Below are positions 1 through 64,000 of a DNA stretch of 64,000 nucleotides, piece by piece. Below the pieces are notes generated by a model that was not told the DNA's origin, ran no database searches, and worked only from the letters and a program-made list of their open reading frames with translations. Each line of letters opens with the position of its first letter. Positions within the stretch are counted from its first letter, which is position 1. A program made the position numbers and the translations under genes. Origin of the DNA: Entoloma clypeatum (Eukaryota; Basidiomycota; Agaricomycetes; Agaricales; Entolomataceae); contig OY751492.1 of NCBI GenBank assembly GCA_963565915.1, positions 372,001 to 436,000 on the forward strand, written 5' to 3'.

Positions 1-1870
1 ATCCCCGGAAATGATGACAATGACAGTCATTACGAAAAACCTCACGACCCTGTTCCCACTGGACAGGATCACCCTGAATCAGACGATGACTTACCGTCTA
101 GCGAGCCCGACGATGAACCATGAGTACCCACTCTGGAACCTGAACAAGTACCAGATCGACCGATCAGGGAACGACGAGTTCGGAGAATGCCAGGTAGCAT
201 CTATGGGGAAGACACCCCTGCTTCTGATCTTGAAAAAATGGATCAAAGACGTAGATTAGGCGGTCAAACGGCATGGATAAACGATCTCCTAATGGAGGCA
301 ATCTCTATCCAAGTGGGCATCATTGAAATGTCACACAAAGATATATACCCTCTTCCAAACAAAGAAGATTGGTATGCGGCAGAACGAAAAGAGCTAGACA
401 TGCTCAAAAGCCGCGGGGTGATCACGGAGTTAGTACCCCTACCTACAGGGAGGAAAGCTCTAAGGAACAAATGGGTTTACAATGAAAAATCCGATGGGTG
501 TTTGAAAGCGAGCCTTGTCACAAAAGGTTTCTCACAGGTAGAAGGGATCGACTTCGATCAGATCTTCTCACTGGTAGTGAGGTACGAGACCGTCTGGTTG
601 ATTCTGGCATTGACAGCCCTTGAAGGGTGGTTCATGACATTCTTGGACGTCTCATCAGCCTTCCTCTATGGAACACTCCATGAGGAAATTTACATGCGAC
701 AGCCTGAGGGCTACATAGTAAAAGAGAAAGAACACTTCGTGTACCGACTATACAAAGCCCTATATGGACTTAAGCAGGCCGCATTAGCCTGGTGGAGGGA
801 ACTCGATTCCTCCATGAAAAAGCTCGGTTTTGTCCAGCTTCACTCCGATGCGGGAGTTTTCATTCACACAAGTACCAAAGGGGAAATTGTGATCGCCGTC
901 ATTTATGTCGATGACTCTGCTTTTCTCGGCACAAACCGAGAGTACACGCTAGAGAAGAAGAAGGCCTTCATGACAACATGGGAATGTAGGGACCTAGGCC
1001 ACCTAGTGTCTAATGGGGAACCGAAAGAATTTCTCTCAATCCAAATAAGGCAACGTGGGAAGAAGATCTTCATTGATCAAGTACCTTACCTTGAGAAAAT
1101 TCTCGCACGAATGGGAATGAGCGAATCCAATGCCACCCACACCCCACTCCCGATGGGCTACAAACCCATGAAGTCCGAAGATGAACCCAATGCGGAACTC
1201 AGATCCAAGTACCAATCCATCATCAGATCACTATTGTACTTAATGATTGGGACAAGACCCGACATTTGTTTCGCCGTGATCAAAATGTCCCAATTTTCCG
1301 CAAACCCTACCAAACGCCATTTAGAAGTGGCAAGGGATATTTGCAGGTATTTGAAGGCAACGAAAGATTACGCAATCATGTATGATGGTGATTCTGGGAA
1401 AGGAATCTACGCATTTACAGACTCTGATTGGGCATCAGACGAAAACACCAGAAAAGTCCACCACTGGTTATTTCATATTGCTGGCGTCTGGAGCAGTAAC
1501 ATGGGTTTCATTGGCGCAAAAAACCATTGCCCTCTCTTCCACAGAAGCAGAGTACATGGCGCTATCAGATTGCAGTCGCGCAGTGACATGGCTTAGAAGC
1601 ATGCTTGCCGAACTTGGAATGCAGATCGGATCAGTTCCGATCTATGGAGACAACAATGGCTCCGCCTTTATTGCATCCAATCCTGTAACTGAGAAGCGAT
1701 CCAAGCACATCGACGTGTGATTCCACTTTGTCAGAGAAAAAGTATCTGAAGGAATTATTACAGTCGAATTCATCGAAGGAGTGAATAACCCTGCAGACCT
1801 TTTAACTAAGAATCTGGGGAAAATCCTCTTCAACAAGTTTATCCTGTACTTTGGATTACTTAAAAACTAG
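1..1870 (+). pseudogene. Ty1/copia retrotransposon pol remnant (RT-RNase H)
   Basis: This is the 3' half of a copia polyprotein. After a linker comes the reverse transcriptase, with an active site reading YVDDS instead of the usual YVDDG, and then RNase H (TDSDWASD, later SSTEAEYMAL). It is broken in at least three places. There is a TGA at 121-123 and another TGA at 1718-1720 in the HIDV-x-FHFVRE stretch, where relatives carry Arg, so a CGA to TGA change is likely. A frameshift near 1450-1465 moves RNase H to another frame. Reading continues to a TAG at 1868-1870. The gag, protease and integrase portions lie outside the window or are lost. It cannot make a working polyprotein. Confidence 0.9.
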
Positions 1871-1938
1871 ACGAAGAAAGAGTACCTATATGGGAAAAAG
1901 TAAGATGTATTTAGAAGTATGTACTAAATATGGGGGGG

Positions 1939-2157
1939 TGTTGAAACTTTTCCATCATGTAGATTAGATTAGATTAGATTACATCATGTGACCATTTACA
2001 TATCTTCGATTACATACTTATTTGGTTGGTACAAACAGTAGTACGGTATATAAGACCAGGAAACTGTCAATATCAAGAAGTTGTCTCTTGACTCTTAACC
2101 AGCTCCATCGCTCTCATCAGCCTCAACCGCTCTCACCAGCCTCACCCTCCCAAACCA
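1939..2157 (+). repeat. 3' LTR of the decayed copia element
   Basis: A purine-rich tract (about 1928-1938) precedes TGTTGAAAC at 1939, the usual copia LTR start. A short ATTAG-type tandem repeat lies at 1961-1980 and a TATA-like site (gtatataag) near 2045. The right end is set at a CA near 2157 and is uncertain because the 5' LTR is not in the window. Confidence 0.6.
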
Positions 2158-3099
2158 TGTAAGTGGCTAGAACGGTTAAGTAGAGTACTTCCACACTGTA
2201 GCTGTGTTGCTCAGTATGCCTGTGGCTAGCGCCCAGGTGGAACTTCAACATCAGGTTGGGGTTGGAAATGGGAACAGGTGGAATAGCAGCACGGATGAGT
2301 TGTTTGAGTTGAGCGGTAATGTTGGTGAGGGTTTGGCGTTGGTGAGGGTTTGGCGGTGTTCCTGGAACTCACGTTCGAGTGCAGCAAGATGTTCGGGGTC
2401 ATCCATTTCTATGTGTGATACAGAGTCACTAGTTACAGAGTGGTAGGCAGAATGGTGGGAAGAGGGATCAGAAGGGGCGTCAGATGTACCGGAATTGGAG
2501 GAGGGCAGACTCGAGTCCATGTTGTCAACTCTGAAGGGTGGAATGGCTTCAACTGTACAATTTGTACCCAGTCCATTTAGGGAGAACTTTCTACTGTAAG
2601 GGCAACCTTACGATCCAACAACTCTGAAGTGCTCCAAAGCAACTCCAACGTTGGATGACTTGCAAGGGAAATCCAAAGTCAAATTGGACTCTACAAAGTA
2701 CAATACGAGGCGTACCTTTCAAGGGAAATCCAAAGAGAAAGTTCTGAGGATTCCCTTGCAAGCTAGACAGCTACATAGACGATGAGAATTGGAAATGAGG
2801 AGAGGAATGTTGAAATACAACAAAGATCGGGAGTAGGGATGGGAATGGAATATATAAATTGGAAGTGTGCATGTGGTGGTATAAATCATCGCTCTGACAT
2901 GCACTCCGACGTGGAGTATGGTTGGAGGTGTTGAAAGAGAGATGGAAAAGAAAGGAAATGTAAAGTATAGTAATATAAATAATAGACATACCACAGCAGT
3001 CGGAGGGTCGGAAGACCAGTCAGAGGCATCGGAGAAGAGTCAGAGGCATTGGAGAAGAGTCGGAGATGTCGGACTAAGGAATCAGATGGTTGCCCTTAC
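2158..3099. other. Gene-poor stretch
   Basis: I see no gene with family similarity here. A minus-strand ORF (2251-2520, 89 codons) begins MDSSLPSS and contains a charged stretch, DDPEHLAALEREFQEH. It could be the start of a gag or transposase gene, but nothing around it supports a full gene. Short repeats of ggaaatccaaag occur near 2666 and 2724. Confidence 0.4.
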
Positions 3100-3480
3100 A
3101 GCTGTTGGGGGCTGTTTGGTGCAAGGGGCCATCAAGTGGAGGTCGTTGGACACCAGAGATGGTTGTTGATGCAAGTGGAGGCCTTTGGCATGAGTGGGGA
3201 CCATTGGGGGGCAGGGGGCTGTTGTTGGCGCCGGTGGGGGCCGTTTGGTGTGGGGGGTGGTCATTGGTTCTGGGAATGGCTGTCGTGCGTGGGGGGTGGC
3301 TGTTGGGTGTGAGAGGGCCATCGTTGGAGGCTGTTGGGCACAAGGGGCAGTCATTGGCACTGGTGGAGGCCGTTGGACACGAGAGGCGGTTGTTGGACAT
3401 GGATGGAGGCCATTGGGCGTGAGGGGCAGTCGTTGGATGCAGCAAACAGCCATTGGGCACAAGGCAGTTGTGGTGCAAGA
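3100..3480. repeat. Degenerate 20-bp minisatellite (copy 1)
   Basis: A G-rich tract of imperfect units about 20 bp long, best seen at 3365-3470, with consensus close to GCCGTTGGACACGAGAGGCG. Overlapping ORFs on both strands here are by-products of the repeat (low complexity, no domain). The same unit in opposite orientation forms a cleaner array at 47498-47740. Confidence 0.7.
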
Positions 3481-4234
3481 GACTTGTTGATGTTTGATTT
3501 TTTCAACATAATTGATCAACAATCAACAAAGTCATGTGACTTTGCAGGACAATATTCAATCTTGCAAGGTAAATCTACACATCCTAAATGGCATAGTAGT
3601 CTGACTAAAGGTTTGACTATTCACTGACCTAGTCTATTTGTTTGAATAAACATCTGGATTCTTTTTTACTGAGAGTTCCCATCCATCCCTGGATGAAGAA
3701 TTGCCGCTGTTCAAAACACTTTTTGACCTCTCTCCTATGTCATCACCAATCCCCTCCCACTGGCGCCCTTGCAAATGCCAGACTCTGCCTCAGAAGGGTA
3801 AAGGTGTTAAAAGGTTGGCTTGCAAACCACCTTCTCCCTGTGTCTTTACTGTCCAAACCGGTGTTTGATGACTTTTCCCTGCAATACTCCCCATCGCCTC
3901 GCTCGTCTGACTTCAGACAGTGAAGAGATCCCCATCTATGCCTTCCAATGTGAACTCAAGAACAGCCTAGAGCTCTTTCACCCCTCTGGTCCTCCTGCTG
4001 TGGCCAAGAAGCAAAAGAAGACCAAAACTAAATGGATGCAACAGCATGTAACTACAGTGTATACAACGATGAAGGCGGCGTATCCGCCAGCCATAAGAGC
4101 CAGCGGGGCCCATAACCTATTGAAAGTATTGAGATGTGCCATGTGAGACGACATACAAGGTGGTTAGTATGCAGTGGATAAAGAATCAGATATGAGTAGC
4201 TTGTTAAGCTAGAGAAGAGTTTAGAGACAACTGA
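3481..4234. other. Gene-poor stretch
   Basis: Two overlapping plus-strand ORFs (3642-3923 and 3820-4146) have no recognisable domain. The second has a lysine-rich segment near 4005-4040. I cannot support a gene; degraded transposon sequence is likely, given the neighbours. Confidence 0.35.
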
Positions 4235-4466
4235 TGTGGTAGGAACTGGAAGAGTTCTTATTCTGCAACTATGTTACAGGTCTACTATTTATACTAATAT
4301 ATGTGCATGGACCATGTTGTGGTCTGTTTGTGTGTTTCTACAATAAACTCACATATATAGTAACTCATGGAATGTTCCAGAGAATGACATAGATGATGTC
4401 AGAGATACATCACAATGTTGTAGTGATCATGTGTTTGATCATGTGCTGGATCCAGTAGTTCCAACA
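4235..4466 (-). repeat. Solo copia LTR relic
   Basis: This stretch runs from TGTGGTAGG to CCAACA. Its core (4284-4371) resembles the LTR of the copia element at 48559-54067: both share tatttatactaat, a cggaccat-like block, and ataaactcacatatat followed by gtaac. No coding part is attached, so it reads as a diverged solo LTR of the same or a related family. Confidence 0.55.
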
Positions 4467-4901
4467 AGAAGGAATACAGGGATGAGGTCCAGAGCTTGAT
4501 TTGTGCATCAGCTAATGTCACCACGGCACTGCAGCAGTCTTGGGATGTGACCCATCATCACGGTGGCTGACCTTATTTGTATATGTTTTGTGCCAGGCCC
4601 CTAGGCGGTTTTTTGTTCGAAGAAAGAGATCATCATTACAAATCACACAGAACAACATAGAGATAAACCATATTCTTTCCGCTCAACTACGGAAGTGGGC
4701 ATGGAAAGGAGGCTGTATTTCCTCCATTCTCAACAGTACAACATGAACACCAATTGATATACACTACTGATTACACAAGGACTTCTATGTACACCTTCAA
4801 CAGCACCACCCTCACTCTCCGCATCGCCCCAAAGCTCGAAAAAGTCCAAAAATCTCCAAGAGAGCGCAAGGAGAAAAAAAAAATACTCCTCATCCCAAAG
4901 C

Positions 4902-7556
4902 TCACCCCAAAACCATCCCCACACCCACGACCACCGCACCGACCACACCCACGACCACCCCCACACTAACCTTCACCACCCTCATCTCCACTCCTCCGCT
5001 CGCACTCCCCGCGCTCGTACTCCCCAACCTGGCCCCCCTCCCAGGGCCCATCCCCGAATGCCCATTGCTCGTCGCCAACACCTCCCGATCAATCGTCACC
5101 GTGTTCCGCGTCCTCGTCTCCGCCGTCGTCGGGAACGTCGTCGCCTCCCCCCCGCCGCTCTCCGATGCGGCGAGGGCAGAGTCGGAGAGGAACACGAGGG
5201 CAAAGCCCGGCGCCGGGACTGGGATTTGGCAGGTCCTTTGGGTCGGAGCTGCGGGTGAGGGGGCAGTGCAGGCAATGGTGGTGACGCTCTCCGTGCCCAT
5301 GGGACGCCCATCTGACGAGAAATGGTCCCCGAAGGTCTGTATATGCGGGTTTGGGGGTTGATCAGTTATCGAGCCTGCGGTGCATCGACGCAAGTGGGAG
5401 GGGGGGGGGGGAAATTCTGACCTGGCCGGCCCACGTAAAGTTGCCCTTTTGCGCCACGGAATCCGCCAAGAAATATCTACAGCATGCGTTGTTTTCCCAT
5501 CAGCCCTGGGTCAAAGAGACCCTCAGCAGGAAAAAAAAACAGACTTGACATGAACCTGCTCCGGCGTCGCATCCCCGCCTTGTCCACCACCCACACTTAT
5601 TCCTACATTCAGCGCGCTCGCTCCACTCCTATCCGACACAAAATTGAACAACGCCACGCGCACAGGGTTGCCGTCTTCATAAATTGCATAAGCAGGCGTG
5701 TAGATATTGTCCGAGTTCGCTTTGAGATCGAGCACCTCAGAGAAAGTTCATAGACTGAGGAGTAAATATCAAGTGAGAATCGGCGCATATACCTGTGACT
5801 TATTTGACGGCCCAAGCGTTTCGGACGTGATCAAAGCCGCATAGTATATAGGTCCGATCGTCCATTGGTGGAACGTGGTCTGATTCGTTGGTGGAGGCGT
5901 GAATGGCTTGCAAAAAATGTTCAAAACACAAGAAATGAAGGAGAATGAAGAAACGTACGTTATAAAAGACATTTTGTCCACCGACATGGAACAAAGCCCC
6001 GGAAAAGTTCGAATACGCCATTTGTAACGTATAATCCAGCCCCCAAAGCGCAGCTGACCACAAGATCGGTCTCAATTCACTTGCAAAGACGACTGAAGCT
6101 CACCCCCGAAAGCATCACTGATTCCAGGAAACCCTCCACATGACGCCGTGTTCGTCTCAAACATCAAAAGCTTCTTGCCTTTCGTCTGCACATACGCCGT
6201 CGAATTCAAATATTTGTTTATGATCGTCTTCCCCGCGTTGTGGTTCAGGTAGGTTTGGAACTCGGCTTGCACGTCCACGGGCTTGCCGATGCCGAACTGG
6301 GCAAAACAATTATCTGCTGGATAACTATGATAGAAGTCAGATTCTGTCGGCGGCGCTTGCTGAAGGAAAACCCACTTTTCAACAGCCAGATAAGCCAGGT
6401 TCGCGCTGAATGTGTCGACAAAACCGGTGTTCCACACGTCTTCGGGGATCCAGTCACCCGTCGCGATGTTGGGGCCGATGAGAAGGTTGCGGTTGATGTC
6501 ATGTTCTGGGCCTGACATGGCGCTAAGGAGGCTGTAGATCTCGCCGACGTAGTCGTATGGTCCATACGTCTGTCGATTCATGGATTTCCAAGGAACTAAA
6601 CGGCGTAAGATGGTTGAGAACCTACCGAAGGGCGATGGCCATGGCGGGCGTAAAGATCCGGCTCGTTTCCCGCTTGGATGCCGATGAGATAGTCCCCAAG
6701 GATAGCCTGTCCTTGCTCGGCGATTGCGAGTCGGAAGTTGTTGGTGTCGTTGAAGGGTATTCCTTCAGACGACTTGTCAGCAGAGACATTTAGAAACGAT
6801 ATGCGGTTCGAACCTAGATACCAACGGGCGTTCACAAAAGACGAGATGTTACTCATCATGTAGAGCATATCTGGGGTAAAGATTAATGGCGGCGTTTGCG
6901 TCTATCATGATGGGTAAGTTGGGTATATGCGGCCGAATTGGAGGGGCTGTGCAAACCGGGTTCGAAACGCCAGAGATATCCTTCTCTAGAATCCTGCCAT
7001 CGGGAGTGCTCTCGACAAGTGTGGCTGTTTCTTGTGTGTTCCCGCCGACGCGAATCTTGACCATTCCCGCACGTTGTTGGAGGTTGGCCATCAGGTTGAG
7101 GAAAGGGACTTGAATCACCGTCCTAACAACGTTGGGCGTTGAGCTTGGGACTTTAGCAAGGTGACTTACGAATTTCTGCCCACTGGCAAACCATGAAAAT
7201 CATCAGAATGCCACGGCAGAAAAACCGAAGATACAATCAAGAGAGGATTAACCAAACTCACAAACTTGATTCACGACCGACATTTCTATTGAAAACCCGA
7301 GAAATGACCCTTCTTGGGTAATGGAGACCCCTGGGGTGCCACCATTCTGAAGCTGGATAGTAAACTGAGTGCTGAGCGGGTTGGGAACGGGGGGCGGATT
7401 CAGAATGGTCGGATTGTATGCCGCTGCGCCCGTGTAGTTCGCCGCGGATGCTGTCTCTGTCGGAGAAAGAGGTTGCTGGCCAGGAGGATAGTAGATGGTG
7501 ACCGCGAGAGCCTTGAGAGGGAGAATGGGGATAGTTATAAAGACCAGCGATCGCAT
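4902..7556 (-). CDS. Glycoside hydrolase family 79 (beta-glucuronidase-like), GPI-type
   Basis: Eleven exons join in frame to 684 codons: 7556-7262, 7182-7170, 7122-6957, 6901-6626, 6569-6376, 6324-6104, 6053-5959, 5906-5793, 5735-5545, 5476-5422, 5336-4902. The chosen ATG begins a signal peptide (MRSLVFITIPILPLKALA). The likely acid/base Glu lies in GNEPD (about residue 238) and the nucleophile in FETNTASCGG (about 371). The C-terminal third is Ser/Thr/Gly-rich and ends in a Val/Gly hydrophobic tail, as in GPI-anchored proteins. Family members release glucuronic acid or its 4-O-methyl form from plant or fungal glycans outside the cell. The second exon is only 13 nt. No disabling change is seen. 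The substrate is inferred from the family only. Confidence 0.88.
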
Positions 7557-7832
7557 AATTGAAACAAAATATTCAGGAACGATCACTGATCTTTTTTCTC
7601 AAGAACAGAGCGTTTCTTTCGTAGAGAAACTGTCAAAATCGATTACCTAATTTCTCGTTGGTGCTGGCGGTGACCTTTCCACAGAAAGCCTCGCCATCCA
7701 ATATCTCATCATGTTCACAAGCTTCTCATGCACACCTAACGGCAACCCCTCAACCAGACTACTTATTGATGTTTACGAACACAGAACAGACAAGAAGCAT
7801 CGCCTCGTTCAATAACTTTACTGTAGTATCCC

Positions 7833-10328
7833 CTACTCCAGCAACTCCTTCGTCTGCGCAACGATCGCCCGGGCTTCTGGGAAACGCGGCGTTATCACAC
7901 AATCGAACGGCAAAGGATGGCTACAGCGAGAGGGGGAAGGAATAGGCATGTCACTCGAAAAGCGCCCGGAATACCGACGATGACGCTTACATTACCAGCC
8001 CAGTCCCGATGGTTTCCAATGTGTCTGGGATGATTGGTTTCCCTGCCTCGTCCTTCACTGCAGAGATTCCTGCCGCCCAGAGAATGCAGGCGATGTTGAT
8101 GAAGATAGAGTTATTAGCCAGATACCGTCCGGGACATATTCTATTGTAAACCTTGAATCGAGTAGAATGATGCGATGCATGGCGAAGAAATACCTGGGTC
8201 CAAGGCCCTGAGGGAAAAGCTGTCATGACGAGTAAAATGCATTTTTGACGACTTACATATGACAGGTGTCCTACGTAGATGAAAAAATCGACGCTCAGCA
8301 CAGAACTCTCATAAAGTGTGTGGAGGAACAGTCACCTTCTGTAATAGAATATTGACTCAACACAAAGCAGTCGTTCGTTGGAATCGAAAGAAAAACGGAC
8401 CATTCTTTGTATCAGGAATTACTACAGAAAGCTCTCCATGTTCGTCGATAAAACGATCCGGGTTGAAATCGTCGGCATCTTCGCCCTGTAGAAAGCCGGA
8501 AGGTAGAAATTCCAATAGAGCACACCATATACCATGCGGGACCTACGTAGACGGTCCGATCACGATTCATAGACCTAAGAAGAGTCAAATTCCATCGACT
8601 GGGAAACAATGATGGCAGTACTCACCACACGTTACCTAGACACATTGTGCCCTTGGGAATGAGTAATCCTTGATAGAAATCATCCTAGAACTGTTCAGCA
8701 TATATCCTCGCAAACGGGCAAAGAAACTACTAACCTCGGTCGTACTGTGCACCGCTGTCTCGCAAACAAAGTTCCTGCGCGCGTCTTTGTAAGGATATGT
8801 CAATAAAACCACTCACCGACGGGAACTACGGGCCTCCAGCGGAGGGCTTCTTGCACAGTAGCACGAAGGTAGGGAAGACTATCTCTATCTTCGAGGGTGG
8901 GCATGCGTGACCGACCGACAATCCTGTCAAGCTCTTCCTGGCATTTACGTTGCTTGGTTGGGTGGGCGATCATGGCTAGCATGAACCAGGTCATTGTGGT
9001 GGCAGTCTGTGGCTCATGAGTAGAGTAGACTGTCGTTCAACTAAATCGTGACCCACGGTCTCAGCCCCTGCACTACTGAGAGAGAAGGATGTAGGTGTTG
9101 GCGCGTCGGACCCGTCCCAACGTTGGATAAGAGGACGTACTACATGGAAGCAGCAAGCCATGCAGCTTCCTGGTCACTCAGCTGATGACGCTTCCGTTCT
9201 CGAATTAAAGTTCCCGCGAAACTTGGGCGTTCGTCCCCTTGGTTCTACCATATGTATGCGTGAGATGGGGGAAGAAAAGGCTGGTTACAATACATTACTT
9301 ACAATTCGCTTCTCGACTTCTTGAAACATGCCCATGAAGAATTTAGAGTACTTTTTATACCCTTCCTCTGCCTCCCTCTTCCACTTTGCCATCGACGACG
9401 GGATGTACTTCATCCATGTAAAGAATTCAACAAGATATTTCCCCGGAACTATGTAGCGGACACCTAGATCGGAAAACTCGTTCACCACCACGACAGTGGA
9501 ATCATCAATAGAGGAAACTGTCGGGTGATCGTATATAACGGATAGCACTGTGGATGCTGCCGCTCTTCATTGGAGGTCAACGAAGATTGGAATTGTTATG
9601 AATCAGACCCACTCACCGACGATATTCACCTTCCCAGGCACCAGGATCTCGGAGCATACCATCGATTGCCGTCACGGCTTCCTTTAATTGAGTGGGGTAA
9701 AACTTGATGATGCGTCCCTTATTGAGTGCCTCGTGGCCAGAACGACGCATTCTCTTCCAACTACACCGGTGATCAGTCTCGCGACAAGAACCTTGCGCCG
9801 CAGGAAGGGCCGCATGTACGCACGTTTGACCGTACTTGGCTGTCATGAGAGAGAGCCCACGAGTGAATATCTCGTTACCCACTTGGTGTAAATTCAAATT
9901 GCGAACCGCAGTAGGGGACGAAGTGCAACAACGGCACTTACAGATGAAGCGTGGACGGTCGCTGTAAACATGTCCCCGCCGATCCATTAAATCGCCCGCG
10001 ACTTGATGCGTGTTAAGGACGAGATATTTCTGACCCGCCACGGTAAAATACACCAGAGGACCTGGAACAGACCAGGATCAGCGCTGGAACTCGAACGAGC
10101 AGGAGAAAACGTGCCATATTGTTCTTTCCAATTTTCACAGTCTTTCCATGGTGTCGTTGACAGCTGGAAGAGAGAACCGAGAAACGGGATACCCTTGGGC
10201 CCAGGTGGCAGCACGTTTTGCGCGCTGCGGCGCTTCAAGTTAATGACGCGGATTGCATAGATCGCCGCAAGGGCACTAGCAACAGACGTCCAAAATACCC
10301 AAGGGAGGGCTTGCAAGTGGAAAGCCAT
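7833..10328 (-). CDS. Cytochrome P450 monooxygenase (17 exons)
   Basis: Exons: 10328-10115, 10061-9942, 9881-9824, 9760-9617, 9564-9303, 9244-9141, 9075-9057, 9006-8817, 8754-8735, 8684-8626, 8574-8547, 8485-8401, 8338-8336, 8270-8257, 8207-8194, 8140-7991, 7920-7833. They join to 523 codons without a stop. Features in order are an N-terminal membrane anchor, PPGPKGIP, the I-helix AGAETT (about residue 303), an ExxR in EALRW, and the haem loop YGLGPRICPGR with the haem Cys near 447. This is a microsomal oxygenase of the multi-intron mushroom type, similar in style to OrdA-like P450s; the substrate is unknown. The 3-nt exon and the two 14-nt exons restore the expected NEGHLSYGLGPR. The first intron starts with GC rather than GT. 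The gene lies 277 bp upstream of the GH79 gene on the same strand. Confidence 0.87.
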
Positions 10329-11391
10329 CAATGTGGGGGGATTGATGGATAACGGTCCATCTTGAGGTCTTGTATTGAAAACTGTCCTGTTTCCACTTCT
10401 CAGGTTCGTCAGCTTGCGTGTCTTTGATGGGGGGTGAACTATCGCCGTCAGTGTGAAAAGAATCGGTATGAGAGCTCTTTTTCAATAGCTTCCTGGCTTT
10501 GCTGTGAATTTAAGGCGGCCGTACGAATATTATGCATCTTCTTGCGTCCGCGCTGGCGACCCGAGGCGGGCGATAAGTGACAATACTCTGTCGAAGATTG
10601 GCGATGGTCGAACTCAGAACCTTTCTGGTAAAGAAGTTCATTTGCGAGCAGATGGCATAGCTACGGCCTACTAGTCACCAACCCACGATCAACCAACACC
10701 TTGGCAGCAAACACGAGAAGAAGCGTGTCACCCACGAATAACTTCATCCGTAGTCTTTCTATTCTTCCCAGAGAAGTTCGCTCAGAGACAGAGAGTTTGT
10801 TCGAACATCGCGAAACCCTGCGAGCGGGTGGTTTTAGGAGATCTAGACTGTGTACCACACTTGAACAAACACAGCCAATCAATACAAGGCTGTGGACGGC
10901 CTTGGTATGAGACTAGGAGCCATCCCGGAATGTGCCTCGGATTTCCCTTTTCTGTGCCTCCTGGGGAACCGTTTTCTGTCATTCTCATCCAATATGTCGA
11001 GGACGGGGGTAATATATGAATTCTGTAACGGCAGCAACTGAGCAAATTTGTCTGAATCGAGAGCATCCTTCTTGCACTGGCGCTGCTCATCCCCAGGCCC
11101 GATTCGTCCGTAAAACCTGAGACTCGACACTTGTGAGGAACATTTGTATGATTTCTGTCACCCAAACGGTCCCCACGACTCCCAAGCAATGCTCAAATTC
11201 AGTGCTCACACCGGTGGGTATTCCCCGAGGTACTTCCTCACCATCGCCAGCACAACTTGTATATGCAATCCAAACCATCGAACATCGTGCTCCACAAGGT
11301 GCCGACGGCATGAAACAGTATGGAACATCGATCGTCAATTCCACTGTGCTGCCGTTCTTCCAAAGCTGACGTCACGTCACTTCCAATCCAG
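10329..11391. other. Intergenic stretch upstream of the P450
   Basis: I see no supportable gene. Short ORFs on both strands lack domains. The P450 promoter should lie in the first few hundred bases. The rest may hold further unrecognisable remains of the P450 copy whose exon 2 is still visible just beyond. Confidence 0.4.
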
Positions 11392-11510
11392 GTCCTTTGA
11401 AGTCACTGCGGCGGGACAAGGAATCCTCGTCCTCAACACCCATAAATCTGCAGCTGACATACTGGATCGTCGGCCAACATTGATAGACGTCTCTCCGCTT
11501 TCTGCTCTTT
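11392..11510 (+). pseudogene. Relic of P450 exon 2
   Basis: After an intron-like acceptor (ccaatccag), this strand encodes AAGQGILVLNTH, then a near copy of the AGDLMDRR segment and a degraded SDRPRF-like block. It matches exon 2 of the intact P450 at 10061-9942, where the sequence reads VAGQKYLVLNTH. The residues between PL and the glycine-rich part are missing and the frame shifts, so it is dead. It lies in the opposite orientation to the intact gene. Confidence 0.65.
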
Positions 11511-11660
11511 GTCAGGTAGGCAGTATGCATTAGTGATGAACAAGGTCACATTGACGATGGTATTTTGCGACAACCTCAGAGTACAAAGGCCAATCGGCGT
11601 TCGCGAAGTTTACTGCTTGAGCGAGACGGGCTGAGCAAAATAGACGTGTCGGTGCAAAGA

Positions 11661-12914
11661 TCAAATCTGCGAGGGAGGAGTTATCGATTTGCCACGTGCG
11701 GAGAAAGTATCAAACCCTCCCCACCCATCCGCCAACCACCCCACAATCAACGGCGTCAACTCCCCAAGTTTCCTCTCTCCGTCCCTCCCCCATATAAAAT
11801 CGAGATACGGATCGTCATGCACCCCATGCTCCTGCAGGATCAGCCTCGCGCCGCTGTGCACCTCACACAAGCCCTGTCCAAACCGCACGATATCGTCCTT
11901 GAAACACTCCGCTCCCCCCACGCTCACCAGCACACGCTCCGCGACTTGCGAGATGCCGTCCCACCACCCCTTCGGAGCTTTCACCGCCTCCAGGTACGGG
12001 AGCGCGTCAGTGGGGAGACCGGCAAGGACGAGGTCGGCCCAGTAGTGGATCGCGCGGGTGCCGATCGTGTCTGAGGAGTTGTTGGCTGTCATGGATGGAG
12101 CGTCGGAGGTGAGGCAGACCCAAGGGGACATGAGGTACACGCCGGCAAAAGGGGAGGAGAGGGTGAGCGGTGGGACTGACGGGATGGGGTGGAGGATGTG
12201 GGAGATGAGCTGCAGGATGAGGTTGGCACCGGCGGAGTCGCTGGTGAGTTGTAGGTTGTGGGGTTCGAGACCGATGGAGAGGAGGTATTGTATGGCGAGT
12301 ACGGCTTGAGTGAGTTGCGTTGGGAAGGTCGCGGTTGGGATGAGGGCTGTAGGGATGTCAGTGTATGTGAGCCAAAAAAAGCAGGGGTTGCGCACAATAG
12401 TTTAGGACGGCGAGACCGACTTCTTTGTCCTTGGCCTTCAATTCCTGCTTTACATAATTCCAAAAGCTCGCCGCGACGTCCTGCATCGGGAAGATGAAAG
12501 CCCCGCCATGAATCCACAGAATCACCTTGTCCTTCCTCCGCTCCCCGATCCATAGCAACCTTGCGTTCATGTCCAGCTCATCGACAAGATTGGGAAGCTT
12601 GTTAGCGCGGGTCCACGTCCTGTAAACGCTGTGAGTCGTGCCCGTCAACCACTGCAGCTGCCTGGCGTTCAAGGTCCGTGTGGCGTGGTGCGATACCTTA
12701 TCGCCCACGACGCGTTTCCAGCTCTTGTGGCGATTGTTGTGGTGTAAGGGTGATGTTAGAAGTGTCCATATGAGGACGATGGCTACGGAAATTCGAAAAA
12801 ACGCGGGGAGTGAGAGTGAAAGTGAGAATAAAACATACGTAAGTGGAAGAAGATCGAAGCATATGTCCCGATTTTCTCGGCGAATGTGGCTTGACCGTAG
12901 GAGGTATCTCTCAT
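11661..12914 (-). CDS. Alpha/beta hydrolase fold-3 esterase (copy A)
   Basis: Three exons (12914-12839, 12782-12396, 12346-11661) give 382 codons. A hydrophobic N-terminal segment suggests a membrane anchor. The oxyanion motif HGGAF sits near residue 115 and the nucleophile serine (about 192) lies in SDSAG, where most relatives have GDSAG. A likely catalytic His is in VHDDPYLDF. The family includes steryl acetyl hydrolases and related lipid or xenobiotic esterases; substrate unknown. It is a paralogue of the gene at 21170-22470: both share an intron at the codon after LNY and a similar N-terminal arrangement. Copy A lacks the intron that splits the HGG motif in copy B. Confidence 0.82.
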
Positions 12915-13183
12915 GTGCTGAAGGTATCAGTCGGAATTCGGAGCTGCTCGGTGGAAGTTGACATTCAATCGATCACGTGTTGACGCGTTTGTTTGTTTGG
13001 GTTTCGCGTCGCGTCGCATGATGAAGCTCTTATTATCAGGTTTGAAACAAAGTATGTCCTAGCAATACGAAAACCGGCAAGCTCACCAGGTACTTTCAGG
13101 TTCTTGAAGTTATCTTTTGCAATCGGACATGACCGGTTGACCACTTTTGCGGATATATATAGCAATAAGCACTTTCAATGGCA

Positions 13184-13191
13184 CGGACGTA
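13184..13191. repeat. Left 8-bp target site duplication (CGGACGTA)
   Basis: CGGACGTA directly precedes the hAT element. An identical copy at 16391-16398 follows it. Eight-bp duplications are diagnostic of hAT insertion. Confidence 0.93.
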
Positions 13192-16100
13192 CAGTGTTGG
13201 TCTTAAGGCTTAGGGCTTAAGTTAAGTTAAGGCTTAATAACACCCTTAACTTAACCCTTAACAAGCATTGAAGAGATTGTAAAGGCTTAATATAGACTTA
13301 ATAGCACGACACGTAATAATATCCCGGTAGGAAAAAAGTTGACAACCTTCGAAAAAAAGGTGTACATCGTTATATCCCATTCTACCATGCCACCTTCGAA
13401 GGGACCACTCTGGAAATTCTTTTATCAAGGTGAAAAACAAAATTCGAGTCAGTTCAAAGCTTACTGCAAGGGCTGCGTTCAACACCACCGCATTGCGAGC
13501 GAGCCAATCGATGTTGACGAGCCTGAACCGCCTTTGGATGCCGACGTTGACATGATTCAGGGTTGGTATAAAACAGGTTAGTCGTAACCCGGGTGTGCCT
13601 GTTAATTGAGCTTAACTTGTGATAGCTTGTGAAAAGGCTGGGCATGTTCGCGGCGAAAAATCGGCGATGATTGTGCATCTCATCGGCAACAAAGCTTGTC
13701 CATATGCATCGAAGGAAGCGAAGAAAGCTGCAAAAAGGGAACGAGGAGGGGACACGAAAGATGATGTGGAATCCACGGATGCTGATGATGAGTCGGAGGG
13801 GCCCAGCGCGCCACGGAAAAAGAGAAAGAGAATCTTTGACAAGGTCAAGGAAAGCGTGAAGCAAACAGAACTAAAAGTCTTCAAAGGAATCAGTATTCCG
13901 TTCAACGACGCACAGGAAGAGCTCATCCGTAATCAATTTCTCCGTGCTACTATCTCTGCCAACCTCCCGTTCCGCTGGACCGAGGATGCTGAGGTCATCA
14001 AGTTGTTTCTGCTTTTCCGATCTATGGCATGTGATGTTATTCCATCGAGGCGAGCGCTGGCAGGCAGCCTCTTGAATGGCGAGAGTCAGCGAGTTGAGAA
14101 ATGCCTCAGGGAGGCATTAAAGGGAAAATATGTTGTTCTGGCGTGAGTGGTCACTGGTTACAGAGCATCAGTATACTTGAGTTGACTGTGGGGCGATTCT
14201 AGCTCTGACGGCTGGAAGGATAATGCAAAAAATGCCATTGCGGCCGTGAACGCCACTGTCGACTTCAAGGTATGCGAATCTCCGGTGCTTGCCTTGTCAG
14301 CGCACTAAACATAACACATAGTCATACCTGATTGATCTTGTAAAGACGAACAAAGACAAGAAAGATGGTGTCTCAATGTGTGCGATGTTTGCGGGGATGA
14401 TTGACAAGGCTGAACAAGTTTACGGCTGTGTTGTCATATGTTTTTGTTGTGATAATGATGGTGGGAGTCAAAGCGGTCGAAAACAATTGATTCTCGCTCG
14501 TCCGTGGTTGTTTGGTCCTCCTTGTTGTGCTCACCAAGTATGTTCCCAACCATGTTCCAATATACAACCGCACTCATACCATATGAATTCCAGCTCATCC
14601 TTGGCGACTACTTCAAAGAAAATCCAACGGCCAAAAAGATAGCGGAGGAAGCGACTGATTTGCTAGGCTGGCTCCTTGGCCACCAGCGTGTTCGTTCCAT
14701 CTTTGACGATGCACAAGCCTTGAAAAACAACGGTAGAGTCCTTACATATCTCGTTGCAAACCTCACGCGCTGGACAACCCACTACACGGCTTTTCGCCGG
14801 CTTCTGGACCTGAAATTACCTATCCGGCAGGCAGTCTTTTTGTCCCGCGATGATATCGTTGCTGCGCAAGTCGGTGCTGAACGCAATCCAGGAAAGAGCC
14901 TAAAACTCTCTAATGCAGCAAACACCCAATGCGACGTCATCGAGAATGCTGAATTTTGGAATCAACTCCAGATCGTCGTTGATGACATCGAGCCAATTTG
15001 CTACGGTACCAACATTAACCAGAGGGATAAGACACGCCCTGATCAAGTCATTTTAACGCTCGCTGGTATTTTTCTCCACTTTGACCGCCACGCTGATCAT
15101 TCTGTTGCTGCGGGAATGCGGAAACGTCTCGAGAAGCGGTGGAAGGCCTTGGACCAGCCGATGTTCATCTTCGCCCTGATCTTGAATCCGTACGAGCGCC
15201 TCGATCGTTTTGGGGATAAAGCTGGTGTCAACGTGTTTTCCCTTAACACACTATTGATGGATGTAAGTGACGTGTTACGTGCGAAGGAATTTATCGTGGC
15301 ATATGCTCACCTGATCATAGTTGTATCGACGTGTCAAATCTCGACCACCGTCGACGATCCTTACCCCCGAAGCTACAAAGGCACTAGAAGACTTGAAGGC
15401 TCAGAAGGAAAAGGAAGTGTCGGTAGCATTTTTGCAGTACCTTGCAGGCACGGGGATTTTTGCAGAGTGGGAGAAGAATCGTGGCGCATTTGAAAGCATA
15501 CATGTAAGGATCAATATCATAACAAATTCTGAAGAATAACCATTTCGTCAGGGAGAGGACCCGATAATTTTCTGGCAGCAGCTCAAGGGTGTTCCGGAGG
15601 TCGCTGAGCTGGCTGATCTTGCAACACTGTTGCTCGGCATCGTCGTAAACCAGGCAGGATGTGAGCGGGACTTCTCGGACCTCAAGATAAAGAAGACGCG
15701 GCTCCGTAATCGCCTTGGACTTCCTAAGCTTCATAAAATGTCGAAGGTTTGGCTTCTTTCTCATCCCCATCGTTCAAAAGTCTCACATTTCAACAAGGTT
15801 GGCGCAAACATCCGAGCTGACCATTATGCACAAGGATTCACGGAATCTCGTGAGAAACGGAAGAATCACGAGGACGACCGAACCAGGCAGCTCCTGGCTG
15901 TTCCACGATATGCCGATATTTTGGAATGCGGAGGAGCTGATGAAGAAGGCGAAGACGATGAGACTCCACAGTCAGTGCTGGTGACATCGGCCAGTGCTTG
16001 GCGTCGTGAGTTTGCAAAATGGGTCGAAGAAGAAAGAGAAGATGATTCAGAGGATGACTCCGACGAGCTGGGAGCTCTTGCATCAGGAGGGCGTCGTATA

Positions 16101-16390
16101 AGGGCATGGCTCCCCTGCTCGCTCACTACACTTTTTACGGGTGAGAGCAAGCGACCTGCAACCCATCGCCGTCGGCCTTTTGACCGTGAGGCTTTGTTGA
16201 TGGAGCTCCTGGCAGCAGAACATGAAGACGAAGAGCCTGACGCTGGTGCTCTCGAGGGTTCGGGTGACGACTACGGACCATAGTCTGGGATTTTAACCCC
16301 TTAACATACCCTTAATATTAAGACCCTTATTAACCTTTAAGCCTTAAGAACAAATCGTGACCCTTATTAACCCCTTAATAGCCAACACTG
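13192..16390 (+). mobile_element. Complete hAT DNA transposon, 3199 bp
   Basis: The element starts CAGTGTTGG and ends CCAACACTG, a 9-bp terminal inverted repeat. It is flanked by identical 8-bp duplications. Both ends carry many TTAAGG/CCTTAA-type subterminal repeats (13198-13290 and 16295-16375), the sort of sites bound by hAT transposases. Inside is one spliced transposase gene with no visible defect. Perfect flanking duplication and an intact gene point to a recent insertion that may still be active. Confidence 0.93.
13387..16283 (+). CDS. hAT transposase (BED finger, hATC dimerisation domain)
   Basis: Seven exons (13387-13576, 13626-14142, 14203-14269, 14322-14537, 14594-15262, 15321-15503, 15552-16283) join to 857 codons in frame. 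The N-terminus has a Cys/His zinc-finger-like segment split by intron 1, then a basic region (PRKKRKR) that could be a nuclear signal. The catalytic core includes SDGWKD in exon 3. The C-terminal hATC domain reads NQAGCERDFSDLKIKKTRLR in exon 7, followed by an acidic tail. Such enzymes excise and reinsert elements with the matching terminal repeats. The upstream in-frame start at 13339 is not ATG, so 13387 is used. Confidence 0.9.
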
Positions 16391-16398
16391 CGGACGTA
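16391..16398. repeat. Right 8-bp target site duplication (CGGACGTA)
   Basis: Identical to the left copy at 13184-13191. Confidence 0.93.
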
Positions 16399-16984
16399 TC
16401 ACATACTTCACAAAGTCACACAACCACTTCACCGGAGCATATGTGCTTCTTGGCAAGAGATCTGAGACAACTCCACGCCCGGCAAATGCCCGTCCATAGT
16501 ATATAAACCCGCGAAGGCCAACACAAATCCCCATCGTCTCTTCTCTTCCTCCCGTCATCTCTTCTCGCTTTCCTCTCTCTCATTCCTTAATCTTCCCCGC
16601 CCACTCCCTCATTGTTTTCCTCGTTCCAGTTCCCCGCCTCCAAGTAGAGAGCTACGTCGTGCTTTCTATCTCGCTTCGAACACGCTCACGGTGGGTTTCT
16701 TACAGGATGTCTTGCGCCGTGGAGCAAAGACGGAAACCTTGCACCAAGAGCCCCGGGTTGTATGCGAGGCGGTGGGAGAAGGGAAGTGGAGGAGGTCAGG
16801 GCCGGGTGGGAAGGGGAGAGGGAGAGGGAGAGGGAGAGAGGGGAGGGTTAGCTGGGGTCCTGCAGGACATGCCCAGTACGTTTCCCGCTCAATTCCATCA
16901 ACCCGCCTTTGTTCATTTTTCTTCGTTTCTCTAGATGAGGCATGACGCAGGCTTCCCACTCGTGGCAATGTCCGGGGTGGATGA

Positions 16985-17215
16985 CTCGCGGGTGAGAGTG
17001 GTCATCGTAAGCTTCGCTTTTTCTGTGTTCTACAGTTCGTTATCCTCATCGTTGTCAGGGGACGAGAGTCCCAACAGGCCGCTCCTCCTGCGAAGGGTCT
17101 ATGTGCGGGTGAGGGCGATCATCGTGAGTCCTTTCCCTTTTTTTTATGTTTCGTCCTTCTAACATATCTTTCCATGGAAAGTGGCCGGGAGGCCTCACAG
17201 GTCGCTCCCCCGCCG
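16985..17215 (+). repeat. Imperfect tandem duplication, 117-bp period
   Basis: The block gggtgagagtggtcatcgt at 16990 recurs as gggtgagggcgatcatcgt at 17107. The following bases (pyrimidine run, then a ggccgctcc/ggtcgctcc block) also correspond. Each unit ends in a sequence like an exon-intron border. Confidence 0.55.
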
Positions 17216-17551
17216 AAATTGTCGCCAACGGTTGCGGGATGATACGGTGTTTCATACCGGCCACCGTAAATTCCCAAGTTGCATCTCACTCTTGACATGT
17301 TCGAATAAAATTGCTTTTCCAGATGACTGGCGGCGTTGTTGGGGAAAATGGGGGTGATGGGGTGTGGGGCAAGTGGAAGGTTGTTCATTCACTTAACAGT
17401 TGTGCCAGGCGAGCACAAGTTCAACGTGAGTCCTCTCGATCACTTCCACGCTTCGCTATCTGATAGTCTTGTGTCTAGGATTCCAGACTGGGGGGGCGCG
17501 GTTACGCTGGGGTTGTGGTGCCTGGTGCCCAGACGCCGGCTCGTGATTTTG

Positions 17552-17580
17552 CTTTCTTTCTTTCTTTCTTTCTTTCTTTG
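17552..17580. repeat. (TTTC)n microsatellite
   Basis: About six uninterrupted ctttc-type units followed by a T-rich run. Confidence 0.9.
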
Positions 17581-17944
17581 TTTTTTTTTGTCTTTCATTT
17601 TTGCATATTATTCCATCTACTTTACCAAACCAACATCCCGTTACTTTGGGGCGTTTTGTGGGCGAATCCCGGAGTATATTGGAAGGGTGGTGCTACTGCA
17701 TTGTGGTTTGTGCACTTTGCCATCCCATGGGCGTCTTTGCTGATCGTCCCAACAGCCCTTTTGCTCAGCGTGGCGCAAGACGTTACATCGACTATATCAC
17801 AGCAGGCACTGCGTACTATTCACATTCCGTCACGCTTTTGAGGACGATTTGCATCACACCTGCTCCCGACGAAACAAACAACGAAATCATTTCTGGCAGG
17901 CTATCAATGGAATTCACGCATCCGACCGCCATCCCTTCCAAGTG

Positions 17945-18367
17945 ATCGTGGCCTGTGGTGGAGCTTGTGCCGCTGTGACGTGGTTCTCGCTGGATCGGGG
18001 GAGGCTGTTGTGTGTGGGAGGGGCATACTCCCACCGCATCGGCCTGCTCAACCCCCCGAACCGTGTGTGATCGCAACCGATCGGCGGCATATGTGAAGCC
18101 ACTCGTCTATGCACCGTCATCGCGCAAAGTTCACAAAGAGGGACGCGTAGACTCGCTCAGTCACCCTCCGCGTTCTTCTCGTCTCGACGATCATGGCTTG
18201 CAGTGGACCTTGTGCTGCCGAGAAGTGGTGCCTGTTGGATTGGGGGAGGCTTCTGCGCGCGGGAGGGGCATACTCTCGCCGCAGTGGCCTGCTCAACCCC
18301 CCGAACCTTGGGTTCGCAACCTATCGGCAGTATCTTGTAAAGCTGTTCGTTCGTGTATTGTCTTCGT
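17945..18367 (+). repeat. Imperfect direct duplication, 245-bp offset
   Basis: 17945-18121 and 18190-18367 align over about 177 bp. Both encode, in the same phase, a segment with Cys, then TW or KW, GRLL, GGAYS and LLNPPN. The block ggaggggcatactc and the block ggcctgctcaaccccccgaac are conserved in both. Confidence 0.7.
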
Positions 18368-18567
18368 GGATAAAAGGGTTATCGTCATCCAGAGCGAGCT
18401 TGACGCGAAGGGCATGGTCTCCAATCAAAATCCAACTTTTGTAACTCATTCGATCGATATCCGACGTCAACTTTCACCGCTCATTTAGAATCCAACTGGA
18501 AGTCACTCCTTCCCTCTTCCAACACAACGCCCCATCGCTCTTTGATATAGTCTCGTGTCTCGATCTC

Positions 18568-18805
18568 ATTCACTCGTTTGAAGCCAACTTCCGTCTCTCC
18601 TTTGAGTCAACTTCGGTCCAACTCCTCGCCGTTCTTTTGACCGACCCCCACCACTCGTCAATATCTTCAAGTGGTCAACACTCGTTCCCGCGACCTGGTG
18701 TCCCTTGTCAAGTTTGGTAGCTCGTTCAGCCCCACTCCAACTTCAGTCACTCGTTTGAAGCCAACTTCAGTCGTTCCTTTGTACCGACCCTCGCCGCTCC
18801 TTGCC
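18568..18805 (+). repeat. Imperfect direct duplication, about 177-bp offset
   Basis: tcactcgtttgaagccaact occurs near 18568 and again near 18745. In both cases a tc-rich block, cctttg, and an accgaccc block follow. Confidence 0.55.
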
Positions 18806-19236
18806 TCGCATGTCTCTCTCCTTTTCTGTTGAACATCACCACAAAGCCCCTCAGCGGAGAGTTCTTATTGAATGGCGTTCAATGCTCTTAGTTGGTATGG
18901 CATGTGGGCACATTTTGATGGTTCTCGGATTCTTCTAGTTAGTTTCTTTTATCTGTTTCCTTCTCTAGCTTGCAAATAGAATCTGAACGAAGATTGTGCG
19001 CGAATAGACGGATAATATGTCCCGTAACGTTTACCGGGTCGTGGGGTCATTTTCGAAAGACCGAGTCATTGTTGCCCGCTAAACCGGTGGACCTGCCTGT
19101 TCCGTTGAAAGCATATCTGAACATGGATAATTCCACAAGCTTCCATCAGAAACGGCAGGCGCTTAGGGCTTTTCTCACGCAGCTTGCCACCTTGCCTCAT
19201 CGTTGTCCAACAGCCACCTTTCTGGCAGTCCCGAGC

Positions 19237-19730
19237 ATGACTTACTCTCCCAAGTCCTCTAACACGAACGAGGTACGTCAACACCTTCATGCTCCACCGT
19301 CGCATGTAGGCCTCACCACGTTTTACAGAAATCCCCCAAAGCCGAACCACTGGGCACCCCCGGGATGGCTGGCGCACCTCAAGCCCGTGTGTATCCTCCC
19401 ATCTCACCACTCACCTATTGACAATCGACAGCTCCAAATGCGAGGGACGGCGCTAGAGTCGCTGCTGCAGGACGAGGTGGTTTACTGGACGGCGTCAAAT
19501 CCTTAAAAAATGGTCTATTGGGCGGTGTCAAAGGTTTAACGAGCTGGATTCCGGTCGCTGGGGGCATAACGGGCGTGGTGATCGATACCGTTAGTGGTGT
19601 AACCGACCTGCCATTCAATCTCGCTGGAGCCGTGACGAACGCCGCATTGGGCGTTCTTGATGATGTTCCAGTTGTCAACGCTGTATCTAACTCCGTGAAT
19701 ACTTTTCTCACTGGGAATGGAAAGGAATAG
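19237..19730 (+). CDS. Small orphan protein, 130 residues, Gly/Val-rich
   Basis: Three exons (19237-19272, 19329-19386, 19432-19730) with canonical GT-AG borders join to 130 codons. The N-terminal 50 residues are polar (MTYSPKSSNTNEKSPK). The rest is a glycine- and valine-rich, partly amphipathic region, for example LLGGVKGLTSWIPVAGG and TDLPFNLAGAVTNAALG. No signal peptide is seen and no family is recognised. The splice sites and the way the frame is kept make it a likely gene rather than a chance ORF. Function unknown; membrane association is possible. Confidence 0.6.
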
Positions 19731-21169
19731 GCCTGGTGAGCTTCGCGACATAGTTTTTGATCGAGTGTGTACAGTGTAGTTGTATTGTTCAGTTGAGAAT
19801 GACCGTGTGTTTTGGTACTTGACTTTTGAGGTTGGGAGTTGAACGTTGAGGTTTGAGGACGAGCGCTCGAGCTCAAGGCCAAGTTCCAGTACAGGGCTTT
19901 GTCAAGATTTTGCGACAGGGGAGAGGCCACTAGTCAGGATAGACCATCAGCATCAGACTATTTGATCACCTCACGGTCCCTGGAGCACCAACCTTTATTT
20001 CTCAGACGAGAGTTGGACGACTCGGAGCTGAGACCTCTTCGGATAACAAAAATTTTGAAAAAGGTGGAAAGGCGCGCGATCGATCCAGGTCAGAATCGAT
20101 GATGCAAGCCATATGCATGTATGCCACAGGTGTCAATACATCACGTAGGGGATCGAGGCATCATCAAAGCCACAATGCCCACTTTATCAGGCAGTATTGG
20201 TGATTCCCAGTTGACATACTACTCATCCTGGCGGCTTTTCAAAGAGGCAGATGGGAAGATCCGACTCCTTTTGATGATTACAACAAATGCATCACGATTT
20301 TCTGATGCGGTAGTGGGTGTCACTATGGTACAAGTCCTTTCCCACCTTAAGCATGCAAGCGCAGTGCTCTGGCCGTGTCCTTTGGATTGATGCTGGCTGG
20401 TGAGAGGCAATCCTTAGCATCGTGGTTGACTGCCTTGACTGCTCTTCCAAAAATCGGTGGCGTCGATGATCCGTTCTGACAGGTTCTGACAGTGGTGGAC
20501 GTCCCTTCCATTATACCCGACCACCTTCCGAGAGGGATCACGCAGCATTCCATATAAATGTGGCGCACCGTAAGCAAGTGTAGGCACTGAGTGTACATTC
20601 ACCATCATCCCAGCCAGTGACCAGTGGTTGTCGAAATGATTGGTGATTCAATATTCAATCTTAGTGTTCGAAGTCATGCAATCACATCTAGCTTCCAATT
20701 TAGCGTCAAAGCCATCACACTTTGGCATGATTGACAGACAGCCCTCAAAACCGAATGGTCCGATCCTTCGTGCGATCTCTTTCCCGCCACCAAGCTGTAC
20801 ACAAAACACAATCGGATGGGCTCTGTTTACAACTAACCTTTTGATGGAATGAAGCCAGGGTATCAACGTTCAACTCGAGGGGACAAATGTGACCTTAGCG
20901 TACGTACTTATGGCGTTGCGGAATGCTCGAGTTCCGACACGCCACGGGTTAATGTCAGATGGGCCAGCTGTAAGTAGTAGCGGCCGAGGAGGTTCCTTGG
21001 ATGCTTGAAGGCTTCAGATCATGACGCCGTTCTTTCCATTTCCAGACGATGACCTTCTGGCGCCTGTTAAAAGCCAGGGCATATCCAAAAAGACGCGGAA
21101 CAAGCCACCTCTCAATCCCCCCCCCACGATATCCTCGAACGAAGAGGGACGGGACTCCGAGTCTTTCCG
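19731..21169. other. Intergenic stretch
   Basis: I see no supportable gene. Short ORFs on both strands lack domains and do not link through good splice sites. Confidence 0.45.
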
Positions 21170-22470
21170 ATGTCGAGGCCATACGCTGATGTGTCATGGA
21201 TAGACATAGCCTCGATCTTTCTTCCTCTGTTCCAACTTCGTGAGTCGTCTTTTGGGCCGTCTTCACTCAATATTCAGGTTTCGCACCCCTCAAACATGCA
21301 TTGTTCCAACAGCTTTTCTTCTCCTGTGGACCGCTTTCAAACACCTCGTGACCGTTTACGCTCATTCAACCCGCCGTGGCCGGCGCAAAACATGGCGTCG
21401 ATCACTCGGCGATACCGCTTTCCGCTTCCTAACAGAGAGGTGGAGCATCCAGCAATTGCAGTTTGCTCTTGGGACATCAAAGCATGTGTACGAGAAGTGG
21501 GCGAAGCAGAATGGGCTGCCGGCGTATGTGGAGCCGGTGGGCGAGGATGCTCGGCTCCTCTGGATTGGACCGCGCCAGACGAAACGCGTCGTTCTTTACT
21601 TTCATGGTAAGGAGATCTCATTTGGATTGGATCGTAAATGATATGGTCCCGGCATTGCCGGTGATAGGTGGAGGGTACCTTCTTCCCTTGTCTGATTTCG
21701 CTGTGTCATTCTGGAACCACGCTCGGAAAGAGTGTAAACGGGACGGTATGGACGTTGGGTTCGCCATTCTGAATTATTGTGAGTGTTCGAAAAGCGTCCA
21801 CGAATTTCTTTTTTTAAAATCCGTCGCCGCAGCTCTCGTACCAACAGCTCGCTTTCCAAAACAGCTCACACAAGCCGTCGCAGCATTGCAGCACGTCATC
21901 ACGAAGCTTAAGGTACACCCCGGGAACATCCAGATCACAGGAGATTCTGCGGGGGCAAACCTCGCGCTCGCACTTCTGTCACATCTCATGCATCCCCTCG
22001 ACGGAATACCTCAGTTAACATTGCCTTCGCCGCTCAAGGGCGTCTACTTCATGTCGCCGTGGTTCTGCCTCACTGCCGACAGAGCTTCCCTGGCAAACAA
22101 AGACGCCACGGACGTAGTCGGCGTCGAAACCTACCTCGACTGCGCGCGCAAAGTCCTAGCAGGCGGCGTCCCCCGTTCGGTCTACCCGTACCTAGTCGCA
22201 ACCACCGCTCCCGATTCGTGGTTCGCGGGGATAGACAGAGTCGTCGAGCGTATCCTCGTGACGACAGGCGGTGCTGAGTGCCTGCGAGACGAGACTTTGA
22301 AGGTAGCGGAGCGTATCAGGAAGCACCATGACGGGACGACGATCGTTGTGCAGGAGGGCGGGGTGCATAACGACCCTTTTTTCGATTTTCTGGCTGGGGA
22401 GAGGGAGTTGTGCACGTTGGCGCCAGTTATCGTGGAGTGGGTTTCTGAGGGCTTTGCAAAAGAGGGATGA
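21170..22470 (+). CDS. Alpha/beta hydrolase fold-3 esterase (copy B)
   Basis: Four exons (21170-21239, 21313-21606, 21668-21778, 21833-22470) give 370 codons. The N-terminus is hydrophobic (IASIFLPLFQL, then FLLLWTAF), suggesting a membrane anchor. HGGGY forms the oxyanion hole and is split by intron 2. The nucleophile Ser (about 197) is in the canonical GDSAG, and HNDPFFDF carries a likely catalytic His. It is the paralogue of the gene at 11661-12914, on the opposite strand about 8.3 kb away. The family includes steryl acetyl hydrolase and related esterases. Substrate unknown. Confidence 0.85.
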
Positions 22471-22662
22471 GTTGTTGTGGGATGTACTGATAGACGCTGA
22501 TATCAAACGAATGATGACCGACGGCGGATGGACGTTGTGCTGGAATACGAGAAGTATTTATACTTGGAAGCGTCTCGGAGTCCGGCACGATCATGGTCAA
22601 ATCATAGGGCATCGTAAATGCGCGCGATGCGTTCCACGATCGTAACCATTGAAAGGACACTG

Positions 22663-22687
22663 AAAAAAAAAAAAGGGGGGGGGGGGG
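22663..22687. repeat. A12-G13 homopolymer run
   Basis: Twelve A followed by thirteen G. Slippage-prone in life and in sequencing; its length should not be trusted. Confidence 0.85.
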
Positions 22688-22890
22688 ACGAATAAAGCCC
22701 TCGACGACGATTGACCAGATAATCTGGGGAATGTTCAGGTGGTCAACCTCTTTGGAAATGGGAGCAGCCCTCTCAAGTAGTCCCACGCATAACGACGGTC
22801 GATGAATATTAAATGAGTTTAAATAGGCAAACGAAAGGACCTGGCGAACGAGTGGATGAAATCGGCGCAAGTAAAAGCGGCGTCCAGCCC

Positions 22891-23497
22891 TTACAAACTC
22901 CAAACGACGTAGCCAGCAATACCATCATCCAAATACCCGGCGGCTTTGGCCTGGTCCCTTTCATCAGGGTACTGGGTGTAGAGATGGTCAGTTTGTTCTT
23001 TGTTCCATAAGCCGTAGAGCGGCACGGTCCCTGCACAACGACCATCCGAAAAGATGTAGCCCGTAATGCCCTCATAATGGTACCCTGCCTCGATCGCATA
23101 GCTTTTTACAAAGGCCGATGCTGTATAAAGATGGTCAGACTGTTTGACGTTGTGGAGGCGGAAAAGAGGGGTAGTGCCAGGAGCTTGGGTGGCGAAGATG
23201 GAGCCCGAAGGGTCCCCGGCTATGTATCCCTCCTGGGTCGTGGCAGTCGAGACCTCGTGGGAGTTCATGGTGTAGATGTGATCCTGGGTTTGGGGATTAT
23301 ACAGTCTGTACAAGGTTGTTGCACGTTTTGTGTCATGGCAAGCGGCGGCTGCGCGAGCCTGGGGACAGAGTTAAGGTCAGTTGGAGGGAGATCTATGTCT
23401 TGGCGGAGTGACATACGACGAGAACAGATGGAGAAGCCAGGGCTGGGTTGGCGACGAGGGCCAAGAAGACGGTGAGAGTTGAGAAAACGAGCTTCAT
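22891..23497 (-). CDS. Secreted DUF5648 repeat protein
   Basis: Two exons (23497-23417, 23358-22891) give 182 codons. The first exon is a clear signal peptide (MKLVFSTLTVFLALVANPALA). The mature part is three repeats of about 45 residues, each with an LYRLYN-like start, DHIYT or DHLYT, EGY/AGY, and a glycine-aromatic end such as GYIFS. This matches the DUF5648 pattern known from secreted fungal and bacterial proteins, often attached to enzymes; here it stands alone. The role is not known; binding to cell-surface or environmental polymers is a guess. Confidence 0.82.
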
Positions 23498-24028
23498 GGT
23501 ATGTATGGTTGATGTGTCCGAGGAGGGTCGTTGCACCTTACATTGGCAAATAGAAGACAGTGACCCTGATATACCGAGGAGTCAGAACCGGTGTGAGCTG
23601 AATCCGAAACACACCTGTCCGATTCTTCGCGTGACGGGTTGTTATGACTTGGAAGTGCACACGCGCAAGAACTCCGGGTGCAATACGCACATCCCCTCCG
23701 ATCACAAAATTACCTTGCCTCCAACTCCCGCATTTCAGGCTGAAGACTTCTTTTCCAATGTACACCGTCAACTACCGTCAACTATACGTGATAGAGGTCT
23801 GAATTCCATGGTTGCATGCATCTGATGAACTTGTTCGCAGAAAATCGGCTTTCTGTCCGGACTTCGTATCTAGCGATTGTCGCCGACTTGCATGAGTTTT
23901 GCCTTTGGTCGTCGCGGGCGGGAGGCAGTCAGACCCTATTATGCTGCTGAGACTCGGACGGTCACGGCTTCTCGGCTCACGTGCACATCTCAGCGTCAAC
24001 ACTCCTTTACCCATTCCGCCAGAATTGC
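23498..24028. other. Divergent promoter region between DUF5648 gene and MsrA
   Basis: The two flanking genes diverge from here. No further gene is seen. Confidence 0.5.
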
Positions 24029-24526
24029 ATGGTTCTGGGCGCTTTAAGAACCATTTTTGTCCGGCCGACGTTCGATCCCTCAGTTTATCGCTCCTCTTCG
24101 TCCAGTAAGTTTTTCCAGGAGTTTCGTTCCCATCCTCGATGCAACGAAAACCTTCTAAACCACGAATCACCAGTGTCATCTGGAACCACCGAAATCGCCA
24201 CATTTGCTGCAGGCTGCTTTTGGGGCGTAGAGCACATATTCCTCAAATACTACCCCCCGGCGCAGAACAAAGGGATACTAAAGACTGCGGTCGGATACAC
24301 AGGTGGAGACCCGCTTATCAAGAACCCGGATTATAAGCAGGTGTGTTCGGGACATACGGGTCATGCAGAGGGGCTGAGGATCGAGTTCGATCCCAGCGTT
24401 GTGACGTACGCTGAGCTCGTGGGCGAGTACTCTTTCAAGTCAAACCCCATGGGGAGGTAGTTTTGACGAATCATCATCTTCAAGAACATTTTTATCGGAC
24501 ACATGATCCTACGACTGCGAATAGGC
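24029..24526 (+). CDS. MXR1: Peptide methionine sulfoxide reductase A (partial, enters the gap)
   Basis: Exons 24029-24104, 24174-24426 and 24485-24526 encode the N-terminal part. The catalytic motif GCFWG lies in [15 protein letters not shown], followed by VGYTGG and, after the second intron, [10 protein letters not shown]. MsrA reduces the S form of methionine sulfoxide in proteins, with the GCFWG Cys as nucleophile. The first exon is arginine- and serine-rich ([15 protein letters not shown]), which could be a mitochondrial targeting sequence. The rest of the enzyme should lie in the 200-N gap and beyond, but the sequence after the gap does not show the expected MsrA C-terminus. Confidence 0.88.
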
Positions 24527-24726
24527 NNNNNNNNNNNNNNNNNNNNNNNNNNNNNNNNNNNNNNNNNNNNNNNNNNNNNNNNNNNNNNNNNNNNNNNNNN
24601 NNNNNNNNNNNNNNNNNNNNNNNNNNNNNNNNNNNNNNNNNNNNNNNNNNNNNNNNNNNNNNNNNNNNNNNNNNNNNNNNNNNNNNNNNNNNNNNNNNNN
24701 NNNNNNNNNNNNNNNNNNNNNNNNNN
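24527..24726. other. Assembly gap (200 N)
   Basis: Exactly 200 unknown bases, a conventional scaffold gap; true size unknown. Confidence 1.
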
Positions 24727-24889
24727 ATTCTGGGTTGTTGCTGCTTCGTTGGAGGGATGCTTTTGAAGGTGTGGAGAGCAGGTGTTTTTGGAAGGCTGCG
24801 ATGCGTGTTCGGAGGAGGTGGCTGGTATTCTAAGGTGTGCGTTAAGATCCTCACAAAAGTGCATACGTGTATGAGGATGGACGTACCAG

Positions 24890-25075
24890 GGGAATTGCGA
24901 GGACTGGGACGAGATTGAGCGGGGGTTCAACGGAGATACATGGAAGAACGATGCGTACAATGAGTCGGCCGGACACGCGGTGGCTTCTGCTCTTTTTGCT
25001 TCTGCTGGGGCTTGGGAACAACTTTTGAGATGCGGCGAGATGCGGCCTCTGTTGTCGTTGTTGTGTTCATCATAA
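24890..25075 (+). CDS. Unidentified 3' exon after the gap
   Basis: After an acceptor (cgtaccag) an open frame of 61 codons runs to TAA. It starts GNCEDWDEIERGFNGDTWKN and ends in a hydrophobic stretch. A possible preceding exon starts in the gap. It does not resemble the MsrA C-terminus, so it may belong to another gene or reflect a misjoin at the gap. Confidence 0.3.
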   Translation, partial: GNCEDWDEIERGFNGDTWKNDAYNESAGHAVASALFASAGAWEQLLRCGEMRPLLSLLCSS

Positions 25076-25681
25076 GTTGCTGGAAACTGATCTGTTTTTT
25101 TGTGGAGTTAGGACTCTGGTCTAGGCGACAATGAGATCAGTAGTGTATCGAATATACTATATCATGATCACCTACTGAGAAACGGCCCTCAAAATGCACA
25201 AGAGAACGCAAAGCCACTCATGGGCCGTAACTTGGGAAAGTTATGGATCGGAACTCGGATTTATAACTACTGAAAGTTGCAAGTATACACACTGAGTACT
25301 GATCCTCAATGGCGGAGAGATGCCTGTCAAACGACAACGAAAAATGGTGGGCGGGCCGAATCGGGGTACACTGTAGGATGTCAGGGAAGAACCATTCAGG
25401 ACCAGCGGTACCCATGGACAGCAGTTCAACAAACACGTATGCAATCTTTCTGGTCCGATAGTTAAGCCAGTCAACAAGGTTAGCACGAGATTCCAGTGTC
25501 TTTCAAGGCACCACTGAGAAGGATCCATGTATTAAACAATTTTTGGGTCTATGTTCCAAGACAGGACGCGTTCGGCTCTAAGGGTACTATATATATCACA
25601 CCTAGAGACAGTTCACCGAACGCCCAAGAATATTTCACTTCAGGGACATACCTGAAGGAAGGCGATGGCCTTAGCGACGCG
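25076..25681. other. Intergenic stretch
   Basis: Nothing recognisable; probably the 3' flank of QCR6 and of the gene interrupted by the gap. Confidence 0.45.
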
Positions 25682-26303
25682 TTAGCGCAGCTTGCTAAAC
25701 AGTTTCGGAGCAGCGGAGTCCTGCGGGCAGATGTCAGCGAACAGGAGCCAAAAGGAGGTTGAAACGCACGTCTACACAGTGCATCATGCTAAGATACAGA
25801 ATCCTCTGGGTTAGTTACTGTCAACCAGGAACGGTTGGGATACGCACTGGACTAGATATTCCAGGAAAAACGGATAGATATGTCAGTCCGAGAACTTCTA
25901 CGTTCGACAAAGAGACTTACACCTAGAGGTTGTGCACACGTTTAGTAATGCTCAACGCAGAAAGCAGGATACGACGTACAGCTCCTCAACACAGTCCTCA
26001 CCCTTGGAACCCTGCCCGCCATGGACTTTCTCTTGGCAATGTTCAAAGTGTCTGGCCAGTGCAGCGCATTTTGCTGATTCCTTGCACTCTTCCCGAATAC
26101 TTGGGTGAATCTGTACGGCCACGGCGTCACCGTGATATACCAGCTCGGCCCAGCGGGGGGGTACTCACGTCTTCCGGTTCCTCTTCTTCTGGTTCGGCTT
26201 CGGCTTGGGCCTCCTCGGTGGCCTGTTCTGGCTTCTCCTCCTCCGAATCGTTATGTATAGTTGAGAAGAATGACGAGAAGAACGAGGAAACGCCGGAGCT
26301 CAT
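25682..26303 (-). CDS. QCR6: Cytochrome bc1 complex subunit 6 (acidic hinge protein)
   Basis: Six exons (26303-26169, 26110-25980, 25922-25921, 25851-25848, 25788-25770, 25720-25682) join to 109 codons. The start MSSGVSSFFSSFFSTI leads into a very acidic stretch (AEPEEEEPED) and then the paired-cysteine domain: REECKESAKC, FEHCQEK, GEDCVEEL, MMHC. The protein ends APKLFSKLR. It bridges cytochrome c1 and cytochrome c in complex III of the inner mitochondrial membrane. Exons 3 (GT) and 4 (TCCA) are 2 and 4 nt long. Without both, the frame breaks, and with them the sequence reads EELFHMMHC as in other fungi. All five introns are GT-AG and 49-69 nt long. Confidence 0.9.
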
Positions 26304-26520
26304 TTTCTTGAGTTGGGTCAACGGTTGAAAACACGAAAACTCCGCCACATCGTTGTCCGGAAAATTCAGGATCCGTGGGAAGACTTTCCTTTTCCTCCTT
26401 CCTCTCAAGCTTGAATGTTGTAGCAAGGGTCTGGCGATCGAATACTCGAAGTGGAGAAGGTAACAACCAGCCGAAAGGATTTTACTTAAAATTCAGCCCT
26501 CTCATACCTTAGTGAGGTCT

Positions 26521-28093
26521 ATGCAGTGCATCAGCCTAGGATCCATCGACGATGACGTCCTGGTCCATATATTCTCTTTCTTACTTCCTTCAGAAATCCT
26601 ATGCATGAGAAGGGTTCGTGTTCGCCGTCGAGTCACGTCCTCGCTGATCAAATCCTTATCAGATAAACAGACGCATGAAGGCGCTTTCAAAGCTGCGCAC
26701 AGTTTGGATAAATGCATGCTTCACGTACATTTTACGGAACGGTTATCCTTTTCCACATCGATCGTTAGAGTCAATGTCGGACTCGGACCTTGAATTCGAG
26801 ACTTGTCGCGGGTTCGACCTCGCATCACGATGGATCTCGGGTCTGTCCTCACCCCGACACACGTTCCACGTAGATGCTACTTCCAGCACATCGGTGCATG
26901 AAGTACGCTTCGTGCCAGGGCACGCTGGACAGTGGATCCTGACCCTATCGAAAGGGATTTGGGATATTCTCACAATCTGGGATCTGAGTACTGGTGGTCG
27001 AAAACTTTGCGAATGGTCACCCCGAGGTGCACTCTTCAATGGGATGTCTCTCAATTCGGGCGTCAGCCCCAATACCACCATGGCGATCTCCGTGTTCAAA
27101 GACGGGTTTGTTACGCCCCAAGGAACACTGTTGATCATTGGCTGAGGCGTATCTACAGCGAACACCAGTTGAAAATATTGTCATTGGAGACTAATGACGA
27201 TGGTGGATACCACTTTCGATTGGTATTCTCATTGAAATCACAGTTGAAACCTACCAAATTACACGACGACCTCCTAGCTATCAGCGATGATTCACACAGG
27301 ACGGAAGTTTGGAACTGGATGCTCGGGACTTCAGCGATCCTTGAACATGCTCACCAAGATGATGACCTGTCGCAAGTTGAGTCACCGTCGTCGCTTCCTC
27401 TCGCAATGCTTCACCGTCGCCAAACAGAATCATTGCATCCAAGTTGTGTTCGCTCTTCGCAGTGTTCTCGTTGTGAGAGCGCGGGCCATCTACCTGTTTC
27501 CCGAGCCAGAGTTATCCGCGATTCCGGTAGTATACTATTCTATCGCAGAGCATTCCTTTGGGTGGATTGACGGTGTATCCGTGACTCAGCGATCCTCCGG
27601 AAGCCTTTCCATCCTCCTTCGTGGAGAAAGTGACGATCCATGGGCTTCAGGCCTTCACTCCCTCGACCTCTATACTCTTGATCCGCAGAACGAAGCCCTC
27701 CCTTACCTATTCCCTCCGAGGCTCATGGCACGGGTCCCCGCCCTTCGCGGATCTCTCCGATGCCGCAGAGTCGTCTTAGGCACATGTGGCACCGCCGTGT
27801 GGATTCAGCCGCAAGATCGCGCGCTCGTAGGGCTTGCCTCATTCTATCATGATTATCCCCAACAAGCCATTCTCTCGGTGAGTGGTCATGAAAGCGTCGT
27901 GGCTGCTGCGTTCCCTGGTCCGTTGGCTCCACCAGAGCTTGAACTCGAAGATGACAGCGCCGTGGCGAGGGCACAAAGTCGGACGCTTTGCACTAACATC
28001 TTTAATAATTGGACTTCACTGGATTATAGCGAAGAGGTGGGGAGGATTGTTTTGAGTTCCAGTTTTGGGAGAGTTATGGTTCTGGAACTATGA
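26521..28093 (+). CDS. F-box protein with beta-propeller-like body
   Basis: Four exons (26521-26613, 26663-27105, 27147-27375, 27428-28093) give 476 codons. The N-terminus is an F-box (DDDVLVHIFSFLLPSEIL), split by the first intron from RRMKALSKLRTVWINAC. The remainder has spaced short strands with WD-like signatures (LTIWDLSTG, VWNWMLG, GRVMVLEL), typical of the large F-box family of Agaricomycetes. Such proteins recruit substrates to an SCF ubiquitin ligase through Skp1. Intron 2 is only 41 nt. The target is unknown. Confidence 0.8.
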
Positions 28094-28374
28094 TTCGAAA
28101 GGAATTTCCCAACGACATGTTGAAGCGCTCATGGCCAGTTGGTGTACTTTGTATCCGGACGAGCATTTTAGTGCTCATATTCCAAAAATCCTCACCTGAC
28201 TGTTATAATGTGTCCCGACCCTGTATATCAGTCTTTGCCTGAGCACTAGGAATCTGAAAACGCGTCAAGGTTTGGCTTGCGCGTTCGAATCACATGATGT
28301 ACAGAACCCATATCACGTGACTGAACTAGATCAACTTCGCCGCCACCATCATTTCCGAGCAAACGGGCGGGGCA

Positions 28375-28803
28375 ATGGCCACAAACACACCTACAGCGGC
28401 GCCTGGGCGGGAAGCTCTCGAGAAATTTCTGCCTTATGTACTCTCAGGACTTTCTGCCGTCTCTACAGCCATCTCAGCTGCCAGCCACTTCGTCAATCTC
28501 CTTTTCTTCAAATTCTCGCCTTTGCCTGTCATGTTCTACCTCATGGCACCACTCTTCGTGTTCATCGAGACTCTCATTGAAATCTTCATCCACGTGCCGT
28601 ATCAAATCATCATGTCCTTCCTGGATGCAATCTATCCCGTATATGTCTTTTGCGGCGTCGCGTGCATAACTGGTGGAATTATTGGGCTGACGGGACGGAT
28701 TATCTCAAAATCGTTGGTGAACCTGCTGGAAGAGACGCCTGTTGTAAAGACAGAGGTGGGCCCAGGGATACGGGGAGCACGAAAAGGGAAGGCGAAGGCA
28801 TGA
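28375..28803 (+). CDS. Small integral membrane protein, unknown function
   Basis: An uninterrupted 142-codon ORF. After a short Thr/Ala-rich start come about three hydrophobic segments (residues 22-45, 48-72, 85-108), then a basic tail rich in Gly, Lys and Arg (IRGARKGKAKA). No family is recognised. Length, codon use and topology favour a real gene. The tail would probably face the cytosol. Confidence 0.6.
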   Translation: MATNTPTAAPGREALEKFLPYVLSGLSAVSTAISAASHFVNLLFFKFSPLPVMFYLMAPLFVFIETLIEIFIHVPYQIIMSFLDAIYPVYVFCGVACITGGIIGLTGRIISKSLVNLLEETPVVKTEVGPGIRGARKGKAKA

Positions 28804-29817
28804 GGTCAGTCCTTCCGAATCCTCTCAAACTCAGCCGACGTTTGATAGCTGGAATTACAGAAGCAGACATTCGGAAGTGTCCACATCAAACAGGGATGCG
28901 ACGAGCCTTGAAGGTACGCTTTATTCTGCAACGTTGTTATATCTTGTTTTGAAACATCATTTCATAGTATGATGACCGCTTTGTATTGCACATGAACAGC
29001 TGACACCACAGTGACCCGGAATGTGTCAAATATGTGTGCCTAGTCGTCAATTATGACTCCTTCAGATTGCACGTTGCTTTTGTTCTCATGCAGCTTCCTT
29101 GCTATTGAAAATTTACCGCCTCGGCAGGAACTCCGTCCATTTGTATCACGCATGTCGCTTCCTTCGACTCCAATAGACCATAGGAAATAGACTGGTTTTT
29201 GCCTCCGTGCTTAACATAAAATCCCTGGAAGAAGCCCATTTTTTGCCCCATAACATGTCCTCACCTCCGATCACGCTCCCTCAGCCTGTTAAACATGAGT
29301 GATACGGGAAATCATTATTCCGAAGCGCTTACCAGCTTGTTTCGAGGTTTCAAAAAATTTTGGTGCAATTTCATTCCGATTGACACCTCCAACCGTGAGG
29401 TTGGTTCTTCGATTCCTCGGGCTTCGAATTCAACTGAAACGCGTTTTTAGCAAATGTATTCTGCGATACCCGCTATGAAACGGTACCAATTACCTATCCC
29501 ATGCACCAGTATTACGCGAGGGCGCATCTTCATGATGTCCAAACTTGAAGGGCTTCCCGCGGCCCCAGCGCCCAATGAAACTTGGCAGATTACGAACTCT
29601 TTGAAGAGATACCTACGACGCGTTTTACAATTTTTAAAATCTCCGTAACTCTTGTCCTGCGTATACCCCGACGAGTACTTAACATGCTCAAAGCCTTCAT
29701 CTCCATGTATTCCCACTGTCTTGTCCCACGAAGGCATTGTTATCTTATGTCAGCTGCCCTCCGGGTCTCGATTGTTTGGCGCTTAATCGCCTCTTTCATC
29801 TCCACCTCTCGTTCCCC
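28804..29817. other. Intergenic stretch
   Basis: I see no supportable gene; the ORFs here are short and lack domains. Confidence 0.45.
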
Positions 29818-30333
29818 ATGTCCCCAACCGATAATGCTGAAACACGAGCCTCAGAAAGGTCCAGGGCTCTGGACTCGGAGGCTGCTCCTGATGAAACGTC
29901 TAGGTCTTCACCTTCAACTTCTCGTAACCGCGAACTCCATCTGCCCACTCGGGGAGACCGCACCCTACCCCGACGATGGAAAGCGTTGCGTGTGCAAATC
30001 TTGCTACGCGACAACAACACATGTGCTTCGTGCGGCTACACCTCTCCTCACCCGCGAGGCCATGCGATGAAGACCGCTCACGAGGACGGAAACGCATCGA
30101 ATAACGACCTACAAAACTTGAGAGTCCATTGCCCGCCTTGTGAGGCGATACGGCATTGTGGACTTTCCGGTTCAGAAGGCTGGATCATGCTGGGAGAATC
30201 GGGGATGGAACAGGTCGAAATAGTGCGGAGGACGCGGGAAATATTCGAGATGTTGGGAGTCATACCGCATCCGAGGAAGATAGACCCTTCGGTGACACAG
30301 AAAGGTCTGCTGCGGAGCTTGCGAATCTGCTGA
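29818..30333 (+). CDS. HNH-nuclease-like zinc protein
   Basis: A single ORF of 171 codons. A Ser/Arg-rich N-terminus leads to WKALRVQILLRDNNTCASCG, then TAHEDGNASNNDLQNL and HCPPC. The spacing CxxC, His-x7-Asn with NL, then CxxC is that of HNH endonuclease-type zinc modules. Whether it is an active nuclease is unclear: the usual ExHH core is reduced to AHEDG. The 3' end overlaps, in another frame, an open stretch that leads into the DUF1917 gene, so the two could be parts of one gene. Confidence 0.5.
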   Translation: MSPTDNAETRASERSRALDSEAAPDETSRSSPSTSRNRELHLPTRGDRTLPRRWKALRVQILLRDNNTCASCGYTSPHPRGHAMKTAHEDGNASNNDLQNLRVHCPPCEAIRHCGLSGSEGWIMLGESGMEQVEIVRRTREIFEMLGVIPHPRKIDPSVTQKGLLRSLRIC

Positions 30334-30422
30334 AACCGGCTGGGGAAGATTTACCCGCAGAGTATAGCCGTCTAAGAGGGTTCTTTACCAAAGATGGCGC
30401 ACACCTGTTCAGCGATACAACG

Positions 30423-31122
30423 ATGACTGCAAACGTGTATGTGCCCCTATCATACTGCTTATTTTCTTTATTCTCATCGGACTTTAAACAAGGGAAGCTT
30501 TAGATGCGGCCGAAGAGTCGAACCCTTCAGATCGACGGGCAGCCGAAATTTTAGCGCTTGAAGCGTCTCTTCCATGGATACGCTACTCACCGAGAAATCA
30601 CAAATCTGCTCAAGCATATTTGATACTTGGAGTCCTTCCTTGACAACAAAAGACGAGGTCGCCTGGATCTGCGTGACCAACCCCCGCACTGCCAGTGGTA
30701 AAGGAACGCGTCCCGATTCGGCCTCTCTGAAGGTTGCATGGGACGAGATATGCGCCAGTAACCTCGCCTCTATTCCTGAAGTGGATAAGTTGGCCCGACG
30801 TTTCGGCACGCTTTCTGGAAAATGGCTCGTATTTGCCACGACGGCAAAAGTCGACAGTCTATGGGAGCGCATCGTAAAAGCCACTCTTGCAGGAACGTTG
30901 GGCACTGGTGCAAAAGTGTCTCCCCGCGACGAGACTAGCAGCCATGTCATCTGCGTCTACAATGATGACTACATGTCCAGAGCCGAGGTGGACAAGATAC
31001 GCGATGGGCTGCGGCGGCTGGGAGTGAAAAAACGAATTGGGTATAAGCCAGATATCTATACATATTGCGGCATATATGCGGGGAATTCTTGGGGCATTGC
31101 GCCAACACGGTATCATTCATGA
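30423..31122 (+). CDS. DUF1917 (Bles03/C11orf68-like) protein, 5' end unresolved
   Basis: The body is clear: VAWICVTNP, then LSGKWLVFATTAKVD, VSPRDE, HVICVYNDDYMSRAEV and YKPDIYTYCGIYAGNSWGI, as in the eukaryotic DUF1917 family of unknown function. Upstream an exon seems to end at 30433 with a gtatgtg donor and to resume at 30492 (EALDAAEESNP to SLPWIRYSPRNHKSAQ). That exon is in a different frame from the DUF1917 body, so a frameshift or missed intron must fall at about 30590-30640. The ATG at 30423 is the first in the upstream frame; the ATG at 30574 would start the body alone. Confidence 0.65.
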
Positions 31123-31759
31123 AGCCTGACTGGGAGTAGTACGAAACCACGGTGTCAGATAGGGCTGAGATTGTCTACGATCTCAGGGTCGCTTCATTGA
31201 CCTTCATACCTTTCAGGATGTACTGGTCACTGGCACGAGTCAATATATAAGTGCACGCGAGGCGGATCTTTATTCTAGAGCGCTCTGTGACACGTTGGCT
31301 CGATCCCCTGCCAATGGCACCTCTCAGGAATATGAAGCCGTCAAGGATGGTTTACATTCGCAGACCCCCACTAAACCAGTCAGGAATATCATGAGTACAC
31401 AGGCACCTGTAAGTACGGTAAACTCTTAATTGCCGAGGATCGCCTTCAAGCCACACGAGGGCGACTAAGTACTTTAAGGAATCTAACGCACCATTGTATT
31501 TTCAGGGCAGGGGGTATCGCTGTAATAAGAAGTAATGCGATTGGTGAGCGGAAGGATTTAATATCACAAGGCTTACTTAATCTGGAGAAGTGGTGCGTCA
31601 ACATCGCGGGACGACACGCCGAGGACCGGACGGCTTTACGCCTCACCCTCGCAATATGGTGGTATAGATATTGCCTCGAGCGTGCGCCGCTAAATCGTGC
31701 AAGCTTCAGGTTAGCCTTTGAATCCTCCTCTAAACTATTTGCGCCAGAATGGCCAGCCC
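31123..31759. other. Intergenic stretch
   Basis: No gene recognised. The promoter of the GTPase gene should be in the distal part. Confidence 0.4.
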
Positions 31760-33059
31760 ATGTACGGTGCGTATTTTCGTCATCGTGGAGCGAGTGCAAA
31801 GTGGCTCAGTCCGTTTCTGAAGCCGCCGCCAATTGGTGACGAGCCTCAGGAGATCACTATAGCGTAAGTGTCGCAAAGTTTTATTTCGCGAGAAGTCAAC
31901 TAAAGCCTTGTCCGCATATGCCAGGGTAATGGGTGCCACGGGCACTGGAAAAACATCGGTGTGTGTCGATAGAAGAGATATTAGTTCGCTAATCAGCGTG
32001 GTCCATAGTTCATCAATCTTTTGAGCGGCACAAACCTTGAAGTAGGGGGTGAACTAGAGTCCTGCACCACCTCCGTTCAACTGAGCGATCCGTTCTTTCT
32101 CGACGGATATCGGATCACCCTGATTGATACGCCGGGCTTTGACGATTCGCGGCTCAAGGACTCGGATGTTCTGGCGATGATTGCCGCACATCTTGCTTTC
32201 ACGTACGTTTTTACCTTTTCAGTCGAGATGAACACCCTGGTGATATGTGAACAGCCACAAAAACGGGAAAGCGCTTGCCGGGATAATTTATATGCATCGT
32301 ATCTCGGATAACAGGATGGGTGGTATATCTTCACGAAACTTCAAGATGTTCCGCCAGCTCTGTGGAGACAATTCGCTTCAGAACGTCCTGGTCGTCACGA
32401 ACATGTGGGGCCTGGTGGATCAAGAGCTCGGCGAGGCGCGGGAGAAGCAGCTCGCATCAAAAGATGTGTTCTACAAGCCCGCACTCGACAAAGGTGCGCG
32501 AATCGTACGGCACGATGGTACAATCGAGTCCGGAAAGTCCATTATACGAGCTCTTTTCGGCGGGAGGCCACAGATTCTTCAGATACAGCAAGAGTTGGAC
32601 GCGGGCATGGATTTATCAGAAACCTCAGCCGGCAAGCAGCTCAACGGTGACCTCATGGAGCGGATAGCGAAGCATCAGGAGGAGATCCGGAAATTGATGG
32701 ATGGGATGAGCGAAGCGAGTCGTTTGAGGGACGAACAGACACGTCAGGAGTTGGGAGAGGACCGCGCAAAGCTGGAGGCGGAGATCCAGAGATTACAGAC
32801 AGATTCGCAAAACATGGCGACAGGGTACACGGAAGCCATGGCCCGGCTCGAACAAAAAATGCACGACATGGGGAATGCATCCACCGAAACCACTGAGCAG
32901 GATGCGCAGATCTGCGGCATCCAAGAACAGTTCAGGCGTCGAGACTCGGCGGCGGATAACGCGGTGCTGGAGGCAAAACTCGGAGGGGCCTTTCCAATTT
33001 TCGGATTCTGGGGAAAATTAGCGTTGATGTTATCGCCATTCTCATTGTCATGGAAGTAG
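31760..33059 (+). CDS. AIG1-like G-domain protein with coiled coil
   Basis: Four exons (31760-31863, 31925-31958, 32009-32202, 32255-33059) give 378 codons. The P-loop GATGTGKTS (about residues 38-46) is carried on a 34-nt exon. It is followed by a Walker B/G3 motif DTPGFDD and a G4-like TNMW in place of NKxD. Residues from about 215 to 340 form a charged coiled coil, and the C-terminus has a short hydrophobic patch (FPIFGFWGKLALML). Mushroom genomes contain many such GTPases, resembling immunity-associated AIG1 or septin-like proteins, mostly uncharacterised. No defect is seen. Confidence 0.82.
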
Positions 33060-33372
33060 GGAGCTGATTTGGTTTAAGTAATTTATATAATTATATGTCA
33101 TGTGACGTAATCACCATAGGGTACTATAAAAGGATTCTTGATAAGATCGAATCTAAGTTGTTTACCCACGGTTCAATAACAGTTTTGCTTCCTTTCTCTT
33201 GCTTTAAAGTGATGCAAAATTTACTTACTGTTTAGTTGAACCTCCCGACCCAATTGAGGAGGTGCGCATACTTGATGCGACAAACATAATACTGATACAT
33301 TAGCAGAAGGAAGCTTAAGACTCGCCACAAGCCCACTGAACCAGCTTAAACGGACAGCAGCGACGGAGATCG

Positions 33373-35935
33373 ATGTCTTCCGTTCACACCCTTTTTCGAC
33401 GATTGCAGACCGTCGGGAAGGGGGCTTATGGATCGGTTCACAAGGCCATTCACATCCCATCTGGAAACGTCGTGGCACTGAAGATAATCAATTTCGACGA
33501 GAAAAGCGCCGAGGCATACGTCGATGTGCAGGACATCCAGCGGGAAGTAGCTTTACTAACCGAACTTAGAGATGCCCCAAACATTACCAAGTACTATGGC
33601 TGCTACCTTGATGGTCCCCGCGTATGGATCGTCATGGAATTCGCGCAAGGTGGCAGCGTCTATTCGTTGATGAAAGCATCTCCCGGCGGGTGCATCGAGG
33701 AGAAGTACGCAAGCGTCGTCATTCGCGAGGTTCTTCTTGGTTTATCCTATCTCCATAAGTCGAATATCATTCACCGGGACATCAAAGCCGCCAACGTCCT
33801 TATCACGGCCTCAGGGAAGGTAATGCTCTGCGACTTCGGCGTCGCAGCTCGTCTGGCGACTGCGTCTAGCAAACGAAACACTATGATGGGGACTCTTCTC
33901 TGGATGGCGCCTGAAGTCGTTGCCACTACACCTGCATACGACACCAAGGCGGACATTTGGAGCTTGGGTATCATGATCCACGAGATGATCAAGGGCGCTC
34001 CTCCTCACGCAAATATGACAGACGTCTCTAAAGCTATCGATATGATTGCCAGAGCGCCCCCACCTCGCCTAAACGAAGCTGACGGAAGTCGCGACATGAA
34101 AGAATTTGTGGCGTCTTGCTTGAAAGAGCGGCCATCGGAGGTATGATGATAATAGATCTCAACAACCCCCGATGATCCTCAGCTTCCATCCCAGCGCCCA
34201 AATGTAGAAGAGTTAGGAAGAACTAAGTGGATTAAGTCCGTTGCTAAGACGTCCTTGTCGGTGCTTAGAGATCTCATCGTTCGGTACGATAACTTCATCG
34301 CCGAGAAAGGTCCTCGTGCAAGTCTCGCTGCACCATTAGAATGGGAAGAAGACGAGGACCAAGGGTAGGTAATTCGTTTCCAATACTTCCAACACTTTCT
34401 AACTTTGTTTATAGTGACGCCAGTCCAGCGGAAACTACCACGCAGCATTCATGGGAGTTCGACACAGTCAGAGGGTATCTTCCCCCATCTTTCTTCGCGG
34501 AAGACAAAAGGCAAGCCCAGGAAGCCGAGTCTGGAGCAGGTGATACTTCAACGATACGAGCCACGGCCCCAGTTCCAGTCCCTACGTCTCTTCGGAGTCT
34601 CTTCAAAGAGGAAGACAGTCCGCAAATCAAACTTCCCGAGTTCAGAGAAAGAAATCTCTCCGCGCCGTCCCTTTCACCGACAGGTGCTGCAGCACCTGAG
34701 CGGGTCAAGCCGAAACGTGCAGTGACCACTGACGAGAACGTCTATCCTTCCTTCCGCCCACCAAAATCCCCAATTCCGCCGTTAGGTCCAGGAATCCCAC
34801 GAAAAAAGTTTTCGGAGAGCCCTTCTAGCGAGGCCAGTTCAACCTCAACGGTTGTAATGAGCGGTACTCCTCATGAAGAGCTCCTTTCGCGTTCGTTTGA
34901 GAGCTCTTCCTCCCAGAAATCGGACCATCCATCAGAGCCCCCGCTCACAGAAGAGCCGGCTCCAGACACACAGAAGCGGACTTTCATCCGGCCGCCAATC
35001 CGAAGGGCTGCCACCGCGGCCGTGGTAGCAGATGAGCAACTCCAATCACCCTCATCTTCGTCTCCGACTTTGACGATGCGCCGCGCGAATCCCATACCCA
35101 TCTCGAACACGACCGCTTTCCCATCCACAGCCCAAGGCCTGTCGTATTCGTTTGATGCCCCCGATTCAGTGTTTAACCTGAAGTCACCTGGCCCTTATCC
35201 AGTACGGTCCAGATCTGCGACTGCTTCGATCTCGGATGCGGGACCGCTGTCCAGTGGCACGAGCGGAAAGCCCCCGAGCGTGCCTACGCCAGGCTGGCAA
35301 CAGCTGATGTCCCCGACGGAGGAACTTCTGCCCCCGATCAAGCCTTTTGCGCAATCACGACGAGGTAGAAGTGAGAGCTCTGGGAGCGAGTCGTCCGCCG
35401 TCCCTGGTCTGAAGGATGTTCTTAAGGTGAAAAAAAAAACCCATCCCACTCAGCCCTTTTTTCACCATGTTGACGAAAACCCCACAAGGTCCCATCTTTA
35501 TCATCTGAACATCATCTAGGTATTGCGGACCTTTTACCGCCCTCACCTGCTCCCGTGTACAACGCCTCGCGTAGTTTCATGCCCTCGCCGAGCGCGTTGA
35601 GCAGTTCTTCGACACCAGCCGAACATGCGACTCCAAGCAGAGAGGAGCCTGTATCTTCTGCACCGTCAACCGCGACGACGGCCACTCCTTTCCCTCTCGA
35701 CATTCCAGGTCCAAGTTCACCGAGGTCTTTTGATGCGACAATTCCGTCACTGAACTTCGGGGATCTCATTGCCGATCCTGATTACGCACATACGCAACTG
35801 GCGAAAACAGTTGACGATCTTGCCAGATTGCTGTCGGTCGTTGAGGATGGCTTGGTTGGGATGTTAGACGGTGCAGGTAGTGAGACGATTAAGGAGGAGC
35901 GAGAAGATTTGGCCCCGCCGTTGAGCACATCGTAG
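33373..35935 (+). CDS. Ste20/GCK-family serine/threonine kinase (Kic1/Nak1-like)
   Basis: Four exons (33373-34140, 34195-34364, 34415-35426, 35489-35935) join to 798 codons. The kinase domain fills residues 8 to about 265: glycine loop VGKGAYGSV, catalytic Lys in VALKII, HRDIKAAN, DFG and a GCK-type activation segment ending MAPEV. Intron 1 falls in subdomain XI (KERPSE/RPNVEEL). The long Ser/Pro-rich tail carries a conserved-looking SSEHHLGIADLLPPSP and a short helix near the end. Layout and tail suggest the fungal Kic1/Nak1 branch that drives polarity and cell separation through the NDR kinase pathway. The orthology is inferred. Confidence 0.85.
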
Positions 35936-36232
35936 ATGTACGCGGGAATCTGAGGGACTTTTATAATAACACGGATTGAAGGGAAATTCGGCTTATTTAA
36001 CTTTTTACTGTTAAGCAGGTCGAACGAGTCGCAAACGTCGTTCTTGATGCAGAATTAGTCGATTGTTGGTGTATCAAGTAAGACCGGTTTTTTTTTCCTT
36101 GCCAGAAGTGAAGTTGTCATGCATGTCATGCGACTTATATACATGCCTTCAGACCCTCTGTTTTTCGTAGTCTCGTTGATCTACATACAGTTGTACATTG
36201 GTGACAGCCTATAAATATAGTACAAGAGCTGC

Positions 36233-36778
36233 TTAGTCTAGTTCGTCGGACCCATACAGTAATACCCCGTCACGAGCGAAGAACTCCTGCTTGTCCTCTC
36301 GCCTGAAAACTTCCCGCCCTTCTTCCTCCAGCCCCCGCCCAAATACGAGGTTGGCCGCTCCCTTGGCAATTTTCCCAATCGTCCTCCCAATGCCTCCCAA
36401 GGTTATCTTCCTGGCCTCGAGTCCATCCGAAACACCCCTCGCATACACCTCTGATCTGTCATCTAGTTCTTCCCCAAGCTCCCTCTTGAACACCAACTTG
36501 AGAGCTCCCTTGGCAATTTTCCCTGCCCCCTTCGCGATGCTTCCCCAGTTTATGCGAGCGTGGATATCCTCGTCATCCTCCCAACGAGAGTAGAGATTGT
36601 GCTTAACCTCCCCACGTCCAAGCAGTCCAACATCCCTCGCATACGCCCCTAGTTCCCCCTCTCCAAAAGTGCCACCCCTAGCGTTTAAAGCGTACGAATT
36701 TGTGGCGGGGGCGGCATAGACTCCGGCACCCAGTGTGATAGCCCCAGCAAAGACGAGACGCGGGAGAGTGAACTTCAT
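36233..36778 (-). CDS. Secreted precursor with repeated cationic amphipathic segments
   Basis: A single ORF of 181 codons. The chosen ATG starts a signal peptide (MKFTLPRLVFAGAITLGAG, then VYAAPA). The mature part contains two related segments, WGSIAKGAGKIAKGALKLVF and LGGIGRTIGKIAKGAANLVF. They are followed by KR and GR and separated by acidic spacers containing several basic or mono-Arg sites (ARD, ARG, FKR, FRR). This resembles Kex2-processed repeat precursors, and each segment has the Lys/Gly/Ala pattern of a membrane-active helix. An effector, signal or antimicrobial peptide role is inference. The in-frame start 12 codons upstream is not ATG. Confidence 0.7.
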   Translation of the reverse strand: MKFTLPRLVFAGAITLGAGVYAAPATNSYALNARGGTFGEGELGAYARDVGLLGRGEVKHNLYSRWEDDEDIHARINWGSIAKGAGKIAKGALKLVFKRELGEELDDRSEVYARGVSDGLEARKITLGGIGRTIGKIAKGAANLVFGRGLEEEGREVFRREDKQEFFARDGVLLYGSDELD

Positions 36779-38594
36779 CGCGGCGGTGAGTGATAGATAT
36801 TTTGAGAAGAACAAAGTGTTAACGAGAGTATGAGAATTGACTTCCAGACCAGCTGAGAAGTAAAGCGAGAGATGCGATCACCGGCGACAGAGATTTCATC
36901 GTTGAAGAAGGGAGCTCTTTTTTAAAGGTCCTCTGTAGCAAAGAAGATCCATAATGGGATGGGGTTCACTACATGCATCAGAGTCATTGCGGTCAACGAC
37001 AAGGGTAGCGACGATGCCATAACCTTCCTGCCTAGAAATAGCAAAAAGCATAGGAATAGCCAAAAGCCTGGAAATAGTTTGGATGTTAGATGGCTACCAC
37101 AGTTCCGAACGGTAAATACCATTCATTAGTCCCCAAGTCGCGGGAACGGAATGCGTTATCCAAATTCTAACCAACCGAGAAAAGCGGAGAGGGCAAAAGA
37201 CTCAAGCGGTGGTTCCAAATATTGCACGTCGCAACTGCTACAAGTATGTATGATGACGGAAGTGATTCATGAACCGGATGATTATGAAAGGATTTTAATT
37301 TCTTACTTTACGTAATGTAGTCGGCTGGCAATTGATTCCATTCCTTCCAATTGCCCCGCAGCCGAGCGTGCCGTTCCCGACAGATCGCGTCGTCAGAGGT
37401 GACTGGTGACCGACGGTGCGACCCTGCCTATCAATGATCCTTCGGATAGGTTCGTTATCGTGGGTCGAGGTTCACTCTGTTCACCGAGACTTACACAGAT
37501 CCAGATATAGGCTTAAAGACTCGGATGATGACGACGTTGTAATGTGAGGTATCTCGTGCGCGCGAGTGTCATGAAGTTCAGCGGGCATTGGCTCCATAAT
37601 TCGATCGCACTTCCCAAGTTCAAGTAACCATCACCCTGATAAGCATAAATGTCATGAGAACCAGGAACTTGAAAAGCTCCTCTCAATTCGATAACGGTGG
37701 CGCATTTATATTTGAGTTCTTATGCATGACCTGAGCTGCTTTAAGTATTCTGCCGATGAAACAAGTCCCTTCCTCCGGCGCTCTCAATCCATGATACCTC
37801 CACCATACTAATCCTAGAGTCATTTAATGTTTTCGTGGTTCTACTTTGGGTTCTACTCCGACCGCCGATTGACGTGCAGAGGAGCGCACCCTCGAGCGTC
37901 GAAGAAGGTTATAAGATTCTGCGTTTCCATGGCACTTCCGGGGTTGTGATACTGGTTGGGTCCTGTCCCATCCATCGCGGGATGGCCACATTCAATTGGT
38001 CGATATGCCTACTGACCGGAACTTCGAGCTCTTGTATGTGGAGGTGATTGGAGCGATCCCGAACAAGTACTTAAGAGGAAAGCGGGTGCGAGCCTAACAA
38101 CCAGATTCAAAGTGTTTCACCTGGCCCGTTTATGTCCCGACGGTCGCCCTCCTGAGTTCTTGGAACTCGGGCCTGGTGATAACTGATTGATCTCGCCACA
38201 AAACTGCCAGCCTCAGGCTTGGTGCATCATGTTTGGCACACATTAGAGCCCAGATCTTTGGCGGTTTCCATTCATATTTATACCCGAACGTCAGATCTTT
38301 AGAAAACAAACCACCCGAGCCTCTCGACTCTCATCGACGAAGTACGCCACTTTGTAGCTTGAGTTGTACTTCGCCCGCCATTTTGGACCAGAACATGAGA
38401 TTGATTTGAAACTTTTAGCAGGACAAGCCTTACGTGAATCGAGAACTCAATATTTCATCAGCGTTGTGTACAAGACTTAAAGGAAGAGAAAGCAAATAGC
38501 GGCATCGAGTCACGAAATCAAGTCGCCTTTCGCTGTGGCTTGTAAATAGGTTTCTTCACATCGGTTTCGGGTTTACCATCACACTCCAGGTCTT
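36779..38594. other. Intergenic stretch
   Basis: No supportable gene; ORFs are short on both strands. A few palindromic and AT-rich spots occur, but no clear terminal repeats. Confidence 0.45.
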
Positions 38595-39458
38595 TCACGC
38601 CTGAATTACGTGACAAGCAGTTGAGCAAGATGTCTTCTGAAAGGGTATCAAGGGAAAGAACGAACCAAGCACGCGATTCGCTACACAGTCCAAAAGTTCG
38701 AACGCCGACTGACAGGTCCCAACCGGAGGTTGGGTGTTAGGGGCGCTGTTCAGCATGAATGAGATCCGAAATATCCGTGGATACGAGAAAAAATGAGGAC
38801 TCACATGCAAACGACCGCCAGGAGTTTGACCACGAAGACAAATTGAAATAACTAACATAGCGTCAGAAGTCGTTAGCGGCTGGAAAAGCGGTGTCGCCTC
38901 GACAGAGCGAATGATGGGAGAAATTCACGAACCGGGGTTTTTTCCCGCACCAAATCATACGCGGTTTCGAGTATCTTCTGGCAGACCCCGCCACCGCCGG
39001 AAGGATCTTTCCCTGCTGCTCTGCAGTGAAAATGTCGTGATTAGCTCGACTTTACTATCAGGGGGGCACGTCGATGCAACTCGCATGCAGAAGAAATCAG
39101 CCAAATCGTCAAGATCTTCGAGGAGTGCGACTCCGATCAGCGTTTTGAGTGGTGGGCTCACGACGGTTCCTATATTGTTCGCGAGAGGGAACAACTGTAA
39201 CACAGGATCAACATAGGGCCAACTGCATAAATGATACATGTTGTCTGGGAGGCATACCAAAGGATATAATTTCGGGATCAAGGACGCCGGGAGAGGTACT
39301 GGCAGGTTTGGAAGAAGGGGAATTCTGGGAAGGCCAACGCCGCCGCCGCGGTTTGCTTCTCCATCGATGAGACCTGGCGCAGCAACGACGAAATTGGGTG
39401 ACGAAGTGATGAAGCTGGAGGAGATGATGGCGAAGAAACTCAAGGTGAAAACCCGCAT
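38595..39458 (-). CDS. Secreted cysteine-containing protein, unknown family
   Basis: Four exons (39458-39056, 39018-38933, 38851-38805, 38745-38595) join to 228 codons. A signal peptide (MRVFTLSFFAIISSSFI) is followed by a proline-rich segment and about ten cysteines spread over the chain (VCLPDN, LCSW, FFCMR, STCPP, GVCQK, TCQSA, LLDCV, SCSTACH). Frame is kept through all junctions, although intron 1 would be only 37 nt. The spaced Cys pattern suggests a disulfide-bonded small secreted protein. No family is recognised. Confidence 0.6.
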
Positions 39459-42266
39459 TTCAGACGTCTAAGGAGTGGCAGTCGTTGACCAACGAACGAG
39501 GTTCATCCGGGTGGTTCCAGTGGCTTTTATACCTAGTGCTAAGACCTCGCTACGTCAACATCAAGGAGTCAGAAATAGCATCTTGTTCTCTTCTAGATGA
39601 GCCAATCGCTGCGACGTAACATGGACACGGTCCGCAATGTAGCGTAAAAATCGGATAAGAAGCCTTTCCACAAGGACGAGTATATGACAGGGAATCGGCC
39701 GAGAAGGCCGAGGGGTTGGGCAGGCAAATTTTGAGGATCGACTATCGAAGTCTTTTGCTTTTCGGTGCTCAGGTTCGGGCAGAAGGGGGGCAAGGTGACG
39801 CTAATCCTGGTGGACGTCATATGTACATACCATTTACGCATGGAGTTGTTCAGGGGGTTCTAGGGTGCGGCATTGAAAGGGTTTTTTTTTTCCCAGTAGC
39901 AAGTTCACTTACGGATCTCGACGCTCGTGCGGGAGTCCGCATTTTCCTTCCGCATAAGTGGCTTTATTTCATGGGATGCCGAGCATCCGCCAACTCCCAT
40001 CCGCCAGGGTGAAAAAAAGGAAAGTCAGTCACCATCACCTTGACGAGTCAACTAAAACGAGAATCACGTATACCCGACTCGGCCGTGCCTCCGAAGGAGG
40101 GGTTGTCCACTGTCTCGCCAAGTCATGCATCATGAGACGGCGATAGCGGTGATATTAAAACCAAATTAAAACAATTGATTTTGAATGGCAATATCGACGA
40201 CAGTACATTGAAGCTCCAAGAATTGGTCGCGGTGATCTCGGGAACTGCACTGAAAACTAAGGTTTGCCAGGATTTCTGACGATTTGATGACAGCATGGAT
40301 ATATCGCCACACATGCGCCGCAGAGCAAGAATGCGTGGAGACTAACTTCACAATGAGCAACGAGGGCCAGGACATGAAGGATCTTGAAAACGCACAATTC
40401 CTACATGACGAGGAGTCACTCATGTCAGTACATAGTTCACTGGTAAACCGTGGGATTCCTAGATTCTTGCAGCCTCCCCTAGGCAAAAAACATATGATCG
40501 TCGTGTTTTGAATTAGCGTCTGGCTTTGTTTGATTCGACCAAGATTCGACGTAGTTGAGCGATGATAGAGGACACGATTGCAATGAATTACATAATAAAG
40601 TCATTACAGAATCTGTCACATGGGCTCAACCTTGCTGAGGAGTTCTTCACTTTATTGTCTCTTTTATACATACCCAATCCTGTCACTCGCTTGGTACCGA
40701 ATGCTATCCAGAAATCTCATACGAGCAGCCTTGCCCTCGAAGAACTACCACCTGAGAAAGTATATCCAACATCTAGAAACCCATAGCCGAAACAAAGCGG
40801 AAGTATGCTCCTCACAGAACCGAAGCTCGATGCCGCCCTTGATGCGCATAAAGACGCTATCAACAGGGGACTCGGCAAATATCTGTATCACCTGTTCTGA
40901 ACGAAAGATGAGGCTGGGAAGGACATCAGCTTCAGGGCATGTCATGAGAAGATCAAGGTCAGACACAAGGCGCGAAGACATGTTCTCTACAACTACATCG
41001 TACCAGGACATTTACTCATCCCTTTTTATGGTCACGTCATTTGCGGCTCAGATTGTTGGCGACAAGTGGTTGCGTGCCGTCGAACCAGCACATGTGTCTC
41101 GCAAATGGCGCACATTGTGTTGTCTTTCTTTGGACGTGGGGGCGAAGGGTATGGTGGGCTGGGACAATATTTCTTTTGAAATTTCTACCCTACATTGGCG
41201 GGTGGCGCTACAGATCAGATACATCAGTCTGTTGCGGCTGCGACGCTAATTGAAACCCGGTTTTAGGGCTCGCGCGAACGATACTCTCGACGCAATGCCC
41301 AACGCGTCTGGCACTGCGGACTGGCACTCGAAACTGCCAACCCGGTGGATGACCGGGTCAGACCGCGGTCCCCTGCTTATTCAGATCACTCCTAAAGCTT
41401 GGACGAAGGGTCGGAAGAATCAATGCGAGTTCGATGTTCAAGAAGTACAGCATACGCATTGCGTCACTTGCGGCGTAAGTCTTCACGATATACTCCCCTG
41501 AGAAGTGATGAAAAGCGAGCTTCCTGATCATGGCGCCACATTCACAACTATCGGGTCACGCACTGGCGGGGCTAACGCTAAAACAAACTCGATCTCCTTA
41601 AGGAACTAGGAGCCAACTGCCTGTACTAGTAGGTCGCAACCTTGAGTGATTCATCCAACTGTCCAGAGTGAACCCATGAATGGCTTCTAATTATGTTTTG
41701 AAAGCCTGAGGGGAAATTCAAGTCAATCGGATCGTCCGAACCCGAGAGACTTCTCAAACTTCTACCACACTGCTGGTCACCCGATTTTGAGCCCTCACGA
41801 CTGATCACTATCACTGGCATGAATTCAGCACGGCCAATTCCTAGCCGAAATTGCGAAAGGCGGCATTTCGCTCATTCGAGGAAGCAGTCATGGTCTAATA
41901 GGTGCGGACCAGAGGGCCTCATATGATACTGCGCCATAGTAAGTGTTTTGGATACCCTCCACCGCAAGGCTCCTTTCCGCCTCTCCAAAGTCGTGCATGC
42001 TTAACGGGCAATCCTCTAAACAGTCAATATCTCACTATGCAAAGCACGTTCGCGACACTCAATTTCTTGACTGTTCCTATTCACAATCCCCGCCCACCCT
42101 TATTTGTGCTACGTACTCACAAGTGCCACGTACAGTCCACCGCATAATAACAATATGACTTGATGAGCCACAAAGCCTTTCGGGCATTGTCAATGAAGAC
42201 TGGAGAGTTCCTGCATCAACTATGCATGCATAACAAAGTCCAAACCATCACAACAGGATCGTCCAT
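39459..42266. other. Gene-poor stretch
   Basis: No recognised gene. A minus-strand ORF of 88 codons (40745-41011) starts MSWYDVVVENMSSRLVSD. It has a balanced composition and could be a small unknown protein, but nothing around it confirms this. A plus-strand ORF at 41250-41501 is equally unsupported. Confidence 0.35.
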
Positions 42267-45200
42267 TCAAATGGAGAGCCATCGCCGATACAGCGCCTCC
42301 GCCAACGGCACTGCTCCCGTCATAACAAATATCAACGAAAGGTTATACGCCGCCTCTCGTGCCAAGTCAATTTCCTACAACACCAAAAAAATATCAGCCT
42401 TTCCCCATGACAATGTCAAAGTCAAGAAAGAGAAAAAAAAAAGCTCACATCGCTCGTCTGCTCCTCCGCAAGCTCCAGCACACGTTCATAATGCTTTACC
42501 GCATGCGAGTACAGCCCTACACACATTCATTCATGACACTTTTACTTGCAACAGAATCGATCAAATTTTTTCTTACCCAGCTGATGGAACGCCCGGCCAA
42601 AGTTGTATTCCACCTCTCCCATGCCCTGGGGATCGTTCCGGCGGAGCTTCCGATATTGCGACAGGAACGCCATAGCCTGCATCTCGTTCAGCTCCATGAA
42701 CATGACCCCGACATCAGAAGACCAATACCTGCGCGATCAGATGATGTCGATTATCCGACTGCCGCTGCATCGCACGCCCAATAGAGGCAATGGCCAGCGA
42801 CAAACACACCATCGGATCCTCCGGGCAGTAGTCATACGCATGTAACAAGTAGACTACAAAAAAAAACGCTCCTGGTCAGCACTCGCAGCAGAAGCAGGTA
42901 ACCAATTCCCCCACAACTCACAAATGGCACTCTGATAACTCTTCGCGGCGATACACACTTGCCCATAAATCGCCACAAGAATAGGATTGTTCTTCGTCGG
43001 AATCTCAAACGTCGGCTGCTTCCCCTCTCTATCTTTATCTTTCCCCTTCTCCCCTCCTCCAATTCCAGTTCCAGCTCCAGCTCCGGCATCCAAGCCCTGA
43101 CTCAAATCCACATCCATCTCCTCCTCCTCTTCTGCCGCCTCGCCCTTCACGCCCCCCGCCCCCGTCGCCGCATAACGCCTGATCAATGGATTCCACCTCA
43201 ATGCCCCCGGATTCTTCACAGCCAAGTCGGCAAGCTTCATCTCCCTGAAAAGATGCTTTTGGAGTGTGGAGGTTATGAACGCATCTGTGGGCCGCAATCC
43301 ACTCGAGAGACAGGCGAGAAGGATGCGCTGCAGTTCGTTGTTGAACTGGTGCATGCCGATGAGTTTGCGGGTTTGCTCGACGACAGTGATGAAGCGCTGG
43401 GAGAAAATGGCGCAAGCTGAAGGAGGGGTGAGCCGAATGTTCGTGTGAGAGAGAAAGGAGCTGTATACCTATGATGGTTAGCCGGAGTGTTATTTGCTTT
43501 TGGCGCGCTTGGTAGGCATTGGAGACGAGGACGTGTCGTAAAATTTCGTCCGCAAGCTCGTATTGACCCCGCCGGGTCAGCAAGAAGCAGTACTAAAGAA
43601 CGAAAGTCAGGTTAGGACAAGGAATAGACAAAAGACTCTCATCACACCTCCATGATGATTCTTAACCAATCGTCAAAGGACACGCCACGAAATACATCCA
43701 CAGCTCTATCTTTCGTAGACTTCTTCGCCAATGCGTCGTGTTCTATAATCATCATCATATCCTCAGCGAAGGCATCAAAATGATGGAAAGAATGTTTCAA
43801 CTAACCCAGGTCAAGGTGAAGCCTGGACGCCATCCTCTCCTCATCCTCCTCATTCCTCCTCTGCTCCTTCTGTCTTGATCGTGGAAACATCCCCCGGAAC
43901 GGATTACCCTATAAAACCCGCAAACCATCAGACTTGACGAAACAAAAAAAAAATGCAGGCAAAACGAGTCCCACCCTAGAAGTCAAAAACAAATTCCTCG
44001 TCTCCCTGAAGCACTCAACCAATCTCCCCGCCTCCTCCATCCATCTCTCGACGACAGCCTCATCCTCCCCCTTCAGCATCTCCGCCCAATATTCCTTCAG
44101 CACTCCCCACCCCCGAAGGACCTCCCGTTCCTTCTTGGCCTCGAGCTCGCGCAGCTGCGCATGCGTCAAGCGCCCAGAGGCCTTTGCCCCCTTCTTGGCA
44201 GCGGCCTTTTCTTCAAAGAGCGAAGTTGTTGGAGCGCTGGAAGAGGCCTGAGTAGCAGCCTGAGAGCTCGACGTGGCGTCTTTGGGTCGTTTCTTCCGGG
44301 AGTCGATTACTAGAAGGAGACGATGAGTAAGAAAGTAGAGGGAGGAGGAGGGGGAAACATACCTTCATAGACGAGCTCTAGGGCCTTCCTTGGTTCGTTT
44401 AGGATCTCATAGAGCTCAGCGAGCTTCATTTTCGCCTCGTTAAAAGACGGGTCTGCGAGTCTCACTGCAATCAAGGGTTCAGTTCGTTGATACCGGCAAA
44501 TAAGAACGATTCTATGGGACAACTGACCATGCTCGTAGATTTCAGCAGCCTCCTTCAGTCGGTCCAGCATTCGTAGACAAGCAGCCGTTTGGATCAGGAT
44601 GTATATACTGCTTGTCTATTCGCATCGCTGGTTAGTCTCTATTTGGGTCAGCCAAGCAAGGTTTCAACTCACGGCTGCATCTGCACCAAGCACCTCATAT
44701 ATTGGCTTCGCCTCTGCGTATAAGCACCTCTCAAAATACGCGTCCGCAATCTCAACAAATAGCGCTGCATAATCAAGAACATCTTGGGAGAGAACCACAT
44801 TCGCATGTATCTGGACGATCACGGAAGTCAGAAGAGACTTCAGGAAAAAAGAACAACATACCTTGCCCTCTTCAACATCGCCCATTTTGATCCTCGCCAC
44901 TGCCAGCCGATGCCTTGCGTTCACATCCAGTGGGTACCTTCCCGCTTGCACCCCCTCTTCCGCCCCATCCCCTGTTCTGGGCGGCATTTCTAGGAGATCA
45001 AACTCCCGGTCGTCTACACAAAGATCCCAGTACCACTGCTCGGCCCGACCCTGCAGCCAGCGCACGCCATGGCGAATGACTTCTACGGCCTTTTCATACT
45101 CTGCCTGTATGAAGAAAGACTAAGAACATGATAGATGTAGCATCCAGGAACAGACCCACCTGTGTGTTATAAAGGTCCGCTAGAACAAGGACTTCCATGA

Positions 45201-46469
45201 GCCCGAACCCGCCTCCAGACACCTCATTTTTCGTGGCTGGGTCCATGCCGAGTCCCGAGGGATAAGCAGCCTGGTAATGACTGAATGCGCCGTAGAAGAG
45301 GGAGGTACAGGTCGGGAGATCGGAGAGTTCGATGAGGATGGGTCGGAGGGTGTTGAGGACGGCAAGGTCATGAGGGAAAACCTTGATAATGGAAAGGAAA
45401 GCTGCGCGGGCCTGGGGGTATATAGATTGAGAAAAGTTGAACATGAGGCGCCGAAGGAGTGACTTACGGTCTTGAGGTCCCCGATGTCTTTGGCGAGAGA
45501 GGCGCGGTCCCAAAGTGCATCGACGTTTGAAGGGTCGAGACTGTACACTTTGCGATAGCAATACAGCGCTTGTTGATTGTATCCCAGTTCCCTACAGGAC
45601 CAAAGGCATTAGAGACGTGTCAAAATAAAGGGCATGGCATGAACATTCGACACACCTGGACTGTACAGCCAACCGATCCCACTCGTCCGCGTCATGGATC
45701 AAGTGCGCTGCCATGATCCGCAACTGAAGAGCCTGTTGCGGTTCATTCCGGTCTTCGTAGCATTGCGCTAGGACAGCCCAAGCTGACGACGCGCGGGGTT
45801 CTATCCGTATGACTTCTTGCATGATGCGGATGGCTTCTGGGATGTTATCGTCCACATAGGCTTGATTCCCGTCTCCGATGAGAGCACGAACTTGTTGTGA
45901 GAGCACTGGTCCCGCTTGCCGGCGTTTCTATAAGTGCAAAGCATCTCCTTGAAGAGAATTCAAAGGAATCATTCATGCACTCACGCCTTTCCTTCGCCTG
46001 CGACCGACGCCGGATGCCTCCCGGAGGTCGTCACGAAACTCAGCTTCCTTTTCTTCAATATTAAAATCCCAGTCTTTCGTCAGTCCAGAGCTTGTCGATG
46101 GGTCATTGTGCGAGCGTATGTTCTGCACCAGACGACTGAAATGGATTACTTTCCTCCAGAGCCAGAGTCGAAGGAACTTACTCAAAATCGCCCTCGATCT
46201 CTTGCTCTGCTCCATCCCCTCCTTCAGCACCTTGAGCTTCCTCATCGCTATCTTCCGCTTCATCATCTTCCTCCTCATCGTCGTCGTCATCCTCATATTC
46301 GCTGGTGGTTCCTGGAGTGCCTGGGTCATCTTCGCCTTGGGGTGCTGCGTATTAAACGGGGTGCGGTGTCAATACAAGAAGGCATACCAAAAGCATCCTC
46401 GTCACTGTCCATGACGAGGAGGTCATCGCGAGATGTAATGCTGGGACCTGCGAGAGCCTGGTGTGACAT
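42267..46469 (-). CDS. TFC4: Transcription factor TFIIIC TPR subunit (Tfc4/Sfc4/GTF3C3)
   Basis: About 19 exons can be read. Start ATG 46469 (MSHQALAGPSITSRDD), then a strongly acidic N-terminal block (YEDDDDDEEEDDEAEDSDEE). Tetratricopeptide repeats follow, for example LSQQVRALIGDGNQAYVDD, WAVLAQCYEDRNEPQQALQL and ELGYNQQALYCYRKVYSLDP. More TPR blocks follow (AEIYEHG, LAELYEILNEPRKALEL), then a charged linker, and C-terminal repeats (LAIASIGRAMQRQSDNR, FLSQYRKLRRNDPQGMG, HYERVLELAEEQTSD), ending ALYRRWLSI. In yeast and fission yeast this subunit of the A-box-binding arm of TFIIIC recruits TFIIIB to tRNA and 5S genes. Introns are 40-90 nt. The frame is intact wherever I could follow it. Confidence 0.88.
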
Positions 46470-47497
46470 GAACCGATGGGGATTTGTGTGAGAGTGCCAC
46501 AGCCGCACTTCACACGAATATTGTGCGCATTTTCAGATCGATTTCTCAACCACTTCTCCATTGAAAGTTATATAATTATTTTTGAAGATGAGGTCGTTAT
46601 TTTTGTGTGATTCAAGACCCTGAAGATAGCATTGGAACCGCCCCTTCATTCGACGTCTGATATCACCATGTTTTACATTGCCCTGTCAACAGCCCGATTT
46701 TAACACAAGACCCTCACACGTCTGGGTTCTTGGTACTATGAGACTACCACTCCGATCCCGGCGATGTACATAGGCGCGTTATCCAAGTAGGCCTTCCCCT
46801 GCCACGCGGGATGTGTTCTCAGGAAGTGGTGGATTGGTAACTAACTTCTATCAAGTGTACAGTGATGTCATCGGGAAAACCTTGATTTGTAATATTTCTC
46901 TTAATGGACATTCAACAGACCAAATGGAACACCAACTCGTCAGGTGGACCGGTTAGTGTTCCGATGGATGCAAGATGGATGCAAGTGTTGTCAAATGTGA
47001 ATCCACTGGCATGGTGTTATGAGAGGCTCTTTCTAATAGTTGTTCAATGATACACTCTTGGATGTAATAGCACCTCAATTGCCTAAGTATAACTTAAAAT
47101 ACACAAAAGTTATGGAGCTCAAATTATCTATGACAATTGGATGAAGCACAGCGAAGCAATGGAAAAAAAAAGTGCAAGTAATTCAGTAACGTGGTGTGGT
47201 TAGTTTGAAGCTTGTGGTCCCGAGGCCTGAGGACAAGCATCCATGTATCAAGGTAAGGCCACATGTTACGGTGTGGTGGGGCGGGGGGCAGGTGTCCTAA
47301 GTACTTACACATGTCGAAGTAAGTACATCGTCGCAGCGACTCGTATGGGGTACAATTTGTTTGATTGAACATCGTTGTTGGAGACCACCCCTGGAAACGA
47401 TTGAGTCCATGTGATTATCATAACTTGGTGTTGCGACGTATTTATTCAATCGCTTCCTCTTCTTCTTCTGCAACCACCACTCTCACTCTTTCTTCAA
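46470..47497. other. Intergenic stretch upstream of TFC4
   Basis: No gene recognised; contains the TFC4 promoter at its left end. Confidence 0.45.
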
Positions 47498-47740
47498 CAA
47501 CGGCTCCCTCTCACCCCCAACGCCCTCCTCCCTTGCCCAACGGCCATCTCTCGTTGCCAACGGCTGTCTCTCGCATCCAACGGCTCCCTCTCATGACCAA
47601 TGGCCGTCTCTCGCATCCAACGGCTCCCTCTCAACCAACGGCTGTCTCTCATCTTCGACGGCCCCCCTCATGCCAACGGCCCCCCTCTTGTGCCAAACAG
47701 CCGTCTTTCGCCCCCACCGGCTGCCTCTCATCTCCTACGG
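47498..47740. repeat. 20-bp minisatellite (copy 2), about 12 units
   Basis: Twelve units of close to 20 bp with consensus CAACGGCTCCCTCTCNYNNC; spacing is exact in the first six (starts at 47498, 47518, 47538, 47558, 47578, 47598). The reverse complement matches the units at 3100-3480. Confidence 0.85.
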
Positions 47741-48041
47741 TGATAAGGCTGCGATGCGTCTAGGCCTAAAATCTGCGCGTTTTGCACCCTTTCACACTAT
47801 CTCTAAGGGATATAGAGAGTCCTAGATGAGCTCCGATTCTGAGGACTTAGTGGCGACGTTAGAGAGAGAGACCAGCGACCCTGGCAATGTAGGACATAGC
47901 GCTGGTCACCACTATGGGCTTAGCTATGATACTCGAGAGCTATGGGATCGTCTTGCGAGATAGAAAAGACTATCGAGTGCCTCTCGCGACGAAGCATGAA
48001 ACAAGGAGATGGGTTATATTGGAGTTATCAATGACACTAGC

Positions 48042-48409
48042 TGTTATGCGTAACAAACCGTTCCAAGGTTCGGGCAGAGTATGCAGGAAGATGGAAAGGC
48101 GAAGAGCAATGTGATTGCTAAACCTAAGGAATCTAGCTATAGTACAAAGGGTTTATATAGGTACTGACTATAGGCGATAGCATATGAGTCAGTGCTGCGC
48201 AAGGCAGTGTATCTGAGTAAGATAACTGCGGAAGGCAGTGCGTCTGAGTAAGACGACTGCGGAATGAGTCAGACAGCTGCGGAAAGCGAGTCAGCGCGGG
48301 AGCGAAGTATACTAAAGGAAATAAAGTATAATACGATATGTGTAAGCGGGGGCCGATGAGTAAAAGTGAAAAAGTAAGCATATATGTCCGTAGTCGTTAG
48401 TCCGTAACA
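48042..48409 (-). repeat. Gypsy LTR, left copy (368 bp)
   Basis: Runs TGTTATGCG to CCGTAACA on the plus strand. Only three differences from the right copy (59902-60269) are visible, all C/T. The flanking 5 bp do not match those of the right copy. An 82-codon ORF inside the LTR is identical in both copies and is not a gene in its own right. Confidence 0.88.
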
Positions 48410-48558
48410 TGTTAATGATGTAACCGACGTAGGCAGCCCAAAGGGCGCTCAAGACGTATCGGTACGAAGGCATAGTGGAAGCTCTACTGACCTGGTTAAG
48501 AGTAACTATAGAGAATCTAGAAGCTATACTAGCTGTTAGTTAACTCAGAGAACTGGGG
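48410..48558. other. 149-bp segment between the gypsy LTR and the copia LTR
   Basis: It has no similarity to either LTR. It could be a 3' internal remnant of a gypsy element or host DNA. The string actagctgtta occurs here (about 48529) and also across the left LTR border (about 48036). Confidence 0.4.
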
Positions 48559-48760
48559 TGTTCAAGAAGTTAGGATTCATCGTACTAAATACATGGGTAT
48601 TTATACTAATCCAATATGCGCACGGACCATTGTACAAACAATGTATAAACAAGTCATTCGTCCGTGGTTGTACCATAAACTCACATATATGGTAACAGTG
48701 ACTTATAGTCACTTCCTGTGACAAGCACATGGTGCGACATATCTGGCGATATGTTCAACA
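48559..48760 (-). repeat. Copia 3' LTR (202 bp)
   Basis: Complete LTR of the minus-strand element, with the polypurine tract directly adjacent on its internal side. Confidence 0.85.
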
Positions 48761-48767
48761 CTCCCCC

Positions 48768-51700
48768 TCACTTAGAATCCCGGGTAGGTTTCGTAAGTGG
48801 AGTATAAGGCTCTTTAAACTTCATCCGAAGTAGAGCACGGAATTTCTCAAATTCCTGGCGACCAAGTGGCTTGGTAAACATATCAGCCGGATTCTCTGTT
48901 CCCGGAACGAACCGTGGTTCGATCAATCCATCTTGAACTCTATCGCGTATAGCAAAGTGATGGATTGCTATATGTTTGGTTCTGCCTTCAGTGACTGGGT
49001 TTTGCGCATTGAAAATCGCGCCTTGGTTATCTACATGGAACGGCATTTTGGTAATGTCCTGTAGTCCAAGCTCTTTGAAGAGATGAGTAACCCATTCGCA
49101 TTCTCGCGAACATTCACTGGCAGCAATCATTTCCGCCTCAGTGGACGAATGTGCCACTGTCTTTTGCTTGCGACTTTTCCAAAGAACAAGTCCTCCTGCA
49201 AGCTTAAGGAAATATCCCGATTGGGATTTTCTATCAGATGGGTCTGATGCCCAGTCTGAATCTGTCCATGCTTCAAAGGAAGCTTTGGATCGACCATCAT
49301 AGATTATAGAATAGTCTTGAGTACCGACAAGATATCTGATAATCCGCAGAGCGTATTTCTCATGCTCTTTGGAAGGGTTTGCAGACATTTGTGACATTTT
49401 TGCAACTGCAAAAGCAATGTCCGGTCTCGTTCCAATGGACAAGTACAACAACGATCCAATGATCATTTGGTACCTTGTTTTGAGTGTGGGATCCACCTCC
49501 CCCTCATTTGGTGCAGGGTAATAACCCTTTGGGAGTGGAGTGTCAGCAGCCTTTGCATTTTCTAAGCCAAAGCGCTTAATGATCTTCTTTAGGTATTCTG
49601 ACTGATCGATTGTTACGATCTGCTTTTCTGAATCTTGTCGTATTCTCATACGCAAGAATTCTTTAGCAATACCAAGATCACGACTTTCCCATTTATTTTT
49701 AAAGTCAGATTTTATCTTGCGAACAAGATCTGGGTTTGATCCCATGAACAGGCCGTCATCAACATAGATCAAAGCGATTATCAAATCACCTGATTGTTTG
49801 TTGTGGTAAACAAAGACGCCTGAGTCGGTTCTACATCGAGTAAAACCTAGCTTCTCCATTGATGCATTGAGCGCGATCCACCACGCTCTCGCAGCCTGTT
49901 TTAGGCCATAGAGTGCTTTTAATAAACGGATGACCTTCCGTTCTTGGCCTTTGACAACAAAGCCTTCGGGTTGATTCATATAGATTTCCTCATCGAGCTC
50001 TCCATAGAGAAAAGCTGATTTGACATCTACTCCTTCAATCACCCACCCTTCAAGCGCAGCTACGGCGAAGAGGATTCGGATAGTCTCGAAACGTATCACA
50101 GGTGAGAAGATCTCATCAAAATCGATACCCTCGATCTGTGAGAAACCCTTGGCAACGAGTCGTGCCTTCTTTCGTCCGTCAGTTTTGACGTCGAATACCC
50201 ATCGATTTCTGATGGTTTTACGACCTTTAGGCAGGTCAACCAACTTAAAGACATTGCGCTTCCGGAGGGCTTCTAGTTCCTCACGGCATGCTGCTTTCCA
50301 TTCAAGCTTTTCCTTTTCAGGTAGCTTATTTATGTCCTTCATTTGCCAAGACTTTGGGTCTTGTGGAATTTCGTCATATGCAGGGATTGCTTTAGATAGC
50401 AAGTGCGCAAGCATTTGTGACTGTCCTCCCCCTTCCCTAATATAGAGTGATTCCTCCATATTTATATCCGGATTCGGATTGGAATTGTTCTGATACATCT
50501 GAGGATCAGCGGAGCTAGTTGATGGAACAGCGCCAGATTGCTGGGGTCTGGTCTCCGATCGGGGATTATAGGCGTATCGCCGTGAATCCTCCTGAACGGT
50601 TCTGCTCCAATCACGCTGATTTTGACGCAAGGCCTCAGCCGGGTTGTTCCCGTAAACATTTCCAGGACGCTGGGGTATAACCCGAGTACGACGAGGACGA
50701 TCAGTTTGTGGGCGATAATCTCCTGGTAAGGTATGATCATCGTTTGGCGCATCTGTGCGCACACGTTTCCCTGGATTGCGAGTCCGGGGAACCCACTGCT
50801 GATTCTCAGCGGTGTCCTGTCTGTTTGTTCCATCAGAAGTCTGACTGGAACCTTCGGGAAGCTGACCAGTTTGGTCGCTATTTGTATCAGGGAGGTTATG
50901 ATTGTCATCATGGTTTCCTGGATTAAACGGGTAACGTGAACCGCCAGGACCATGTGCATCATTGTTTTCCGAATGGAAATCGTCGGTTGGTAAAACAGAC
51001 GGGCCATCATGTCCATTTTCATCATCGTTTCCCATATCGTCTGATGTTGGATCATGGTATTGTGTTATCGAAGGTATTTTGTTCATTGTAGAACATTTTG
51101 GGAACAGCTGTTCATCGAACATTGCTGTGACACCTATGAAGACTACGTTGTTTGGCATCCGCATAAACCGGTAACCTTTAGTTCCAGTTTTAAAACCGAT
51201 GAAAATCATCAGTTCCGATTTAGCGGTGGTAGTGCGAATCTCTTTCGGAAGAAAGACGTAAGCACCACATCCAAAAACGTGTAGGTTCGACACATCAGGC
51301 TTTTCCTTTTTAAGGGACTCATACGGAGTAAGCCATCCATGTCTTTTCAATGGAATTCGGTTATACAAGTGAAGTGCATGTTCTACCGCAAATTGAATCC
51401 ATGTTTCGGGTAGGCAAGCATCATGCAACATAGCAAGTGCTTTATCCATTAAAGTTCTGTTAAAACGTTCCGCTCGACCATTTTGTTGTGGCTGGTGCGG
51501 CACAGTAACTTCACCCTGGATTCCCATCTCACGCATATCTGCTTGGAAAGGGACAAACTCACCGCCGCCATCAAAACGCCAAGTTTTAATTGTCGTATTG
51601 AACTGGTTTTTAACCATGGCATTAAAATCACGAAGTGCAGAGTGTGCATCGGATTTTAGTCTCAATAAAGAGATCCAGGCGTGTGATGTGTAGTCATCAA

Positions 51701-53876
51701 CAAAGCTGATATAATAATTATATTTGCCATAAGTCGCCTTCTTGAATTGCTTTAAATCCGAATGGATTAGCTCAAGAGGTGCTTTGGCGCGTGTCTGAGA
51801 TGGTGGGAAAGATTTCGAAGGCATCTTTCCAAGAGCGCATCCTTTGCAGGGTCGCTCAGTGGACGGTTTGTCCACTCCATTGAAACCTTTGACATGTTTA
51901 GAAGCATGTCGCAGTACTTCATGTGAAGGGTGTCCGAATCGCTTGTGCCAGGTGTCATAATCAACAGATTGTGAGACACTAAGACTAACCAAGTGTATTC
52001 GTTCCTCTTTAATGATCGTGGCATTTAGCCAATAAATCGATTCATTTGCCTTATGAGGATAACACATAAACAAAGGAAGACCTGAATTGGTCTTTAGCGC
52101 GATCGAACCAAATCGTCCGCTAATTTCATTTCCTTGTTTAAGGATCTCGCCTACAGATAAAAGACGAACGTCTAAATCTGGTATATAATAAACGGGTGAT
52201 AGACGAGTTATTTTATTTTGTTCTCGCCCGTTTTTCTTGATGGTGTGATTAATCAACACCGTTCCTTGTCCAAGGATCTGAATAGTGTGACCTTTCTGCG
52301 CAATTTGCACAGATTGACGATCTTTTAATGGGGTATACTCAATGAAATCATTGATGTCATAGGTAAAGTGCAACGATGCACCTGAATCAAGAATCCAATT
52401 GGATTGATTCTGTTTCTTACATTCAGCACAATTCGCATAATGAGAATTTATTTGCGCTATAAGCGCGTGTACAGCAGGTGATAAAAATACATTGGACCGC
52501 CGTCCATTCACTCGTCTCCAAAGAGGCTTCTGTGAAGTATTTGTCAACTGCGCTGTACGTGCTGTTGAATGTGAAACATACCCCATGTCGTCGTTGTTTC
52601 CATCACCACGGGAAACTTCATACTCCATATAGTCGTTGACGTATCCTTCATCGTAATAGCCCCTTATGGTGGGGGCTATGTCTTCTGTATCCATCTCATC
52701 GGCCCAGCTGATTCTACTCGGTGTCTCTTCGAAAACCGGAATGCGGTGATTCCGGGGGTCCATTGTCGGAGGCGCTGAAAGCGGCCTTGACGTCGCAGCT
52801 TCATTACGCTGAAGTGCGGGGACATCGACGAGGCGAGTCAGATTCTGAGCTGTTGGAGGGACACCAATGCTGCCAGCTAGTGTGCGCGCTCCATCCAGGT
52901 CCGTGAAAGGGCCTGGGCCAGGAATATTACCGATCGCAAGCGATTGGTTGTTCCTAATCCTCCAGTCGGTGGATGATGAGGGGTGCGGAGTGAAGATAGA
53001 CCCATTTCCGTAAATGACCGTGCTGGGTAAGGTCTGGATTGGAAGCTGCCCATCAGGGGCGCTATCCATGGCAGAGGAGGCAAAGTGCGCCTTCTCTTTA
53101 CCTTTCCAGGGTCCTTTGCCCTTGGTCTTCCCAGCGGAAGTCCCACGTCCCTTGCCTTTCCAGGGCTTGGAGTGCTGATGCGAATGCTGCTGGTTAGCAG
53201 CCGGTCCTTCCGAAGATCCCTGAGAGGGTCCAGTGCGAGGCTGGTACTTCGGGGGGTTGGGCCGAGCGCGTTTTACCGCAGAAATCTTATTCGCGTGAGC
53301 ACCTCCTTGGGACTGTGGAGCGTGCGGGTTTTTACGGAAGTATTCCGAGCGTATTTGCTCGATTACTTTCCCGATCTCGAGTACCGTGGACTGATTGCCG
53401 CCAGGCGCCACATAGTGTACCGCATCAAAGAGGATGCTGTGCACTAGACCATCGTAGCCTTGAGGCAGTCCATTCAGGATCATCATGATCCGAACGAACT
53501 TGGGAATGTCTATATGGTTATGCTCGAGTCGTTGGAAAAGGGTCTGCATCTTATCGATGCCAGATAAAGGATCGGCGGGAGAAAGAGAGGTGCGGAGGAG
53601 TTGCTGGAAATCAGCAAAGACGGTGGACGGACCGACCGTGGACAGTTTCGTGGCGATCAGGTCCCACATCTCCTTGGAGGTTTTAGCTCCCTTGATGTGA
53701 TGGACGAGAGAGTCCGAAATGGACATCTGAATAAGGCCTTGGGCCTGATCGTCCTGCTCATGCCAAGTGTTTAACTTGTCTTGGAAATCTGTCTCTTTGG
53801 GGTCAGCCGGGAACTTTTTGTCGCCGATGAGGAAATCTATATGAATCAACCCGAAGGCTTTGTTGTCAAAGGCCAA
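48768..53876 (-). CDS. Copia gag-pol polyprotein, 1702 residues, single frame
   Basis: One open frame with all usual domains: copia-type gag (residues about 20-190), a Gly/Lys-rich linker, and protease with LDSGAS (about 494). Then come the GAG-pre-integrase HxxxH and CxxC finger (WHKRFGHP, CKGCALGK) and the integrase core starting HSDL (about 705). RT has YVDDG (about 1372) and RNase H has TDSDWASD (about 1540) and SSTEAEM. No stop or frameshift occurs. The first 17 residues (MAFDNKAFGLIHIDFLI) are not real gag: they come from the antisense strand of the RT region, and roughly 40 normal N-terminal gag residues appear to be missing. Confidence 0.92.
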   Translation of the reverse strand: MAFDNKAFGLIHIDFLIGDKKFPADPKETDFQDKLNTWHEQDDQAQGLIQMSISDSLVHHIKGAKTSKEMWDLIATKLSTVGPSTVFADFQQLLRTSLSPADPLSGIDKMQTLFQRLEHNHIDIPKFVRIMMILNGLPQGYDGLVHSILFDAVHYVAPGGNQSTVLEIGKVIEQIRSEYFRKNPHAPQSQGGAHANKISAVKRARPNPPKYQPRTGPSQGSSEGPAANQQHSHQHSKPWKGKGRGTSAGKTKGKGPWKGKEKAHFASSAMDSAPDGQLPIQTLPSTVIYGNGSIFTPHPSSSTDWRIRNNQSLAIGNIPGPGPFTDLDGARTLAGSIGVPPTAQNLTRLVDVPALQRNEAATSRPLSAPPTMDPRNHRIPVFEETPSRISWADEMDTEDIAPTIRGYYDEGYVNDYMEYEVSRGDGNNDDMGYVSHSTARTAQLTNTSQKPLWRRVNGRRSNVFLSPAVHALIAQINSHYANCAECKKQNQSNWILDSGASLHFTYDINDFIEYTPLKDRQSVQIAQKGHTIQILGQGTVLINHTIKKNGREQNKITRLSPVYYIPDLDVRLLSVGEILKQGNEISGRFGSIALKTNSGLPLFMCYPHKANESIYWLNATIIKEERIHLVSLSVSQSVDYDTWHKRFGHPSHEVLRHASKHVKGFNGVDKPSTERPCKGCALGKMPSKSFPPSQTRAKAPLELIHSDLKQFKKATYGKYNYYISFVDDYTSHAWISLLRLKSDAHSALRDFNAMVKNQFNTTIKTWRFDGGGEFVPFQADMREMGIQGEVTVPHQPQQNGRAERFNRTLMDKALAMLHDACLPETWIQFAVEHALHLYNRIPLKRHGWLTPYESLKKEKPDVSNLHVFGCGAYVFLPKEIRTTTAKSELMIFIGFKTGTKGYRFMRMPNNVVFIGVTAMFDEQLFPKCSTMNKIPSITQYHDPTSDDMGNDDENGHDGPSVLPTDDFHSENNDAHGPGGSRYPFNPGNHDDNHNLPDTNSDQTGQLPEGSSQTSDGTNRQDTAENQQWVPRTRNPGKRVRTDAPNDDHTLPGDYRPQTDRPRRTRVIPQRPGNVYGNNPAEALRQNQRDWSRTVQEDSRRYAYNPRSETRPQQSGAVPSTSSADPQMYQNNSNPNPDINMEESLYIREGGGQSQMLAHLLSKAIPAYDEIPQDPKSWQMKDINKLPEKEKLEWKAACREELEALRKRNVFKLVDLPKGRKTIRNRWVFDVKTDGRKKARLVAKGFSQIEGIDFDEIFSPVIRFETIRILFAVAALEGWVIEGVDVKSAFLYGELDEEIYMNQPEGFVVKGQERKVIRLLKALYGLKQAARAWWIALNASMEKLGFTRCRTDSGVFVYHNKQSGDLIIALIYVDDGLFMGSNPDLVRKIKSDFKNKWESRDLGIAKEFLRMRIRQDSEKQIVTIDQSEYLKKIIKRFGLENAKAADTPLPKGYYPAPNEGEVDPTLKTRYQMIIGSLLYLSIGTRPDIAFAVAKMSQMSANPSKEHEKYALRIIRYLVGTQDYSIIYDGRSKASFEAWTDSDWASDPSDRKSQSGYFLKLAGGLVLWKSRKQKTVAHSSTEAEMIAASECSRECEWVTHLFKELGLQDITKMPFHVDNQGAIFNAQNPVTEGRTKHIAIHHFAIRDRVQDGLIEPRFVPGTENPADMFTKPLGRQEFEKFRALLRMKFKEPYTPLTKPTRDSK

Positions 53877-53879
53877 GAA
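53825..53879 (-). repeat. 55-bp inverted copy of the element's RT region
   Basis: 53825-53879 is the exact reverse complement of 49941-49995, which encodes an RT segment (EEIYMNQPEGF). It joins the truncated 5' LTR to the gag frame and supplies the ATG. Confidence 0.92.
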
Positions 53880-53880
53880 T

Positions 53881-54067
53881 GATTCATCGTACTAAATACA
53901 TGGGTATTTATACTAATCCAATATGCGCACGGACCATTGTACAAACAATGTATAAACAAGTCATTCGTCCGTGGTTGTACCATAAACTCACATATATGGT
54001 AACAGTGACTTATAGTCACTTCCTGTGACAAGCACATGGTGCGACATATCTGGCGATATGTTCAACA
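53881..54067 (-). repeat. Copia 5' LTR, truncated at its 3' end (187 bp)
   Basis: Identical to bases 48573-48760 of the 3' LTR, then stops at the inverted RT segment. Confidence 0.87.
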
Positions 54068-54106
54068 CATGTTCCCCTCTTCAAGGTCTGTGTCCTCACA
54101 GACTAC

Positions 54107-54475
54107 CTACTCCCATCCATCGTTGCCATTTGGATCGGCCCAGGCAGGGTCAACTCGGTTACCCCAATCCTTTATCAGTTCATCGTTTACCGCTGTGGCA
54201 AACTCTAAACCTCGAACGGCAAGGCGAAGGCGTCGGTTCTCGACAGCAAGGGTGTTGGTATAGTTTTTGAGGATGAGTTTCTCCTCAGCGGTGGGGGCGG
54301 TTGGCAAATCGGAAAGGGTATGAAGGCGGATATGCATCTGCCGGTGAAGGATGTCGGCAACGGAGGTTTCGAGCGCATGGATCTGGTCGCGCATGGAGAG
54401 CGCTTCGCCGATGAGGGTGGTGATGGTGGGGTTGATATCGGAAGCATCAGTGGAGGCGGCGGTGATGTTGGACAT
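54107..54475 (-). CDS. Small ORF downstream of chromoviral pol
   Basis: A 122-codon ORF beginning MSNITAASTDASDINPTITT. It is predicted mostly helical, with heptad-like stretches (ALSMRDQIHALETSVADILH, NTLAVENRRLRLAV). It sits between the end of pol and the 3' end of the gypsy internal region, where some retroelements carry an additional gene. No signal peptide or membrane segment is present, so it is not envelope-like. Function unknown; a coiled-coil partner of gag is a possibility. Confidence 0.5.
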   Translation of the reverse strand: MSNITAASTDASDINPTITTLIGEALSMRDQIHALETSVADILHRQMHIRLHTLSDLPTAPTAEEKLILKNYTNTLAVENRRLRLAVRGLEFATAVNDELIKDWGNRVDPAWADPNGNDGWE

Positions 54476-54590
54476 TGCAGAAATGATGTTTGAAAGGTAT
54501 AAGAAGAACGGCGTGTTGGGCGAGAAGAGTTGGAGTGGGGAACTCGATGTGACAGAAGTCGATGTGGAAAATGGCTCAAAGTTTGTTCTT

Positions 54591-57500
54591 TTATTGTGGA
54601 CGCGATGGATTTTGCCGATGAAAGTCTCGGATCAAGTCTTGAGCGTTCTGAACATTAGTCCGAGGTTCCCACGTGTTCTCTTCTGGGCCATACCCTTCCC
54701 ATTGGACAAGGTACTGGATCTTTCCACGGAATTTCTGAGAGTCTAGGATCGTGGAGACATGGTATTCTTCTCGTCCTTCGACAATGATCGGATCAGGGGC
54801 TGGCTTCTTTTTCTGAATGGCATACTTCGGGGTTTCATATGGTGATAACAGGGTCTCGTTGAACACAGGGTGGATCATCTTCCAAGTTTTGGGAAGATCA
54901 AGACGGTATGCGCTAGCTCCTTTCTTCTCTAGGACTTTGAACGGTCCGTGTCGGAGGGCGTCAAGTTTCTTTGAGGGATGATCAGTCCTGATGTTAGTCC
55001 CTTCCAGCCACACCTTGTCTCCGATGCGGTAATTCCGAGACGGGCTTCGTCGTGTGTCAACTGTTTTCTTCATCTGATCCTGGGCCTGTTTCAGTGCTGC
55101 GTTGGCTTCTTCTCGTGCCTGTTTGAGTTTTTTCAAGAAGTCGTTTGCCGCTGGATTGGTGTCTTCCAACACAAGTTCTCCCTTCCAAGGATGCAGACCG
55201 TAGTTGAGATAGAATGGTGTGTACTTTGTCGCTTGATGTTCTTTGTCATTGTACTGGAATTCTGCGATTGCGATCCATTCTGCCCAATCATCTTGTAGAT
55301 GGTTGACAAAGTTTCGTAAGAACACCTCGGTTTCCTGATGCGATCGTTCAGCTTGTCCATCAGTTTGTGGATGGTATGCAGTGGACAGGTTTCTCTTGAT
55401 TCCCAACATGCGGCAAAGTATCTCCATGAACTTCGCGGCGAACTGTGGTCCTCTGTCGCTAATGATCTTCTTAGGGATTCCATGAAGCTTCCATATCTGG
55501 TCCCGATAGATCTTGGCTAATCCTTCAGCCGATAGTTCCACGGTTGTCGGGATGAGATGAAGCATCTTTGAATGTCTGTCCGTGATGACCAGAATTGCGT
55601 TCTTCCCATCAGATTCTGGTATCGGTCCCACGACGTCAATCCCTATATCTTCCCATGGTTGACTTGGCGCGGCGTTAGGGTGCAGAGGGGCGTGTCTCCT
55701 TTGGCGGCTGATCTTGTTGCGTTGACAGGTGTCACAACCTTTCACATACTTCTTTACGTCATGTAGGATGGTGGGCCACCAGTAGGTGCGAGTGAGAAGT
55801 TCATGTGTTCGATACTGTCCTGGATGTCCTGCCACTGGTGCGTCGTGCGCTTCAAACATCAGTTCTTGGCGCAATTGTGGGTCTGGTGGAACATAGACTC
55901 GTTCTCCTGCGTAGGTGATGCCATTTTCCTGCTGGTACCAGTGAGGATTCTTCTTCAGACCCTGGGCTACTTCTGTTTCCATGCGATTCGAGGCCTTGAT
56001 GCGTACGATCCATGGGTTTTCGATGGTTGTGATGTTTCCGATTTTGATGGAATCAGATGTTTCACCCCCTTCAAAGAATTGTTCCTCCGTGAACATCTCC
56101 ATTTGTATCACATCTTCTGATTCCAATCGTTTCAAAAATAGCCCCTCCTTGAGCATTTGGTCGCTGTCCTGCGGCTCGAGTTCCGTCTCATACCAGGGTA
56201 AACGTGACAGGATGTCTGCTTTCGCGTTTGTCTTCCCAGGTACATGTTGCAATTCGAAGTCATAGTCTTGTAGCTTCATCTTCCAGCGCCTCTGTCGTTG
56301 GTTTAGGTCCTGAGGACGCCGGAAATACTCCAGGTTTTTGTGATCGGTTAAGATCTCGAAACGTTCCTTGGCTTCAAGTAGATAATGTCGCCAGTCCTTC
56401 AGTGCTTCCATGACTGCCAAGAGTTCCTTGTCATAGATCTCGTAATTCTGTTCGGCCGCGGACATGGTCCGCGACAAGAACGCGATAGGATGCCACTTGT
56501 CGTCTTGTTTCTGTGAGAGTACCGCTCCAATTGCATAACCCGATGCATCGGTTTCAACCCTGAACTGTCCGTCCGGTTTGGGCAATGCCAAGACTGGTGC
56601 TGTCGTGATTGCCCGTATGAGACCTTCAAATGCTTCTTGCGCCGCTGGTCCCCATGTGAATGCTGTATTTCCCGTAAGTGTCGTGAGTGGCTTTGCAATG
56701 TTTGAGTATCCTTCAATGAAGCGTCAATAAAAGTTGGCAAATCCCAGGAACCTCTGGACTTCCTTTTTTGATGTGGGTACTCGCCAGTTCCGGATTGTGT
56801 CCACCTTTTCAGTTTCCATCTCGACACGTCCTTCACCCACAACATATCCCAATATGGGGCATTTCGTTACTTCCCAAAGACACTTCTTTTCCTTTAGGAA
56901 CAAGTCATTGTCCGACAGGATCTGCAAGATCTCTTCGGTATTCCGGGCGAGTTCTTCCTTGGTTTTACCAATAACCACTATGTCATCCATGTAAATCACA
57001 CAGATGCGCCGACGGATCTGATCCCTGAATAGGCTGGCCATCATCCGAGAGAACGTTCCCGGGGAATTGCAGAGACCGAAAAACATGACCAATGGTTCAA
57101 ACAATCCTCGGCTGGTCAAGAAGGCGGCTTTCCATTCGTCACCCTTTTTGATCCGCACATTATTGTATCCCCACATGATGTCCATTTTGTTGAAGTAGAC
57201 TGTGTCCTTCAATACATCCAAGAGGTCGTTGATGCGTGGGAGTGGGAATTTGTCCTTAACCGTGAATTTGTTAACCGTGCGATAGTCCTGTACCAATCGT
57301 TTGGAACCGTCTTTCTTGTTAATGAAGAAGCAGGGTGATGCATAAGGGGATTTGGACGGTCGGATCTTTCCGGTTGCCAGGCCTTCATCGATGAATTCGT
57401 CCAGTTCTTCTTGCTCCTTTTGGGTCATAGGGTACGTGTTTCCCCCTAGCTCCTTTGGTGCGTCCGGTGTAAGTTCGATGCCGTGGTCCCATTCCCTTTC

Positions 57501-58199
57501 CCTTGGGATCTTGTCAAAGTTTTCTTTTTCGAAAAGATGGGCAAAACGTTCAACATATGAGGGTCGTTTGGTTGTGGGAGGTGGTGTGGGAGTAACTGCT
57601 TCCAATATGGGGTCTCCGGGCTTCCATTTCTGATCTGATTTCTTGGGTGCGTCCTTGTCTCGTACTTCCACCATGCGAACCCGATGTTTGCGACCATTAA
57701 GGTTAACCCTGAAATCCGAGTGTTTGGTTTGACACGTTGATGGGCATCGGTTGAATGTTACGGCGCCGGTCGTCCAATTGATTGTAGGGTTGTGGTGCAC
57801 CAACCAGTCATGTCCCAAAAGCATATCCGTTCTCCCAATGTCCAATACCATTGCCTCCATGGTTTCCTGGTGTGTTCCTAAGTCCAGCTTGACTTCGGCA
57901 AGTTTTTCTGCTTTCTGTTGTCGGTTCGGTGATCCATCCGCATTTAGGATTGATATGGGCTTTATTCCACGTGTGGGAAGGTTCTGTTCACGTACTATTC
58001 TGGGATGGATACATGTGCGTTCACATCCGCTATCGACCTCGGGTCGAATGGCCTTTGGTCCTCGTCGTGTTTTGATCTGAGCTTGCAGCTTGATCTCTCG
58101 TCGTTTCGGAGGTTTATCTCCCTTGACAATCTTAGTTGACGCAACGGCTCGCTTTGCAGGGATAACATAAGTTATATTGTCTGTAACTGCACCAGGCAA
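54591..58199 (-). pseudogene. Gypsy pol (protease-RT-RNase H-integrase-chromodomain) with premature stop
   Basis: The first part (58199-56724) has the protease DSG (EVDSGCERTC) and RT with YMDD (IYMDDIVV, about residue 404). A TGA at 56724-56726 interrupts NFY-x-RFIEGYS, where relatives have Arg; a CGA to TGA change is likely. The same frame then continues to 54591: RNase H (ETDASGYAIGAVL), the integrase HHCC finger (WWPTILHDVKKYVKGCDTC), the DDE core and a GPY/F-like module. A chromodomain closes the protein (YLVQWEGYGPEENTWEP). Chromodomains steer integration to particular chromatin. Apart from the single stop the frame is clean. Confidence 0.9.
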
Positions 58200-58240
58200 G
58201 CGAGTTCGTTTAATGGATAAGGGTCGCGACTTAGCGTCGT

Positions 58241-59892
58241 TTAATCGGACCCTTCGGGAAAATCCTTCTCATCGGTCTCTATGGTGATGGTTTCATCGTC
58301 ATCATCGGTATCTCCATCAGACACCTTCCTAATCTTTCCAGAGTTCTTCTTCGGCTTGCGGCAGTTGCGCGCGATATGTCCTTCTTGGTCGCAGTTGAAA
58401 CACTTACGACCATCTTTCTTCTTTGGGGCTTTGCAGTCTTTGGCAAGGTGACCAAAGCGCTGACAGTTGTAGCAACGGGCTACTCCTGCTTTGTCGATCT
58501 CCATGGCTTTGCCTTGACCACCATAAGTGGTACCCGATCCGGTGCGTGTGTCGCCACCCCCTCGGATGACTAATGCATGTCCCTCCATCTGTCGTCCCTT
58601 GTTTCGGATCTCCTTTGCGTAATCAGTGTACGTCTTGCCATCGCTAGCCACTTGTTCAGAAATTTTGCGGTTGACGTTCTTTTCCAGGATGTATTTCCCA
58701 GTTTCTTCGCCAAGGTTTGACAGCTTCAAGATCTCTTCGAATTCGTCCAAGAATTCGTCGATGGTGCGTTTCTCCTGTTTCAGGACTTCGAGTTTCGCCT
58801 TGGCCGCTGCCGACTTGTTGGCAATAGAGAATCGCGTAGCGATGTCGTCTGAGAATCCTAACCAGGTGATGTTCTCGCCATCGGTGGCAAGGTCGTCTAA
58901 TTTGTTGCTGGCCCAGTGTTTACCGGACCCTTCCATCATGCGGGATAACACCGCAAGAATCTTCTGATCGTCGGACAGGCCCTTCTGGAACCTGATGTAT
59001 AATTTGGTGGCTTTCCACCACTCGTCGAAGGTGTGTCTGTCTTTGAACATCCCAGGATCTTTGATGATCTTGGATGTATCCATTGTTTGTACTGTCGGTG
59101 CTTCTGCCATGTCTAGAACCTGCGGAGTAGGAGAGGTGTCGGATTGTTGGGATGAAGATGGGGTTCGGGATATAGGTAGGGGTTGAAAATCAGTCCCTGT
59201 TCTAGGCGTCTGTTCGGTATCTGACTGCGCGGAGTCAAAAGTAAATTCGTCAGGGGACTTGTCGGCGGAATCGGTGGCAAAACGTTCGGGGTATTTCCTC
59301 TGTAGATCTCTAAGGAATCTCTGTTCCTGCGCGTCTGTTGGTCGCGAGAAGGGGTCAAGTCTCTCGTTTCGTGCCCAACGGTTGTACTCGGTTTGTTGTT
59401 CTTCGATGGTGAAGTGGGCGTAGATCTGCTGCTTCGAGTAGGACGTGATGATGTGGCTCTGGGACGTCTCGATGTGAGCGTCCTAATCAATCTTCTGATA
59501 ACGGTTGTCTGGACACCGATAAACTCTCTGATCTCTGTGATCCGACCTGTCTGAGGTCCTTCTTGAACGCGAAAGCTTTCGAGTTCGTTCTGTCGGGCGT
59601 TGTAACGCGCGATCTGGTGTTGCCGAGCAAGATGGATGCTCTCTGCTATCTCGCCGTGGGGGCGATGCTCGTCGTTGTCTAGTTCTTCGTCAAGCACCTG
59701 CTGTAGGATGCGACGGATCTCCGATTCGATGTACTGCTGGATAAGCGTAAAATCGATACTGTCTCGAGGACTTAGCTCCTCCTGTCGGGCTTCTGACGTG
59801 CTGAATGGGTTACTGGTGAAGTCTTCAAAGAAGCGCGACGTCTTGACTCGTCTGGTAGTTGCTCTCTTCGCTCTGGGCGAACCTAACGAGAT
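58241..59892 (-). pseudogene. Gypsy gag, frame-broken in the 5' part
   Basis: From ATG 59110 a clean frame of 289 codons runs to 58241 with retrotransposon gag helices (FDEWWKATKLYIRFQKG) and two CCHC knuckles (CYNCQRFGHLAKDC, CFNCDQEGHIARNC). The same frame extends upstream without ATG (RWARNERLDPFSRPTDAQEQ). It must be joined near 59475 to another frame that carries KTSRFFEDFTSNPFSTSEAR and EIRRILQQVLDEELDND. So the N-terminal part of gag is frameshifted, or uses programmed shifting. No convincing start codon lies between the LTR and this region. Confidence 0.72.
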
Positions 59893-59901
59893 TTAGCAAC
59901 T

Positions 59902-60269
59902 TGTTATGCGTAACAAACCGTTCCAAGGTTCGGGCAGAGTATGCAGGAAGATGGAAAGGCGAAGAGCAATGTGATTGCTAAATCTAAGGAATCTAGCTAT
60001 AGTACAAAGGGTTTATATAGGTACTGACTATAGGTGATAGCATATGAGTCAGTGCTGCGCAAGGCAGTGTATCTGAGTAAGATAACTGCGGAAGGCAGTG
60101 CGTCTGAGTAAGACGACTGCGGAATGAGTCAGACAGCTGCGGAAAGCGAGTCAGCGCGGGAGCGAAGTATACTAAAGGAAATAAAGTATAATACGATATG
60201 TGTAAGCGGGGGCCGATGAGTAAAAGTGAAAAAGTAAGCATATATGTCCGCAGTCGTTAGTCCGTAACA
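59902..60269 (-). repeat. Gypsy LTR, right copy (368 bp)
   Basis: 5' LTR of the minus-strand element; differs from 48042-48409 at three visible positions. Its outer border lies inside the kinase-like gene. Confidence 0.9.
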
Positions 60270-62405
60270 GCGAAGGTCGCGATGCAGAACGTCAGCGCGA
60301 TGAATGTCTTCAAGGACGTGAAGAAAGGCGGAGCTGATAAAACTTCTTAGAATGCAAAATAAGGCATCGATGAGACTTTACCAACCGCTGCGCATCAGTG
60401 GCGACTGGAACATCGATATTTTCTGACAGTGCCTTGCGGTATTCCTGGAGTCGCAAGGTCCAAAGGCAAGTCCCGATGTGGGACATGGCTAAAGCATAGA
60501 CCCCGCTGTCAATGTCCTCAAAAAGTCCAAACACCGTTGGTATTCCAGTCACCCCCGATCGTGCGAGGTGTTCATAGACCGAAAACTCACGACGGAGCCT
60601 CTCACATTCTGTATACGAGAATGCCAGTTTAACCACGGCGTCTTGGCGTCGTGGGTTGCCCTCAGACATCAATTCCAAGGTTGCTCCATGAACGACTCCA
60701 GTGCCCCCTCGGGCGACTTTTGACGTAAGTGTCAGGGACAAAAAAGCGTCAGAGTCATAGCCATCTCGGAGCTCCGGCGGTGAATATGAATCTTGAATAT
60801 TGCTGGTGAGAGCCTGTCCTATCCTGAGAAAGTGAGAAGGTGTAGGTGAATTAAAACCGTCATAGCAGATCGAAAGAAGGGCAAGGTCGCAGCTTCCAAC
60901 TTCTTTTCTTATGACCTACGATCGTTTCAAATGACAGAACTGGAATGCAATAATCTCGGATACCTCTAGTGATGTCTGGCATTCCAAATGATTGGCCTTC
61001 TCCTTAGCGAGAGTTGCCCTTGTTTTCGGACGCTTAGGATCTGTGGGTGGGTCACTGGCAGGTCGCCTGCGCTTGCGACCTTTTAATTGTCTGTTGTCCG
61101 CCTCCTGTGTTCGTTCAAGGACGTCATCGAGCATCGCCAAATAAAGCCCCGTTTGTATTTTGGCATAACCGCAGTCGGCGCATTTGTAAACTTCGATAAC
61201 TGGTGAGAGATAGAGAGTTTGGCTTGCGGCATGGCGGATTCCGATCCACTCCAAACTACCGCAATGGAAGACAATGAAGGCAGAATCTAACCGCGCCGAT
61301 TCGGTCCAGGCCTGTAACAACTCTTCAGTGGGTGATGTAAGAAGGGATGGACGCTACTGACGTGCTGCAATAAGGTCGAAATAAACGTGCCTTCGGATAG
61401 ATACCGATTGGCCACGGTACGTTTCATGCCTTTGATTGCCTTGACATGTACATCGTGGGTTCTGTTTATTGGGACAGCTCGTCCAAGTTTTGCATTAGCA
61501 GCCTTCCCAGGTGTCGCCATTTTGACAGAACAGAGCCGTTTCGGGCACCTAGCGGTTGCCCTACTCGCTCTCGCGGGACCAGACGGCAAGGAAGAATGGC
61601 TTTCTGTTATGACATCAGACAACAAATCAGTTATGCATTTAGACGTGGGGAAGTCATCGCCAAGAGGACGGTCCGGATTCTTATACCCGGCTCTTGAAGG
61701 TGCATTGTGCAAAAAGTGTTCTGATGAAGCAGCTGCGTCCATCCCGCGCAGCACTTTTTCACCAAGTGGAGATTTGTCGAGCACCTGCCAAATACTGAGA
61801 GCTCGGAACCGTTTCTCCACCCGTAGTAACATACTTCGCGTGTCCTCATCTAGAACTTCCCATGTTCTGGGGTACGACCTCCCAACATCGATACGAAGGC
61901 CGAACCCGTCGAAAACGAAGTTGTAGCTAGGTGGTCGGGCTTCTAACAAGGGACGCCATATAAGCACCGAGAGCCACTTGTCCATCTGTGCTGGAAAATA
62001 TAGCGTGGAGGCAATGATCCCTGTGTATTTTCCAATGGTTTCTTGGTAATCCGTTGCGATGGAACGAGCGTTAGGATGCTTGCGTGACTTGAACTCTTCT
62101 TCACGTACGCTTGTGAAGGGAAATTGGCTTTCGAAGTTCCCTACTGGAGGCAGGGATAGCTTCCGCTCACATAGCGAGCAGATTGTGGTGTCAACAACGT
62201 CGGACAATTTGTCAACCAGGGAAGGCAGAAGTACGATTCTCTTGAGGGCGAGTCGTTCGTCCAGATGCCGATCATAGTAAGCGACAGACGACACGATTTT
62301 TGGAAATCGGAGGTCAGAGGAAGAATCCATAGTGCGCTCCCCAGGGGTATATTTCAAAAAGTCTATGAGCTCATCCGGTAGTGACGCTCCTTCCAAGCCA
62401 GTCAT
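60270..62405 (-). pseudogene. Fungal kinase-like gene truncated by the gypsy LTR
   Basis: Exons 62405-61362, 61320-60964, 60915-60386 and 60342-60270 are in frame. An N-terminal region of about 470 residues has a Cys-rich spot (TTICSLCERK, KCADCGYAK) and a basic stretch (GRKRRRPAS). The N-lobe of a kinase-like domain follows (VARGGTGVVHGATLEL, AVVKLAFSYTECERLRREF), then the catalytic loop VLHRDLR. There the LTR begins, so the magnesium-binding loop and C-lobe are gone. The rest of the gene is not found at the far side of the retrotransposon cluster. Similar proteins with diverged kinase folds are expanded in Agaricomycetes; function unknown. Confidence 0.78.
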
Positions 62406-63178
62406 GACGCAGATTGCTCTCAATCGAGGACATTGACAATGACGAGCAGAAAATCAACTTAGTCATGTGGATTGATCATTAAATTTGAAATTATTTAAAT
62501 ATAAACAATGATATCAGATTGGACGAGGGTGCAGGAAGACCTTTCGGCATGGATAAGGCGGCAGCGTTGGGTGGGCTCCATCTGCACTGTTCTCGTCCAG
62601 AGGCCGCTTTCATCAGCAAAAAAACAGTCTGCATGTCTGATAATACATGATCTAGTAAGTCATGTGTGTTGAAATTTGATGAGCATTGACTTAAGATGTG
62701 GTGCTCTGAGGATTGAACCCTCGCGAGGCACGAGCCGTGAGAAAGCCACAGAGCGGGGTCTTTGGTGTTTTGCCCATGTGAAGGGGCTCATCAGAGGGCT
62801 TAACCGCTACCCTAACACTCCGTGATGGCAGATCCCCACTCCCTATTTTTGGATGCAATCTAACAGTGAGATCGTCATGTGCCAGGTTATAGGTATAATG
62901 TATGGGTTACGTCTCACGCTCCCTATGATGGAACAGTGGCTATGCTAGGATGAGCCGACTGCCGACGTACTGCTATCCCCAGGGATCACTCCCACAGGGA
63001 TGACTTTTCATGGGTCTGTCTGTTTTTGTCGTTCCCACAGCCACATTCAGGCTCAGTCGGCAGTCTCCGAAGATCGTGACGAAAGTGCAACAAAGATAGG
63101 GCTCATGCAGAACATGCTAATATCATGTGCTGTGACATGACTGTGACTCGTAATTAGTGTCGTGTTCCTGCTGTACTG
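62406..63178. other. Intergenic stretch with a tRNA-like trace
   Basis: On the minus strand, 62815-62700 contains a possible A box (tagcggttaag) and a B box-like gggttcaatcc near 62712. The acceptor and T stems do not pair, so it is at best a tRNA-derived relic. A short inverted pair (gccgactgccga and tcagtcggcagtc) lies near 62953 and 63055. No gene is seen. Confidence 0.3.
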
Positions 63179-63180
63179 TA

Positions 63181-63308
63181 CATCAGCAAACCCTGGGTGC
63201 TGCCAGCCACTACAGGTTGCTATGGGTTACTTTGGGTGCTATAAAACAGGGGACCTTTGCTATGGAGCGCTCCATAGCATCCATAGACCCACCCAGGGTT
63301 TGCTGATG
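63181..63308. mobile_element. Mariner-type MITE, 128 bp
   Basis: Perfect 19-bp terminal inverted repeats (CATCAGCAAACCCTGGGTG at the left, its complement at the right), flanked on both sides by TA (63179-63180, 63309-63310). No coding capacity. It contains a perfect internal palindrome (ctatggagcgctccatag near 63269-63286). Size, ends and TA duplication fit a non-autonomous Tc1/mariner element. Confidence 0.85.
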
Positions 63309-63526
63309 TAGGTACTTAGCTTCACGTTCGATCCCTTCCCTGACATCTAAATCCCACGCTGTTGGCATGAATACACATTCTGGAGTGAAATCAGTATCAC
63401 GCACTTTGTCATTTGATGGGTTGTGAGACCATCATGTGGGTGTGGTGTGTCCAAAACGGGACTTCTTGCGAATGATTTGACATTGTCATGAACATTCAGG
63501 CTGGCTGGGGGGTAGCTAGACACAGA

Positions 63527-63668
63527 TTCTTGTTTATGCACTTTTTTTTTTTTTTTTTTTTTTTTTCCGTCAACAATTTATATAGCGGTATACTAGGGGT
63601 ACAGTCCGCTTGACGTAGAGTAAACTACATCGGTCCGAGGACCTACGTACGCTTTCTTGTTTATGCAC
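63527..63668 (-). mobile_element. Short poly(A) retroposon (SINE-like) with 15-bp target duplication
   Basis: The sequence TTCTTGTTTATGCAC occurs at 63527-63541 and 63654-63668. Between them is a 25-T run (63542-63566), i.e. a poly(A) tail on the minus strand, followed by an 87-bp body. Long target duplication plus A tail is the mark of LINE-machinery retrotransposition. The body may be a SINE or a truncated LINE 3' end. Confidence 0.8.
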
Positions 63669-64000
63669 ATTTTGTAGAAAGGAACACATCAAACACATTG
63701 AACATGTCAAAATGCATTGATTAACACACTGCGGGCATTGGCTTCTATATCCCACAAGCATATGCAAAATAAATCTGAAACAAATAAGTGTTTTATTTTG
63801 CCATTAATCCAGGGCATAAAAGGGAGAACAAATTCACTATGTGATCATCATAAGTTTGGTCATGTGTTCTGGGCTCAAATATCTGGTTTGAACATCTTCT
63901 GTTCATGGAATACTGTAGCATTTCAATCAATTCATCGGTCATGCGTAATGGGGCTCTTGAAAACACTGGAATGTCACATTTGTCATGCTTCCCTGAGCCT
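63669..64000. other. AT-rich stretch
   Basis: Nothing recognisable. Confidence 0.4.

What the first reader, a model, noticed from the sequence alone, without database searches (positions are those of the whole stretch)
25682..26303. QCR6 needs 2-nt and 4-nt microexons
Between ...GEDCVEEL and MMHCVD the genomic sequence is out of frame for a single intron with the expected residues. Splicing in GT (25922-25921) and TCCA (25851-25848) gives EELFHMMHC, the expected fungal sequence. All three flanking introns then have canonical GT-AG ends and normal lengths (57-69 nt). A 2-nt exon is near the lower limit of what a spliceosome can define, and it sits in a core respiratory-chain gene. This suggests the organism can splice through exons too small for normal exon recognition.
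Basis: partly seen in the sequence, partly recalled or inferred. Interest (0 to 1): 0.92.

Follow-up and report, generated by a model that had tools for sequence, protein, structure and literature searches.

The report
Conserved 2- and 4-base exons in QCR6
A mushroom gene for a respiratory-chain subunit appears to be assembled through two exons of only two and four bases, and related mushrooms seem to share this layout although most of their database gene models get it wrong.

Summary
The - strand gene is QCR6 (complex III hinge subunit), found once in the 60 Mb genome. Six exons (135, 131, 2, 4, 19, 39 nt) give a 109-aa protein; the five introns are GT-AG, 49-69 nt. Of 52 GT-AG chains tried across the gap, only GT+TCCA gives EEL-FH-MMHC exactly; 3 of 20000 shuffles allow any [FY]H solution with GTRNG donors. 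One correction: skipping both microexons is in frame and removes only F-H, turning a CX9C cysteine pair into CX7C. Among 271 homologues, gene models outside Agaricomycetes and Dacrymycetes carry the two residues in 28 of 28, Agaricomycete models in 35 of 178; 79 of 178 lack exactly two residues there. None of 63 contig-derived proteins shows that form. Other wrong models fit a phase-2 donor, a 2-nt exon and a 4-nt TCCA exon, as far out as Cantharellales. So this is most likely an old, obligatory tandem microexon, not a peculiarity of this organism. Ultra-short exons are known (1 nt in plants): a new member of a known kind. No RNA of this species and no genomic DNA of a relative could be read.

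The parts
26169..26303 (-). QCR6 exon 1, 135 nt, ATG to the end of EPED
   Evidence: protein match
26111..26168 (-). intron 1, 58 nt, GTGAGT...ACAG
   Evidence: score
25980..26110 (-). exon 2, 131 nt, ends GAG-GAG-CT (phase 2)
   Evidence: Pfam UCR_hinge match to this exon
25923..25979 (-). intron A, 57 nt, GTACGT, branch-like ACTAAAC, CTAG
   Evidence: 67 of 4668 decoys score as high
25921..25922 (-). microexon 1, 2 nt, GT
25852..25920 (-). intron B, 69 nt, GTAAGT, branch-like ACTGACA, CTAG
   Evidence: 6 of 4668 decoys score as high
25848..25851 (-). microexon 2, 4 nt, TCCA
   Evidence: TCCA followed by a GT donor fits the odd gene models P0013 and P0091
25789..25847 (-). intron C, 59 nt, GTGCGT, branch-like ACTAACC, TTAG
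   Evidence: 6 of 4668 decoys score as high
25770..25788 (-). exon 5, 19 nt, C-ATG-ATG-CAC-TGT-GTA-GAC
25721..25769 (-). intron D, 49 nt, GTGCGT, branch-like GCTGACA, GCAG
25682..25720 (-). exon 6, 39 nt, DSAAPKLFSKLR and stop

Best explanation
QCR6 is read through two constitutive tandem microexons, GT (2 nt) and TCCA (4 nt), between three short introns. Each intron carries its own donor, branch-like site and acceptor and is most likely recognised as an intron. The acceptor of A and the donor of B are 2 nt apart, so spliceosomes cannot sit on both at once; A and B must be removed one after the other, each step joining a tiny exon to a neighbour. The 6 nt supply Phe-His and keep the second cysteine pair at CX9C spacing, so skipping should give a faulty subunit. 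The layout is probably as old as early Agaricomycetes and is widely missed by gene finders. Shown: the anatomy, its uniqueness among the splice solutions tried, the conserved residues and spacing, and the clade-specific misannotation pattern. Inferred: inclusion in the mRNA of this species, stepwise splicing, loss of function on skipping, and the 2+4 layout in relatives.
For: Anatomy and frame; only exact LFH solution among 52 chains; 3 of 20000 shuffles; introns A, B, C equalled by 67, 6 and 6 of 4668 decoys; Pfam 93.2 against 79.2 bits; single copy; of 63 contig-derived homologues 54 carry the two residues by script (P0195 too, by eye) and none has the skip form, while 79 of 178 NCBI Agaricomycete models are skip forms and 28 of 28 models of other fungi are right; CX9C in 117 of 118 correct forms, CX7C in 79 of 79 skip forms; wrong models that fit the layout, including P0125, whose tail fits the normal one minus two bases while 0 of 2000 shuffles do.
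Against: No transcript of this species was available. The outer donor and acceptor, used for skipping both, score as well as the microexon introns (5 of 4668 decoys). Intron A is the weakest of the three. My ab initio gene finder did not call QCR6 at all. In one search, 12 of 178 Agaricomycete models stay unexplained, 4 lack the motif, and 35 of 178 are right, so their pipelines could find the residues or those species have another layout. That contig-derived proteins come from cDNA is inferred. The layout in relatives is read from proteins, not DNA.
Confidence: 0.9

Rival explanations
1. One intron (25979-25789, 191 nt) is removed, the protein simply lacks Phe-His, and the microexons are chance.
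For: In frame; outer splice sites score well, 5 of 4668 decoys as high; 79 of 178 Agaricomycete gene models show this form.
Against: No skip form among 63 contig-derived proteins; skip forms break CX9C to CX7C in 79 of 79; 191 nt against 49-69 nt for the other introns of this gene; an exact [FY]H solution with GTRNG donors is in 3 of 20000 shuffles.
Confidence: 0.04
2. The 4-nt TCCA exon is real, but the GT stays attached to exon 2 and a non-canonical AC-AG intron of 126 nt (25977-25852) is removed; there is no 2-nt exon.
For: Intron A begins with GT, so the mRNA would be identical (sequence).
Against: Needs an unusual AC-AG intron although canonical donor, branch-like site and acceptor for A and B exist. 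In Polyporales and Cantharellales nine F-C models need CT or TT as the two bases while read-through models there end at a GT donor after TT, so the bases are not the start of intron A (inference across species).
Confidence: 0.04
3. Regulated alternative splicing: both forms are made, and the in-frame skip product (CX7C) has a role of its own.
For: The microexons sum to 6 nt, so joint skipping keeps the frame, and the outer splice sites are good.
Against: 0 of 63 contig-derived proteins show the skip form. Skip forms in gene models are what a gene finder with a minimum exon length would produce.
Confidence: 0.06

Closest known systems
1-nt constitutive microexons of plant APC11 and VPS55 and other plant microexons (PMC4674806, PMC8831610; passages seen)
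   Same: Constitutive, ultra-short, flanked by GT and AG, conserved among relatives, often missing from annotations; adjacent microexons (5 and 12 nt in rice) also occur.
   Different: Plants, other genes, single 1-nt exons or larger pairs; here 2 and 4 nt in tandem in a fungus, with joint skipping in frame.
Fungal microexons: Trichoderma Xlr2 (PMC11121469, passages), codon-sized microexons of Tuber NACHT genes (one passage of PMC4986451), exons down to 6 bp in Phanerochaete P450 genes (PMC1184071, passages)
   Same: Very small exons among short fungal introns.
   Different: Those named are codon-sized or larger or alternatively spliced; I saw no 2-nt fungal exon. A Coprinopsis annotation paper that I recall as mentioning microexons is not held, so overlap with it is possible.
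Stwintrons and recursive splicing (recalled)
   Same: Neighbouring introns removed in steps at one place.
   Different: Here every splice site is complete as it stands and exonic bases lie between the introns.

Membership tests
Ultra-short microexon (internal exon of 15 nt or less) | length of 15 nt or less | tested here: met
   2 and 4 nt
Ultra-short microexon (internal exon of 15 nt or less) | AG before and GT after each, with plausible introns on both sides | tested here: met
Ultra-short microexon (internal exon of 15 nt or less) | inclusion in the mature mRNA | not testable with these tools
   no RNA of this species; indirect support from contig-derived homologues
Ultra-short microexon (internal exon of 15 nt or less) | conserved layout in relatives | tested here: inconclusive
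   strong pattern in protein records, but no genomic DNA of a relative could be fetched (one search found none)
UCR_hinge / QCR6 (twin CX9C) subunit | Pfam UCR_hinge over its curated cut-off | tested here: met
   93.2 bits, cut-off 27.2
UCR_hinge / QCR6 (twin CX9C) subunit | two cysteine pairs at CX9C spacing, as in fungal relatives | tested here: met
   Cys 60-70 and 85-95 in the spliced protein
Stwintron | an internal intron interrupts a splice site of an outer intron (definition recalled) | tested here: not met
   donors and acceptors of A, B and C are each complete and exonic bases lie between them

The most novel reading that the evidence does not exclude
The tandem pair is a kept control point: introns A, B and C must be removed in a set order, and joint skipping makes an in-frame CX7C subunit that cannot be matured in the intermembrane space, so that splicing efficiency tunes complex III assembly in mushrooms.
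Probability: 0.06. Interest if true: 0.85.

Novelty: new member of a known kind. Interest (0 to 1): 0.6.

Why it matters
A 2-nt exon followed by a 4-nt exon, apparently kept through Agaricomycete evolution in a core respiratory gene, would be an extreme natural test of how spliceosomes handle exons with no room for exon recognition, in fungi that can be grown and transformed. It also exposes a systematic annotation error: because the two microexons sum to 6 nt, gene finders give a clean-looking but wrong protein, with CX7C in place of CX9C, in 79 of 178 Agaricomycete records examined.

Tried and rejected
Strict intron-motif scan of the window: 86 hits against 55, 75 and 76 in three Markov controls, too weak to use. 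First gene-finder settings ran away into two giant models and were discarded (one search had crashed on N). The later models gave 38 introns from six genes, partly over retroelement sequence, so I lean on the decoy comparison instead; that gene finder did not call QCR6. A scan of viral contigs for a relative's DNA found none. A single 6-nt exon: no GT-AG chain gives FH that way here. Stwintron: rejected, all splice sites are complete. Pseudogene: unlikely, one copy, open frame, full-length domain. P0118 was put in the proline class but does not decode cleanly; P0151, P0155 and P0156 (Trametes) and P0124 and P0128 (Rhizoctonia) stay unexplained. Ten paper searches: no QCR6 microexon appeared in the listings; I did not open the four papers (six phrasings of a 2-nt exon) returned no paper. 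The library holds open-licence papers only.

Full report
What was checked. The result is a 330-nt frame (stop included) for a 109-aa protein with exons of 135, 131, 2, 4, 19 and 39 nt and introns of 58, 57, 69, 59 and 49 nt, all GT-AG. Pfam calls it UCR_hinge at 93.2 bits against a cut-off of 27.2; without the two microexons it is 79.2 bits. Thirty-one distinct solved sequences match, named complex III subunit 6 or the like. The genome of 60 Mb in 20 contigs shows one copy: one match by family, and two by protein that are two exons of this gene. The fetched assembly stretch equals the window.

Is it chance? Between 25980 and 25788 there are 52 GT-AG chains with introns of at least 40 nt and at most 30 inserted bases; 17 are in frame and 15 of these have no stop. 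Only GT+TCCA gives L-F-H exactly; AA+TCCA gives L-I-H, and one 18-nt insert ends in L-F-H with four extra residues. In dinucleotide shuffles of the gap, 74 of 20000 allow any solution with F or Y followed by H, and 3 of 20000 when donors must be GTRNG. Scored for donor, branch-like site and acceptor, introns A, B and C are equalled by 67, 6 and 6 of 4668 random GT..AG pairs of the window; the outer pair that would skip both is equalled by 5 of 4668, so strength alone does not exclude skipping. The rank among 38 ab initio introns (28, 36 and 36) is a weak yardstick, since those models partly cover retroelement sequence and that gene finder missed QCR6.

A correction to the finding. The two microexons sum to 6 nt. 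A single intron 25979-25789 is therefore in frame and yields EEL-MMHC; only skipping one of the two shifts the frame. The case rests on the two residues. They lie inside the last cysteine pair: the spacings between the five cysteines are 5, 9, 14 and 9. With the microexons the pair is CX9C, without them CX7C. Over the 271 homologues examined, forms scored correct have CX9C in 117 of 118 (the other, P0214, lacks that cysteine) and skip forms have CX7C in 79 of 79. A review passage states that Qcr6/UQCRH is the complex III subunit wholly in the intermembrane space and contains Cx9C motifs; it also says that yeast without Qcr6 first seemed normal and later showed a temperature-sensitive petite phenotype (PMC8452992, passages).

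Relatives. Three protein searches gave P0001-P0271. The best named hit is Collybia nuda (73% identity). In the first 120, all 33 proteins known only from contig collections carry the two residues, while of 87 NCBI gene models 27 carry them, 45 lack exactly two residues and 15 have other sequence there. Over all 271: contig-derived, 63: 54 correct, 7 read-through at the donor, 1 L/M-C, 1 without the scripted motif (P0195, correct by eye), none a skip form. NCBI Agaricomycetes and unassigned, 178: 35 correct, 79 skip both, 16 read-through of intron A, 19 L/M-C, 9 F-C, 4 with P, 12 unexplained, 4 without motif. Dacrymycetes, 2: Calocera correct, Dacryopinax unexplained. Other fungi, 28 of 28 correct. 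'Correct' was scored loosely (F, Y, I, C or W followed by H or E). I assigned groups from organism names in the listings. The trouble is thus tied to one clade and one spot. That contig-derived proteins come from cDNA is inferred from mostly short contigs and uninterrupted frames; that other fungi are annotated right does not prove that they lack the microexons.

Decoding the wrong models. The 2+4 layout predicts how gene finders fail (on the first 215 proteins). Reading on into intron A after exon 2 ending in CT, TT or AT gives L or M followed by Y, W or a stop (20 cases). Reading on into intron B after the 2-nt exon gives TGT (cysteine) followed by an RNG codon: F-C occurs nine times and is followed by K, E, T or A in nine of nine; L/M-C (11 cases) can be either. 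Leaving out the 2 nt and using TCCA gives L, F or I followed by proline (4 cases). P0091 (Cyclocybe) L-P-V-S and P0013 (Tricholoma) I-P-V read as exon 2 + TCCA + GT donor. P0125 (Rhizoctonia) fits the normal tail minus two bases to its last residue, and 0 of 2000 shuffled tails do; it does not show that TCCA is a separate exon there. P0118 does not decode cleanly, and 11 of 215 stay unexplained. Several classes occur side by side in Rhizoctonia/Ceratobasidium (P0127 and P0129; P0133 and P0134; P0125; P0121-P0123) and in Trametes (P0208; P0196; P0160; correct P0107; but P0151, P0155 and P0156 unexplained). Read together, the two bases there are CT or TT while intron A starts with GT, so they are not simply the first bases of intron A. 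These are inferences from proteins of different species; loss of intron A could explain single entries.

How it most likely works. Three complete short introns follow one another. Recognition of introns suffices; the acceptor of A and the donor of B are 2 nt apart, so both cannot be occupied at once and removal has to be stepwise. Either order works on paper: after A goes, exon 2 plus GT stands before an intact GTAAGT; after C and B go, the acceptor of A is followed by a 25-nt exon. A passage on the Arabidopsis 1-nt exon argues likewise for intron recognition combined with removal one after the other (PMC4674806, passages). The order is not shown here.

Compared with what is known. Plants have constitutive, conserved, often unannotated microexons down to 1 nt, and adjacent microexons of 5 and 12 nt (PMC8831610, passages; PMC4674806). 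In fungi, the passages seen report a regulated microexon in Trichoderma (PMC11121469), codon-sized microexons in Tuber (PMC4986451) and exons down to 6 bp in Phanerochaete P450 genes (PMC1184071). Ten paper searches listed no QCR6 microexon, and six phrasings of a 2-nt exon returned no paper; a Coprinopsis annotation paper that I recall as mentioning microexons was not held. So it is a new member of a known kind, notable for size, tandem arrangement, apparent age and the clean-looking error it causes.

Verdict. Observation confirmed with one correction. Interpretation partly supported: the microexons are very likely real, but not a peculiarity of this organism.

Noticed in passing
48771-53891 (-): Long open stretch with copia-type LTR retroelement domains (RVT_2, gag, integrase core).
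   Followed up: partly
187-1386 (+): A second stretch with an RVT_2 reverse transcriptase domain.
   Followed up: no
33373-34140 (+): Protein kinase domain (PF00069, 206.8 bits) in the first exon of a predicted gene.
   Followed up: no
21547-22467 (+) and 11664-12344 (-): Two alpha/beta hydrolase fold stretches that also match steryl acetyl hydrolase.
   Followed up: no
24527-24726: A run of 200 N in the window, just downstream of QCR6.
   Followed up: no
P0169, P0173, P0184, P0231 (Mycena and Favolaschia records): Skip forms with I at the place where correct relatives such as P0036 and P0051 have M, as expected if exon 2 ends in AT and the next base is taken from the wrong exon.
   Followed up: partly
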